A stretch of 64,000 nt of DNA from assembly GCF_032854445.1 (NCBI RefSeq), contig NC_088295.1, positions 24,229,385-24,293,384 of the forward strand, in the 5' to 3' direction. The translations under genes were made by a program, and so were the position numbers. The stretch is from Liolophura sinensis (Eukaryota; Mollusca; Polyplacophora; Chitonida; Chitonidae). Shown here in pieces: positions 1 to 64,000 of the stretch. The notes under the pieces were generated by a model. It saw nothing but the letters and a program-made list of their open reading frames with translations. It searched no databases and was not told where the DNA came from. How positions within the stretch are numbered: position 1 is the first letter of the stretch; every line of letters begins with the position of its first letter.

Positions 1-454
1 TTTACTATAATGTTGGCCCAGGGGCCAGTCTCTGTACAGAAAGGCTGAGCTTGACAATACGGATTTTCGTATATGCTTTATCCTCAGTTTACTGTCCAAA
101 TCTATTAGATACGTTTCAATACCCATGTTGTCTTTAAACTTGAAAACATCTTTTCGGGGAGGTAAGTATACATTAATGGCGTCTTTGGTCAAATTTCATG
201 TGGATTTGTAAATATTTATATTTACATTACAGTTTTGTTCATATAATGAGTTCAACTCATCGTTCACAAAAATGAAAAAAAAAGTCTAGGTGACAGGTTA
301 CCTCTTTGGCCCACATGGGTGAAGAAAACGCGCTATAACGTGAGACAAAGAAAACGACAAAACAGAAGATGAGAGACTATTCCGACGGAAAGTCTAACCC
401 AAAACATCAACCACACTATTAGTTAGTGATGCAGTCCTCAGTGGAAAGAGAAAA

Positions 455-653
455 CCAGTATAATGGCTCGGGCGTGGCAGCTTACTTGTCTTCGGTAAGT
501 GGTCGCAGTAAAGTAGCACAAGACATAAGATCGGTGGAAATCCGTCCTGCAACAAGGAGGCACATTGCAAGCACTCTAAGGACCCCTTCGTCGTCATATG
601 ACTGAATAATTGTTAAGTACGACGTTAAACCCCAAGCGCTGACTCACTCACTC
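455..653 (-). mobile_element. Dispersed repeat family 2 (SINE-like), partial
   Basis: TATAATGGCTCGGGC through GACGTTAAACCCCAAGCGCT to ACTCACTCACTC. The same family as at 1101-1429, 7451-7722 and 41525-41861. Confidence 0.75.
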
Positions 654-1100
654 CACAACACTCTGTCAGATCAAAGTCAAATGGCTGGTGATAACAGCTG
701 TACAGGGCCTACAACCCACATCGTGATAGTACGCGTAAATCACCATTCTTCAAAGTGGCCTGTCTCCCTAGAGCGAGGATGATGATGACTTACGTCATTC
801 CACTTAAATATGCCAGGAAGAGAGAATATACGGGTTCGCAACCAGACTAACATCTTCCAAATCTCAGTTAATATGAACATTTCATTCTACAGTGCACAAA
901 GTGTCATTCACAGCATTATTGAACACTTGGATATTAAACTCTAAGTAGTTCCATTATTCGATTATTCTGCTTCTGACTCAACTCACTTATTTTTAATTGT
1001 CTGGAGAATCTTCATTGGGATGTTGTGATGTATTGCTGAAGCTTAGACACATCGATGCATTTATACCCTGTAATCTTGTCAAAACACTTTCTATTCGATG

Positions 1101-1429
1101 TTCGGGACCGGTAGATCCAGGATCAATCCTTGATCGATTCACAGCTAAGACTTTAAAAGAGGAAGTTGTATCTTCCTCGCTTGGTGTTCAGCATGAAGGG
1201 GATAGTGCAATGACTGGTTGACCCGTATTAGTATAATGGCTCGGGCGGGGCGGCTTACTTGCCTTCGGTAAGTCGTCTCAGTGAAGCAGCACTAAATAAA
1301 AGAGCGGTGGAAATCCGTCCTGCAACAAGGAGGCACATTACACGTACATGCACCCTAATGATTCCTTCGTCGTCATATGACTGAAAAATTGTTGAGTACG
1401 ACGTTAAACCCCAAGCACTCACTCACTCT
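1101..1429 (-). mobile_element. Dispersed repeat family 2, near full length
   Basis: Runs from TTCGGGACCGGTAGATCC through CGGGGCGGCTTACTTGCCTT to CAAGCACTCACTCACTC. In reverse orientation it matches the copy at 41525-41861. The short frame at 997-1221 is an accident of this repeat. Confidence 0.78.
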
Positions 1430-1749
1430 ATTCAATGTAATTAGGGATTTAGTCTCCGAATGTACATTACATCAACTGTTGTTCTGTCACATCAGCTATT
1501 AGGCGCAACACTCCGAGGCATTTGGGAGCGGACCGGTCTCAGTGAAAGTTTCTATGAAAATTTCTGTGAAAGATATTCAGGCTCTGAGATAAAACCATTA
1601 AGGGCTGCTCCGTTTTAGAGCAGGTATATGAGGCTTCGAATAACTGCTTCCCGGTGCGTCTCTGTATACTAGCCCTTGTAGTGATGACCATTTGGGTGTT
1701 TGGGCTCTCATATTAATTCTACAAGGAAAAAGAACGGTATAAGCGTAAA

Positions 1750-4288
1750 TTAAGATGCTCAGTGGAATTTATTTTAATAGACCGATGAAGTCGTCTAGAA
1801 AGCAACAGTGACTTGATGGTCGGTCGGTCGGTCACAGTTGTGTATTCGTTCTCCTGTTTGGTATTGTCCTCAGGGTTAAAGGCAGTTAGGCTTTAGACCA
1901 GCTACTGTACAACCACTTCCAGGACGGTTGTGGCACTGAGAACACCATCAGATGCCATTATCTTCAACAAACAAAACATATCAAATAAGCATCAGCACGT
2001 GCACGTGAAGAAAATGGCGATTCTTGGGCGGTACAGACGAAACCAGTCTTAATTTTAATACATTTAATACCACATATGGATCAACCTGGAAGTAATTCTG
2101 AGACTCAAGCGTAAAAGGGAACATGATTTCTTAAACATTATTAAATAATAATATAAGAAAGGTCAAAAACTTACGCGAAGATCAAATCTGGCTTCCGAGA
2201 CATCTTTCAACGGTTTGGCCAGTACTACTTGATTACTGTTAATTATCTCAAACGTGTTGTTGGTGTTGCCACTGATAATGGAATATGCCAACTGAAATGA
2301 TAAATGCAGATGCATTTTAATAACCGAACGTGTAAAACACACCTTAATCTAATTGCTTCTGCTGTGCTATATACAACAGCATTAGTCCCACATACTCTTG
2401 AAATAAACTTTCTGCAGGAGAGAATTTCATTCTCGGGTAAGAAATTTTCCGGATTCCGTGGCTTGTATTGTTCTTCTCGCTTTGATAGCGGGAAGCGATC
2501 GACGGGACCCTCCTGTATAGTCATTTGTCTAAGACCGCTTGCTTTCCACCAATATGACGTATGTTAAACGTGGAAAAGTTCATAAGTTACTTGCCAAAGT
2601 TTAGGGTTTTAATTTACCCATAACAAAGGCTCTCCAGCGTATAAGAGAACGAGTATTGTGATATAAACAACCACCAAATTATCTACGAAAGAAAATCTCC
2701 AAATCATCATGCATGCAGTTAAGGTTGTTTTCAGTCAGTCATGACCCTAGTACTATTCTCATTTTGTAATTAAACATAAAAAAATAAAATAAAATTTTAG
2801 ACATTCAGAGCATACGCTGAAGTTGACTACACAGCTGATTAAGGGCTCCCCTTCCCCAACATCAAAGTAAAACACCAGCGCTAGACCTTCCAAGCTGCAG
2901 AGGCCTATAGGTGCTTTTATGTTCCCTGAATTCTTTCCGATCGTTTAGAACGTCGAAAATGGAGGGAAAACGATATAATTTGGTGATTAAACATCCGAAC
3001 ATCAGAAACATCATTGCTATACTTTCACAATTAATATCGAGATTATTCCATGCCCAAGTGAGGCTCTGCTGCTACACTAACACAACGCAGGTTAATGTCA
3101 GGTGGCCAAAAAATGCCAAAGATTGAGAAAATATGGATCAGATCCCATCAAAAACATATTTAGATTGCGGAGAACTCGATCATAGTCGTATGAGACTTGC
3201 TAATTCAGTCATGCTTTCCCCCCCAAAAAAGAAAAAAAAAGCCAAACGAAAAAGCAAAGAAGTTCAGATTTTCACTCCTGGAATGCAGAAGTTGTTTATT
3301 ACTTGCTTCTTTGAAATAGCAGGCCGTGCCACGAACTGTAGGGAACCGCTAGCCTTTGCCCAACAGCGACCACGAGGCGATCCTCCAGCCCAGTTCACAC
3401 TGCGCATCCAGGCCACTGTGCACCCACAGCATGCCGTACCTAGAAGCCCGTAATTTAATTCCTACGTGTTATCAGTCGCTGTTTCAATTCAATGTAATTC
3501 AAGCTTTATTTATTTATATTTGGCGGTGATACTTTTTTAAAACATAAAATATCATTTCGATTGTTACTTTCACCGGTGTTGAGCGACACACTGTTCTCGA
3601 CACTGCAAATTAGGATCAGCTGGCCCGACTGCTTGGATCTGTATCCAGAGAACATATAGCATGAAAAACAAAAGCGTTGGGGATCTCCTTTAAGTATTTT
3701 CAGCCCAAATATTCGTTTTTAGAAAATAGTCGCTTACCAGAGTAACGTTTAATACTAGGAAGACTATTATAAATACCGATGGTTGTAGATCAGCGTCGTT
3801 GGCCATGGTGGTAAAGACCCAAGCGACCCTGGAGGCCATCTTGGGGGACAATGGCGAAGTAAGTGCGGAAGGGAAAGACGGGGTGTTGTCATTCACGTCT
3901 GTGACTTCCAGGAATACCTGAAACATAAATATATCACTGCGTCTTGACATCACCACGTCGTCTTGGCCAAACCACACGATATATGTGCTATGACTAACGG
4001 ATAACGTGACCTTATATATGACCTTTAATATCAATTGATTTACTGCATGTTACTTAATACTTCTCTGTAAATGCCCAATATATCCAGTATATGCAGTTAT
4101 ATGTTTAGGAAATTCATAGACAGTGACTAACCAGCAGGCCACCCCGTCAACACAGAACATTCCTCAGGAAAAGAGAAGCTCACCTGTAGGTAGCTTCTGA
4201 GTTGAGTGTCCACGTTTAAGGCTTCCATAACAAAACTGGCGAAAGGCTGACTTTCTCGATCCAGAAGACGATCCGTATATATATTCCC
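1750..4288 (-). CDS. Cadherin gene: last four exons, stop codon and polyA signal
   Basis: Exon 4288-4184 (105 nt) reads GNIYTDRLLDRESQPFASFV. Exon 3917-3777 (141 nt) reads VFLEVTDVNDNTPSFPSAL through NDADLQPS. Exon 2291-2175 (117 nt) reads LAYSIISGNTNNTFEI through EARFDLR. Exon 1961-1902 reads IMASDGVLSATTVLEVVVQ and then TAG. All four are phase 0. Together they complete one classical cadherin repeat and make another. For exon 3917-3777 the donor GTATTT at 3776 was chosen over the farther GTAAGC because it gives the usual DADLQPS-LAYSI join. An AATAAA lies at 1773-1768 on this strand, about 130 nt after the stop, so transcription probably ends near 1.75 kb. Confidence 0.8.
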
Positions 4289-7200
4289 CTACAATGCGAT
4301 GGTTATTTTCTTACTGCCTACATGAAATTTTGACATACAAGTATATGGTAATATATTATGACAAAACGCGGACAAATATTGTCAATTTGTTAAAACTAGT
4401 TTTTGTCAAAACTACACCGTGGGAAGGTGTGCCAGCAACCTGTGAATGGTCGTAGGCTTCCCCAGGGTTTTGTCTTGTTTCCTCCCACCATAATGCTGGT
4501 CGCCGTGGTAAAATGAAAAATTCTTGAGTACGGTGTAAAACACCAATCAAACATATAATACAAAGCCAGGCGTGCAAGTGCCGGTATTATAATGCATTGA
4601 GCCCAAGGATCACGAAGTTGTCTTAGACTTAAGTCAGAGTTAGGTATATCCTTAAAAAGGAACAAGCCGTTATCGACGTCTCACCGTGTTCTGCTCCACC
4701 CTGAAGATTCCGTATTCATCAGAAACCCACCACCTCCTGGTAAGTGAACTTTGACCCCCCGCTAGCAGGGATTGTTTTTATCAGGCTGTTCACGGGAGAA
4801 GACTCGACCTTCCGGAATTCTGCGACTCGATATGGGAAGATGGGATACCCCGAGGTTCTACTCTCTGAAAGTATGTCTACAGAGGTAATTGTGGAAGAGC
4901 TTGGTAGTCCAGTGTCGGTGGCCCGTACTTTGAGACTGTAGCGACCCTCAGGGATCGTTGTTTTTAGCGTTACGACACCACTGAGTGAATCCAGATTAAA
5001 AATGCTGCTTTCGCCACCCAGAAGTTCATAGGAGACCTTGTCCTGCAGATCGGCGTCTGTCGCCCAAAACCTGAATACCATGTCGCCAGCGGTGAGATCG
5101 GATGGCACAATGAAAGGAGACATGACAGCCTTGAACTCAGGAACGTTGTCGTTCACATTAATGATGTGCACAGTAATTAGAGTTCTCGAGGTACTGACCG
5201 AGGTCAACCCAGACAAAATGGCTCGAACAACCAAATGGTAATCCTGTTTCTTCTCATAATCCGGCGAGCTTGCCAAAATAATGCTACCTGCTCTGGATAT
5301 ATTAAACACGCCGAACCCACCCGAATCGATGGTAAACTCCAGTGCTGAGCTAGGGAGGGGCAAAAAGGGCACACCCAGTTCATACAGACTGGCAATCTTT
5401 ACACCAACCGGTTGGTTTTCATAGACTCTAGTTTCATATATCGTTTCGTCGACTTGAGGCGCTGTTGAACCTTAACAAAGACAGAAGCGTCAAATGGATA
5501 CCGGTATTCAGTATGAATGCATATAAATGGCATGCTCACGTGGGCTGAGTATTATACAACTCACACGTCGTGAAATTATGTACAAAGATAGGTTCTACCA
5601 GAACCAACAGGCGCAAAACTTGACTGAAGCTAAAAGAAGAGGTTAGTTATACAAGGGACATCCCTTGGTAATACATAACAGTCTGCAGTGTTTTGTCACT
5701 GGAAGCGTTCTTCTGAACTTACCACGTGGCCTTCTGGAATAATGCACCCGTAAAAACGACGTGTTAATAAACATCACAATTCGCGCGACGCGCTTCTAAA
5801 TCCACAAATGGCAGAACAAAAACTGAGGTAAAGAAAACTGTGTAATACATACTTTCGCATCTCAACCGATCTCCATTGGCGAAATATTCAGCTCTACAGT
5901 CACCACAGAAGCTAGCCCTGCAAAAAGAAAACATGTAATTCGATCATACTGGGAGCTGTTAGGCCTATAACTATGGTAACAACAACTGCAAAAAAAGGAA
6001 TCTCTGTCCAACTGAAAATTTCAAGAAAACTTCAAATTAATGCAATAAATACACGGCTTGATTTAATTCTCACATTTTCTTTAGGAATGTGTTACAAAAA
6101 TATGAATAAAATCCGTTGATGTAAACAAGGGCTCTAAAAGTGGTTTATCGACTTACACGCAGGTACCCTAAATTACACACATTCAGGTACCTCAACTTAC
6201 ACCTAGGTACCGTAACCTGCACACATTCAGGTACCGTAACTTACACCTAGGTACCATTACCTGCACACATTCAGGTACCGTAACTTACACGCAGGTACCG
6301 TAACCTGCACACATTCAGGTAGCTTAACTTACACGCGGGTACCGTAACATGCACACATTCAGGTACCTTAACTTAAACGCAGGTACCGTAACCTGCACAC
6401 ATTCAGGTACCTTAACTTACACGCAGGTACCGTAAATTACACAAATTCAGCTACTGCAACTTACAGGCAGGTACATACATTGCAAACATTCAGGTAACAT
6501 AACTTACATTTAGGTACCGTGATTTACATACATTTAGGTACCTCAATTCACATGCAGGCACAGCAACTTACACTTATTCGGATACCGTGACTGAAACACA
6601 GGTACTTTTACGTATACGAATGTACCGTAACTTACACGCAGGTGCCATAACTTGCACACAGATGGGTAGCGTAATTTACAGGCAGGTACCGCACATCCAG
6701 GTATCCTAACCTACACGGAGGTACCGTAATTTACAGCCAGACAGACAGCGTAACTTACAGGAAGGTACAGTAACTTACAACCAGATCGGTAGCGTAACTT
6801 ACACGCAGGTAGCGTTGCTGCGCAGAGCGCATTCTGGCAGGGCCTTACAAGGGTCCACTGCACACATCGCAATAGGTTGTTGAAGGGCGCACACTGGAAC
6901 AATCAGAAAAGGTCTAAATGTATTAGGCCACCTAAATAATCTATATAATTATGACGCGATCATCCATGGCAAAACGTTATGGATGGCTACAGCTTTGTAT
7001 ATACGTATATATAAGTTAATATATACGGCTTACGACGGGGAAAAGGTTTGCCACCACGACGTATCTTATCTTTGTTTATTGAACCTTTTCATGCTACTAC
7101 ACAGAAAAGGTAGTAGAGCTTCACCAGTCATCCATTTATCTGATTAATTACAAATTGTGTGAAATGAGACTTTAGACCAAACCACGAATGCTGCAGATAT

Positions 7201-9002
7201 TTCATCAGTTGATCTATACTATATAAACACCGGTAACCAATGATTTACAAGCAAGAAATAACAATTTACTTTTAGCCATCATTGATTGGAAACAATTGTC
7301 TTTCTCTTGTCAGGTGACAGCTCAAACACAGCTCAAACTACCACAAGTTCATGTATCTTAAATTACATTACGTTTACGTAATAAAGCAAAGTTAATTTTC
7401 ATAAAAAACACCTTTATCAGTAATATTACTAAATGTTTATATACTGTGTCTCCTTGTGGCAGGACGAGCCCATGCAGCCCAAGTGATGCCGCCACTGAAG
7501 TATCATGCCAAAGACACTACACATGACACCCCACCCAGTCACATTATACTGACACCGGGCCGAACAGTCCTGTTTCTTTCCTGTAGCCTCTCAGTGCTGA
7601 GCGCCAAACGAGGCAGCGACAAGTACCATTTTTAAAGCCTTTGGTATGGCCCGACCAGGATTTTATTTTGGATCTACTGACTACGAGGTGGACGCTCTAA
7701 CCATTAGATCACCGAAGCGAGATGCGATTATGCGTTTGCTTTTACTAACATACCCATATAAAGGTACAGTACGTCAATATGTAACTTACAACAGGATTCC
7801 CACTTCATATAGGGAGGTCAAAGGTGCATACCTTTGGATATCTCCAGGATGGCAGACGTAGACAGGTTCCCTACAGTGGCGACAACGTTGACTAATAAGG
7901 TCTGGTTGTAGAGTGGTAGCGCTAGTATATATACGGCACCTGGAAGCGTTCACAATGTCACACTTAGAAAACTACCAACATTAACGTCACATCTGGATAT
8001 TCTCAGGTGAACTGTCCGAAAAATATCATCCGAGGAAAAATTAACTGAAACATACGACTGTTTAAAATTTACCATTAAGACAAGAAATTTCAACTATTTA
8101 ATCAGGGAAGTATCATATATGAAAGACACATAATGAGCTCTTGCTCTGTTGTCTCAGGTACTGCGTATAGGTGTGCAAGTGCAAATAATTTGCCCACCTG
8201 TGAATTCATTGATTCCTATAGTGTCTGATCCTCGGATGGCATATCTCACTTGGTCCTGCATACTGGAAGCGGTGGCTGTCATCATCGTCACGAGACCACC
8301 TCTGGAAATGTTAGCCAAGACGTTGACAGTGTACCATCTTTTAGGGAAACTTAATGTCAGGCTGTTATCAGGGAGGATTTCCACATGAACATATGCCACA
8401 GACATGTTGTTGGGGGTTGATTGGAATGACGCCATCACAGTAAAAGTATGGCTGGTCATGTTTTTTAGTGGTCTTGTTACATATAAAGACCCGGTGAGTC
8501 TATCCACTCCAAAATATGTAGTGTTGACGGCGCTGTAGATGACGACTTCCCCCACCGGAACCGAGGCATACACCTGACGAACATGGAAAAAAGCACTGAG
8601 GATGGGAGCAGAAGAAATTTAGAGTTGTAAGGGTATTCGAACATGTTACTTCATTGAGCACGGGTGATAGTGGCATCAACCAAAAGTGATATTTGAATTA
8701 CAAGTAAATCACGCAGAAAGCACAATATCGGGTAGACCTGTAGAATTCACAAGGCAAGGAAAAATGCTTTCCGGTTTATTCATATAACAAGTGCATTGGC
8801 CATTGAAAACACTCTATATCTTCCACACGGTGTAAATGTCATGTCTCTACCTCACACGGTATTAATCCAAGGAAAGTAAGCATGAAGTCACCACTGCCTA
8901 ATTTGCCTAAGTAATTTTCGAATAGGTCTACTCCACAGCGCGCTTCCATCACTCCATCAGCAATACAGGGCAGGTGTGACGTCGGTTGGGAAACAAGTGG
9001 AA

Positions 9003-9079
<77 letters not shown>

Positions 9080-12000
9080 GATTCCTTCCTTTAAAGTTAG
9101 ACGCAAGAAGATGATCATATAAAGTCTCATTGAGTCAACTTCAGGAGGCTTTTCACAAATATGACTGAGCTCTCCGGATACCTGTCACAAATGCGTAACC
9201 TGTCCACTTACCTGTCCGACTATCGAGCCAGTAGTGGTCTGGTTAGACGCGAGCCTAATCCTGTAATGGGGAGATGTGAAGATGGGGCGTATGGTGGACG
9301 GTATGGGCGTGGGTTTCACTGGAACAGAGAACCATGATACCGTGACGTGAATATCTTGTCCCATAATTTATCAATACATGTGCAATAATAGCAAGGCGAC
9401 GTATTCTATGACGGAGCTGACAAATAGCACAGTTCTGCTAGAAATCTTATTGCCCTTGACCAGACGAGGGAGATTCCTTCATACAGTCTCCTCAACTCAT
9501 TAACACCATATTTATGTTCATTATACATGTATTGAAGCATTCTATAAATTTCATTATATGCTTCTGCAATGATATAATAATATAGTTGTTAATCACTGCG
9601 ATTAGAGATTTCGTTTTTGGCATGCGAATACGAATGCCTAATTGATGACATTTGGTTTCACAATCACCGTTCCACTATAGAACTAGAACCACGTAAACTT
9701 CGTTTGCACTAGGATTGTGGCAATTGGTAAAGTAAACTCTTCACGGTTTTGTTAGTTTCTTGTTTTTAGAGTAGGTTGTATGGTTTTACATCAGCTTATG
9801 TGATATTATACAAGTCTTTAAGTCTGTTTCTGTCTTATTATATTCTGTGTTGAGGAGGCTTTCTTTTTAAAATATACATAGATCTATCAGAGGCTACTAA
9901 CTGCACGATGACAAAATGTAAATGACACATTCGAGTTTTATACAAATCTGTGGAACCGTTGTTTGTTTCCCTTGTTCCTTTTGTATATTTGTTTATCTAA
10001 ATGACGTCTTCAAGGTTACATTGTCATATCAAAGCTGATGCCTTGTAGCAGAAATGTACAAATTGATTTCGTAAAATTTTGCGCAGGATAACTCACCTGA
10101 GCAGACGACTAAGTGGCCATTTTTGTAAAACTCAGCGTTACAACCTCCACAGTAATTAGCTCTACAACACAAGTCATTACACAGGTTTAGATTGGTTACT
10201 ATACACACATTCTAGAGCACGCTACAGAACACATTCAAACATCTTGTATAAATTGTCAGTCGAAATATCGGATAGTATACTGGAAGATTGACATTACCAG
10301 TCTGAAATACACTAAACCACGCAACATGTTTATCAAAGTGAAAGTGAAACAAATCAACATCACAAAAAAGAAGTCCACAACTTCAAAAGACGACTTTTAT
10401 GCGAAGTGATGTTACATATTAACCCCTGTAATATACAGGACAATTACATTTAAAACGTGTATTTTGACCACATTTTAATCTTTAAACGTAGCTCCACCTA
10501 AACCACTTCAAGCTTGGTTGACTGGAACTAGAATAAGGAAACCACCGTGAGGCCTTAATGCTACACATACACGCTCTCATGATATTTGCCGATATAAATG
10601 ATGGCGATCGGCGTAAAACTTATGAAACTTCATAGGGACAATGCTTTTAATGTGGTAAGCATATTCGTATTTTTAATATATAGTTTTAAACTCCGTTACT
10701 TGATGTGACAGATTGAAATATTCTTGTAAAAAAAGTAATAAATGTACTGTAGCAAGTTCAACTTCCGTGTACACCTATCATGTGCTGGATCAGAACTTAC
10801 AAGCAAGCAGCTCCCTGCATTTCCGGGCAATTTGAAACTGGATCTTGAATGGGCGACATACATGGATCCATCAAGCAGGATGCGATGGGCTCATTCGGGT
10901 GGCAAACTGAAGAGAAGATTGAGATAAAACGACAATATTTGTATATGTAGTCACTTTGACATATGCGCCCGTTAGTTTATAAAGAGGAAAAAAATATGCG
11001 CTCGTACCTTTATTTACGATCAAACGTGTGCCCACACTCACTGTTCCAAGTGTGGCTGTAAGGTACACAGAGGTCCTCTGCAACAAGGGCAACCTGTGAA
11101 CATAAACGTCACCTACAAAGAGGCAAAATAATTTAGGACCAGACAAATTCTGATTTCAAGAACGACCAAAGAGATTCCGTAACCGAACGATTTAACGCTA
11201 TTTTAATCTGTTATTATATTGTATTAACTAAATCTTGGTGAATACAACACATTAAATGTTATTTGCAAGGCTTAGACATATGTCGCATAAGTAAGATAAT
11301 GCAGTTACTGGTATCTATCATCTGTGAAGAGCTTAGGATTTGCATGTCCAAGATACCATATACAGTGTATGTAACTCACCCGTGTATTCGTCAATACGTA
11401 GAGAGCTGGAGTCATTCAAGTAATATTTAACTAGGTTCTGCTGCGATGGATCTTTGGCAACAGCACGGATAGTGGTCACGTGACCGTCTCTGGGTATATC
11501 GTTGTACACTTGTATCATGCCGGAATTTTGTAGCGTTAGGGCAGACGATTGGATTGTTGTGTTGCGGACAGAGACGAAAACCGGGGCGAAGGATCTGACT
11601 TGAGGGGTGGATTGGTAAGCCGCAGTCACTGTGAAGTTATGGTAGGTGGTGTTTCCCAGGGGTCGAGTCAGATACACATATCCACTGGTCCAGTTGACGT
11701 TGAAGTACGAGGAATTTAGTAAAGAGTACACCACCTGTTCACCGCCTAAGCCAGATGCATACACCTACACACATAGAGATATCATACAAAAAATACGTAA
11801 TTTTATGATACCATCATCACTATTGTATAATGCTTATATTCCGATTTTTACTCAGATAATGTAGGAAAATACCTTCCCACGTACAGAGGATACGATACAA
11901 CGATTATGTGATCTTTGTATTGAAATAATAGGGAATATTTTTACCATGGCACTAGAATGAGACAGGTATGGAAATCGGATAAGGCCATCGTCGCATCATC

Positions 12001-13924
12001 GTTCCATCGATCGGCGATGACACGATGATGCGAAGCAATGGTACGATGGCACGAAGCGATGGCACGATGGCACGAAGCGACAGCATGATGGCACGAAGGG
12101 ATAGTACGATGCCAGCAGTGTGTCATCGCAATGTGCCATCTTTTGTGCCATCGTGTCATCGCTTCATGGCATCGTCCAATCGCTTCGTGTCATCATGCTA
12201 TCGCGTCGTATCATCGGACCATCGCTTCGTGCCATCACCGGCCGATGAAACGATATCACAATAATGACCTTATCTGGCTTCCATAGGCAGGAGCGTACAT
12301 GTATAACATTTACTGAGGGTCATTCTGACATCTCACCTTAAGTTTGTCTCACTAATGCACTCTAAGTGGAATGAACTGTTATAGGGCAACTCTTCAAAAT
12401 TTCTCTTTTCCTTTGTCTTATTTATTTGTTTGTTTTTTCTTGCACTTCCACTTAGTATGTATCATGCTTTATATGTTGAGTCTCCTATAGACACACATTA
12501 CATGTGTCTAAAATAAAAGCATGGATATAAAATGCTCTGAATAAATGGTGTGTGTCGCGAAGTACGCTCAGGCAGATTACAAATTATATTTTTTCAAGAC
12601 AAGTTGGATGGGAAAAGGACGCTTAAGTTTGGTTAAAAGTCACGCAGATTTCCAGAGACAACTTACTCGGAGAACTGTGGAGTTGACGGTCAGATTGGAA
12701 GAAACTGCGGTGGTGTAGGACGATGTCCAAAAGTTTGGTTTGTCGGGTGGTGGTACACCTGTAAAAGAATTGTCAATTAAAACTATTACAAATCTATTAC
12801 TATAGAGGGACCTTGGTCACAATAACCGCTCTGTAAAGTTTCGCTTCGTCGACCACTTCTCCAACAACTTAAATATGGTGTGCATATATGCTCGCATACA
12901 TCAAGTGTGGAGAAGTTTGTCAGTAACTTGCCAAAAATCAGTGGTTTACGTCGGGAACGCTATCTGACTGCCATCGTGTAAGTGAGAAATTATTGAGACT
13001 GGTGTTAAGCAACAATCAAATAATAAATAAACATAAATCTTTGTTGCGACGAAACGGAAAATGATTTAATCCATCAGTTTGATACATGCATGTTTTGAAC
13101 TGAGAGAATCGCCATATATATAGGTGTAATCTGGGCTTAAATTCAATCAGCAGTATCCAATCACCACCAATTTATATGAACAATATCGATAAGTATTTAT
13201 CCAAGATAAATTAAGACACCATTTGTGATTTTCTGTTCTCGAATCGAAACTAGATACAGAGGGCAATGTGTACTTATAGCATACACGACCGATTAAATTG
13301 ATGCTTTGTTTTTTATTCTGCTGGAACCTGCATACCATATGCATGGGCTATGCTGATTCGTTCTCATGCATGATACAAGCAAACTCTACCAGGTCAAAGT
13401 GATTAGTATATGTATAACATGCTCTGCACGCGATCAACACAAACAACTTACCAGATGACGTCACATTCAGGTTCACGGCAACAGTGGCACTCTTGTAATG
13501 GTTATCAGTTACAACAGCATAAAACATGTATGGTTTGACCTGATCTTGGACCAGGTTTGTCACCGCGTAAAGTGTCCCAGATTGCCTGTCAATCGTGACA
13601 TCATCGGTGCCAACCACAGAAAACCAGAGTTTCGAGTTCCAAGGACTATACGCGCCGACCTGCAATAGAATGTTTGATGTTGATTATGTATCAGCCAGAG
13701 AATGTTGTTAGTCACGAATACACCACGCCGATACAGAAGTTCATCATGAAATATGAACGCAGAACTGTCCTCAAGAAATAGGCCATAACTGCGACTAATA
13801 TTTTAGTCCCAGACCATAAGAAGTAATTTTAAACAAACCTGTCCGATAACTTGTTCTCTTCCTGTGACGTTGAAGAGGTAGTTTCTCCGATAGAACATCG
13901 GTGCTGGCTGTTGTGAATTGTTTT
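1750..13924 (-). CDS. Cadherin-repeat protein with interspersed Cys-rich domains, 3' part of gene (17 exons)
   Basis: Joined from phase-compatible GT-AG exons, 5' to 3' on the minus strand: 13924-13839, 13659-13452, 12758-12667, 11764-11380, 11112-11008, 10906-10801, 10161-10097, 9318-9212, 8573-8198, 7939-7832, 6893-6803, 5917-5853, 5470-4685, 4288-4184, 3917-3777, 2291-2175, 1961-1902 (stop TAG). Every junction agrees in phase except at the out end of 5470-4685, where one base is extra. The first exon needs one base from an upstream exon, so the 5' end is missing. The N-terminal repeats are divergent and Asn-glycosylation-rich. From 5470 downward they are classical, with ENQPVG, VNDNVPEF, ATDADLQ and TDVNDNTPSF calcium-site motifs. 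Two copies of a small Cys-rich domain lie between. Cadherin repeats mediate Ca-dependent extracellular adhesion. The last exon ends in VLEVVVQ-stop with no membrane segment, so the product may be secreted. It could be a FAT/protocadherin relative or a matrix protein; I do not assign an orthologue. Confidence 0.85.
1768..1773 (-). terminator. Polyadenylation signal of the cadherin gene
   Basis: AATAAA on the minus strand, about 130 nt downstream of the TAG at 1902. It supports 1961-1902 being the terminal exon. Confidence 0.5.
4424..4565 (+). mobile_element. SINE family 1 fragment in a cadherin intron
   Basis: Holds TTTCCTCCCACCATAATGCT and ATTCTTGAGTACGGTGTAAA. It lies between exons 4685 and 4288. 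Confidence 0.75.
4685..5470 (-). CDS. Cadherin gene: large exon with classical cadherin repeats and an apparent +1 frameshift
   Basis: About 260 residues with two full cadherin repeats and the start of a third. Visible motifs are YENQPVG near the start, ILASSPDYEKKQDYHLVV, HIINVNDNVPEF at the first repeat boundary, FWATDADLQDKVSYEL, and NLDSLSGVVTLK followed by RATDTGLP. The reading frame runs to a stop just after FTYQEVVGF. If one base within the C-run at 4725-4733 is discounted, the frame continues as SDEYGIFRVEQNT straight into the donor GTGAGA at 4684. Exon length is 786, whereas the flanking phases (2 bases in, phase 0 out) require 785. This is therefore a real frameshift or a sequence error. 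Confidence 0.85.
5853..6893 (-). CDS. Cadherin gene: Cys-rich domain, copy 2 (split over two exons)
   Basis: Exon 6893-6803 (91 nt, phase 1 in, 2 out) encodes VCALQQPIAMCAVDPCKALP, then ECALRSNATC. Exon 5917-5853 (65 nt) adds ASFCGDCRAEYFANGDRLRC. It shares the C-x8-C-x3-DPC and CG-x-C-x-AE-aromatic-aromatic-x-NG pattern with copy 1. The exon at 6893-6803 lies in a frame different from the longer shadow ORF there. Its donor (6802-6797) sits at the edge of a 0.65-kb minisatellite that reuses the donor sequence. The downstream exon junction (GAA A|GT) splices in phase to 5470. Confidence 0.75.
6151..6815 (-). repeat. 22/44-bp minisatellite built from an exon donor site
   Basis: Two alternating 22-bp half-units (one with ACACATTCAGGTACC, one with ACACGCAGGTACC) make a 44-bp unit. 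The array decays toward 6480-6780 and its right end is the real junction of exon 6893-6803. The string ACTTACACGCAGGTA at the junction recurs at least five times in the array, so on the minus strand it carries repeated GTAAGT donors each preceded by CCTGCGT. Confidence 0.88.
7451..7722 (+). mobile_element. Dispersed repeat family 2, diverged copy
   Basis: TGCTGAGCGCCAAACGAGGC, the ATTATACTGACAC segment and CCGACCAGGATTTTATTTTGG match family 2. In the cadherin gene intron between 7832 and 6893. Confidence 0.6.
7832..9318 (-). CDS. Cadherin gene: second copy of two-repeat block (three exons)
   Basis: Exons 9318-9212 (107 nt), 8573-8198 (376 nt) and 7939-7832 (108 nt). They encode IRPIFTSPHYRIRLAS at the start of one repeat, then YFGVDRLTGSLYVTRPLKN, then the next repeat with the turn GINEFTG at a phase-1 junction followed by AVYILALPLYNQTLLVNVV. 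Each exon pairs with one in 12758-11008 in length, phase and sequence (VYAS...GE starts both long exons). N-glycosylation sites recur. Canonical calcium motifs are missing here too. Confidence 0.8.
9006..9076. repeat. (TA)n microsatellite
   Basis: About 35 TA units in a cadherin intron; the Tyr-Ile ORF there is an artefact. Confidence 0.97.
10097..10906 (-). CDS. Cadherin gene: Cys-rich domain, copy 1 (split over two exons)
   Basis: Exon 10906-10801 (106 nt, phase 1 in, 2 out) encodes VCHPNEPIASCLMDPC followed by more cysteines. Exon 10161-10097 (65 nt, phase 2 in, 1 out) continues with ANYCGGCNAEFYKNGHLVVC. The pattern is C-x8-C-x3-DPC ... C ... C, then YCGGC, aromatic pair, N-G, and a final C: about eight cysteines in 55 residues, as in a disulphide-knotted extracellular module. 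Neither exon is visible as a long ORF; they were found by phase matching between neighbouring cadherin exons. I do not know a formal name for this domain. Confidence 0.75.
11008..12758 (-). CDS. Cadherin gene: first copy of two-repeat block (three exons)
   Basis: Exons 12758-12667 (92 nt), 11764-11380 (385 nt) and 11112-11008 (105 nt) encode two divergent cadherin repeats. The first begins around PDKPNFWTSS and continues with YFNVNWTSGYVYLTRPLGNT. The second has the turn LRIDEYTG immediately at a phase-1 junction, followed by DVYVHRLPLL. There are many N-x-S/T sites (NSS, NWT, NTT, NFT, NDS), which suggests an extracellular glycosylated surface. The block matches 9318-7832 exon for exon, with the same phases (in 1, then 0, 1, 1). 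Confidence 0.8.
11966..12284. repeat. Long imperfect palindrome made of a CGATGGCACGAAG short repeat
   Basis: The left arm (11966-12110) carries GATGGCACGAAGCGA repeats. The right arm (12120-12284) carries the reverse complement TCGCTTCGTGCCATC. The outer ends also match as inverted repeats: TATGGAAATCGGATAAGG against the reverse of CCTTATCTGGCTTCCATA. It lies in an intron of the cadherin gene. Probably a foldback/MITE-type element expanded inside. Confidence 0.85.
12955..13036 (+). mobile_element. SINE family 1 tail fragment
   Basis: ATCGTGTAAGTGAGAAATT to the AATAAATAAA tail. In a cadherin-gene intron. Confidence 0.55.
13452..13924 (-). CDS. Cadherin gene exons 1-2 of those visible: one divergent cadherin repeat
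   Basis: Exon 13924-13839 (86 nt, needs one base from upstream, ends phase 0) reads into PAPMFYRRNYLFNVTGREQ, a typical cadherin repeat start. Exon 13659-13452 (208 nt) completes it with VTIDRQSGTLYAVTNL and ends in NLNVTSSG. The DRQSGTLY turn is the usual beta-strand D/E region of cadherin domains. Canonical calcium ligands (DxNDN, DAD) are absent. Donor and acceptor sites are canonical (GTTTGT, GTAAGT; AG after pyrimidine runs). No signal peptide is seen, so more exons lie upstream. Confidence 0.75.
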
Positions 13925-15482
13925 CTGGAAAAAATAAGACAACACAAAAGATTTGTCAGATTAAATCCAGAAATGTGTATGTATAAACTGCCCGATTGTT
14001 TCGCCAAAAAAAAAACCAAAACAAAACAAAAAAAACAAAAAAAAAATAGACCATGCGCTGACGCTATATGCTATATACGTCATATGTATATCATTTGGTG
14101 TTCGGAATTACTTAGGTGTTAGATGTGCTTACAATTTAAGTATGCGGACGCCACAGGCCATACAGTTAAGACTACAGTTATGTACCTGCCTTAAAGGAGT
14201 ATTAATAATACGATCCGACCAAGTGTTGCTCACATTCATCAAAATGGACAGGCGATATATATACTCAGGCAGACTTTTTTGTGCATGTTTCAGGCAGTAC
14301 GACCCAGAGAGTCTAGTCTATAGGGCGTATTCACTTTGCAGCTGAATAGATCTGAGTCAACAGCGATCACACTGAGCAAGTTGAGTGAGCCATCTGTAAG
14401 CAGCATCGGATTATCGGTGTATGCAGGCTGCATGCGAGTGTCAAGGCCTAGGTATTGTCCTTATTACCAATACCCAGTTCAGCCCAGGGCGTGGTTAACC
14501 TTTGTATCTTTTAATTCTACCAGGACAAACATGTCTTAAAGGACAAATCTTCGTACATCAAATGTTTCTGAACGTTTTGGGCCAAAGGCTTTGTCTGGTT
14601 ACATGGCAGGGTGGGGTGATTAACGAAGGAAGAATACTACAAAGACATTATTTCACGGCATGTAAGAGAAGCTGAACTCTATGTTACACATTTTTGTATT
14701 CCTCCTGATGACTCATAACACGTCCTACATTTTTTGAGTGAAGCTGCTCGGGTATTGGAAAAAGTTTTAGCTGCGGAGTTATTGGAACAATCAGCGTGGT
14801 TTCGTGAAAGTCAACTCAGTTGTGGAAAAACAATGATGTAAAGTTACGATGATAAATTTAGGCCTAAAACGTAATAAGACGGTACTATGTTTGTATAACA
14901 GTGGAACCAGCCTGACGAAGGTGAAATATGATGTGTATAATGTCAAGTGTCCTGTTGTACAGTCAACTAATTCAAGTGTGAATAATCCTATTCTTAATAA
15001 TGAAATGGGACTTCCAATCAGTAAAGGTGTAGGTTTGGTTCCCTGGTTCACTCCATGCTCAGAACACATATATTTAATACGCCTTACCATTTCTGGAGTA
15101 TATTTAGTTACTGGTACCGATTGTCTGCTGCATGCATTTTTTCAGCAGTAGCTTAAAGGAGGTACGGCAAGGCGCGGAATCGGTCTCAGACAGGTACGAT
15201 AAGAAAGGACAACTTTCAAAATCCTAACACAATTCTGTAAATTTCCGTAAAACTTTGTTGAAGCGCTCATAGAAGTTGTCTATGTACGTTGTTCAGGTAT
15301 TTATCTATGTGATTGGTGTTTAACTGCGTGCTGAACAATCTCTCAGAAAGTTACCTTTGTGGCGCAGTTATTTCCCTCACTTTGCGGTGTCTGATGCAAA
15401 ATAGATATTTCAGCGTAACAGGAGTAGGCTACCATTTTTCGACTTTGAAACAAATACATCGCTAGCATGGATGCAGACTCGC

Positions 15483-15680
15483 TTTATTGCATATTTTGAG
15501 CTCGCTTTACACATAACGGGAAAAGTGGAGCAAAACAGAACTAAGTAAAGAAGTGGCCTTCCGAAGGTGTCTGCAGCGGTCAGCCATATCTATAATCTGT
15601 TTCGCTTCTTCAGGTGTCCAGTTTCTTGCGCTGGGGCCGATTCCCCGCCTTATCACATCAGGTCCTTTGACTGAACTGTC
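15483..15680 (-). CDS. Candidate 3'-terminal exon of an unknown gene
   Basis: The minus strand reads an uninterrupted DSSVKGPDVIRRGIGPSAR, then NWTPEEAKQIIDMADRCRHL, then RKATSLLSS, with a TAA at 15509-15507 and an AATAAA at 15488-15483, twenty-odd bases later. The composition looks coding (charged helix EEAKQIIDMADRCRHLRK). AGs at about 15681 could serve as acceptor but the pyrimidine tract is poor. No upstream exon or family was identified. It could instead be a decayed transposon fragment. Confidence 0.3.
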
Positions 15681-17983
15681 CTGCTCACATCAGAGCTGTC
15701 CGTCGCATGAGTGCTGAAAGTACTTAAGTGAATGCCTCCATTCACGTCTACTCGCCTGGGAGTACCTGGGAAATGTAACCTACGTGCTGTGTCTTTGACG
15801 ACGTCGTGTCCTATCCACTCGTATATATAGCCTATTTTTAAATTAGTCCATTTAAGAGTCTTGTTATTGCGAAAGACAGGATAAATACACTTAAGGTTCA
15901 GGAATTCAAAGGCCTTCTGTGTCTTTCTTACTCCTCATATAGAAAATGGGTTTGGGTATGCCATATAATTTGACCTCGGCAAATCGTACAAACGGACGAA
16001 GTTGAAGCAAACCCTCACTTACTAACACTTATTAATGCACAAAAGAGAAAACAGACAAATATTGTGTGTTTCTGAAGCCTCACTTGATACTTGCTTAAAA
16101 CCATGTCTTTTTATCGTTTAAAGAATGTAAATAAAAAAAAAATTCAACATTGGATTTCAACAAGTAACCATTTAACAAGTTAACAAGTAACCATTTAAAA
16201 AGCTCCAAATTGTTGGTAGTATATTAATGATATTGGTACATGTATGCTGTGCGAAGTAGGCCTAGTACACAGTGGCTCACATGTTGTAATGTAATCGTAT
16301 CTCCATACACTACGCATACTTATGCAATACGCTATAGCAACCACTGGTTTGCTGCATGGTCAACTGGTGGACCTACGCTCTCAGTTATGTATGTATATTT
16401 GTGTGACTGTCTGCCTATAAGACATAGATGGGTTAAACAGTATACAGAATCTCAACATATAAAGCTCCATGACACTTTGGTTTATATAAGATGGCCATTG
16501 GGCATATGTCTCTGTGGAAGTCCATCTATTAGCTTATTGTAACAGAATATATAGAGGTACAGGGATTCTATTGAAATCATAGAAGCTGCATATTGAAGTC
16601 TCAAACAGATGTTGACTGGATTAAACTGTATACGATGGCGTCGAAATGCGTTCTCGGGAATTCACATTAGGCTGAATTCTGAGTGTAGTTAACAACAGGT
16701 TTGGACAAACATAATATTAATGGGCAATAATATTCAGCTTAAAACGTTAACTTTGTCTTAAATTGAGAATTTCGGGAACAATACAAATTACTTATGGTCA
16801 GACTATATCCATTGTATTCATCTATGTCATAGGTGTTATTAATGCCATGCACACGGGATGCAGCAGCTCCTTGGCACTGATCTTAATATGACGATTTGTC
16901 TTCTTGTCCAACTCTGTACTTCTCATAACCAGAGCACGTGATTTTTAATTAAGAGCTGTATACTAAAAGAATAACTTTCCACTCGGGCTGCGACCACACC
17001 ATGGAGACGAGTAGAATGAAAGAACACTTTGAGGCACAGTGTGTAAACTGGGCAGGGTCTATCTAAACATCAGCAGGGACAGCCATTTTAACACGCGGCT
17101 AACGGTTTTGTCCGGCGTAGGTGTTTGGGCTCGCACTTACTTACACGAAGTGATTACACAGTGAACACAATTTGATCACGCCCCGATAACGAATGGAACG
17201 TTTTGTGTGACCCGGATGTTGCATTCACGTCAAGCAGTCTGGTTTTGTACAAGTGTAACGGACCTGTCCACAGTGTGTATAGTCCACGGAATTCCTCCAA
17301 AGTCTTGAGTCAACTTAAATTACTTTCTCAACAATAAAGCTAAACCTGCGCCTATATGCATGTCTACAACAGGCACCCAACCTGCCTTTCTGTGCCAAAT
17401 GTTCAAAGAAAATCTCTGATTAACTATGTTGACATAGTATAATTGATGGCAAGTCATAAGTATTTATATATATATATATATGTGTTTAATCCGAATCCTT
17501 ACTTGTACACCCGAGTTGAAAAGCCTAGATCCAGATTATAATGTTATGATATGCAAATAAAAATCATGGTATCTGTATTTCGTATCAGCCCCCAAAGTGG
17601 ATAACCTAAAGTGGACAACAGCATTCCTGAAATGCCATTACTATAATTCTTCAGCCTTTTCGCATCTTTGCAAGATGTTTATTCAAGCATACACTGAAGG
17701 CATTATTCTGTGTAGACTGATAAAATTATACTTTTTGGAAGCCCTGAAACTAGACAATCCAAGCAATGTAGTTTTGTCTCCAAAATCAAATTTAAAAGGT
17801 GCATAAAATTGCACTAAAAATTGCTATTTCGTATGCGAAAAGGTTGGGGTATTAGGGTAGCTGCACGAAAACCTTTCCCAGCCGTCAGTATTAACGACTG
17901 GAAATAGAAGATGGCTGTACCAGTTATTTACTTCTTAGCTGATAAGCAATCGCAGCTGTGCATGATCGACTTGTATTCCTTAC

Positions 17984-18016
17984 CTGGCTGATAGAAACAT
18001 ATTCCGTCTTTTCGAA
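17984..18016 (-). CDS. Possible 33-nt mini-exon of the cadherin gene
   Basis: A 33-nt segment flanked by an acceptor (TTTTTGACAG) and a donor (GTAAGG) on the minus strand. In phase 1-1 it reads RKDGICFYQP and would supply the single base needed by the exon at 13924. This rests on splice-site quality and phase only. Confidence 0.25.
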
Positions 18017-21000
18017 CTGTCAAAAATCAAATAAAAGAGAAAAGTTGATATAATGAGCAGATTCGTTATGTAGAGTAAAAAATCCAAACAATTTTTTTTA
18101 AGATTATGTTTCTGTTGAAAATAAATTATATATTACAAAATACAAGGGCAAGAGTAAAGCCAGACCAGCCACGACAGAGAGCTATAGTTCTGAAGTGGTC
18201 ACTTTTAATCGGTGAAATCCGGCCTTTGCTAATTTAAGCCTTCTACCAAGGATTGGTATAGCGATTACATTGCTGCTGTGCTTTCACCACATTTCACATT
18301 TCATAAATAATGACGTGAAAACATATATTTACTTATTTACTTGATTGTTGTGTATATATTTTAGAATTTAAATCGCTCGATCGCGTAACTACACATGTAC
18401 ACATATGCTATGTATATAGTTCTAGAAAACTTTTGCGAGCGCAAAGAGAAATGTTCAAACCTACCTTTGTCGTGAAATCAACTGCGTATGTGCACTTACA
18501 TACGAATACATAAATCCATTTTGCTGTGTAAACTCTTCCTATTTTTCTCCAATATGCCACCGTTTAAATGTTAATGAATACTTAAGGAGCAACGTCTCGT
18601 GATTATCGTCAAAAACAGCAACACTACTATACGTGCAGGGATGCAGTTTGGGTACATTTCACAATATACATTGAGGATCATCAGTCAATTTTTATTATAC
18701 GTTTGATTCCATGAGTATATCACCACTTTTACTTACAAGTCCGTATGTCGTTTCCTTCAATATCAGAAGTCTCAGTTTTATCAATTAACAGTTTATCTAA
18801 TCAGAGATAATGAATATTAATAATCTGGGATCCTTTCACACACAGAATATCCCCAAGCTCTTCGGGATAGTATATAACACTCAGAAATAACTTACGGTTA
18901 TGACGAGCACTATAGAGCAGTTTCGAAGAAGTGACTTATCAAGTTATTGAAAATGGCCCTATTTACACTGGTGACCATGCATGCAACATGTATTGGAGTC
19001 GGTGTCAATTTGTATTTACATCATACACGCTACCACAATTTTAGTGCTTACGCTTTCAGTGTTTTAAACCAAAACGTGGCTAAATGTATCTACCTATACA
19101 ACTACTTTTTCTACAACGAACAATTCGAATTGGAAATAATTAAGATTTGCTGTAAGATCCTTATATATATTACATCAACGCACACAAAGGCTTGTTTAGG
19201 ATTACACTTATGATCGCCCAAACGATATTTCTGTTTACATGAATTTTACATGAAAGTAGCCAAGTGAGGTAAAACAAAATAACTTTGCAAGAAGCCTTAG
19301 TTTGGAATGTGGCCATGTACTGATGATTCTTAGATATTTGGTATTCAACTATGGTCATTTACACAAGTACATGTGTATTCCGAGAAACGGAACAATGTAC
19401 CATTGAATTTCCATGTGCTTACTATATACTTTCTGACAGTTATGGCGAGTTCCCGTTACATATTGTCGGTTCGAAATCTCAGCCAAAATGGTTAAAGAAC
19501 AAGTTAAACGGCTTACCTGCGTTTTGCTGCAAAGCAGCCATTAAGAACAAAAACCAGTTCATAGCTGTGAGGCCCACTGGACGAATGTCTGACTTTGGTA
19601 AGCCCTGCTCCCCAAAGACTGAGGACTGTGTCACCTTCTGATGTTGAGTTATATTGTCAAACCCATGTGAATATAGGTCAGCTATAGTATGTGAAAAAGA
19701 AGCTCTCGTCACATGGGGATTGGTTTACCCGCTTTTGTACACAATGTATACCTTTGACAAAAAGGTATAGAAATTACCCATACTGGTTGAGTATACCCTC
19801 GGTGGTACACCAAAGACACACACTTCACAATGATGCATGGACTTTTTAGTGGGTTCTTAATTTATACGCGCGACTTTTTACAGAGGCTTCCACAGTCGAG
19901 CGAACATAACCAAATACTGATGTCACAAATGTCCAAACGAAGTCCAAAATTACTACATGCAGATACAGTACAAAAACTATGAACCGCAGCTTTGATTGCA
20001 ACTGTGTATATATATCAAAATGTACACAATGCATGTCTACATATACACCTGAATAATAGTCCGGAGAGAAATTAGATTATATACGGTACACAACCAGGTC
20101 TTGGACATCGAGTAAGTATAAGCCATTAAGATGTGGATCGATAAGAAACTCAAGAAAGTTAAAATAATAGTGTTTGATGTGTGCTCCCTCGCACCTGCAT
20201 GCTGTTCTGTTTGATAGAGTGGTTTACTGCAAACTCGAGGTGATGTACATGTAGACTGTTATATAACCACATAACTCACCATAAGCCTATCTTGGGTATC
20301 ATGCATATACGCACTTAAACTTAAGCCCTTTGAAGTAAACTGAATATATCCCATAATACCACTTCGAAAGAAAACTGCACATTTACACGTATATATTCTT
20401 CCAAGAGACCCTATTTAAGGCCTTAACATTCTAGGGTCATTGAGTCAATAAACAGTTCCAGCACATTTTCCTGACACATAATTAAACGTGTAACGTCTTA
20501 AAGGACAAGCCAGCACCTGTGTGAAACATACTTCAATCGAAGGCAGGATATTCAACCTTTCTAAAAACTATCATACTTTATTATTTTAATGAGATTTCAC
20601 CGAATAGCATGTAGAACAAAATGACAATACTGCACAAATTCTGTGGTGAATCAAGGCGGACATCTTGAGAATTTTATCCAATCAAACACGTTACTATCAG
20701 ATTGCGCGGTCTAAGCTGTGACATAGTCCTAACCCGTTCACTCCTTGAAGTGATATATGATAACAAACTACTGCATAAAACATCACTGTGAGATCGTTTA
20801 CAACAAATTAGTTACGTGTAGCCGAAGAACCATTTTACACAGCGTTGTGGGATAGGTGTGAATTATTTTCCGACCACAACAGACGTAACATAAGTTGATT
20901 TCCAAACAGTATAATATTCAACGACGATATTCAATTATGTCAGACAGTAGCATACCGTCTCGGCCCAAACCGCATTAATCTCCCCAGTAGACCTTAGGCG

Positions 21001-22094
21001 TATTTAGACACGCTGTTCAAATTATACAAATACATTTTTTGTTATTCATTTTGCGAATAGTCGGCACTTTTTAAATAACAAACGTCAGAGTTAGTGAAAG
21101 ATCCATTGGGGATGCCGAAGGATTATGGGAAAGAAAAGGCGGCACCAGACATTTTTGTCAGTTTCCAGTTTTCTTTTAAAACATCCAGTAAAATTATTGA
21201 ATCGCCATGTTCAAGCCGAGGTGCTTTCTCTGACGTCCGAGATAACTAGGTCAGCACTGCTCTCATCTTAGAAGCCACCACCAGAAAACTAAAGCACGAA
21301 GTTCAGCGACAGTCGAATGCGTAGATCAGCCACGGTGGTGCTTCATATTTATTTCCATTTGTTTCAGAATCGAGGATGAATCCAGCTGTACAACAATCGT
21401 ATTATAAGTTTGTAATCATTTAACAGGGGTCAAAATCACCAGCACTACTCCTCTATAGGAAAAGACCTGAACCAGGAATACCCCGGCCGTGTATCTACTA
21501 TCATCTGTAATGATATACGGTAGCAAGCTCACTGAATCATAAGTTCAAGTAGCTGAAGAAATATCCTTCCAGTATGTCCGATTTCCGAGAAAGCTGTTTC
21601 CCACTTGGACCTTCATCGCCAAAGTTCACAACTTTTATGTGCCATAGGCTCCAGTTTTGACCATAATACGGAAAACACCTTCGACGTTAGAGAGTTAGAG
21701 TAAAGGTGACGTCACCTTGCTATCGATAATGGAGACACACTGAAGCTGTGTCAAGACGAAGTTTCACTAAACTTTTACTGGATTGACAAAAATCAAAAAT
21801 AATGTTTAATGTTGGTTCAAGATACTCGGAATGGTAGTCTTTCAGTGGACATAAACATTAGTCAGGTGCTATCTTTCACTTTAAAGTTTTACTTTGATTT
21901 TCTATACAAAGGAAACGTGCAATATATCATATCCATAGTAAACTCCTTTTACTTCTTTTTCTCATTTTTGGCATATCTTTCTTCATTTTCTCTTAAAACC
22001 ATACTCTCCATTTTATAGTACCTCTTCATATATTCTTTAAAATCAGAGTACCCTAATTTTCACAATATAAGCAGGATAAGATGACAAAGTTATG

Positions 22095-22376
22095 TGGATT
22101 ATAGATTTATTTATTTATTTATTTAGTTGGTGTTTTACGCCGTACTCAAGAATATTTCACTGATACGACGGCGGTTAGCATTATGGTGGGAGGAAACCGG
22201 GCAGAGCCCGGGGCAAACCGACGACCATCCGCAGGTTGCTGGCAAACCTTCCCACTTACGGCCCGAGAAGAAGCCAGCATGAACTGGACTTGAACTCACA
22301 GCGACCGCATTGGTGAGAGGTTCCTAGGTCATTACGCTGCGCTAGCGCGCTAAACAATTGAGTCACGGAGGCCCAG
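22095..22376 (-). mobile_element. tRNA-headed SINE (family 1), near full length
   Basis: On the minus strand it begins GGCCTCCGTGACTCAATTG, with a tRNA A-box-like head, and has GTGAGTTCAAGTCC as a B box. It continues through a conserved body (TTTCCTCCCACCATAATGCT, CAAGAATATT reversed) and ends in an (AAAT)n tail at 22095-22120. The same sequence recurs about ten times in the window in both orientations. Confidence 0.85.
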
Positions 22377-22935
22377 ATTACAGATTGAACGTCAGTAACT
22401 ATGTTCACCGTATATCGATTTAAACATAACGACCCAAATAGTTTTGGTAAAGTGATGTCGATTTTATTGTGAGTCAAATAAGCACATTACCGGATTAGCC
22501 AGGACTTAAGTTCCTTTCATTAAGAATTAAAGACGTTTTGCTTTAGGAACATAATACTCATGAAGTGTTTGACTTAAGCTTTGTCTAGAAACACTTCGTG
22601 TTGAACTTAGGCAGAAAAAAAATACCGGCTTAAGCATTTTACTACACTTACAACATTTTGTGAAGCCGGGCAGAGGAACCGTATTTATCAAACGTCTTAA
22701 TGCCTACAAATAAAATGCTTTGCTCTAGAAAGGTTAAAATTTGTACACTGATTCTTGACTGCAGAGCAATATGTTAAACACAATTTGAGCTCTTTCCTGT
22801 TCTGAGTTTGGCATGTTAAGGACTTGCACACAACTGACTATCCCACAAATCAATGTCGGTCTATAAAAGTTAACTCCCTTCGCCTATAGCGAATACCCCT
22901 GAGCTCTTACAGTGTGTCTCCATGTACCTCTATTT

Positions 22936-23510
22936 GTACTGAACCGTACAAGGGACATGACAGTTTTCTTTTTTTTTTTAATTGTGAGTTTTTTATTTTT
23001 TCCACTTTATCAATCGGAGTTTTTCTTTTGTTTTAGGCATTACTTTAAGGTTTTCTTTATGTCTATGCTCGAGATCTTTTTGTGGGTGTTTTTTCGTCTG
23101 CCCCCCCCCCCCCACTCCCCCCCCCAAAAAGATCGAAAGAAAGAAAAGGAAAAATCCCACAAAAAGAGATCGAGTGGGATTTTTTTTCCTTTTTGTGGGG
23201 GGCGGGGGCAGACGAAAAAATAGAGAAGAAAAACACCCACAAAAAGATGTGGAGCGTACACATAATAAGCCAATCGGATTACATTTTGCTTGGCGCTTCT
23301 GTTGAAACACTCATGTATGTGACACTGTCATTGGCTGATTAACCAGACTTTGTTATGGGTTCTTTTTGTGGGAGTTTTTCTGTTGATTTCATCTGATCGC
23401 CTTCTTAAAAAACAGAAAAAATCCATCTGCAAACGTGGAAAAAATAAAAACAAAACGCACAGCTAAAAAAAAAAAAAAAATGCTATGTCCCTTATACGGC
23501 TCTGTAGTAC
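22936..23510. mobile_element. Foldback (MITE-like) element with nested hairpin
   Basis: The outer inverted repeats are ACCGTACAAGGGACATGACA near 22943 and its imperfect reverse complement TGCTATGTCCCTTATACGG near 23481. Inside, GATCTTTTTGTGGGTGTTTT (from about 23074) pairs with the reverse complement at about 23230-23250, with a C/G-rich core at 23101-23210. GTACT/AGTAC flanks both ends and may be the target duplication. No transposase. Confidence 0.75.
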
Positions 23511-24046
23511 GTGCAATTGATCTAGGTCATAAAGAAGCTGGTATTTTAGAAAGGATCCTCTACCTATAGGATAAATGGCTGTACATAAACTTGACAGCTG
23601 TCTTGTTTTAGTGTCCAGATTATATTTAGTCCTTTATACACAAAAAAAATGCATGCTTCCACACGTAGGACTATTATACACATATGCATCAATCTGTTCA
23701 TTACATCATCACATGCACATGACTTCATTTGAATTCCACTTAGCTTTTTACTGCAATAAATAAACGGATACCGGTACATTATGTACATGTTTGGCCCGTT
23801 TTCAATTTAGGCCTACAGGTGGAATGGTGGTGACCACATATTGACATTAGATAACCTCATGATCGTTGTTGTAGTTATACAGGTAACCTTAAAGCATATA
23901 TACTGTATAAGAAGGAAGTTGCCATCATAGCAACATCATGCATTTCTCAACATACATGTGTCTAGACGCCTACATGCGGGTATACATATGTTTACATTCA
24001 CAAGTCCAGTTGATGAAAGCTAAAGAAATACGTGTCCTGTTAATCG

Positions 24047-24440
24047 TCAAGGATTGGTTTCGAGAATGACGTCTGCATCGACAGGTTTGTTATGCGATAT
24101 AATATTTGACCTAGATTCCGGACAAATCGTGACGTCATGCCGGAGAAAGAAATTCTCCATGTTTCGTAGTCTGAGCAAGAGTGGCAGGGCGAAATGTTGA
24201 GAATGATCCTCTGATTCAAGCCACGTTCTCCTCATTTTTGGGTAGGTATGGCTAGTTTGAAACTCAAAGAAAGAATGTATTGGGCCTGTCGGATTTGTCT
24301 ATCTACATAAGATTCCCACAGCTGTAAAATTTCGTCAGAAATAAGCGAGGAAGTGAAGGCTGACACTGAGTCAGCTGTAGGGCTAGGCAGGGAAACAGCA
24401 GACGTAGCTAGACCACTTTCGAGGTAAGACAACCCGTGGT
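24047..24440. other. Unresolved open segments; possible 5' exon region
   Basis: The minus strand has two abutting open frames, one containing ISDEILQLWESYVDRQIRQ and the next starting MRRTWLESEDHSQHF, each ending in a stop. The plus strand has a good donor (TTTCGAG|GTAAGA at 24422), so this may instead be a non-coding first exon of the DCUN1D3 gene 10 kb downstream. Neither reading is established. Confidence 0.2.
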
Positions 24441-27400
24441 CACATCAACATCGTCCTCAGTGTTCAGTGGTTGTCTGTGGAAAGAGTACATCGTGTATTA
24501 GAGTATCGCACAGTATAGTTTGTTAACGTGTGTATGGTTTATTATTCAGTTTATTGTCTCGATTTAGTCATGAGTCATTTGCTTGGTCGCTGTCAGCAGC
24601 TGACAGTTAGTTACAACAACAACATGAACCACTGATCGGCGTCTGGGCATGGATTTCGCATTTTTGTTGTGCTTGTAGATTTTGCTGACTGGCCAGAAAA
24701 TGCAGATCATTCCCAAAACATGCATACAATACTGATGATTATCTGATTTTATACGTGGTGCAGACATTTCGGGATTTGGCCTGCTCGACTGTACGTGACT
24801 GTTTAAACACATAACTTTCTGGCATGTGCCTTATAAACGATTTCTATCATTTCATCCCTAAACCGTTTTGTCTCAAGTTACTCTGTATCAAAGATGTTTA
24901 TCGTGTATTTGAAGTCCTGTTTTCAGAAGTAAATATTTCATGAGTGTACCTGGCTACAAATTGAAATATCTACATATCTGAGGATGAATTTATGGCATTA
25001 AGATTATAGACTTTGTACCATACCTGTCAGATCTGTCAAGAGCGACCAGGGCATACCACCATTCCGTAATCTATCAAATTGTTTTTGATCTAACTTGTCA
25101 TACTTATATGGCACGATTAAATATGACTTGAAGGATGGAATATTCAGTTATTTTTGCAGGATTATTTTGCAGCAAATGAAATGACTAGATATGAAGTGGT
25201 ACGGAAACAACCTCATACCTAATTGGCAGGCTCTTGGTTGAGAGACCTACCATTTACATCTTTAGACAAAGAAGGCTTTCTGAAGCTGTCTGGTATATTT
25301 TCTTTTGTCCAATCATGCATAACATCTTGATTTTACAGTATAATAAAAGTTACATGATATTTAATCCTATTATATTCTGAAAATATTAGGAATGTTCAGT
25401 ATTATTATTCACAAAAGCACAGTGTTCCATGATGCAACAAGACCTTTAATGTTATGTTTACAAAATCATTACGCTATAAGTTTTTCGCAGTTTGCACTGT
25501 AAGATGACCCCAAGTATGTGTAGTAAGGACATACATGTGTTAAAGGACTGGTTCAAATTTGGCATTAAACAATTTAGCATATCAGACTTACCCTTAGCTC
25601 TTCATGCATTAAAACATAATTGGGTAAATTAGCGCATGTACATGTACAAGGTAATATTTTTTAGCTTACAATAGACAATTTTAAAAGTTACAGAAACGAT
25701 CTGCCGTTCATAGAATGCTTTTAATTTTTAATACTCTGCTAGTTACAGTTAATATATTTGTATACTTGCAACTACATTGTGTACAAATGCATGAAGGTAG
25801 CAACCTTTACATAATATCACTGTGCTGATCATGTTTGAAATATGTTTTAATGGACTGCTTTCGATTCTGGTATTTACACATGTATTTTGTTTACAACGCC
25901 TTTGACCCACCCCAGTCACATTTTCATTGGCCATTTGGTAGGCCATTAACAATTTTAGTGGCTAAATATATCTGGCACAGCAACCCATATCAGTCACCAT
26001 ATTTACAGGGCAGTCAGCAGGACTTTAATAAGGGGATTGGAAACAGCTTTGAGTGACTTTTGTGATTGGATCAGCGTTGACACTTAGTATGTGTAAATTA
26101 TTCTCTGTGTTGTTCCATGTAGTGAGGTGTTAAGGGAAGACAAATGTCTGCTGGCCACATGTTACCTCTGGCAGGTGCCCCCTAGCTGAACCTCTGTCTC
26201 TGTCACCCTAAACTAGACCCAGTGTGTAATTGACCAGTCAGAGGAAGCCCTAGCACACCATCTGCTGCCAAACTTAACAGCCCTTAGGGCATTGTGAAGA
26301 TCCAATTTACACCAGGCATTGTGTACTGTCCTTGGGAGGGGTGTGGGGTGCCTCATCTTGATTTACCCAGTCCTTGGTATATGAGCCTGCTGTGTCAATG
26401 GCATTATTATCTACCATGAACTCATGGCGGATTCTACATTTACATAACTAACAGCTTGTACCGATTCCATAGGAACGGGTACAAGTGAGTATGTGAACCC
26501 ATTTAAAGACCAGTGTACTTGCCTATACATGCTACATTGTGCGCATATTGCAAGCAGTCGGTAGGAAGACACACTGGAATCACTGGAAGGTGTTATACTG
26601 GAATCACCCTGTCTGTCTGTACACACAATATTGTTCATGCATCTTTCCCAAACTACTGCACCAGTTTAGATAAAATTTACTGTGTTTGACCTGAAATTTC
26701 TCCCATGAGTGGTATTCAGTTTTCCTGATTCATGTTCCAATTTTCCTAAAATCTTGTTTTGAAGTTTGTTTGGAAGGTAGGATGATAGTCCACTCTAATG
26801 TTCAGCACATATGTAATGTTTTATAATCTTTATTTATCTTGAAAAATGCATTTTTTTTATAGTGAAATTTATGTCAAATACACTAGTATAACTTCACCTG
26901 AAGTCTGGCATGTAAAAATGCTCTTCGGAAGCATGCACATAAAGACCTTAGAATGATACCTTTGATGCCAACATTTTTAGTTTCTCTAATAAGCCATTAA
27001 TCAGACTTCACAAAAAACTCATTAGTGACTCATAGAAAGGTGGATTAATAACTAAGAATTGAGCAAAATATGTCACTCGAAAAATGCAAAACTTTAAAAA
27101 TGTGTAGGAAGTACATTACATGTATTTATAATTGAGGCCCGGCTGCAGCATGAGATGCCTGTTGGAGTGTCTGGTATCGTAAATGCACATGGTAAAACTG
27201 GTAGTTTTCTATAAACTTAAAATTAAATACTGAAATACGTCATCCTTTAAACCTTGCTTTTCACCAACAGTAGTAAAGGGATGATTCCTCAGCATTGTCT
27301 GTAGTCAAGGCCTGATGTTAATGTACAGTTTCAGAGTTATGAACATGGATGTCTGATGGGAGAACAGAATGTAGTTGCAGTGGTAGCTTTGAGAAAGATT

Positions 27401-29227
27401 TTGATGTTATAGTACATATAGATGTGGCAGATTTGGGTTCAAACTGTCATCTGTTTCATTATAATAGAACAGGAAGCACATGTACACAATGTACAGGTCT
27501 GTACGTATGTTAAGTGAGGTGAAAGTGAATTTATGATAGGAAGTATTTTTGACTCCTGAATTTATCCCTTGCTACATGTATGCAAAGAATTCATGCTATT
27601 GTGTAAATAGAAGTGTCCTTACTGCTTTAAGACCTAGATGTAATTTGCATTTTATTGCGTGTTGTGGATGCTGTGGGTTGTCTACATGCGTGCAGCGTTC
27701 ATTGCACTACTTTAACTTACATTTTACACTACTTGTTGTAAATCTTGAGTTTTGAGTTTGTGAAAAATCATCAGTAACATATCTGTGTTCCATGTACATT
27801 TAACCTGTTTTTGTTATGATGAGGTTTACTTTTACTCTAATCTACTCTTCAGACATGCAAGCGTTATCAAGGAGGCCCAGTTGTTCAAAACTCACCGGGT
27901 TTAAGGCTTAATACAAGATTTAACTATAAGCCAAGTTTTCAATTTTGTACTAGCCTAAAAAAATTGTGTAATGTTATATTAAACATGAACTAGAACAGCA
28001 TTGGCTGCTCAGTTTGGCTAAAATTTTAAATAAAAATGTGAAAAAAATGTTATCTAATACACTTCCAAACAAGTGAACCCTGCAGATTACTTTAGAATTA
28101 CGCCCATATAGGGAAAATCGAACAAGAAGCCTTGCCCTCAAGGTTTAACCAATCACGGGCGAGATATTTCTACCACCCGAGAAGGCATCTGTTCTGTTGT
28201 GATGTCACCCGTTCCTAGTGAACCATTTTGCCATGTAGAAATAGTGTTGAATCGGCTTTTTTTCTTGTGATTATGAGACAGTTCTGATATACTTTAAAGC
28301 CATTTTTAAGGAGAAACTGGTAGTGGAATACGTGTGGCGTTATTGCCCAAGGTCTCAAGCAGCATAATCTGGGAAACTGTACTACGACAAAGGAGTGCCT
28401 CACCTCTGATGGTGAAGGGCTTAGGGTACGGATGACGCGACATTGTGTTTCCGGTTTCTCTAAAATGGCGTATCCCATGGCTTCAGAATTCCGGATTGAA
28501 AGGTGATATATAGAATTACCAAGAACATAATAAACAAAATACTTTGGCCTGTTTAGGCCCGTATGAACCGTCTTCTGAAATAACTTTGGTTATATTTTTT
28601 GTTGTCTTTTCTTTTAAGTTATACTATGCAAATGAATGTCTAACTCACTAGTTTAAAGATATGTGCAGGACAGATTTTAAGGTCTGCTACTGTATAATAT
28701 TTAAGGTCATGCCACACATGCAGTTGCTTCACATTTTAAAATACATGTAGATTGCAGAATCATTCATTTTTAGGCACACTTTATTATTACGTGTAATTTT
28801 TTATGGTATAAAGGTGTATGACCCAGATGAAGTATGGTCGAAGCCTTACATTAGTGATTATTGATCAGAAATTGATTGTTGTAGATGAGGAGTCAGATAT
28901 TCATTGAGGGTAATGATGTAACCCCTGAGATGGGGGTGAGTTGCTGGGGTTGTGCACCTGTCCTCATGTTAATGAGAGTAGATTTAATTGTTGTTACAAA
29001 CACCTGGTATCTTAAGCCTGCCGTTGTCACCTAAGTTATCAGTTGACCTGACTCTTTACTGAGGAGGACATCTGCGATTGTTTGCTCCTCGTACTTGAAC
29101 TGGCGAGCTGTTATTTTTTTGCTGTGACTTGTAAGTTCAAATCCTTTACTGTTGAATATGTTGAAGGTTTTTTTTCTTGTTTTCTTTTCTTTGGAAAAAG
29201 AATGTGCAATTCAATCTACATATTTGT

Positions 29228-29230
<3 letters not shown>

Positions 29231-29279
<49 letters not shown>
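29231..29279. repeat. (TA)n microsatellite
   Basis: About 24 TA units, flanked on both sides by TACATGTATA, which itself makes a short palindrome. Confidence 0.97.
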
Positions 29280-29286
<7 letters not shown>

Positions 29287-31737
29287 ATGTGTAATTATTA
29301 TCAATAATTATTGATAATACTTTTACATTCAAGTATAAAGTGCTCTTGTGAATATGAAAAAATTTTTCAGTTTTTAATAATCATATTTGTAATTGTATCA
29401 TTAAGAGTTCCTGGTACCCACATATTAAAACAAACCTTAATTTGCCCTGTCTGTAGTATAATATGCTTTTTTAAATGCTTTTTAATGATTTTTATGTATT
29501 TATCCATTATATTCATATTTAATGTGTATGTACTTCCCTCTGCCTCACCAGCCACAAATTGTATGCAGTAATACATGACATAGGGTTGGCACTGGGGATC
29601 ACTGTAATACACAGTTACAAGTATGTACAGGTATATACATGTACTGTTGTAACTGTTGTAAATAGGTGCAAGGAGCAACCCTCTAATCTGACATGTACAA
29701 TTACATGTGCATGTAGCTACAGGTCAAGTCGCAGATGTTTTCATTGTGCTCATATCTTCATGATACTTTGAGATGTACGTGCAGATGTATGTATATGGGG
29801 ATGTATATATGTGTATATATGGAGTTTTATTAGGGACTGAAGAAGAAACAATGTATAAATCCTCAAACTACTTTTCAATCTGATATGTACACCTTTGAGT
29901 TTGTGATCAAGCAGGACACAGCTTCATGTACTTGGATAGTGTAAAATCTGATAGTCCTAGATTATGGAGGTTTTAGCCTTGCTTGCCAGGGCAATGCGTG
30001 CAGTGTAGAAAATACCGTTTGTGTTAGAGGTAGGATTGTTTAAGTGAAGTGGGGCTTTTTGGTCTTGGTCTTATCTGATATTCATGTGTAAGATGTGGGT
30101 TTTTCAAGTCTTCAATACTTCCTCGTAGGTGCTTTTAATCATGACTTTTTTATCCTCAAATGCTTAAGGTATGTTCATGTAGCATTACATAATCCAGAAT
30201 GAACTCATTGCCAAGGGCTGTGATACTGATATATTACTGAGGCCAAGTTTTGGCCGCAGACATATATGAAGAATTGAACTAGCAGTGGTGGAGGAGGAGG
30301 GCAGGGAAGGGCATTGTGACCGACTAGGCAGGATTATTCTGGTCAGTAGCTATAAGAACCACACCACATACATGTACATTGTACATGTACTAGCACATCT
30401 ACCCCATTTAGTCAGCTTTCAGTATCAGTATGAAGGAGAAGGTACCTCCTCAGTTTACATTGACCATGGCTGTCTCTGCAGCTCTTCCTGCATGTTAGCA
30501 GTGTTACACTGGCAGATGTAGAATAGCTGAAGCAGCAAGTCAACTGGGGTTGCAGTCTATTTCAGTAGTAGTTATATGTCTCATTGCCTATAACCTGTAA
30601 TTGTTTGAATATGTGTACATAAAGAATGCCTCAAATTTTACTGTGATCTCAGGTTCGTCTTCATATTCTCTACAGGCAGAGTGAAAGTTTTAAAAATGTA
30701 TATATCACTTGGTTGCATGTTCAAGTCAATATCCTGGCAAGTCTGTTGTTTAATAAAATTATGTTGCAAAACTATAAAGGATCTTAATCTTTTAAGAATG
30801 AATTTTCAAATCCTTATTGCCCTCAGATTTTATTGTTGGTTCAAGAATATAGACTGGGGTTGTTTGCTGTTTTGTTTGAATGCTGTACATGATGACATTG
30901 TGCATGAACTGTGCATACAGATACATATTTTCATTGTGGATTTCCATCTACAGTGTACCAATGATGCTTAACTATGGTGTAAAAAGTCTTTGGTGTGGTC
31001 TTTATGCTGATTGCAAGGTGTGTAGTAACAACTGGTCTGATGGTATTTGACAGCAAGACTTGTGTGTAGCTAGCTGATGTATTATGTGGTTGTGGATTAA
31101 CTGATTCACATAGATGCAGCCTACTGCTGTGTACTATTGATTCTTCCAAATGACTCCCCTAATTACACTGGCATGGCCGGCGACGTCCCCTGTCTTACCT
31201 CAGGCTATAAAACTTGTCTCTAGCCATGCACTGATTTCTCCTGACTTTCAGGCAGACAATTTCCCAATAGTGGTCACCAGATCAGACATAAGCAGTGCTG
31301 TAGATATAGTCCATGTAGCAGGTGGATGTACAGTCAGCACCTGGAGGTTACCACAGTACATTACTGAGACATTCAGACTCTCAGATCTTACAGGCTTTCA
31401 CAGTTTTGGATCATGGAGGCACACAGTTCCAAATAGAACAGCTGTAATCCTGTGATTTGGTATGATGGTAGATGTAGACTCAAATTCTCTCATTGCCACT
31501 TGATTTACACATTGAAAATGGGTAGAAATGGGTGAACATGCACTAGTTCGTATACAATTCAAGGCCATAAGTTGTGGCTGATTTTATATGATAATAAGGG
31601 AGGAATAGTAAGTTATAGTAAAGATTTTGTGAGTTACACCTTTCAGACGGACTATTCTGGTCACAAATTGATTATTTAAGACTAACAAACATGCATATAC
31701 ATGTAAGTTGTCCGCTAAAAGTACTGTGTACCTCGGG

Positions 31738-33011
31738 TCATATGTGGGAAGGTCTATCAGCCGTTGAGGTTCCCATTCGCCGACACCATAATACTGGCTG
31801 GTATCATATTAGTAAAATATTCTTGATTACGGCGTAAAACTTCAGTCAAGCAGATAAATAAATAAAGAAACAAATAAAGGTACTGTGTATGTCTTTCTTG
31901 GTTTGAGAAATCACTGTGGTGGTTTGTGGTATACACCATGGTGTTTTTGAAAGCCCACAGTGGTGAAAGCACAGCAGACAACTAGTCTCTTCGTCTGCTT
32001 ATTGCAATGGCTGACACCAGTTAAACCTATAAAAACTGAAAAGAAGCAGATATGTAAATGCACCTCTAAGTGAAGTTGACAGGACTTGAATGTCAAGGCT
32101 ATGTTTAATGTTCTTGTGTTATTGCATAGTTATTAGGCAAATTTTGTGCATCATTTCAGTTTATGTCACAGTAACATTATTGTACAAATGTCAAAGAAGT
32201 ATTATATGTAGTACCACCACCAAAATGTTGCAATTTTAATATGTAGGTGCTTTGCATAGTGACCATGCAATCTCACTGAAGTCAGATTTAATAGTGGCAC
32301 ACAGTATTCACTGGTCACTAGGTACATATAGATCGGAAGAAATAGCTTCTGTCAAGCCCATCTTTTCTTTGTGCAATCAAATTTTAGTTTCTGTATTTGG
32401 GAAAGGTGATGTTTACTCTTTGACATCCTATCTGGTTGTGTATTTTTTCTCTCAGCCATGCTGGAAGGTTGGCGTTATGCTACTACAATTGATTTGGATA
32501 GGACAGATTCAGTCAAGAATTTGCTGTGGATAATCCGTGTGGGCTAAGGAGTGACTGTCTGAACCATCATAAACTTTCATTTTAGTAGTGCAGTTTCAAG
32601 TCAGTAGGCAAAGTCTCAAAATTTATTGAATAGGCGTTAACATGTGCAGACTAGTATGAGAATATAATGAATGTGACCTTTTAACATGGCTGAACCTGCA
32701 GATGGTTGAGGGTTTCCCCCTGAGCTCTACCAGGTTTCCTCCCACCATAAAGCTGCCCACTGCTGTATAAGTGAAGTATTCTTCATCTTGAGTATGGCAC
32801 ATAACTCCAGTCAAATAGATGAATATATCTAACATGGCCATGATGCTATACATGATTACTCATAACACTGGCCTTAGTGGCCGATATGGTTAGCACGCCA
32901 GAGCTGGCTTTCTCTCCATGTGCGGCCAGCTCTTGATGGCTTTCTCCACGCCATCGTGTAAGTGAAATAATCTTGAGTACTACATAAAATACCAATCACA
33001 TAAATAAATAA
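31738..33011 (+). mobile_element. Three SINE family 1 fragments in one cluster
   Basis: Copies at 31738-31867, 32690-32830 and 32880-33011, all in plus orientation. They share the CCCACCATAA body and the CTTGAGTA...TAAATAAATA tail. They lie upstream of the DCUN1D3 coding exon, probably within its 5' intron. Confidence 0.65.
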
Positions 33012-34224
33012 ATTACCCATAATGCAAGCGGAACATTTTTTTCATGTCACTTATGGAATTGAAGCAGTGATTCTGGTTGGTACTTAAGTTTGACTTCTCT
33101 GGTCAAGCAGGTGTCCAGACTTACTGACAGGAGCCAGGCACTGCTTCAGATCTACTTGTATGTAATGACAAGGCAATAAAAGGAGCAAGCATTATATCTG
33201 ATTTGAGTGAAATTGGGTGTCAGTATTAACTTAAGTTTATCTTTATCAACCTTTGATTTTATCTATTTCCTGTGGAGTGTTGGGTTATATACATGAATGT
33301 GGGAGCTTGTACCTAATTGTTTTGTACCTGCAATAGAAATTCCTTGGGTCCTGTTTTTTTGAAGACCAGAAATAAATCTATTAAAAAACTGTATTGCTCC
33401 CTCTGTGGCGCAAACTACCAGTCATTCTCTGGCAATAAATGCACTTGTATATGTATTTTATAGTCTGTCTGTATTTCACTCAGCATTATATGTTCCTCTT
33501 TCTGGACTGTATTGATTATGCGTGATCACAATGTCAGTAATTTAGCCCTAGGGAGGCAACTAAATATAACAACACATCTAATACCGCCCTGTGGGTCGAG
33601 GGGCTCTGCATTTCTTTTTTTATGTGTTCATAATTGTTCAAGTTAGCAGCATGGTAAAACAATAGGATGTGACATCTGCCTATAAATCATATATGTACTC
33701 ACTGCCTGATGGATGTCTGTTTATATGCTGTCTTAGTCATATCAACTTGTATGTACCAGTGCTTATGTATACACAATATCCTGGGAATGCTGACATGCCA
33801 CGAGACCTAAAAGGTTTATGTGAGCAGGTGATGTAAGTTTATGCCAGTGCTGAGTTCAGTATAATTGCTCAGTCTCAATGTTTAACTTTTTTTTTACTTG
33901 TATTTTTAACCTTGATCTTTTGCAAAGGCCAAAGGTATTATGTGTAGGCCACTTTCTACATTTAAATGTGTAAAGCTTAGTGTTTTTGGTAGCAAAAGTG
34001 TTTGTTTACATGTCCCTGTGGACTCATAGCTTGTTTCTTCTTCCCTTTTCAGTGGGTTCAATCCCAGCCTTGTTCAAGGAATTTGCAAATTCCCCTCCTC
34101 TCACTGTTTTTGCTGGGCAATAAGTGATTGACAACCATCTGACTGTTTGCACGATCCTATTTTGTAGACCACTTACCTGTGCATGTGCCTTCCACCAATA
34201 TGTTGGGCATATTATATGTCACAC

Positions 34225-34293
34225 ATGTGAAAATTTGTCAGTCATCATTGAAAAACTCTTGAGTATGACATTAAACAATCAACTAAATAAATG
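34225..34293 (+). mobile_element. SINE family 1 tail just upstream of the DCUN1D3 coding exon
   Basis: CATTGAAAAACTCTTGAGTATGACATTAAACAATC with a TAAATAAAT end. Its end is 17 bp from the exon acceptor at 34310. Confidence 0.6.
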
Positions 34294-34310
34294 TTCCATG
34301 TATGTTACAG

Positions 34311-35700
34311 ACGTGTAGGAGCTGGCTGTGTCAGAAGGAATCCCTGATTCCATGCTATGATTCCTGATGGGGAAGTGCTTGTCTTGTTGTGAACCAACCA
34401 GCCCGTCCTGTGAGCCTACCTTCACCAGCAGTCACCCTCCACCGCCATCTTCCCACGCTCGTGCCGCACCCCTTGTACCCCCCATCCACACCAAGGATGT
34501 AAAACAAGGCTCGGGGGATCGAGAGATTCCAGCGCTGCCTCCAGGAAAATTGCCTATTCCGCCCTCGGAAAAGAAGATGTTCGGACAGTACCCCAAACTA
34601 CCACCAATCCTCAAACCCAATAATGGTGACACAAAACGGCTGTCTGTTGTGTCGCGTGAATGTTCAGACACTAAAATTCAGGCCTTGTTTGAACAATACA
34701 AGGAACCCAATGAAGAAGCCATGTTAGCTGAAGGCATTGAGAAGTTTTGCTCAGATTTAGAAGTTAAGCCTGATGAATTCATAGTGTTGGTGTTAGCATG
34801 GAAGTTCCAGGCTGAAACCATGTGTAAGTTTACCAGAGAGGAATTCCTCAGTGGCTGCAGAACTCTCAAAGTTGACACAATCAAAGGGTTACAGCTCAAA
34901 TTTCCAGAAATGCTTAAGGATGTTCAAAATAAGCAACTATTCAAAGACCTGTACCGATGGACATACAAGTTTGGCCTGGATGCTGACACTGGGCAGAAAA
35001 CACTGCCAATTGAAATGGCCATTGGGCTGTGGAAACTGGTGTTCTCCAAAAATCAGCCCCCAATTCTTGAATGCTGGCTAGAATTTCTCGAAAAGCATCC
35101 TAACATACGTGGCATTCCAAAAGACACTTGGGACATGTACCTTAACTTTACAGAACAAGTAGGGGATGATCTGAGTACATACGATGACACGGATGCCTGG
35201 CCCAGCCTTATTGACGACTTTGTAGAGTATCAAAATGACAGACAAAATCAGAATGTCTAGGTTAGCTCATCAGATGTTTTACCACACTCATCACTTGCAT
35301 TGGTCCCACTTAACACAAAAGATATACCAATCCTCATCATGGTTTTATGACAAGCCTGCATTTTACAGTCCCAGATAGGCTGTCTCTGACTTCAGTTCAG
35401 TTTACTTTTATTTAAAACTCTCTTAAGTATTGACTACACATGTACATTGCTGACATAAAGTTAGTTAATGCTGTAGTAAATATCTGTATATTGCGCTATT
35501 TTAGCAATTTCTTGGAGTTTTAAGTATTGTTTTAAAATATCCATCCATTGTGTTTTAAGTACTAAATGTGTATTTCTTGAATGTGATTTTTGCCAAGTGT
35601 TTTGCCTGTCATCATGACAACAAGTGAATACATATGCAAACAATTTGTATATGAATGCTGCCACCTTGTTGGACGTTTGTGTTGTGAAATTAAACTTTAA
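34311..35700 (+). CDS. DCUN1D3: DCN1-like protein 3 homologue (neddylation co-E3), coding 34367-35260
   Basis: A 297-residue protein in one coding exon, about the length expected for the vertebrate protein. The N-terminus MGKCLSCC carries a myristoylation glycine and nearby cysteines that could be palmitoylated, the feature separating the DCUN1D3 type from other DCN1-like proteins. A Pro/Ser-rich linker (residues 10-90) is followed by the DCUN1/PONY domain from about residue 103 (IQALFEQYKEPNEEAML) to about 288. It contains EFIVLVLAWKF, KFTREEFLSGC, LYRWTYKFG, LPIEMAIGLWKLVF and the C-terminal DTDAWPSLIDDFVEY, the cullin-binding acidic/DAD-like patch. The family promotes NEDD8 transfer to cullins; the lipidated type acts at membranes. 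An acceptor (TTACAG at 34305-34310) 56 nt before the ATG shows an upstream 5' UTR exon. A possible ATTAAA polyA signal is at 35689. Confidence 0.92.
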
Positions 35701-38700
35701 AACATTAGAATGAGAGAACTAAATGCATCCACAGGACGCCATGGTGATATTTTTCAGCCAATGAATTCAGCAGTAATAGTAAAAGGTAAAATGACTTAAT
35801 TCTTGACAGAACATGTAACTGTTGTTTATTAAGTGTTAAAATGTTTCTTATGTTTTCCAAAATAGAATTAGAGTGACTTCTACACGAACATGTAAATCAG
35901 GAAGATCAAAAGAACATGTACAAATTAATCACATTTTAATCTCAAGACATTTGACCTTTTTATATGAGATCAAAAGATAAGTTGAGTTTGTAGACAAAGT
36001 AGAATGTATTTTGTGATGGTGATCTTATTCCATTTTCCTTTTGTCCAGATTGCCATGGATAATACAAGAATTTACTTATTTGGTAAGGTCTTTAATAGAT
36101 TGTAACATTTTCTTATTGTACAGGATTTACTTGTGTTAATCTTTGTTTGCCCTGAGACTGAGGCTTTCAACATGCTTCATAACCTATTGCCAGTATAAAC
36201 ACTCTAGACAGGTACATGTCTAACAAAATGCAAATGTACAGTAAGGTACATCCAAAGACATACAGTACACATTTTTTTAACCTTGGAGTAAAATCAGAAT
36301 TTCAAAATAGCTTTTCTACGCCTCGAAAACTGATGCTGGTTTTCCAGGCTGTTCTTTGTTTTTTAATATGTAATATGTTGGAGAAATGAGGTTTCAAAGG
36401 CTTAACTTGCCTGATGTTTAGGTTGAGAGAATGGCCTGTGCTAGTAGCAGGTTTATTTCAGCTCTTCTCATTTATTGTACTTACAAAGTATTATGTATTT
36501 ATTATGAGTGGACCTCTTATCACAATTCAAACTGTAACTGTTGGGCTTTAAAATGCTTAGTGAAGACATTGTTTGAATGAGACATCCAATAAGTTATGTT
36601 GAGAGTTCATGTCTCACTGAAATCTGTAAGAATTTCCAGGCTTCTGCTTTTCCGGGACTTTTCAGTAGCAGCCTCTGCTGAGCTTCTGTTTTGTTGTTGA
36701 GATGTGTAACATCTTGTTACAGATAGCACTGTTCCTAGCCGATTTTCTCTGTGTCCTTCCACCCTGTGTTTGTAGTCCTCTGATTGTGTCTTCTCTTTCC
36801 CAGCCTGGCCTAAAGGCTATGTCTAGTCATTCTGTGTAGTTCACATACATGTATCGGTAAAAGATTTATTTTAACATGGTCACATAGTGGCCCATCATTT
36901 ATTGTCCAGTGAGTTGGTGGAGTACAATGACATTCTATGTTTCTTGAAAATGTTAAACAAAAAAAAAAACATAAAAAAACATCAGCTTTGAAATATCATC
37001 TAAAGTTGTGGAGATGGAAATCCAACAAAGAGTTTGTTGTGTGTTTTAGCCTACTTACCTGAAGATGCACAAGCTGCAAGCATCTTTTCTCCTTAGTTTA
37101 CCATTCTCTGTGGAAGCAATTTAAGACTGATAGCAGTTTTGGAAGCTCATGATAATAATAGCGATGTGCTCTAGGTTAGTTTACTTTCCAGTATGCCTGA
37201 AAAGTGAATGTGTGACTAGTCTGCTTTTACAAAGGCCAATGTTAAACATGTTCACATGTGATACAATGGTGGGGACATGAACTCGAAAACTCTTTCATCT
37301 TGTCTACATTGGTGAAAAATAAGCCATATACGTTTAGGTTTTACGTTGACACCCTCAGTGTATGATATACTCCACGTGACCAGCACAGGCTTGTTGAAGA
37401 TCAGGAAACGTCGGCTTTTACTGCACAATACGGCCCCCAAAACCGATATTCCTGTAATATAAACAGTTCAACTCAATATCCACACAGTTCAATCGATCTC
37501 GGTTAGTTGTCGTCCATGTATCTGAAAAGATCGTATCCGTTATTTTTAGCCCAGTCGATGCTATTCTGTATCTTTTATTCTAGAAATAGCCCTGATTCAT
37601 CTGCTAATCTATTTCTGCAGCACGATCTTTTGAAGGTTTATGGTGGTGTACATGGTGTCTTGATGCCGAGAGATGATGGCACCGGATGCTTCGTGACCAG
37701 CGATCTGATCACTATAAGCTTGTGCAGTAACATGCCCCAGTGGGCCAAAGTGTTCGTTTCTGTGAGACGCTAGGAAAAAGCTACAGCTGGTGAAGCGTTA
37801 GTCATACAAAGTGAGTGCATGTGTGAATTCATTTCACGTGAATGTATTCTTCCAGTCGTTAAATGAAATCTGTTTCACACTGGTTACCATGGTGGTCAAT
37901 ACATGCCAAGTTCCTGGCAGCCTGTTAATCCGCCGGGGTATGTTATCTTTGAATTCGATCAACATACATGAAGGCCTGCCTCTTCCTGTACATACACGCA
38001 TGTCCTGATTTGTATACGGATGTGTAGCCTGCACATATTCTGATGTGTTTATTTTGCCTCTGTAAGCCTGTTACAACTACCGACAGATTTGCACGGTGAG
38101 AATCGAATTCTGTTATTTGTATACGGTGTTCAGTATTAGTTTGGACATGCACGTAATGAGTACATCTCTGTCAGGAATAACAAGCGATTTATCAAAACCA
38201 AAATATAGATTGATTTTGGCACAGAATTCAATGAAGCAAAGAGGAGTAGATGTGTAGTGTATATATGGGGTATGGTTATTATGATGACTGAAACCCGCGT
38301 CTGGCGCGGGTCCCACACACTTTTTGAAAGTAGGTTCACTCCTCAACTCAGTCCACTATAATAAAGCCCAAAAATCGAATTGTAAAGTGAGAGAGATGTT
38401 TTGTGGGAGAGAGATCTATGTAAGATTGAGTGGCTATCGAATATTGTTCGGTCATTATCTCTGCGAGATGTATTGGCAAAGGCACAGTTTGTTATAAGAC
38501 ATCACGGAGGAAACACTGATTAAATGCATCATCTTGTTTTCTTCACTATTCAAATGGCCATAAATCTATTCATTATTTATGCTGAACGTTATCTTAGCTG
38601 GAATATAGCGGACGTCAAAAACATAGACTGCCTTCGGGGCGTCCCGGTTTAATCGCATATAATGAATGTTTGATTTGCCTTGTGACTCCAATATAGGCTT

Positions 38701-39376
38701 TACATTTCCCCATCCATCTTCCACAATTGCCCCGCGACGCTGTGTGATAGATGGATTAACTTCCTATGTGGAATTTCAAATCGAGACGGAAAAAAGTAGC
38801 GTCGGACACATTATTGTGGTGAAACTGAAATAACGTATTATTTTGCTATCCATTTCTGAAGGCCTTGACTGAGAGATGTTTCCCAGTTACATAGTGTTTA
38901 TAGCATATTTCGATTGAGAAATTGCTTTTATCTGTCATACAGCTTGTTTGATATTGTCAGTGTCTGCCTCCCACTCCGGGTTAATGGTAGGTTTTCCAAA
39001 GACATTATGCAACACGATGTGGGCCTTCCGTGTTGTGCTCTATAATGACCGCGGAGAGATGAGTATGGCACCCCTTGTATACAGACACTCTCAAAACAGG
39101 CTTCCTGTTGTTGATTTGTGGCGTTTACATTTTTCTACCGATTGTCTGTGTATACGCATATACATACATCCTCACACACACACCTACACACACATGCACT
39201 GATACATACAGATGTAAAAGACTCTGTGTTGGGCATGACTTTCAGGCAAACATATTTTGGTTGTGGTTATGTTTATGAAGTGACATGTTTCACAGGCAGG
39301 CAATGAGTCTGCGTTCTTCAAGGTTTGACAGAGATGGAAGAACAGAAGCAGTCGTGCGAAATTTTATCAAATGAAC

Positions 39377-39475
39377 AATTAATTAATTTCATTGGTGTTT
39401 TACGTCGTACTGAAGAATATTTTACTCATCCGACGGCGGCCAGCATTATGGTGGGAGGAAATCCAACAGAGCCTT
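39377..39475 (-). mobile_element. SINE family 1 fragment
   Basis: GGTGTTTTACGTCGTACTGA through CCAGCATTATGGTGGGAGG, the 3' half on the minus strand. Confidence 0.75.
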
Positions 39476-39819
39476 AGGTCAAGCGTATGATATTTTGTTA
39501 TTAACAGAGAAGTCTACATGTACTCTATCAAGTATTTACAGAAACTCTGCATACTCAGCCAGGAATACTCCATGAAGTAAGACGGATACAGGTGAAGATT
39601 TTTTTTTAAATCAAACACTGATTATTTTAAGTTCTTGTACCCAAGGCTTCGTTTAGGTAAATGTATAAGGCGTTTTTGTTTGAACTATATATCTTATCCC
39701 TTGAGTGGAGTAGTATTGTTTATACTACTGTTTCCATGATGGGACTCTGACGCTCGCGTGCATTTAAATTTCCTTCAATGGGCCCTAACACTTTCTTGTA
39801 CTGGAATTTCAGAGTCTAT

Positions 39820-40800
39820 TCAAGGAAGAATCTTAACATTGCAAGGGCATGCAATGTATAAGCAGGCATTAAGGTCCAGCGAACGAAACTCTGTAGTGTA
39901 AGAAAGTGATAGAGTCCACTCAAGGAAACTCCTGTAAGAATGCTTAAAACGCATGTCAAGGAAACTCACGTGCAAGCAGGTGTTGGGGTCCACTAAAGGA
40001 AACTTTTTTTTTCAGACAGGCGTCGTGGTACGCTGAAGAAAAACTTCATTATAAACGGGTATTAGGGCCCACCCAAAGATAACTCCACTGTAAACAGGTG
40101 TTAGAGTACAGTTAAAGACATTCTATTACAAGCAGATTTCAGGGTCCACCGAAAGAAACTCCAGTGCAAACGGCCTTCAGAATCCACAAATGGAAACACC
40201 AGTGTAAGGTCCCCCCTATAGGCAGACTTAATGAGGCCAGTTAAGGAAACTCCTTTGTAGACGCGCGTTAGGTTCCACTCAAGGAAAACTCCAGTGTAAG
40301 GGGCATTAGGTTCCACTCAAGGAAAACTCCAGTGTAAGGGGGCATTAGGTTGCACTCAAGGAAAACTTCAGTGTAAGCAGGTAGCATGGTTCACTCAAGG
40401 AAAGCTTCAGTCAGTTTAAGCAGGTAGCATGGTTCACTCAAGAAAAACTTCAGTCAGTGTAAGCAGGTAGCATGGTTCACTCAAGGAAAGCTTCAGTCAG
40501 TGTAAGCAGGTAGCACGGTTCACTCAAGAAAAACTTCAGTCAGTGTAAGCAGGCACTATTATCCACCGAAGGAGACGCCATGCCATGTATACATGTACTC
40601 CAGTTCAAGCAAGCGTTAGACTGCATTTATGTGCAAGAAGGCTTTGGAGACCCAAGCAAAGAAACGCCAGAGTAAACAGGCGCCGGAGTCCACTCAAATA
40701 AACTCAAGTGAAAGCGGACTTCACGGTCCACTCATGGAAACGCCAGAGTAAACATGCATTAAAAGGTCCGCCAGAGGAATCCCCAGAGTAAGTAAGGGTC
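39820..40800. repeat. Degenerate 39-43-bp minisatellite
   Basis: The unit is centred on GGTTCACTCAAGGAAA followed by CTTCAGTCAGTGTAAGCAGG. It is most regular at 40240-40560 (43-bp spacing, as from GCAGGTAGC at 40377 to 40420 to 40463), with older diverged copies on both sides. No gene covers it. Confidence 0.85.
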
Positions 40801-41524
40801 GGTGTACAATGCAGGTGGATGCTAAACAATTAAAAAGACATTGGCAGCGGAATTAAGATTTGAAAAACTCAATGCGATATAAGCATGTATCCACAAGTGA
40901 TTTCTCTACTTTCTACACTACAATCCTTCATCTTTATTTAATAGCCTTAGTAAGTGGATTGTTTCAATGTTTCAAAAGACAGGCCATCGCTTCATAAATG
41001 TTAAGGACATTTTTAGTTGAAAAACCCTATTCAGGTTACTATTCTTGCTTGGGATGTAGCGCGGTTTAAGGAACTTTCTGATTATGTTAGTAACATCTAG
41101 GTGGAATTCGGCAGCGCGACACATAAGCAACATACAGTTACCTTGATAGGTACTGACTATCCTTCCCTATTAGCAGACCTTAATTAATTCAAAGTTGAAT
41201 ACGACATTATGAAGCTGAGAAATAAACTCTGTACAGCCCGCTCCTTTATACTCGCCAAACGTTAATACCTTCTAGTGGTACATAATCATGATACATGAAT
41301 AAAGGAATTAAGTAGTGAAGGAAGTGTACCACAGTTCACTAGGATGAAATGATATTACCAATTCCCCAGACTGAACATCTTATCTGGCCGAATAAAAATG
41401 ACGCAGTTTCAATATGACCGCTGTGTTTATATGAACAGTTGCAATAAAGACGTATAGCTGAGATAGGCCTACCTTTATACCTTTTCAGGCTTACTAGCAG
41501 AGATATCGTGTATAATACAAATGC

Positions 41525-41861
41525 GAGTGAGTGATGGAGTGCTTAGGGTTTAACGTCGTACTTACAAATTTTTCAGTCATATGACCACGAAGGATTCCTT
41601 AGAGTGCATGTAATGTGCATGTCTCCATGTTGCAGGACAGATTTCCATCGTTCTTCCGTCTAGTGCTGCGTCACTGAGTCGACTTACCGAAGCCAAGTTA
41701 TTCGCGCCACCCGGAGCCATTACATTCTGATACCGGTCAACCAGTCGTTGCACTATCCCCTTAATGCTGAACGCCAAGCGAGGAAGCTACAACTTCCTCT
41801 TTTAAGGTCTTAGTTGTGACCCTATCCAGGATTGACCCTGAATCTACCGCCCCCGAAGCGG
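41525..41861 (+). mobile_element. Dispersed repeat family 2, near full length
   Basis: Starts GAGTGAGTGATGGAGTGCTT, contains AACGTCGTACTTACAAATT and TGCTGAACGCCAAGCGAGG, and ends near CCCCGAAGCGG. The frame at 41577-41777 on the minus strand is not a gene. Confidence 0.78.
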
Positions 41862-44813
41862 AATACAAATATGAGCCTTTCAATGTTTAAATGAAGTGCT
41901 GCTGTCTACCCGTATATACGCGTCATTCCAAATCACTGAAAACTGCAGAGGGGCCACTACATGTACTTGAAAGTATAGCTGTAATTTCGATATATATATA
42001 TAAATTTTTAAAGACTTTTATGCTAATTTTATTTATTAAAATGATTTTAGGGAATTTGACTTTGGATTTTGTTTTAAACCGTTCGACGGTCTGATTAACA
42101 TTATACCTTAGAACTTGAAATAACATTTAAAAACTTATTATCTTTCTTAAACATAGAACAATGTCAAAGTATACAACTAACTATATGTAATAATGTACGG
42201 AATTCTCAAATTATGGACAAAGGGGTATATCTGATTTCCAAATAATACCCCCGAGGCATTTAAAACGCGCCAGATCTAATATTTCTTATCACGTGTATCG
42301 GTATAGTGTCACTGGTCTAGAATTAAGCATGACTTTTCACAGCCCACGCCATGCAGCCTTCGTCTATCGGACCTACAAGGATATACTATATATACCTGCA
42401 TACACATATGAAAAATCTCATGAAAGCAAATCAAACTAACATCACCATCAACCGCATATGTCTACTATGTCACCAGTTGGCGTTGTGATTTAAAACATTT
42501 TCCTTTTATGGACTATTTATCTTCAGCAAAGAAAATGTTCAGTACGTGAACGTTATTAACTTAGAAAGTCTTAAAACACAGCTTCAACTTCGTTGCTTTG
42601 CTTAACGTTTAATCTTACGAAATAGTCATGATTTTACCTGCTTTTGTCAATGAATAAATTTGCCTTCTTTGTTTTTAACTTTGAGGAAATGTTCAATATC
42701 TAAGAGTTGATGTAGAGTGTACAAGTATATTATCTACTTACACCTCTATTATCTGAAACACAATGATGACATAACGACATGATGATAAAAATGCAAATAT
42801 AGGGCTACATACGCACATTTGTTTGAAGAGGGGTTGCTAGTATTTAGATCTGGTATCAGAAATTATTCCAGCTGACACCTTCCATGGGTTGTATCTTACT
42901 TCCATGAAATTCTAGAAGAACTGCTTATTTTTACAGGGCGTCCCTTTCCACTCCTGACGTAACTATTAGCTATATCATCACCGCAACATAGGACCCAGAA
43001 TTTGGATTCAGAAATTAATAATACTATATCAATTATATGAATTCCTTCAAATTTACAGCGCCATTAAAAAATGGGAATAACAAATGTGTGCCTATAGAGA
43101 ACAAATTGCATTTGTGGGTACATGAAACACCAATAATACAGGAGTTGACATACATGTACCTTGCTGAATTTGCATAGCAATCGGATCAAAACTTCAGGCA
43201 TTTTCTTGGGAGGAAAGCAAAGAGTTGATTGTCATTATCCATGAACAATGGAGTCTTGGACGGAACAGAGACTTGTGTGTTGTGGGTCAGCATACATACA
43301 CACCGGTAACAATTTTCAAAGTGCATGGCGTTAGCCGTGTAATCTTGTCATATCAGCACACATAAATTAGTCTCGGCCAACCATTGATAACAAAACAATT
43401 GTCACATGTCTGAAGGTCAAACTGTATACCAAATTGTCAAGTAGTGGTAGTAGTTGTTGTATGTTATATAATAGAGTGGATATATGCACTGTATACATTT
43501 TTCATGTCAGCACATATGTTCAGAGTACAGTAATGCTATGAAAACTATAAATCCTTCAGCTCCATTTCTCCATAAATGTCCTAATTCGCTTACTAGTGTC
43601 TTGTAATGTAGGTCAGAGTATGGCTGCTGGCCAAGTGAGTCATTTCCCAAACCTAAAATAAGGCTGTGCTGATCATAAAAACTGGTTAGCATTGTTTGAA
43701 AACTAAGTCATTTAGGGCTCAAATCGATCTGATTTTATGTATATCGTTGTCAGGGAAGAGGTATACATATGATCGAATTTTAATCAGATTGGGTTCAAAT
43801 GCCCACAAACACTCCTTCATAAATGTTGCAAAAAAGTCTTCCCAGTTTATCCTTAAGCACTGAATACGTGTGGAGCATGGTGAAATTTCTTCATTCTACT
43901 TCTAGGATGCCTTTTATGCATCGTCAAAAGTTTTCTTATCCAGAGCTTTCTGATATACAATTGGCACATTTCATCTCATACATATGATTTATTTCACTTA
44001 AATGTTGGAGATGACATGATAATGAATGCATGTTAAGAAAATAATATGGCACTCAAATTCGTAGACCTCTTCATTAATATCTATTAATAATATAATTTCA
44101 GACCTATTTACCTTATATAAAATAACAGCACTGGATCCCTTTATCAATCTCAGAACTTATTTCAGTCTAAATTATTGCTGCTTATCAAACAAAGATTTGA
44201 CAAAATGTTTAAAATAACCCAAGAAACATAATACTAAAAAAAAAAACCTTCTTATGCGCATGAATCTTTTCCCAACTGAAGGCTGCCTGATGTACTGCGT
44301 CTGCCTGCACAATAGCCAATACAGGCCAAATCATTAGGATAATTTCTGCAGATCAACATATGCATTTGACACTGGCTCCTCAGGATAAAAATAATCAAAC
44401 GGTTAGCACAATATAAGTATTGTAATTATTCAGAGCTGCTGTCACATGTAAACAAGTAAATCTCAGGCCTGATCAGGAGTGGCTGGCCCTTATGCCCATT
44501 TTGAATTGTAACAATTCTGACTGGTGATAAAATAAAGGTCAGTTTTAAGATCAGGTCTATGACAAGTCAGTATAGCGAGTAGTACCAGACATACACAATA
44601 TCCTATTATAAGTTGAACGTCTCAAATCCATGTTAAAAAAAATGAATATTGGCTTAAATCGTGACTGACAGAGTTAATTACAATGAAAACATGAGATAGC
44701 AGATGTCTGTTGGTGTTATACCCACAAACTGACATATCTGATTCTATCACACTAATTCTTGTCTTCCTCCATAAACAAAGCAATATCATGGACCAAAAAT
44801 CGAGCCCAAAATA

Positions 44814-47800
44814 TCAGCTTCCAGTTGTCTCCCTTTGCTTGTATACTTGGTTCAGGGCATCTCTCAGCCTACAGAGAGTCTGGAAGTGGGTTTGCATCTT
44901 AGCCACACATTTGGTCAGGTGATCCAGTACAGAATCCTGTAAATTATATATAAACATGTCAACCATATTCAAACTAAATTATGGTTTTAGTGAACAATTT
45001 TAAACCAATCCAATATAAGGATTTTATATATGGATTTTAATATAATGTAAAAGGATGGACACTGAAAAAACCTTTTTATTCAAGATTATGACAGGATAGG
45101 ACAATTAACTCTTTAAATCTTCAGCATCACATAAATCAATATTGCTCACTCAGTTTGAGAAGCAGCTGTTTGTATCAACTCAGACATTTTTATGCACAGT
45201 GTCCTATAGATTAGAAACTGCAGTAAAGTGTGCAAGTAGACCTGTAGTAACAAACTTGTGACTTGCATTGTCAGCACTGACAGCCCAGTCTACTATGTCT
45301 GTACAGGTGGTGATTTGTGTGACAGTAGAAGTGTACTTACAAACTCATATTGTGCAAGATCAGCACTGACAGCCCAGTCTACTGTGTCTATAGAGGTGGT
45401 GATTTGATTTTTTTTTCTTTTTTGATTGTTGTTTTACGCCATACTCAAGAATATTTTACTTATACGACAACGGTCAGCATTATGGTAGGTGGAAACCAGG
45501 CAGAGCCAGGGGGAAAACCATGACCATCCGCAGGTTGTTGACAGACCTTCCCACATACGGCCGGAGAGGAAGCCAGCATGAGCTGATCTTGAACTCACAG
45601 CGACTGCATTGGTTAGAGGCTTCTAACCGACTGAGCCACGGAGATTTGTGTGATAGCAAAAGTGTACTTACAAACTTGTAATGAGCAAGGTCAGCACTGA
45701 CAGCCCAGTCTACTGTGTCTGTACAGGTGGTGATTTGTGTGATAGTAGAAGTGTACTTACAAACTTGTAATGAGCAAGATCAGCACTGACAGCCCAGTCT
45801 ACTGTGTCTGCACAGGAAGTGACTTGTGTGATAGTAGACGTGTACTTACAAACTTGTAATGATCAAGATCAGCACTGACAGCCCAGTCTACTGTGTCTGT
45901 ACAGGAAGTGACTTGGGGGATAGTAGAAGTGTACTTACAAAGTTGTAATGATCAAGATCAGCACTGACAGCCCAGTCTACTGTGTCTGTACAGGAAGTGA
46001 CTTGTGTGATAGTAGAAGTGTGCTTACAAACTTGTAATGATCAAGATCAGCACTGACAGCCCAGTCTACTGTGTCTGTACAGGAAGTGACTTGTGTGATA
46101 GTAGAAGTGTACTTACAAACTTGTAATGGGCAAGATCAGCACTGACAGCCCAGTCTACTGTGTCTATAGAGGTGGTTACTTGTGTGGTAGTAGAAGTGTA
46201 CTTACAAACTTGTAATGAGCAAGGTCAGCATTGATAGCAGAGTCTGCTACAAACTTGTAATGAGCAAGTTCAGCACTGACAGCCCAGTCTACTGTGTCTA
46301 AGGGAGGTGACTTGGGGGATAGTAGAAGTGTACTTACAAACTTGTAATGAGCAAGATCAGCACTGACAGCCCAGTCTACTGTGTCTGTACAGGAAGTGAC
46401 TTGTGTGATAGTAGAAGTGTACTTACAAACTTGTAATGGGCAAGATCAGCACTGACAGCCCAGTCTACTGTGTCTATAGAGGTGGTTACTTGTGTGGTAG
46501 TAGAAGTGTACTTACAAACTTGTAATGAGCAAGGTCAGCATTGATAGCAGAGTCTGCTACAAACTTGTAATGAGCAAGTTCAGCACTGACAGCCCAGTCT
46601 ACTGTGTCTAAGGGAGGTGACTTGGGGGATAGTAGAAGTGTACTTATAAACTTGTAATGAGCAAGATCAGCACTGACAGCCCAGTCTACTGTGTCTGTAC
46701 AGGAAGTGACTTGTGTGATAGTAGAAGTGTACTTATAAACTTGTAATGAGCAAGATCAGCACTGACAGCCCAGTCTACTCTGTCTGTACAGGAAGTGACA
46801 TGGGGGATAGTAGAAGTGTACTTACAAAGTTGTAATGATCAAGATCAGCACTGACAGCCCAGTCTACTCTGTCTGTACAGGTGGTGATTTTTGTGATAGT
46901 AGAAGTGTACTTACAAACTTGTAATGATCAAGATCAGCACTGGCAGCCCAGTCTACTCTGTCTGTACAGGTGGTGATTTTTGTGATAGTAGAAGTGTACT
47001 TACAAAGTTGTAATGATCAAGATCAGCACTGACAGCCCAGTCTACTCTGTCTGTACAGGTGGTGATTTTTGTGATAGTAGAAGTGTACTTACAAACTTGT
47101 AATGCTCAAGATCAGCACTGACAGCCCAGTCTACTCTGTCTGTACAGGTGGTGATTTTTGTGATAGTAGAAGTGTACTTACAAAGTTGTAATGATCAAGA
47201 TCAGCACTGGCAGCCCAGTCTACTCTGTCTGTACAGGTGGTGATTTTTGTGATAGTAGAAGTGTACTTACAAACTTGTAATGATCAAGATCAGCACTGAC
47301 AGCCCAGTCTACTGTGTCTGTGCAGGAAGTGACTTGTGTGATAGTAGAAGTGTACTTACAAAGTTGTAATGATCAAGATCAGCACTGACAGCCCAGTCTA
47401 CTGTGTCTGTACAGGAAGTGACTTGGGGGATAGTAGAAGTGTACTTACAAAGTTGTAATGATCAAGATCAGCACTGACAGCCCAGTCTACTGTGTCTGTG
47501 CAGGAAGTGACTTGTGTGATAGTAGAAGTGTACTTACAAACTTGTAATGAGCAAGATCAGCACTGACAGCCCAATCTACTGTGTCTGTACAGGAAGTGAC
47601 TTGTGTGATAGTAGAAGTGTACTTACAAACTTGTAATGGGCAAGATCAGCACTGACAGCCCAGTCTACTGTGTCTATAGAGGTGGTTACTTGTGTGATAG
47701 TAGAAGTGTACTTACAAACTTGTAATGAGCAAGGTCAGCATTGATAGCAGAGTCTGCTACAAACTTGTAATGATCAAGATCAGCACTGACCGCCCAGTCT

Positions 47801-50800
47801 ACTGTGTCTGTACAGGAAGTGACTTGTGTGATAGTAGCAGTGCACTTACAAACTTATAATGATCAAGGTCAGCACTGGCAGCCCAGTCTACTGTGTCTAT
47901 ATTGGTGGTAAGGTCAGCCAGCATGGTTGAGACTTGAGGGAACAGTTCACTGGCAAACCTGCCAAACACAACAAATACTGGTATATTGGTTCATCCTTTG
48001 ACTCATCTGGCCTCTCTGTAGATATAATTACATGTACATGCAGTTAATATCCTATAACCATTCACTTTTGTACACAAGTTGTCACAATATGTGTTTTATG
48101 TGCTTATTGCAAAATTGCTGAACTTGGAAGACCTCAACAAAATTTATTATTTTCTGAATACAGCCTTTGAACATGGTATTTTCTGAATTCAGCTTTCTGT
48201 AGGTTAACTATAACTAACTGGCACTCTGCCTTGTTCACCAATAAGACAATACCTGTAGATGTGGCTTTAATCAGATTACTAGTGGGGATTTAAAGCACTA
48301 AAACATATACCGATTAGCAATTGACAGCTGTTTTTAAAAAGCTTAAACCTCCATACTATTAAGAGACAAGCCTTGTAGCTGTGTTCTCTACTGAAGTGTA
48401 TGAATACTAACATGTGGTAGTTTGCCTCCAGTTTGAGGAATTCTCCAATATAAGGCTGCTGTAATCGGTTCAGCAAAAACTCTTTTCCACTGATGATATT
48501 TTGTAGGTAGTTATTCAATTCATTTATTTCTTTCACTTTCACTTCTGGAATTCAAACAAAACAGATACATAAGTGCTTATAGTAATATCTCAGCAACTCA
48601 ATGTTAATGATAAAACCAGACATGTTTACAGCTTGCAATAAATAAAATACATAACATTATACACACAGAGAAGACATTCTGTTTGGCCTCAAAACATGCT
48701 CTTTTTGTAATATTTCTACGTTCAAAATGAATCTACATGAACATATACTGTAAAGTACTTATTATTCGCTGGAATTTATTTTTGCAATTTTCTCCAAAAC
48801 TATGTTTGCGGGAATTAATTTTCGCGTACTTAAGAGAATAGTGAAAAACAAATCTTAAAATCTTCCAAGATATGATATGGCCAAAATTATTCAAGCACGT
48901 CAAACAGGTATCACCATGGGTGGTTTTAGTCCTCCTTTGTTTCCTGCGTTGTTGCTAACCCTCCTGATCTGGATCAGAGATTAAAACAATGGGGGATGGC
49001 TTATTACTACATAAGAAGATTACTTTCTTGCCTATCATGAACAGTGCTCAAACAGGTGTCAGTTCTTGTCGAATCATTGATGAGAACTTTTAAACACCTG
49101 GCAAAGTGTCTTGTCACCTGTTGAGCAGTTCAACACAAAACATATGAATTCACCATTATGGGCACCAGTCAATCATTCTTGATCAAGAAACGTGGTAAAT
49201 TTTGCATTGTTTTGAGTTTTAATCATCCTCTATAGCAGGTCAGAAAACGCAAACATTGCCACAGCTGTCAATCGGCCATTGTGCTGTTGTACACACTTCA
49301 CCGTTTGTTAGAAGCTCACTCATTGCACCACAGGAGAGACACAGCCAATGGATTAGCGTGTATCATTAGAAGCCAGCACGTGCTGGTATCTTTTCTTTCA
49401 CTTTACAGGCATAGCAAAGATTGATCAAACTAAAAACTCCCACTTTGTTTTATACCCACCAAGCCTTAGCACCAGAGTTTGTATATATATAAACCATAAC
49501 CTTCCCTGGTGTTAAAAAATTTAGCGGGCCCCTCGGGCTTTCTTAGCAGAACTCCCGTCACCCTGGCAAAGATTTCACTTCATTATTACTACTACCTGTA
49601 GTATGTGATTCGATATTGGATATTTTTTTCGCTGGAATTATTTTTCACGGTAAATTACTGCTGCAAAATCCGCGAAAATTAGTTCCAAGCAAAAATAAAG
49701 TACTTCACAGTAAGTACTACATCCATATCTGGATTTTATGAGTAAATATAAAAGTTAGACCATATTTAAAAGATTAAGCATAAATTTATGACAGTGAATC
49801 AATACAGCTAAAAAAACAGTCCAGCGATAACCCTTGATGTCTCTTTTTGCATTTTATTTACATGTACTGTAAAATGAAAAAATGTAAGAAAAACAAAAAA
49901 AAAACATCATGAAAACCCGTCTATGAATCTGCATGGAATTCTCTTTCAGATAATGCATACTTTATTTAAAGCTGTTCCATTCCCTTACATCAGAGATAAA
50001 AGACATGCTTATACACATGTATTGCACATGCTTTTTAATCAGACCAACCCATACCTAACATATCCAATTGAGTTATGTCCCTTGTTTCTTTATCGTCCAC
50101 AAATTTCTGCACTTCAAGGAGAACCTATCAATATAAAGAGTTTTACATCAGGCAATAATAAACTTTATGCTGGTACCCAGTTGTCCACTAGCTGTTTGTC
50201 AATGAACCTACCGGGGGCTTTATTTTCGTCACTTCAGAATCTAAACGCATTCCTGCAGATTTGTCTTAATGGAATCCATCAGAATCTAGCCTAAATCTTT
50301 ACATGTACAACAAATCACATGTCCCAGCCATGTCAAGGTTTTAACCCTTAACATTATAGTCAACATTTAAGCCTAATGCCCACTTGTTCAAAGAAGGAAG
50401 CTAATATAAATCCGAAATTTGAAAACATTTGGTAATTCTGAAAAATATTTTTGTGACTTTTTGTGGGAATGCAAGGAGATTTCTGTAGTTTTGGCTCATG
50501 GGAGTCATGATGATATGCAGCAAGCACTATGGTGGGAGGAAACCGGGCAGAGCCCACGACCATCTACAACTTGCTGGAAGACCTTGCACAGCTGGAGAGA
50601 AGCCTGCTGGCTTGAGCTGTACTTGAACTTACAACGATTGCATTGGTGAGAGGCTCCTGGGTCCTTGTGCTGCACTAGCACAGTAACCACCAGTCCACAG
50701 AGGCCCCTACCACATGTACAAATAGCTACATGCACTAATCCAGAGTGCACAGCAGTAAATTTTAACAAACCCACACATATACTACCTTATTGTGTTCCCT

Positions 50801-51203
50801 TCTCTTTGTTGTAATTTCTCTCAGAAGTGAAATCAGTTTTAAAGAGGGGAGTTTTTCTTTTGTCTCTTTCATCATATCTGCACATTCATGATCTGTTCTC
50901 TGAAGCAAAAAAATATGGCAGTGAGATTACATTCCTTAACCATCCTGCTCCAAACGTTGCAAGTTCATGACGTAAACGTAACTTCATTCCAAAACAAGCA
51001 GCTCAGCGAAATGCATTGAACCGTTCAATGAACGTTAATGTTGTTTTCGTTAGAAATAAAAACATTCTCGGACATACCCGAAGATGGCCTGTTTTCTCGG
51101 CCAACAACAAGGCATTTGTCATCGACCTGGAGATTGTATTGTCCCAGGGATTGTGGGACTCGTCTACATCAATGCCAATACTTGATAAAATTGACATTTG
51201 CAT
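44814..51203 (-). CDS. HAUS2: HAUS augmin-like complex subunit 2, six coding exons
   Basis: Exons 51203-51078 (126 nt), 50899-50786 (114), 50106-50055 (52), 48544-48412 (133), 47958-47850 (109) and 44936-44814 (123, stop TGA). All phases agree and give 218 residues; vertebrate HAUS2 has about 235. Family signatures are HNPWD near residue 18, ISLLREITTKRREHNK, the segment DDKETRDITQLDMLE in the 52-nt exon, NELNNYLQNIISGKEFLLNR, PYIGEFLKLEANYHM, FASELFPQVSTMLADL, and the C-terminal heptads VAKMQTHFQTLCRLRDALNQ. The protein is predicted mostly helical and coiled-coil. HAUS2 is part of the augmin complex that recruits gamma-tubulin ring complexes to spindle microtubules. I chose the first ATG (51203-51201); a second in-frame ATG follows two codons later. 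The last intron holds a large array derived from the 47958-47850 exon. Confidence 0.85.
45240..47849 (-). repeat. 89-bp tandem array of HAUS2 exon/donor copies (about 26-28 units)
   Basis: The unit is 89 bp (for example, successive ACTTAC motifs at 45844 and 45933). On the minus strand each unit holds an AG, about 47 bases equivalent to the 3' end of the HAUS2 exon 47958-47850 (encoding VDWAVSADLAHYKF in the parental frame), a perfect GTAAGT donor and about 40 bases of intron. The genuine exon and its donor at 47849-47844 form the right-hand end of the array. Units differ by a few substitutions (GATCAAG/GAGCAAG, TACTG/TACTC). Some are shortened, for example the AGCATTGATAGC variants near 46226, 46529 and 47736. 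A SINE interrupts the array at 45405-45648. Confidence 0.93.
45405..45648 (-). mobile_element. SINE family 1 copy inserted inside the HAUS2 array
   Basis: The same head, B box, body and A-rich tail as at 22095-22376, inserted between GTGGTGATTTGATT and GATTTGTGTGATAGC of one 89-bp unit; GATTTG is repeated on both sides as a likely target duplication. The array therefore predates this insertion. Confidence 0.88.
48746..49712. mobile_element. Non-autonomous DNA transposon (MITE) in a HAUS2 intron
   Basis: Terminal inverted repeats: TACTGTAAAGTACTTATTAT at 48746 against the reverse complement of GTACTTCACAGTA at 49700-49712. They continue inward through CGCTGGAATT and TTCGCG blocks on both sides. 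The ends are TA, as after Tc1/mariner-type insertion. No coding capacity is visible between them. Confidence 0.75.
50512..50705 (-). mobile_element. SINE family 1 copy (tail truncated) in a HAUS2 intron
   Basis: ATGGTGGGAGGAAACCGGGC through TTGCATTGGTGAGAGGCTCC to CCACAGAGGCCCC matches family 1 on the minus strand. It lies between exons 50786 and 50106. Confidence 0.8.
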
Positions 51204-51299
51204 CCTAAACACTATCGAAACCCGTTTACCATTAAAAACCAAAATATTTGTATTTACAGCCGTGGAAGACAAAATGTATCTTCTTTCGCGAAAGAGCGA

Positions 51300-54200
51300 T
51301 GCACATCATCAAACCTCTGCTGCGGCCTTTTCACATTGACGTATTATTGCGCAGATTCGCTATCCGCGTACCAACATTTTACAGTCATCAAAGACACTGA
51401 CTTTTCTGTAAAAAAAATAATTGCTTTCCGCATTATTATGTGCCTACAAACTTTTTTTATTAAACAATTTATTTTTGTTCTCGAGAATGTTTAATGTATA
51501 TGTAATACAATGACATATGCATATGGAATGCAATGAAATGGATTATTTTGACGAGTTGCCTGCTAAAGAGAAACCAATTGGTTTTACCCTACGTTCGCAC
51601 ATATTCATTATAAGAGTTCAAAAGCCTCAGTATGCTCCTCAGGTAGATATATTATATTACGGGGCTACCCTGCGACAAACTGATCATGAGGGTTGTTCCA
51701 ACCTGTAGACGATTGTATTCGTAGCAATGACCGTGTTCCCATTACACGGGAATAAACATGATATTCCAGTTTACCCTGCATAGGCCCATACTGCCAGGCA
51801 AACTGGGTACGCTCATCAGATGCACAATATGGGGTTAACCGACCACATTTTAAAAGCTGGTATACGTGCACAGCCGTAATTATCTCATGTACTCTCTCTA
51901 TTATTCAACTCAGTAAAGGCCAAATTGTGTTTTGACGTGCACGCCATTCACACCAGGAGTTTAATTTAATGAAGATTATGCACTCACGTCGTGTGCAGCT
52001 CTCAGGTAATATTTTCCGAGGCGTACCTGTACATGTACATACATACATATGTATGTACATTTTGAGAAATATTGTCTTTTAGCAATATTATATATGCATC
52101 GTATTTTCAATACAAGAGCCGTGTATTACTGTATAACATATGATTTATTATCTACTATAAATGATTTGATTGGTATGTGTCTTTTATCACAAAAAACGGC
52201 TTAATTCCTACATACCGGTATATTATCATTATGTCAAGTATGGGCCTATGTCCAACTATTGTCTTTATACTCAGCATAAGTAATGATTTATGCCCCTGCA
52301 TGACAAAATACAAAGCATCTTTATGAGTCACGTTTAATACACAACTAGATCTAACCACAACTACACAAAATACAAAGCATCTTTATGGAGTCATGCTTAA
52401 TGACTAGGTCAACTAGGTCTATTTACAGAAGATCACATCGATCGCATCGCAATGATTTGTTAATCAAATAACTTTCTGAAATTCCAGTGCATTGACATCG
52501 AACAATATATATAGGCTAGGGCCTATATACGTTCAATAACAATCTAGGCCTATATGTAAACTTCTAACATCATACAGTTAAAGTAATTTGTTATTTGAAG
52601 AAGCAAAAAACATGCATCACAAACTACAACAAAAACGGGTTTAAATTAAGTTTTGAGAATCTTTTCTTGACAACGAATACCTGTCACAAAGTCACATGCC
52701 AGCCACGTATGTCAAAAAGTAGCACCAGCTATTTATATGTTTGCCTTTCACATACAGCAGTGCGAATCGGTAGGTCTATAGCTAGTGTATGCATGTTCAC
52801 AAAATGTGGTGGTTGTATCACATGGGTGTTGATGAGAGAAATCAGTTTGCTTGAGTTTTCTCTGTTAACACCTAGAAAAATAGTTCGATTTTCTAGTCTC
52901 TGTGTATACTTCAAGGCCTATTTATATGTGTTAACACAAAGCGTGTGTATTCTGCTGCATGGTAATAGGCCGGCTATAACTATAAAACTATACACCCCTC
53001 ACATATATAATAAACATAGCTATAATTTTTGTTTTATTCACAAATGTCATTGTTTTCGCCCTTATGGTCCAAGAGAGAGATCCCCTCCCCCTGGACCTCT
53101 ATCGAAAACAATATCAATGACGCGCATGATAATGAAGTCCGCTATCCCGTATGTAACCAGTTTGAAGCATTTAATTTCTGTCCTATCAATATTTTAGCGA
53201 CATCCATGGTTAATCATTTTTAAAGGTTAGACCTCTAAACTAATTATATAGACACAGATCTGTTGATCTGAGCAGAATCTGGCGTGATTACTGAAATGAA
53301 AATGCAACCTGCTGTAAGAGTACAATTCTCCTTCACAGGTTTAAGCACGGAGATAATGCAGGATACGCTGTACAATGCAGGACCGTTTTTTTGTTTCTAC
53401 CGTTACGATGTGAGCATATTTAGGATAAAGGCTTAGTTTAAGACTTTCGTTGCCATGGGCGGTATGTGAAGTTCTATTTTCTGTGCGTGTAATAATTAAC
53501 AGAGGTAGCCTACTAATATGTTTTAAAATGATTACGCTCTTGTAAAACCCGGTCATTGTGAGTCTCGGGCTGCTGAGTCAGATGTGTGGCAGGGTTTGTG
53601 AATTGTGTCTGCAGCGCGAAAACAAGTTGACAGAGCAGTGTACCATTTCGTCTACGTGCTGACAAATGTAACAAAAATCTTATTCAATTGAAAATGAAAT
53701 AATCACAGAACTCGTTAAGTTTAAGTCTTTGGACACATTAAACGGTATATTTAGGCAAGATTATTGGACTGTTTTCTTCTTGGCGTGCGCAAGGTTTTCC
53801 GCCATGATTAACGGGGTGCTGTAAGGCACGTCCGTGAAGGCTTGAGGTTCAAGTTGAGTTTCACACGTTGTACATAAGTTTTTCAGGTAAACCATCAAGA
53901 ATGTTAAAATTCAACACGTCCAATACATTATTCGGCCCTAGTTACCAAGATATTGTAAATGCATATTAGGGACTAAGCCAGATCTTTTGTAAAGTTGATT
54001 AGACAAATTGATGTTTGTAGGTTACAACAACAACGCTGTCATAATTATTAGACATGCGTCATCACGCAAGGCCATATACCCACCTGTTGTTTCCAGCCCA
54101 GGTAACCTAAACTTTGTAGATTAGAGATGTATGTTTATGATACGAAGATATCTCAAATATGTTCATGGACCATTGATTCAGCTGGTAATTCGACACCACG

Positions 54201-55824
54201 AGCCTGTTTTCACAAAACTTCGTAAATTAATTTTTCGTAAATTTTTTCGTAACTGACATCACCAGATGGAACCATAAGCTAAACAACATCTTTTATGAAA
54301 AAGTTATAAGAAATATGACAGATTGCGAAAGTGACCCCAGTTGCTTAGTCATGTAGTCATGAGGTGAGGTCGCCAAAGCAAGTGAATGGTAGAACGATTC
54401 TGTGGCTCATTATACCCTACGGCCTGGCCAATTCCATCTAATATGCTATTTTAAACTTTTGAAGTTCATCATCCATCCCTGTCTCTCATTAAATATGGTG
54501 CCAATTTCAAACTTCCACCTCCCTTCCACTCTTGGCAATTGCACCTGCTCTGCTTATTTCCTTGTCATTTTCCGATGGAGTCTCTAATACTATCCTCTTA
54601 ATTTACCATTGATACCTATATTATTGAATTTGCAATTTTGAAATGCAATTCTATCACTTGTTATGACATGACATAAAGTCACTATCAATTTCATAATTTT
54701 GATTAGCTCAAAAAATAGAAGAAAAAAAAAGAAAGAAAAAAAGAAAAATATTAGTTTGGGTGTGTTATTAGGTGTGATTCTTCCTTTTATGTTAAAACTT
54801 AATTACCGTAAATCACTTTTAGCTGATGATTTTAAAAAGTGTATCCCATGATTCCTTGTGTCTGGTTGTAATTCTTGGTAATAAGACATAGCTCAGGTCA
54901 TTGGGGGTCTGAGGAGTGTGTTCACAAGGTTGTACATGCTTGTGACAAGACCAGTAAACGCGTTTGCGCTTCACCGAACATGCAGCTGTTACCTCTAGTA
55001 GAATCGTTGCACAGCTACTGCTAGAATGCCCATCTCACATGTGGTGTGCCAAGTGAGTTGTGCGAAAATGCTTCAGTGAGCAACGAAATGTTAGCACAAG
55101 TGCCACCTCTACATATCTTCTTCCAAAATGCGTGTTTCGCCTATGGTCTGCAAGAGTGTGTCATGCCAAAAACAGGCGGATTGAGACTAGACGGTGAAGC
55201 GGTAACAAATAGACCTACATTGATAAGCGTGCAGGTCTTTCAAAACATCACTGAACAACGAACATGTGTCCTTAAGTAAATAAATATCCATATGTGTTTT
55301 AGAAGCTAATTTACAAATACAAATACAACACTTTTCTGCTGCCAAGTTACTGCAATTAGGGTCCAGCTTAGCAGGTTTACCCTTGTTGCAGTAAGAAAAT
55401 CTATTTTCATGCAATTTGCTTGAATCAGTACTCATGATCACACCTTACCAATGTAGGCCTTGATGGCCTAACAGTAGCATTCATTAATCTACCCCATGTG
55501 GTGAGGGCCAGCAGCCAGGCTGTCACTGGTTGTCAGGGGGCTGATCCCCTGTCATCTCCTTCATCAACTCAATTCAGCTAAACTTTACGACCAGAAATTT
55601 TCGGCTAAACTCTATGTGATTTTTGGTATAGGGATTAAATATGTCTTAACGCTTCATTGACATATATCAAGGATGAACTACAGAGGATCATGGTTGCCTT
55701 GGAAAGTACAGAGGTTCATCACCCAAGCCTCCCAGGAAGCTGATAAAATATTTTACACCTTATAAGGTTCTAATATGGTGAAACATTAATTTTTTGTGTC
55801 TCGATATTCACTTCCACTGTGCAG
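51300..55824. other. Intergenic region between divergently transcribed HAUS2 and UBE4A
   Basis: HAUS2 is transcribed leftward from about 51.3 kb and UBE4A rightward toward 55.8 kb. Promoters of both and the non-coding first exon of UBE4A should lie here. A short palindrome, ACATACATATGTATGT, is near 52040. No other gene was supported. Confidence 0.5.
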
Positions 55825-58800
55825 GGCTAGGCCATCAGTGATAACAAGATGAGTGGAGGAAAAGACGTGGCCTCTAATCCCTTTGCTGCATTATTTTCTC
55901 CTGTTCCACAAACACAGCCACTGAATGCTGAGATTACCCTGAGTAGGGGTAAAACACAGAAATGTGATACTTCAGGTATGAATTATCTCATAATTGTATA
56001 TGGAATATGCATAAACATTTGCACAAATGACGCATTGGGTGGAACATACAGGGTTATCACGTGAGAGTAGCTGGTTACTGAAAGGCTCTCGCTTGCTCAA
56101 ATGGTAAAAATGCATGCCATGGCCAGATATAGCACATGTAGGGCAATGTTGAACAACTCATAAGGGTGCGGGGTTAGAAAGTTATGATTTCAAGCGACAA
56201 GATTTTAATGTTTTCTGTTATTTGGTATATAAAAATGGTGACATCTAGAGGTTTGCAAATCTAAAGGATGCTCAAACTATTCTACGAGATCAACCCCTAC
56301 ACTTGCTCGCTGCGATTGCGAAACCTTGACCAATGTGGTTGTGTTCTAATCCAGCGTCTGCATTTTTGATTACTGCTTAAAGCCAGGTGATTTGCTGGCA
56401 CCTGATGAGGTGTGGCTTACACTGGGCACTTCTGTTTCCTGTGTCCATAAATTTGACTGTGGTCGTGTAGATGAAAGGGTCTTTATTACAACATTAAGTG
56501 CAAATCAGTCAAATAAATAAGTGCTAAAGTTTAGAAAGAAACACTTAAGGTGTGTAATGTAAGGGTTGTTCTGCAAAAATTAATATGTTGATGCGATCTG
56601 GTAATATATAATTCTGAGATACTGCAATGGAAATATTAATTTTCAAATTCAGTGTCAAATTGCTTCAAAACATACATTTCATTGCTTGACTAATGTGATA
56701 AAATTTTATTTGTCATTGATATTTATGTGTTTCATTTTTGTAGGTGTCAGCACGAATCCTTCCTCAAGCACTGAAACCACCTTGAAATCAGAAAGTACCA
56801 TCAGCAGTTTGGCCGAAGAAAAACTAGATATTGACAGATTACTGGAAAGGATATTTTTGGTCACCCTTGATAAAGGTTTGTTTAATTACTAAAGCTACAG
56901 GTGTACATATTTGTTTATACTCTTTCAACTGTGCGGTTCCTTGACTACCATGACTGCTGGAAAACTTCATTTCTGGAAACAACCTCATTAGACAAACAGA
57001 ACAGTGTCTTCTATCACAGTACCAGTATTTGAAGTATTCAGTGCTGCCTTTAGCCTCTTCTTTGTGTGAGGCAACACAAAGGTACATTCAGAAATCAATG
57101 CAAAGAAATGTAAACCTACAACTGAAGCAGTTCTACTGAGCAGGTAGCTGAATTAATGAACAGTGTGTATCTCTGGGTTGTCAATGTTTGGACTCTCCTT
57201 TGCTACTGCAAGTCACCTGGTTGGCGATACCCCGAGCTGTCACTCTCTGCTTCTTGATGCTTTGTTTCAAACAGATAGCCTTGCAAGCTCAAATCACTTT
57301 CAGTTTCATCAAAGCTAAAGCTTTAGTCATCGTGCTTTTATGATTGTTAGGGTTTCTGTTTCGCGAAGCAGAAGAGCTACTCGATATAGTTAAGCATGAT
57401 GACATAATAAAACTGGCTCTTATTTAAAGCTAAGAGCACTTCAACTTTAAAGTGTCATACTTTGGATGCACACATTCTTTGCAAAGTTTTAATTATACTG
57501 TTTGAGGTCAACATTAACTCCACTATTTGAGATACAGTTTTATGAAATGTAGCCTTTCTTTTTAAATGTGTGAAGATTTTGAATTCATTCTTCACAGAAT
57601 CGCATTTTGTGTTAACAGAAACAGGAACAGACTTGAGTCGTCCCATCAGGTGTGTGTTTCTGGGAGATGTTCTGGATTTTCAAGAGGAGCAGACATGGCT
57701 AGAAATAGACAAGGTAGATCAGGTAGGTCAGTCAGGTGTCAAAAGAGCCAAGAAGTTTCTATTACAGACTATGATAGCACAATAGCACATTTTTACTCGA
57801 TTTTGTATGTTTGTCCATCCATATTCGTGTCTGGGCTTTACCTCCGAGAGTTTTCCACATAGAGCTTTAATTTTTGTTGGATACATAGACATACAGATGA
57901 CGATATGTCGCTACTCACATTTGTCCATTTTCGCACTTGTCATCGTAACCAGGTATGCATTTTCCCCATATATACTATATAAATAGATATGATGTGTCCG
58001 GGCTGTAACTCCAACTGTTTTCTGCGTAGAGTTTTAATTTTGGTGGATACATACATACACAGATGTTGAGGCGTCGCATCTCATATTTGTACATTTTCGC
58101 TGTTGTTATGATAATCAGATAGCCATATTACTTATATATACTGTATAAATAGCTATGATTTGTGTCCGGGCTATAATTTGTTTTCTGCATAGAGTTTTAG
58201 TTTTTGGTGGATGCATTCATATACAAATGACGATGTGTTGCAACTCGCATTTGTTTATTTCCACAGTTGTCAAAGTTATAAGATCGCCAGTTTCCCTTTA
58301 TGTACTATGTAAATAGTTATCATTTTATGCCGGGGCTATAACTCAATTTCATTTTTGGTGGATACATACATACACAGATGACGATGTGTCACGACTCATA
58401 ATTTGTCCATTTTCGCAATTGTCATGGTAACCAGAGTGCCATTTTCCGTATATACCAAATAAATAGATATGATTTCATATCCTATATTTTGCAGTTGCCA
58501 TGGTAACCAGATAGCCATTTTCGTTATATATACTCTATAAGTAGATATGATTTCGTGTCCGGGCTACAACTCTCAACCTCTCAACTGTTTGCTGCATAAA
58601 GTTTTCATTTGAGGTGGACACATTCATCCACTTGCGTGGTTGCCATGGTAACCACATACCTATCATCAGCACCTGAATGAAGATTCGTCTCAGGGGTTAA
58701 ACTCACCACAGTGCTGCTGGTATTCTTTTATAGATTTCAAACAAATGCATTTGTGTTCACCTGTACTCTTGTACCAGATACAGGTGGAAGGCCCTGGGTC

Positions 58801-59034
58801 AGCATGTTGTAACTTTGGCTTACCTGTCATGGTTGTAATCACTGTGATGTTCTGCTTCAGATCGTGTTTGGTCGACTGATGTTGGAGGACCCAGGTCAAC
58901 ATGTTGTGGTCACTCGAAAGGGTTCAGACAGTGGGTCAGAATTGAGAGAGGCCAGTTTGGCAGGGGAGACAGAGGTGCTTCGCTATCTCTTTACATCCTA
59001 CCAGAGACTCAAAGAGATTTCTCTGGAAACTAAG
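55825..59034 (+). CDS. UBE4A: Ubiquitin conjugation factor E4 A, N-terminal exons only
   Basis: Exons: 55825-55975 (acceptor GTGCAG, ATG at 55849), 56744-56875, 57598-57722 and 58861-59034, joined in phases 1, 1, 0, 0. The protein begins MSGGKDVASNPFAALFSPV, matching the SNPFAALF start of UBE4A. It continues with DIDRLLERIFLVTLD, RPIRCVFLGDVLDFQEEQTW and FGRLMLEDPGQHVV, then RYLFTSYQRLKEI. These line up in order with the first 170 or so residues of vertebrate UBE4A. The acceptor ending TTCACAG at 57597 is preferred over an in-frame AG at 57618 because of its pyrimidine tract. UBE4A is a U-box E3/E4 enzyme that extends ubiquitin chains. The helical core and C-terminal U-box are not in the window, and I find no following exon before 64000. 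A non-coding first exon lies upstream of 55825. Confidence 0.9.
57826..58660. repeat. About 165-bp minisatellite in a UBE4A intron, five partial copies
   Basis: Repeated blocks share, in order, GTCCGGGCT, a GAGTTTTAATTTT segment, GGTGGATACATACATA, ACAGATGACGATGTGT, TTTGTCCATTTTCGC, a GTCATGGTAACCAG segment and ATAAATAGATATGAT. Starts fall near 57826, 57989, 58157, 58328 and 58555; one is truncated. It lies wholly between the exons at 57722 and 58861. Confidence 0.85.
58494..58652. promoter_or_regulatory. Two RFX/X-box-like palindromes inside the UBE4A minisatellite
   Basis: GTTGCCATGGTAAC at 58494-58507 and again at 58639-58652, matching the GTNRCC-RGYAAC two-half-site pattern bound by RFX factors. 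Weaker relatives (GTCATGGTAACCAG, GTCATCGTAACCAG) sit at the same place in the other units. Function is inferred only from the motif. Confidence 0.35.
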
Positions 59035-60276
59035 GTATGTTCTTAATGTTGCATGCGATGTATGTTAACAGTAGTGAAAAGAAAGAAAGAAGTTAAAAAG
59101 CCAAAGCAAAAAAGGAAAAACAAAGAACAGCAAAGAATGTTTCATGCAGTTTTAGGATTGAAGGTATGCTTTCAGGAAATTATACATCATGCACACCCCT
59201 TGCCGGTTTTGACCCATATACAGGGCACCATAGGGTAGGTAAATATGTGCAGCTGTCTTAAAGTAATCAGGCATTAAATAAGTATACATGTACATGTGTC
59301 ATTGTTTATGCTTTTAATCACTGTTGGGGCTTGTAACACCGGAACTAATAATACATGTGACGTATGTTTTTGCCTGAACGCTGTTTCACGGACTTGGAAG
59401 AGTTCAGGTATATGTTTGTATTTATTTATCAATCTGATCAATCTCTGTCGCTGTGCTCCAGAATGTTCATGTATGTGGCAACACATGGGTGGAGGAAACC
59501 CATGGGTCTGAGTAAACCAGTAAGCCCTTAACCAGGTGCCATGTTTTTGTGGCTTGGACTTCATTATCCAAATGGGACCAACATGCTTTTACAGTGAAAT
59601 AATGCTTTAATCTTATCGATATAACTTTGAATGTGTAACCAGAAGTGAACGTAAAAAGTCCATTGGGCATGATAGCATTTGGCCAGGGTTTTTTTTCTGT
59701 AATTAATATCTCCATAATTACTGATAATATACATCTATTACTATTTGTCTCAAAAGAGAAAAGTAACATCCTTTATATGTAACAAGTACGTGCAACATTT
59801 TATTGAGTTAATAGAACTGTATGATAGATGGAATTAAAACTAATGACTAGTAACATACAGAAACTGTTCATATCACACCACAGTTTGAATTCATAATTGT
59901 ACACAACCTTCTCTTGTGCTAGAATTTATTTGTTTGTTGTACATCAGTCTCTACAGACACAGACAAATTACAGCACACAAACAATCACAGTCGGTTTAAT
60001 TTCATGCATTCAGCATAAAGCCAACATAAGCATTTAATCCACTTCTTAATAGTGAAGTTAATGTAATAACAAATTACCTCATTTTGTAAACTTAATTAAC
60101 AAATGAACTTGAAAGTACTCTATGAGTGTAAGGTGTTTTTGTTGTACATACATGCAGTGGTATAAATTCACAGTTTTAACTATTGTTAGATCAGCTTTAT
60201 TACACACGTCTACCAAACACTACAGTTGGAAAGGTCTTTACACAAGTATTTCTTGTCTATGTTATGGATATATGTA

Positions 60277-60728
60277 CACAGAGTGGAACAAAAGTCTGCA
60301 CCCATGGGCAGTTTACTACAGAATTTGTTTTCATTCATTTTTAACATAATTTTGATCATTTAAGTATCATGTATGATTTTACATGACACCACATTTCTAG
60401 GGAAATGGAGTGGACGTCAAGGGCCGGTTGAATGGCCACCAAGATCTCCAGATTTGAGTCCTTTGGATTTTTTCTTAAGGGGACATCCTAAATTAGTGGT
60501 TTCTGCTAACAAACCAAGAACATTACAAGCACTAAAAGGTAACATCACACAAGAAATTGGAACAATAAGAAGGAATAACTCTATGCTTCAAATTGTCCAA
60601 AAATCATGTGTCTCCCGAGTAAGAAAGTGTTTAGAGGAGGGTGGATGTCAGTTTGAACACTTATTGTAAACTGTAAATTCTTATATAGTAAGTTGCCTAT
60701 GGGCCCAGACTTTTGCCCCCACCCTGCA
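60277..60728 (+). mobile_element. Internally deleted Tc1/mariner-type element with transposase C-terminus
   Basis: A reading frame at 60373-60669 holds EWPPRSPDLSPLDFFLRGHP, the region around the third catalytic aspartate of Tc1/mariner DDE transposases, followed by IVQKSCVSRVRKCLEEGGCQ and FEHLL, the usual end of the protein. The flanks carry inverted repeats, GTGGAACAAAAGTCTG at about 60283 against CAGACTTTTGCCCCCAC at 60706-60722, with TA at 60275-60276 and 60729-60730. The N-terminal DNA-binding half and the first aspartates are missing, so the copy is dead. Confidence 0.8.
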
Positions 60729-61439
60729 TACTCATATGTTCATTCTGGTAAACTGTTACATTTCAAAAACTTTACTTGGTACACAGCAATTATTTAAAAC
60801 ACTTATGAAGTTTCCTGCCAAATAGGGTTGAACAGAGTTGTGAAATGGGTTTTAAAAATGTAAACACCAAAGTTTTTGTTATATATCTTGACATATTTGA
60901 TCAGTCAATCAATGTGTAATCATTCGTGTGTAAACCAAGTCGTGATTACCAATCTAGTTAGCAAACAAATTAGAGGAATATTTCAAAGACAATACAATGT
61001 ACATGTTGCTTTTCATCAGACGACACCATACATTTGGCTCACAGACTTGGGAACACAAAATTACAAGTTACCCAGATATGTCACATATATTTATCCTACA
61101 TACTACATGTATAAACCTCTTATATAGTGTGCACTAGTTGAATGTGTACATGTAAACAGTGGCAGTGATTCAGCTGGTTCATATACATATCTATGTACAA
61201 TGTGAGTTGTTTAAGAAATAGTTAAAAATATAATGAATGAAAAAGTAGAAGTACTGTACATAAAAAATTCAATTCATACAGAGTACGAATTTTTAAGATT
61301 AATTTTATACTTTTACGCAAGCTGTATTAGGTTACATGGTGTATACATGTATAAATGAGGTGTGAGAAGGTGATCAGTGATGTCAAAGATGTTCATACAC
61401 TTGTAGCACAAATAAATGTCTTTCTGGGTCATGGTTATG

Positions 61440-61675
61440 AGTGCAGTGACCCAGGAGCCTTCCACCAGTTAGGTCGCTGTTAGTTGAAGTCCATCTCAGA
61501 CTGGCTCCCTCTCCAGCCGTATGTTGAAAGGTCTGTCAGCATTGTGCGAATGGTCATGAGTTTCCATCCGGCTCTGCATGCTTCCCTTCCATCATGATGC
61601 TGGCTGCCGCTGTATAAATGAAATATTCTTGAGTGCGACGTAAAACCCCAATTAAATAAATAAATAAACCACACC
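61440..61675 (+). mobile_element. SINE family 1 copy, plus orientation
   Basis: Body and tail ending ATTCTTGAGTGCGACGTAAA and (AAAT)n. The head is diverged. It lies between UBE4A exon 59034 and the membrane-protein gene. Confidence 0.75.
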
Positions 61676-62136
61676 TTAATAACAGTAATATTGTGAAGAC
61701 TGCACATGATGATCCTGGCTAAAATTGCTGCAAGACTGCACAAGTTGAGTCATAATTGGGTAAATAGTGTCACACAGAAAATCAATAGCTATTTGTGCTG
61801 ATTTTTTTTTGGTACATGGTCACTGCCTTGTTTGATCGTCTGTGAGTCATAGCCTAGATTAACCAGCTCCAGGGTAAGGAGCTATTAAAGGTCAGGACTG
61901 TACAAATGTTGTCTTCATGAAAATAAGAGCTAGATATATTCTAAGGAACAAACTACATATTTCATTTCTTCTTATCTTGATGATTGAAACATTTCACCAG
62001 ACAGTGTCCTTTATAGCAATACATATTAATAGCATTTCCATGTGTGTGGCAACATTTCCTGCTGTCTTGTCTTCCAGGGGTTCGTTTACCATACTAGTAT
62101 TTCAATGCTCTCTATTTCTTGTTTATGTGTGCACTT

Positions 62137-62215
62137 GTGGTTACATGTAAATATACTTATGTTATTAAATGTAAATATACTTTTGTTATTAAATGTAAAT
62201 ATACTTTTGCTGGCA
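62137..62215. repeat. Three tandem copies of a 27-bp unit
   Basis: ATGTAAATATACTTNTGTTATTAA repeated three times upstream of the membrane-protein gene 3' end. Confidence 0.8.
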
Positions 62216-62553
62216 TACTTTTTCTGTTTTAAATTTGGATTGAACAATCCTGATAAATAGGTATGAAACCCATGTCAAATTCAGCCAGTTTATACTTGAT
62301 ATACAATTTTGCACATAATTAATCATCTAATAATTACTGAAAAAACATTGGTATTGACATGATTGGGCTGACTTCTTGGCCATTGACAAATTACATGTGG
62401 ATACCATGAGATATTTAGGACATATTTTTCTTGGTGTGCCTCAGTATTTTTCCATTTCCCATGTGTACAGTTTTAGATCTGATTTGCCATACTTTGCTGT
62501 TCATTGTGAAAAGTTATATTACATATATTGTTACCATTGTTATGTTATAAGTC

Positions 62554-62559
62554 TTTATT
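62554..62559 (-). terminator. Polyadenylation signal of the membrane-protein gene
   Basis: AATAAA on the minus strand begins three bases after the TGA stop (62565-62563). If used, the 3' UTR would be only about 15-35 nt. Confidence 0.45.
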
Positions 62560-62562
62560 CCC

Positions 62563-64000
62563 TCAGACACTGGTCTCTTTGTGAGGTTTGGTCAGTGCAC
62601 AGGTCATGTTGGCCAGGGCAGCACACGGTAGCTCCGAGCTTGTCGGATCATCTGTCTGGTTTGAGCCTGGCCGATCCAGCAGGTCAATTTTGTAACACTG
62701 CTTGATTGTTTCACGGAAACGGAACTTCAGACACTCTGCCTTGATGGGATCTCGTCCATAGAAAAACTCAAAAAGTTTAGGAAGAGTTGCTGCAAAGAAA
62801 GTAGCAATTGCTTGTCCCAGAGTCGTCACATTTGCGATTTTGAAAACGTCCACGGTCAGGGCTACATACACGAGGAATATGGCTATCAGCAGAATTTTCA
62901 AAAGCCCATAAAATTCGTTCTCTCTCAGTGGCATGTGCTTTTCAATAATTCTGTCATACAGGACTTTAGGTATCATAGGTATGCCATCTTTGTTGTAGAC
63001 AACCAATGGACAACCACTGTTGGCTGCACACTTTCCATCGTCCATATCATTCTGCAGGGCAATGCACTCCTCAAAGACAATTTTCTTCATGGACTTGTAC
63101 TTCTCATTAAGCCTGTGTGTTGTGCCAAGCAGATAGTACATGGCCACCACTAGAATACTGACAACTGGTAAGGTGTTTGTGTAATGCTTGACTGTACCTT
63201 TGATCGTGTACAGGACAAACATCGTGACAGCCTTACAGGACTTGAGGAAAATTAGCAGGGCAAAGATCAACCCCAAGGTGACGATTAGGATAGAGAGTAA
63301 AATGAGCACAACTTTGCCATAGCTCCTGGTTTTGTACCTCATATGAAGCAGACTCTGAAGTTCCCCAGCTTTGCGCTTTGTAGTGATTATTTGCATGATG
63401 TTGTCACACGGGATGCAGTTTAGCAGGGGGAATAGCCACAGAAGACAAAAGAAACAAGCAGTCATTTTGAAAGGTCGGTGGAAAAGGCATTTAGGAGATG
63501 GGTGCTTACAGCATGGCTTAGTGAGAGTGTGAAGAACTTCTTTAAGCCAGAAGATCCAAAACCTTGGTTCCCAGATCAGAGAAAACCTGTATTGCATTTT
63601 CTGGTAGAGCAGTAGGAATCCATGCTTGGTGTCACATGGGCGACAGAGATATGATGGTAACTTAATACACCCCAGATATTCATTGCTTTCAGTAAGTGTG
63701 CTTAGAACAGTCTCTAAATTCCCTCTCATGGACAGGATTAATGTCATGAGAATGTACATGCAGAGGTAGAGAGAAGCCACGCTTAGGGTCGGATAGGTGA
63801 AAAAGGTCCCCAACCAGAAGTGGTCAAAGATCTCCAGATCGGTTATTTTCCCAGGAATGCCAAGCTCTCGTTCCACCAGGTAAAGATGACTTACCTTGTC
63901 CGAATAGAGGCTGATGTCCAGTGCAATGAGCAGGTACATGATGGCTGGGTACAGCATGGTGAAGAAACAGAAGCGTCTCAGCCTGCACAGCCAATCCCCT
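62563..64000 (-). CDS. Multi-pass membrane protein of unknown family, partial (5' end beyond window)
   Basis: An uninterrupted reading frame of 464 residues from the first Met at 63957; it stays open through the remaining 43 bases to the window edge, so the true start may lie outside. It has roughly seven hydrophobic segments: near residues 1-17, 47-75 (YPTLSVASLYLCMYILMTL), 168-187, 213-237 (VVLILLSILIVTLGLIFALL), 262-279, 347-370 (LLKILLIAIFLVYVALTVD) and 374-398. Cys-rich and basic loops separate them. A cytosolic or lumenal stretch between segments 5 and 6 holds CAANSGCPL. The C-tail after the last segment reads FFYGRDPIKAECLKFRF. No intron is seen in this part. An AATAAA at 62559-62554 starts only three bases after the stop. 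I do not recognise the family; a transporter, channel or fusogen-like protein are all unproven. Confidence 0.75.
   Translation of the reverse strand, partial: GDWLCRLRRFCFFTMLYPAIMYLLIALDISLYSDKVSHLYLVERELGIPGKITDLEIFDHFWLGTFFTYPTLSVASLYLCMYILMTLILSMRGNLETVLSTLTESNEYLGCIKLPSYLCRPCDTKHGFLLLYQKMQYRFSLIWEPRFWIFWLKEVLHTLTKPCCKHPSPKCLFHRPFKMTACFFCLLWLFPLLNCIPCDNIMQIITTKRKAGELQSLLHMRYKTRSYGKVVLILLSILIVTLGLIFALLIFLKSCKAVTMFVLYTIKGTVKHYTNTLPVVSILVVAMYYLLGTTHRLNEKYKSMKKIVFEECIALQNDMDDGKCAANSGCPLVVYNKDGIPMIPKVLYDRIIEKHMPLRENEFYGLLKILLIAIFLVYVALTVDVFKIANVTTLGQAIATFFAATLPKLFEFFYGRDPIKAECLKFRFRETIKQCYKIDLLDRPGSNQTDDPTSSELPCAALANMTCALTKPHKETSV

What the first reader, a model, noticed from the sequence alone, without database searches (positions are those of the whole stretch)
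45240..47958. HAUS2 intron is an array of about 27 ready-made poison exons
Seen: each 89-bp unit on the coding strand has an AG acceptor, about 47 nt copied from the 3' end of exon 47958-47850, and a perfect GTAAGT donor. Inclusion after that exon (phase 0) would read ACA CAG TAG, an immediate stop, in both common unit variants. Inference: any inclusion gives nonsense-mediated decay or a truncated augmin subunit, so unit number could tune HAUS2 output. Alternatively the units are silent because the short spacing prevents exon definition.
Basis: partly seen in the sequence, partly recalled or inferred. Interest (0 to 1): 0.85.

Follow-up and report, generated by a model that had tools for sequence, protein, structure and literature searches.

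The report
Exon-edge minisatellite ("mirage") in HAUS2
In this chiton a stretch spanning the end of one gene piece and its splice signal has been copied about 25 times into the neighbouring intron; similar arrays sit at other genes of the same genome, the kind was first described in amphioxus, and it looks like a tolerated by-product rather than a built-in off switch.

Summary
The array is real and the gene is HAUS2 (six exons, 224 aa, Pfam HAUS2 115 bits). Intron 5 holds 25 units, not about 27: 22 with a 47-nt core, three with 92 nt. AG and the TAG stop are kept in 25 of 25, GTAAGT in 21 of 25. "Ready-made poison exons" is not supported. The unit acceptor is no better than chance (61% of random 89-nt intronic windows hold an AG as good) and appears to descend from exon 5 coding sequence. 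In 22 of 25 units the stop lies 38-41 nt from the junction with the last exon, too close for classical EJC-dependent decay. Splice sites are not detectably conserved among units. The array belongs to a class: of 33 other donor-carrying arrays fetched from this genome, 16 likewise start as tandem copies of a predicted coding exon's 3' end plus its donor. The assembly matches the chiton Liolophura sinensis. This anatomy is known as "mirages" in amphioxus, where RT-PCR suggests normal splicing. Best reading: a neutral exon-edge minisatellite spliced out from the first donor. Leaky use of decoy donors is untested.

The parts
51078..51203 (-). HAUS2 exon 1 (proposed start ATG at 51203)
   Evidence: spliced model
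50786..50899 (-). HAUS2 exon 2
   Evidence: spliced model
50055..50124 (-). HAUS2 exon 3
   Evidence: spliced model
48412..48544 (-). HAUS2 exon 4
   Evidence: whole-genome Pfam search PF15003 hit at window 48411-48542, 31.4 bits; model
47850..47958 (-). HAUS2 exon 5; its 3' part and donor TTT|GTAAGTGC are copy 0 of the array
45252..47807 (-). intron-5 array: 25 units (22 with a 47-nt core, 3 with 92 nt), each an AG, an exon-tail copy and (23 of 25) a GT donor
47716..47807 (-). unit 1, compound (47 + 45 nt)
46516..46607 (-). unit 14, compound (92 nt); units 14-15 recur as units 17-18 at an offset of 310 nt
   Evidence: coordinates, identical rows
46206..46297 (-). unit 17, compound (92 nt)
46648..46783 (-). 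units 12 and 13, whose donors have lost GT (ATAAGT)
45408..45642 (-). SINE-like insertion (tRNA-like head, A-rich tail) between units 23 and 24; ends approximate, read by eye
   Evidence: SINE label recalled, not searched
45252..45387 (-). edge units 24 and 25, the least similar to the exon core (0.87 and 0.79)
44814..44936 (-). HAUS2 exon 6 with the normal stop; encodes part of the Pfam domain (domain ends at residue 214 of 224)

Best explanation
The array is an exon-edge minisatellite of the kind called a mirage. A tandem duplication spanning the 3' part of exon 5, its donor and the first part of intron 5 seeded it (inferred from sequence); it then grew by ordinary tandem-repeat turnover (inferred from a recurring two-unit block and diverged edge units). 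Exon 5 remains copy 0, keeps its own good acceptor and its donor at 47850, and that first donor is spliced to exon 6, so the whole array leaves as intron (inferred, no RNA seen). The downstream copies are decoy donors with weak, accidental AGs, not evolved exons. The same has happened at other exons in this genome, which argues for a mutational process tolerated by splicing rather than a device for regulating HAUS2.
For: Gene and exon chain in frame. Unit = exon tail + donor + intron head, best copy 109/118 identical over 60 nt exon and 58 nt intron. The unit AG corresponds to exon-internal ATAG; units 2, 15, 18 and 24 still show ACCACC..TATAG as in the exon. Unit acceptors at chance level. 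Donor plus AG positions not significantly less variable than the rest of the unit (permutation p 0.15 for 25 units, 0.16 for the first 22); two units have lost GT. Class: of 33 donor-carrying arrays fetched, 16 contain at least 10 nt of the tail of an exon called by eye from frame, acceptor and donor (L008, L009, L010, L012, L013, L014, L018, L020, L026, L029, L030, L031, L032, L038, L042 with lengths; L043 read by eye and TRF); one more (L023) is an acceptor-plus-exon-head array. Nine of 21 peptides tested hit Pfam at 1e-3 or better: PTR2, DUF4457, class-III aminotransferase, saposin B, GH31, FAA hydrolase, MH2, UDPGT, DAGK accessory; the aminotransferase and FAA hits are below Pfam's own cut-offs. 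Donor arrays are about as frequent as single-site counts predict: 18-19 CAGGTAAGT arrays against 6 reversed-motif arrays, singles 9807 to 4854 (array copies included), p 0.40-0.52. Amphioxus mirages: Adh3 data and globin RT-PCR suggest no interference with splicing (passages of PMC3087553 and PMC3902484).
Against: No transcript of this gene was examined, so use of the first donor is inferred. The unit donors score the same as the real one (0.3), so competition is possible. AG and TAG are kept in 25 of 25 units, which a selective reading could claim, although so few positions give no power. Splice scores rest on recalled generic matrices. Of the 33 sampled donor arrays 14 showed no exon at their edge, and exon calls were by eye. 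The edge comparison with control arrays was not significant (9 of 33 against 0 of 10, Fisher p 0.09).
Confidence: 0.8

Rival explanations
1. Leaky decoy donors. Exon 5 is sometimes extended to a downstream copy of its own donor, or the intron is retained. The reading frame then meets the TAG 48 nt past the normal donor, at least 83 nt before the next junction, so these transcripts are open to decay. Output of HAUS2 would fall slightly with copy number.
For: 21 of 25 units keep GTAAGT and those score the same as the real donor. Read-through gives VSALLLSHKSLPVQTQ*, and from the coordinates the stop lies 83 nt before the first downstream junction. Extending exon 5 to the donors of units 1-3 gives exons of 243, 332 and 421 nt (computed).
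Against: Amphioxus genes with mirages are reported to give regular mRNA. Such arrays occur at other exons here about as often as single-site counts predict, which suggests weak or no cost.
Confidence: 0.13
2. Poison-exon array: units are used as cassette exons and tune HAUS2 through nonsense-mediated decay.
For: AG and stop in each unit, GT donor in 23 of 25.
Against: Acceptor strength at chance; 22 of 25 units fall short of the 50-55-nt distance needed for classical decay (rule recalled); no detectable constraint on splice sites; spacing leaves introns of about 40-42 nt between most neighbours and 42 nt before unit 1, below the usual minimum (spacing, limit recalled).
Confidence: 0.04
3. Selected non-splicing role, for example a dense row of U1-binding sites that protects the transcript from premature polyadenylation.
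For: 21 perfect GTAAGT in about 2.6 kb.
Against: Occurrence in unrelated genes and no detectable constraint on the donor hexamer.
Confidence: 0.02
4. Assembly artefact that inflates or collapses copy number.
For: Reference built from 14x HiFi data with haplotypic duplications purged (passages of PMC11068029), so one allele is shown.
Against: Units carry distinct variants, a SINE-like insertion and diverged edges; mean HiFi read length of 8,347 bp exceeds the array.
Confidence: 0.01

Closest known systems
Mirages: minisatellite-like tandem duplications of exon/intron boundaries in amphioxus genes (Adh3, globins BflGb6 and BflGb9, troponin C, PGBD5)
   Same: Unit spans an exon/intron boundary with its splice signal; authentic boundary is one copy at the array edge; both exon edges can be affected (donor type in HAUS2, acceptor type at L023); homogenised centre with diverged edge units (passages of PMC3087553 and PMC3902484; HAUS2).
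   Different: Host is a chiton, not a cephalochordate; HAUS2 has 25 units against 6 and 3 in the two haplotypes of amphioxus BflGb6; 16 further donor-type cases among 33 sampled arrays point to a genome-wide class. Splicing outcome untested here.
Internal tandem repeats at exon-intron boundaries of human duplicated genes (PMC2812944)
   Same: Tandem units at an exon-intron boundary (abstract and passages seen).
   Different: There the repeats lengthen exons or make novel introns in transcripts; average unit 30 bp repeated 4 times.
Dual-specific splice site arrays (polyubiquitin UBC, VCX3A; PMC10809524)
   Same: Repeated unit carrying a splice site in tandem (passages seen).
   Different: Requires AG|GT usable as donor and acceptor; in HAUS2 every unit has TTT in front of the donor position, so it cannot work that way. 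Arrays of the CAG|GTAAGT type here (e.g. L030) could.
Poison exons (recalled)
   Same: Inclusion would introduce a premature stop.
   Different: Weak accidental acceptor, stop too near the last junction in 22 of 25 units, no detectable constraint, no evidence of inclusion.
Intron gain by tandem duplication around AG/GT proto-splice sites (Rogers model, as cited in PMC3087553)
   Same: Tandem duplication that contains splice signals.
   Different: No new intron is seen in the HAUS2 model; an existing intron is lengthened.

Membership tests
Mirage (exon-intron boundary minisatellite) | Tandem repeat spans an exon/intron boundary, unit holding exonic and intronic parts | tested here: met
   60 nt exon + 58 nt intron, 109/118 identical; unit-by-unit tables
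Mirage (exon-intron boundary minisatellite) | Authentic boundary is a copy at the edge of the array | tested here: met
   exon 5 is copy 0 at the 5' edge; HAUS2 model through exons 5 and 6 scores 115.4 bits
Mirage (exon-intron boundary minisatellite) | Tandem-repeat turnover: concerted centre, diverged edge units | tested here: met
   mean pairwise identity 0.91 among units 1-23; edge units 24 and 25 at 0.87 and 0.79 to the exon core, others 0.89-0.94; units 14-15 identical to 17-18
Mirage (exon-intron boundary minisatellite) | Regular splicing not disturbed | not testable with these tools
   no RNA reads available here
Mirage (exon-intron boundary minisatellite) | Length (and somatic) instability | not testable with these tools
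   one locus found in the assembly
Poison exon | In-frame premature stop on inclusion | tested here: met
   25 of 25 units
Poison exon | Stop more than 50-55 nt before the last junction (rule recalled) | tested here: not met
   38 nt in 21 units, 41 nt in 1, 83 nt in 3
Poison exon | Credible acceptor | tested here: not met
   61% of 2521 overlapping 89-nt intronic windows have a best AG equal to or better than the unit median (matrices recalled)
Poison exon | Conserved splice sites or element | tested here: inconclusive
   no excess constraint among units, p 0.15-0.16; no orthologous genomes available
Poison exon | Observed inclusion or decay | not testable with these tools
   no RNA data
Dual-specific splice site array | AG|GT core at the splice site of the unit | tested here: not met
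   TTT precedes the donor position in 25 of 25 units

The most novel reading that the evidence does not exclude
The chiton genome carries hundreds of exon-edge arrays, and their unstable copy number acts as a genome-wide set of splicing rheostats: each added decoy donor slightly raises mis-splicing of its host gene, HAUS2 among them, so that array length is a source of heritable expression variation.
Probability: 0.1. Interest if true: 0.85.

Novelty: new member of a known kind. Interest (0 to 1): 0.45.

Why it matters
For HAUS2 itself little changes: the array is best read as tolerated. The class matters more. Seventeen exons seen here (HAUS2 and 16 others), and by extrapolation many more, are followed by tandem copies of their own donor, at L043 about 74 copies in the stretch fetched. 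At L029, L030 and L031 perfect CAG|GTAAGT copies stand behind a weaker presumed genuine donor (the sampling favoured strong copies). That is a natural experiment on how a spliceosome picks the first of many equal donors, and on whether such arrays seed new introns as proposed for amphioxus. It also extends to a mollusc a phenomenon that, under the name mirage, my searches found only in cephalochordates.

Tried and rejected
Poison-exon reading: tested by acceptor scores, stop-to-junction distance and site-wise variation and not supported. Enrichment of donors in minisatellites: the GTAAGTA triple pattern was less frequent than its reversed control (924 + 1007 against 2367 + 2310 matches); counted by hand as arrays in the first 100 listed matches it was 16 in 7.87 Mb against 10 in 6.36 Mb (p 0.56). 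The fuller CAGGTAAGT motif gave 18-19 against 6 arrays over C1, C2 and the first 23.3 Mb of C3 (p 0.015-0.023 at equal rates) but 0.40-0.52 once single-site counts are allowed for. So I do not claim that arrays seek out splice sites.

Control arrays: for 10 reversed-motif arrays, 18 of 20 edges could be used (one edge of L048 and of L050 lay outside the fetched stretch); ORF pieces of 28 aa or more on both strands gave 0 Pfam hits at 0.01. Before I dropped 9 of these pieces (3 of 11 at L044, 2 of 10 at L045, 4 of 12 at L049) to shorten the query. The donor-side peptides were chosen by eye, so the comparison is neither blind nor equal; 9 of 33 against 0 of 10 is not significant (Fisher p 0.09).

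Repairs: one search printed wrong read-through distances for some loci, HAUS2 among them (a later frame overwrote the right one); one search replaces them. The first alignments of L032 and L037 overlapped the query itself; one search replaces them (L032 11 nt of exon, L037 none, L040 5 nt). Of the 33 arrays, 14 showed no exon at the edge (L011, L019, L021, L022, L024, L025, L027, L028, L033, L034, L035, L036, L039, L041); L037 and L040 are borderline. The six-frame strings built were not used in any search.

Literature: eight searches on the phenomenon and one for the organism. Searches found 719 and 77 papers, of which only 15 and 12 were listed. Among the listed papers only PMC3087553 and PMC3902484 use the name mirage; several listed ones (e.g. 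PMC4039745, PMC3045353, PMC2395259) I did not open. The original mirage paper (doi 10.1093/nar/gkf386) is not held; I know it only through PMC3087553.
Full report
What is there. On the minus strand the window carries a six-exon gene (51203-51078, 50899-50786, 50124-50055, 48544-48412, 47958-47850, 44936-44814). The exons join in frame with GT-AG introns into a 224-aa protein that matches Pfam HAUS2 at 115.4 bits over positions 2-190 of 191 and augmin subunit 2 chains of solved structures by sequence (best E 1.5e-11). A search of the whole assembly with PF15003 returned one match, exon 4 of this gene. So the HAUS2 assignment holds.

The array. After exon 5 itself, intron 5 holds 25 units. Twenty-two have a 47-nt exon-like core; three are compound, 92 nt, with an extra 45-nt exon-like piece. 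All 25 are preceded by AG and contain the TAG; 23 have a GT donor and 21 the full GTAAGT. A SINE-like element separates units 23 and 24. Units 1-23 average 91% pairwise identity, and the last two are the least like the exon core. The duplicated tract is longer than the core: the best copy aligns to 60 nt of exon 5 and 58 nt of intron. The 17 nt in front of the core resemble the exon upstream of its internal ATAG (identity 35-71%, with ACCACC..TATAG kept in units 2, 15, 18 and 24), so the unit AG seems to be exon sequence that came along, not a copied acceptor. That step is inference from modest similarity.

Would the units work as poison exons? With recalled generic matrices, four of five genuine HAUS2 acceptors score so high that about 1% or less of 174 null AGs match them; the fifth is weak (22%). 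The median unit AG is matched by 14% of null AGs, and 61% of 2521 overlapping 89-nt intronic windows contain an AG at least as good. The unit donor equals the exon 5 donor in score (0.3). The stop after inclusion lies 38 nt (21 units) or 41 nt (1 unit) from the junction with the last exon and 83 nt in the three compound units. By the 50-55-nt rule (recalled, mammals; invertebrate decay may differ) most single inclusions would escape classical decay and make a protein cut before exon 6, which encodes part of the conserved domain. By contrast, use of a downstream donor would keep the first 48 nt of intron, reach the TAG of unit 1, and leave at least 83 nt to the junction. So if the array costs anything, decoy donors are the likelier route. 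Variation gives no sign of constraint: donor and AG positions are not significantly less variable than the rest (p 0.15-0.16).

Not unique to HAUS2. The unit sequence was found only here. But I searched the assembly for three spaced copies of donor words. GTAAGTA at 67-97-nt steps gave 1931 matches (reversed control 4677), CAGGTAAGT at 39-69-nt steps 382 (control 176). I fetched the 16 arrays that I counted in the first 100 listed matches of the first search (L008-L014, L018-L026) and 17 of the 19 clusters in the first 100 of the second (L027-L043, with L051 as upstream flank of L043; one further cluster is L011 of the first set, and one near C3:16.447 Mb was not fetched). In 16 of these 33 the first copy is the 3' end of what looks like a coding exon (open frame, acceptor upstream, donor at the end), with 10-72 nt of exon inside the unit by alignment in 15 and about 36 nt by TRF bounds in L043 (views). 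Two more are borderline (L037, L040), one (L023) is an antisense acceptor-plus-exon-head array at a saposin-like exon, and 14 showed no exon. Nine of 21 peptides tested hit Pfam at 1e-3 or better: POT transporter (L009), DUF4457 (L014), class-III aminotransferase (L018), saposin B (L023), GH31 (L030), FAA hydrolase (L038), SMAD MH2 (L040), UDP-glucuronosyltransferase (L042) and diacylglycerol kinase accessory domain (L043); those of L018 and L038 are under Pfam's cut-offs. Twelve, among them HAUS2 exon 5 on its own, had no hit. Scaling 16 arrays per 100 matches to 1931 matches, with 9 of 16 exon-anchored, suggests some 170 such arrays for this one word and spacing; this is a rough extrapolation from the start of one scaffold.

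How it arises. Array counts do not show a preference for splice sites: relative to how often the words occur singly (9807 against 4854, array copies included), donor arrays are about as frequent as expected. The simplest account is a tandem-duplication process that samples the genome, exon edges included, and is tolerated there because the exon keeps its acceptor and the first donor is used. In all 17 arrays read (HAUS2 and 16 others: the 15 aligned ones and L040; L043 and L037 were not read), going on past the exon donor meets a stop, in eight within 23 nt, so heavy use of later donors would be damaging; their persistence suggests it is rare. This is inference without RNA.

Organism. The assembly has 609,464,459 bases in 632 contigs; contigs C2 and C3 have 28,395,274 and 27,489,247 bases, equal to scaffold_10 and scaffold_11 of the chiton assembly in PMC11068029 (609.5 Mb, 632 scaffolds; passages read). 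A correction renames the species Liolophura sinensis (PMC12441733, read whole).

Known kind. [quoted passage not shown] PMC3902484 (passage read) reports splice-site-spanning repeats for PGBD5 and cites troponin C. HAUS2 in this chiton meets the anatomical features of a mirage; its splicing and instability could not be tested. In eight searches of the held library, two with capped listings, I found the name used only for cephalochordates; related human cases are in PMC2812944. So the mollusc occurrence and the genome sampling may be new, but most subscription papers are not held.

Verdict.

Noticed in passing
L009, L010, L014, L018, L030, L038, L042, L043 and others (window's assembly, scaffolds C1-C3): Exon-edge arrays like the HAUS2 one at other predicted genes; at L043/L051 about 74 copies of a 44-bp unit lie in the fetched stretch behind a diacylglycerol-kinase accessory exon.
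   Followed up: partly
L023 (C1:5097000-5100900): Antisense array whose unit is an acceptor plus the head of a saposin-like exon, so 5' exon edges are amplified too.
   Followed up: partly
L009 and L030: Array periods of 96 and 39 nt keep the exon's frame open for 545 and 275 nt past the donor; retention would add protein repeats.
   Followed up: no
L029, L030, L031: Downstream copies are stronger donors (CAG|GTAAGT) than the presumed genuine exon donor (GTAAAT or GTATGT); the sampling favoured strong copies.
   Followed up: no
window 45408-45642: SINE-like insertion inside the array; a related fragment seems to lie near 50500-50740 in HAUS2 intron 2 (by eye).
   Followed up: no
window 34361-35260 (+): 299-aa ORF with a Pfam Cullin_binding domain (113.6 bits).
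   Followed up: partly
window 4719-11764 (-): Three ORFs with Pfam cadherin matches (two below the cut-off) with minisatellites nearby (6151-6815, 12014-12236).
   Followed up: no
window 39900-40800: Diverged 39-43-bp minisatellite with GTAAG-like words; I did not test whether an exon lies at its edge.
   Followed up: no
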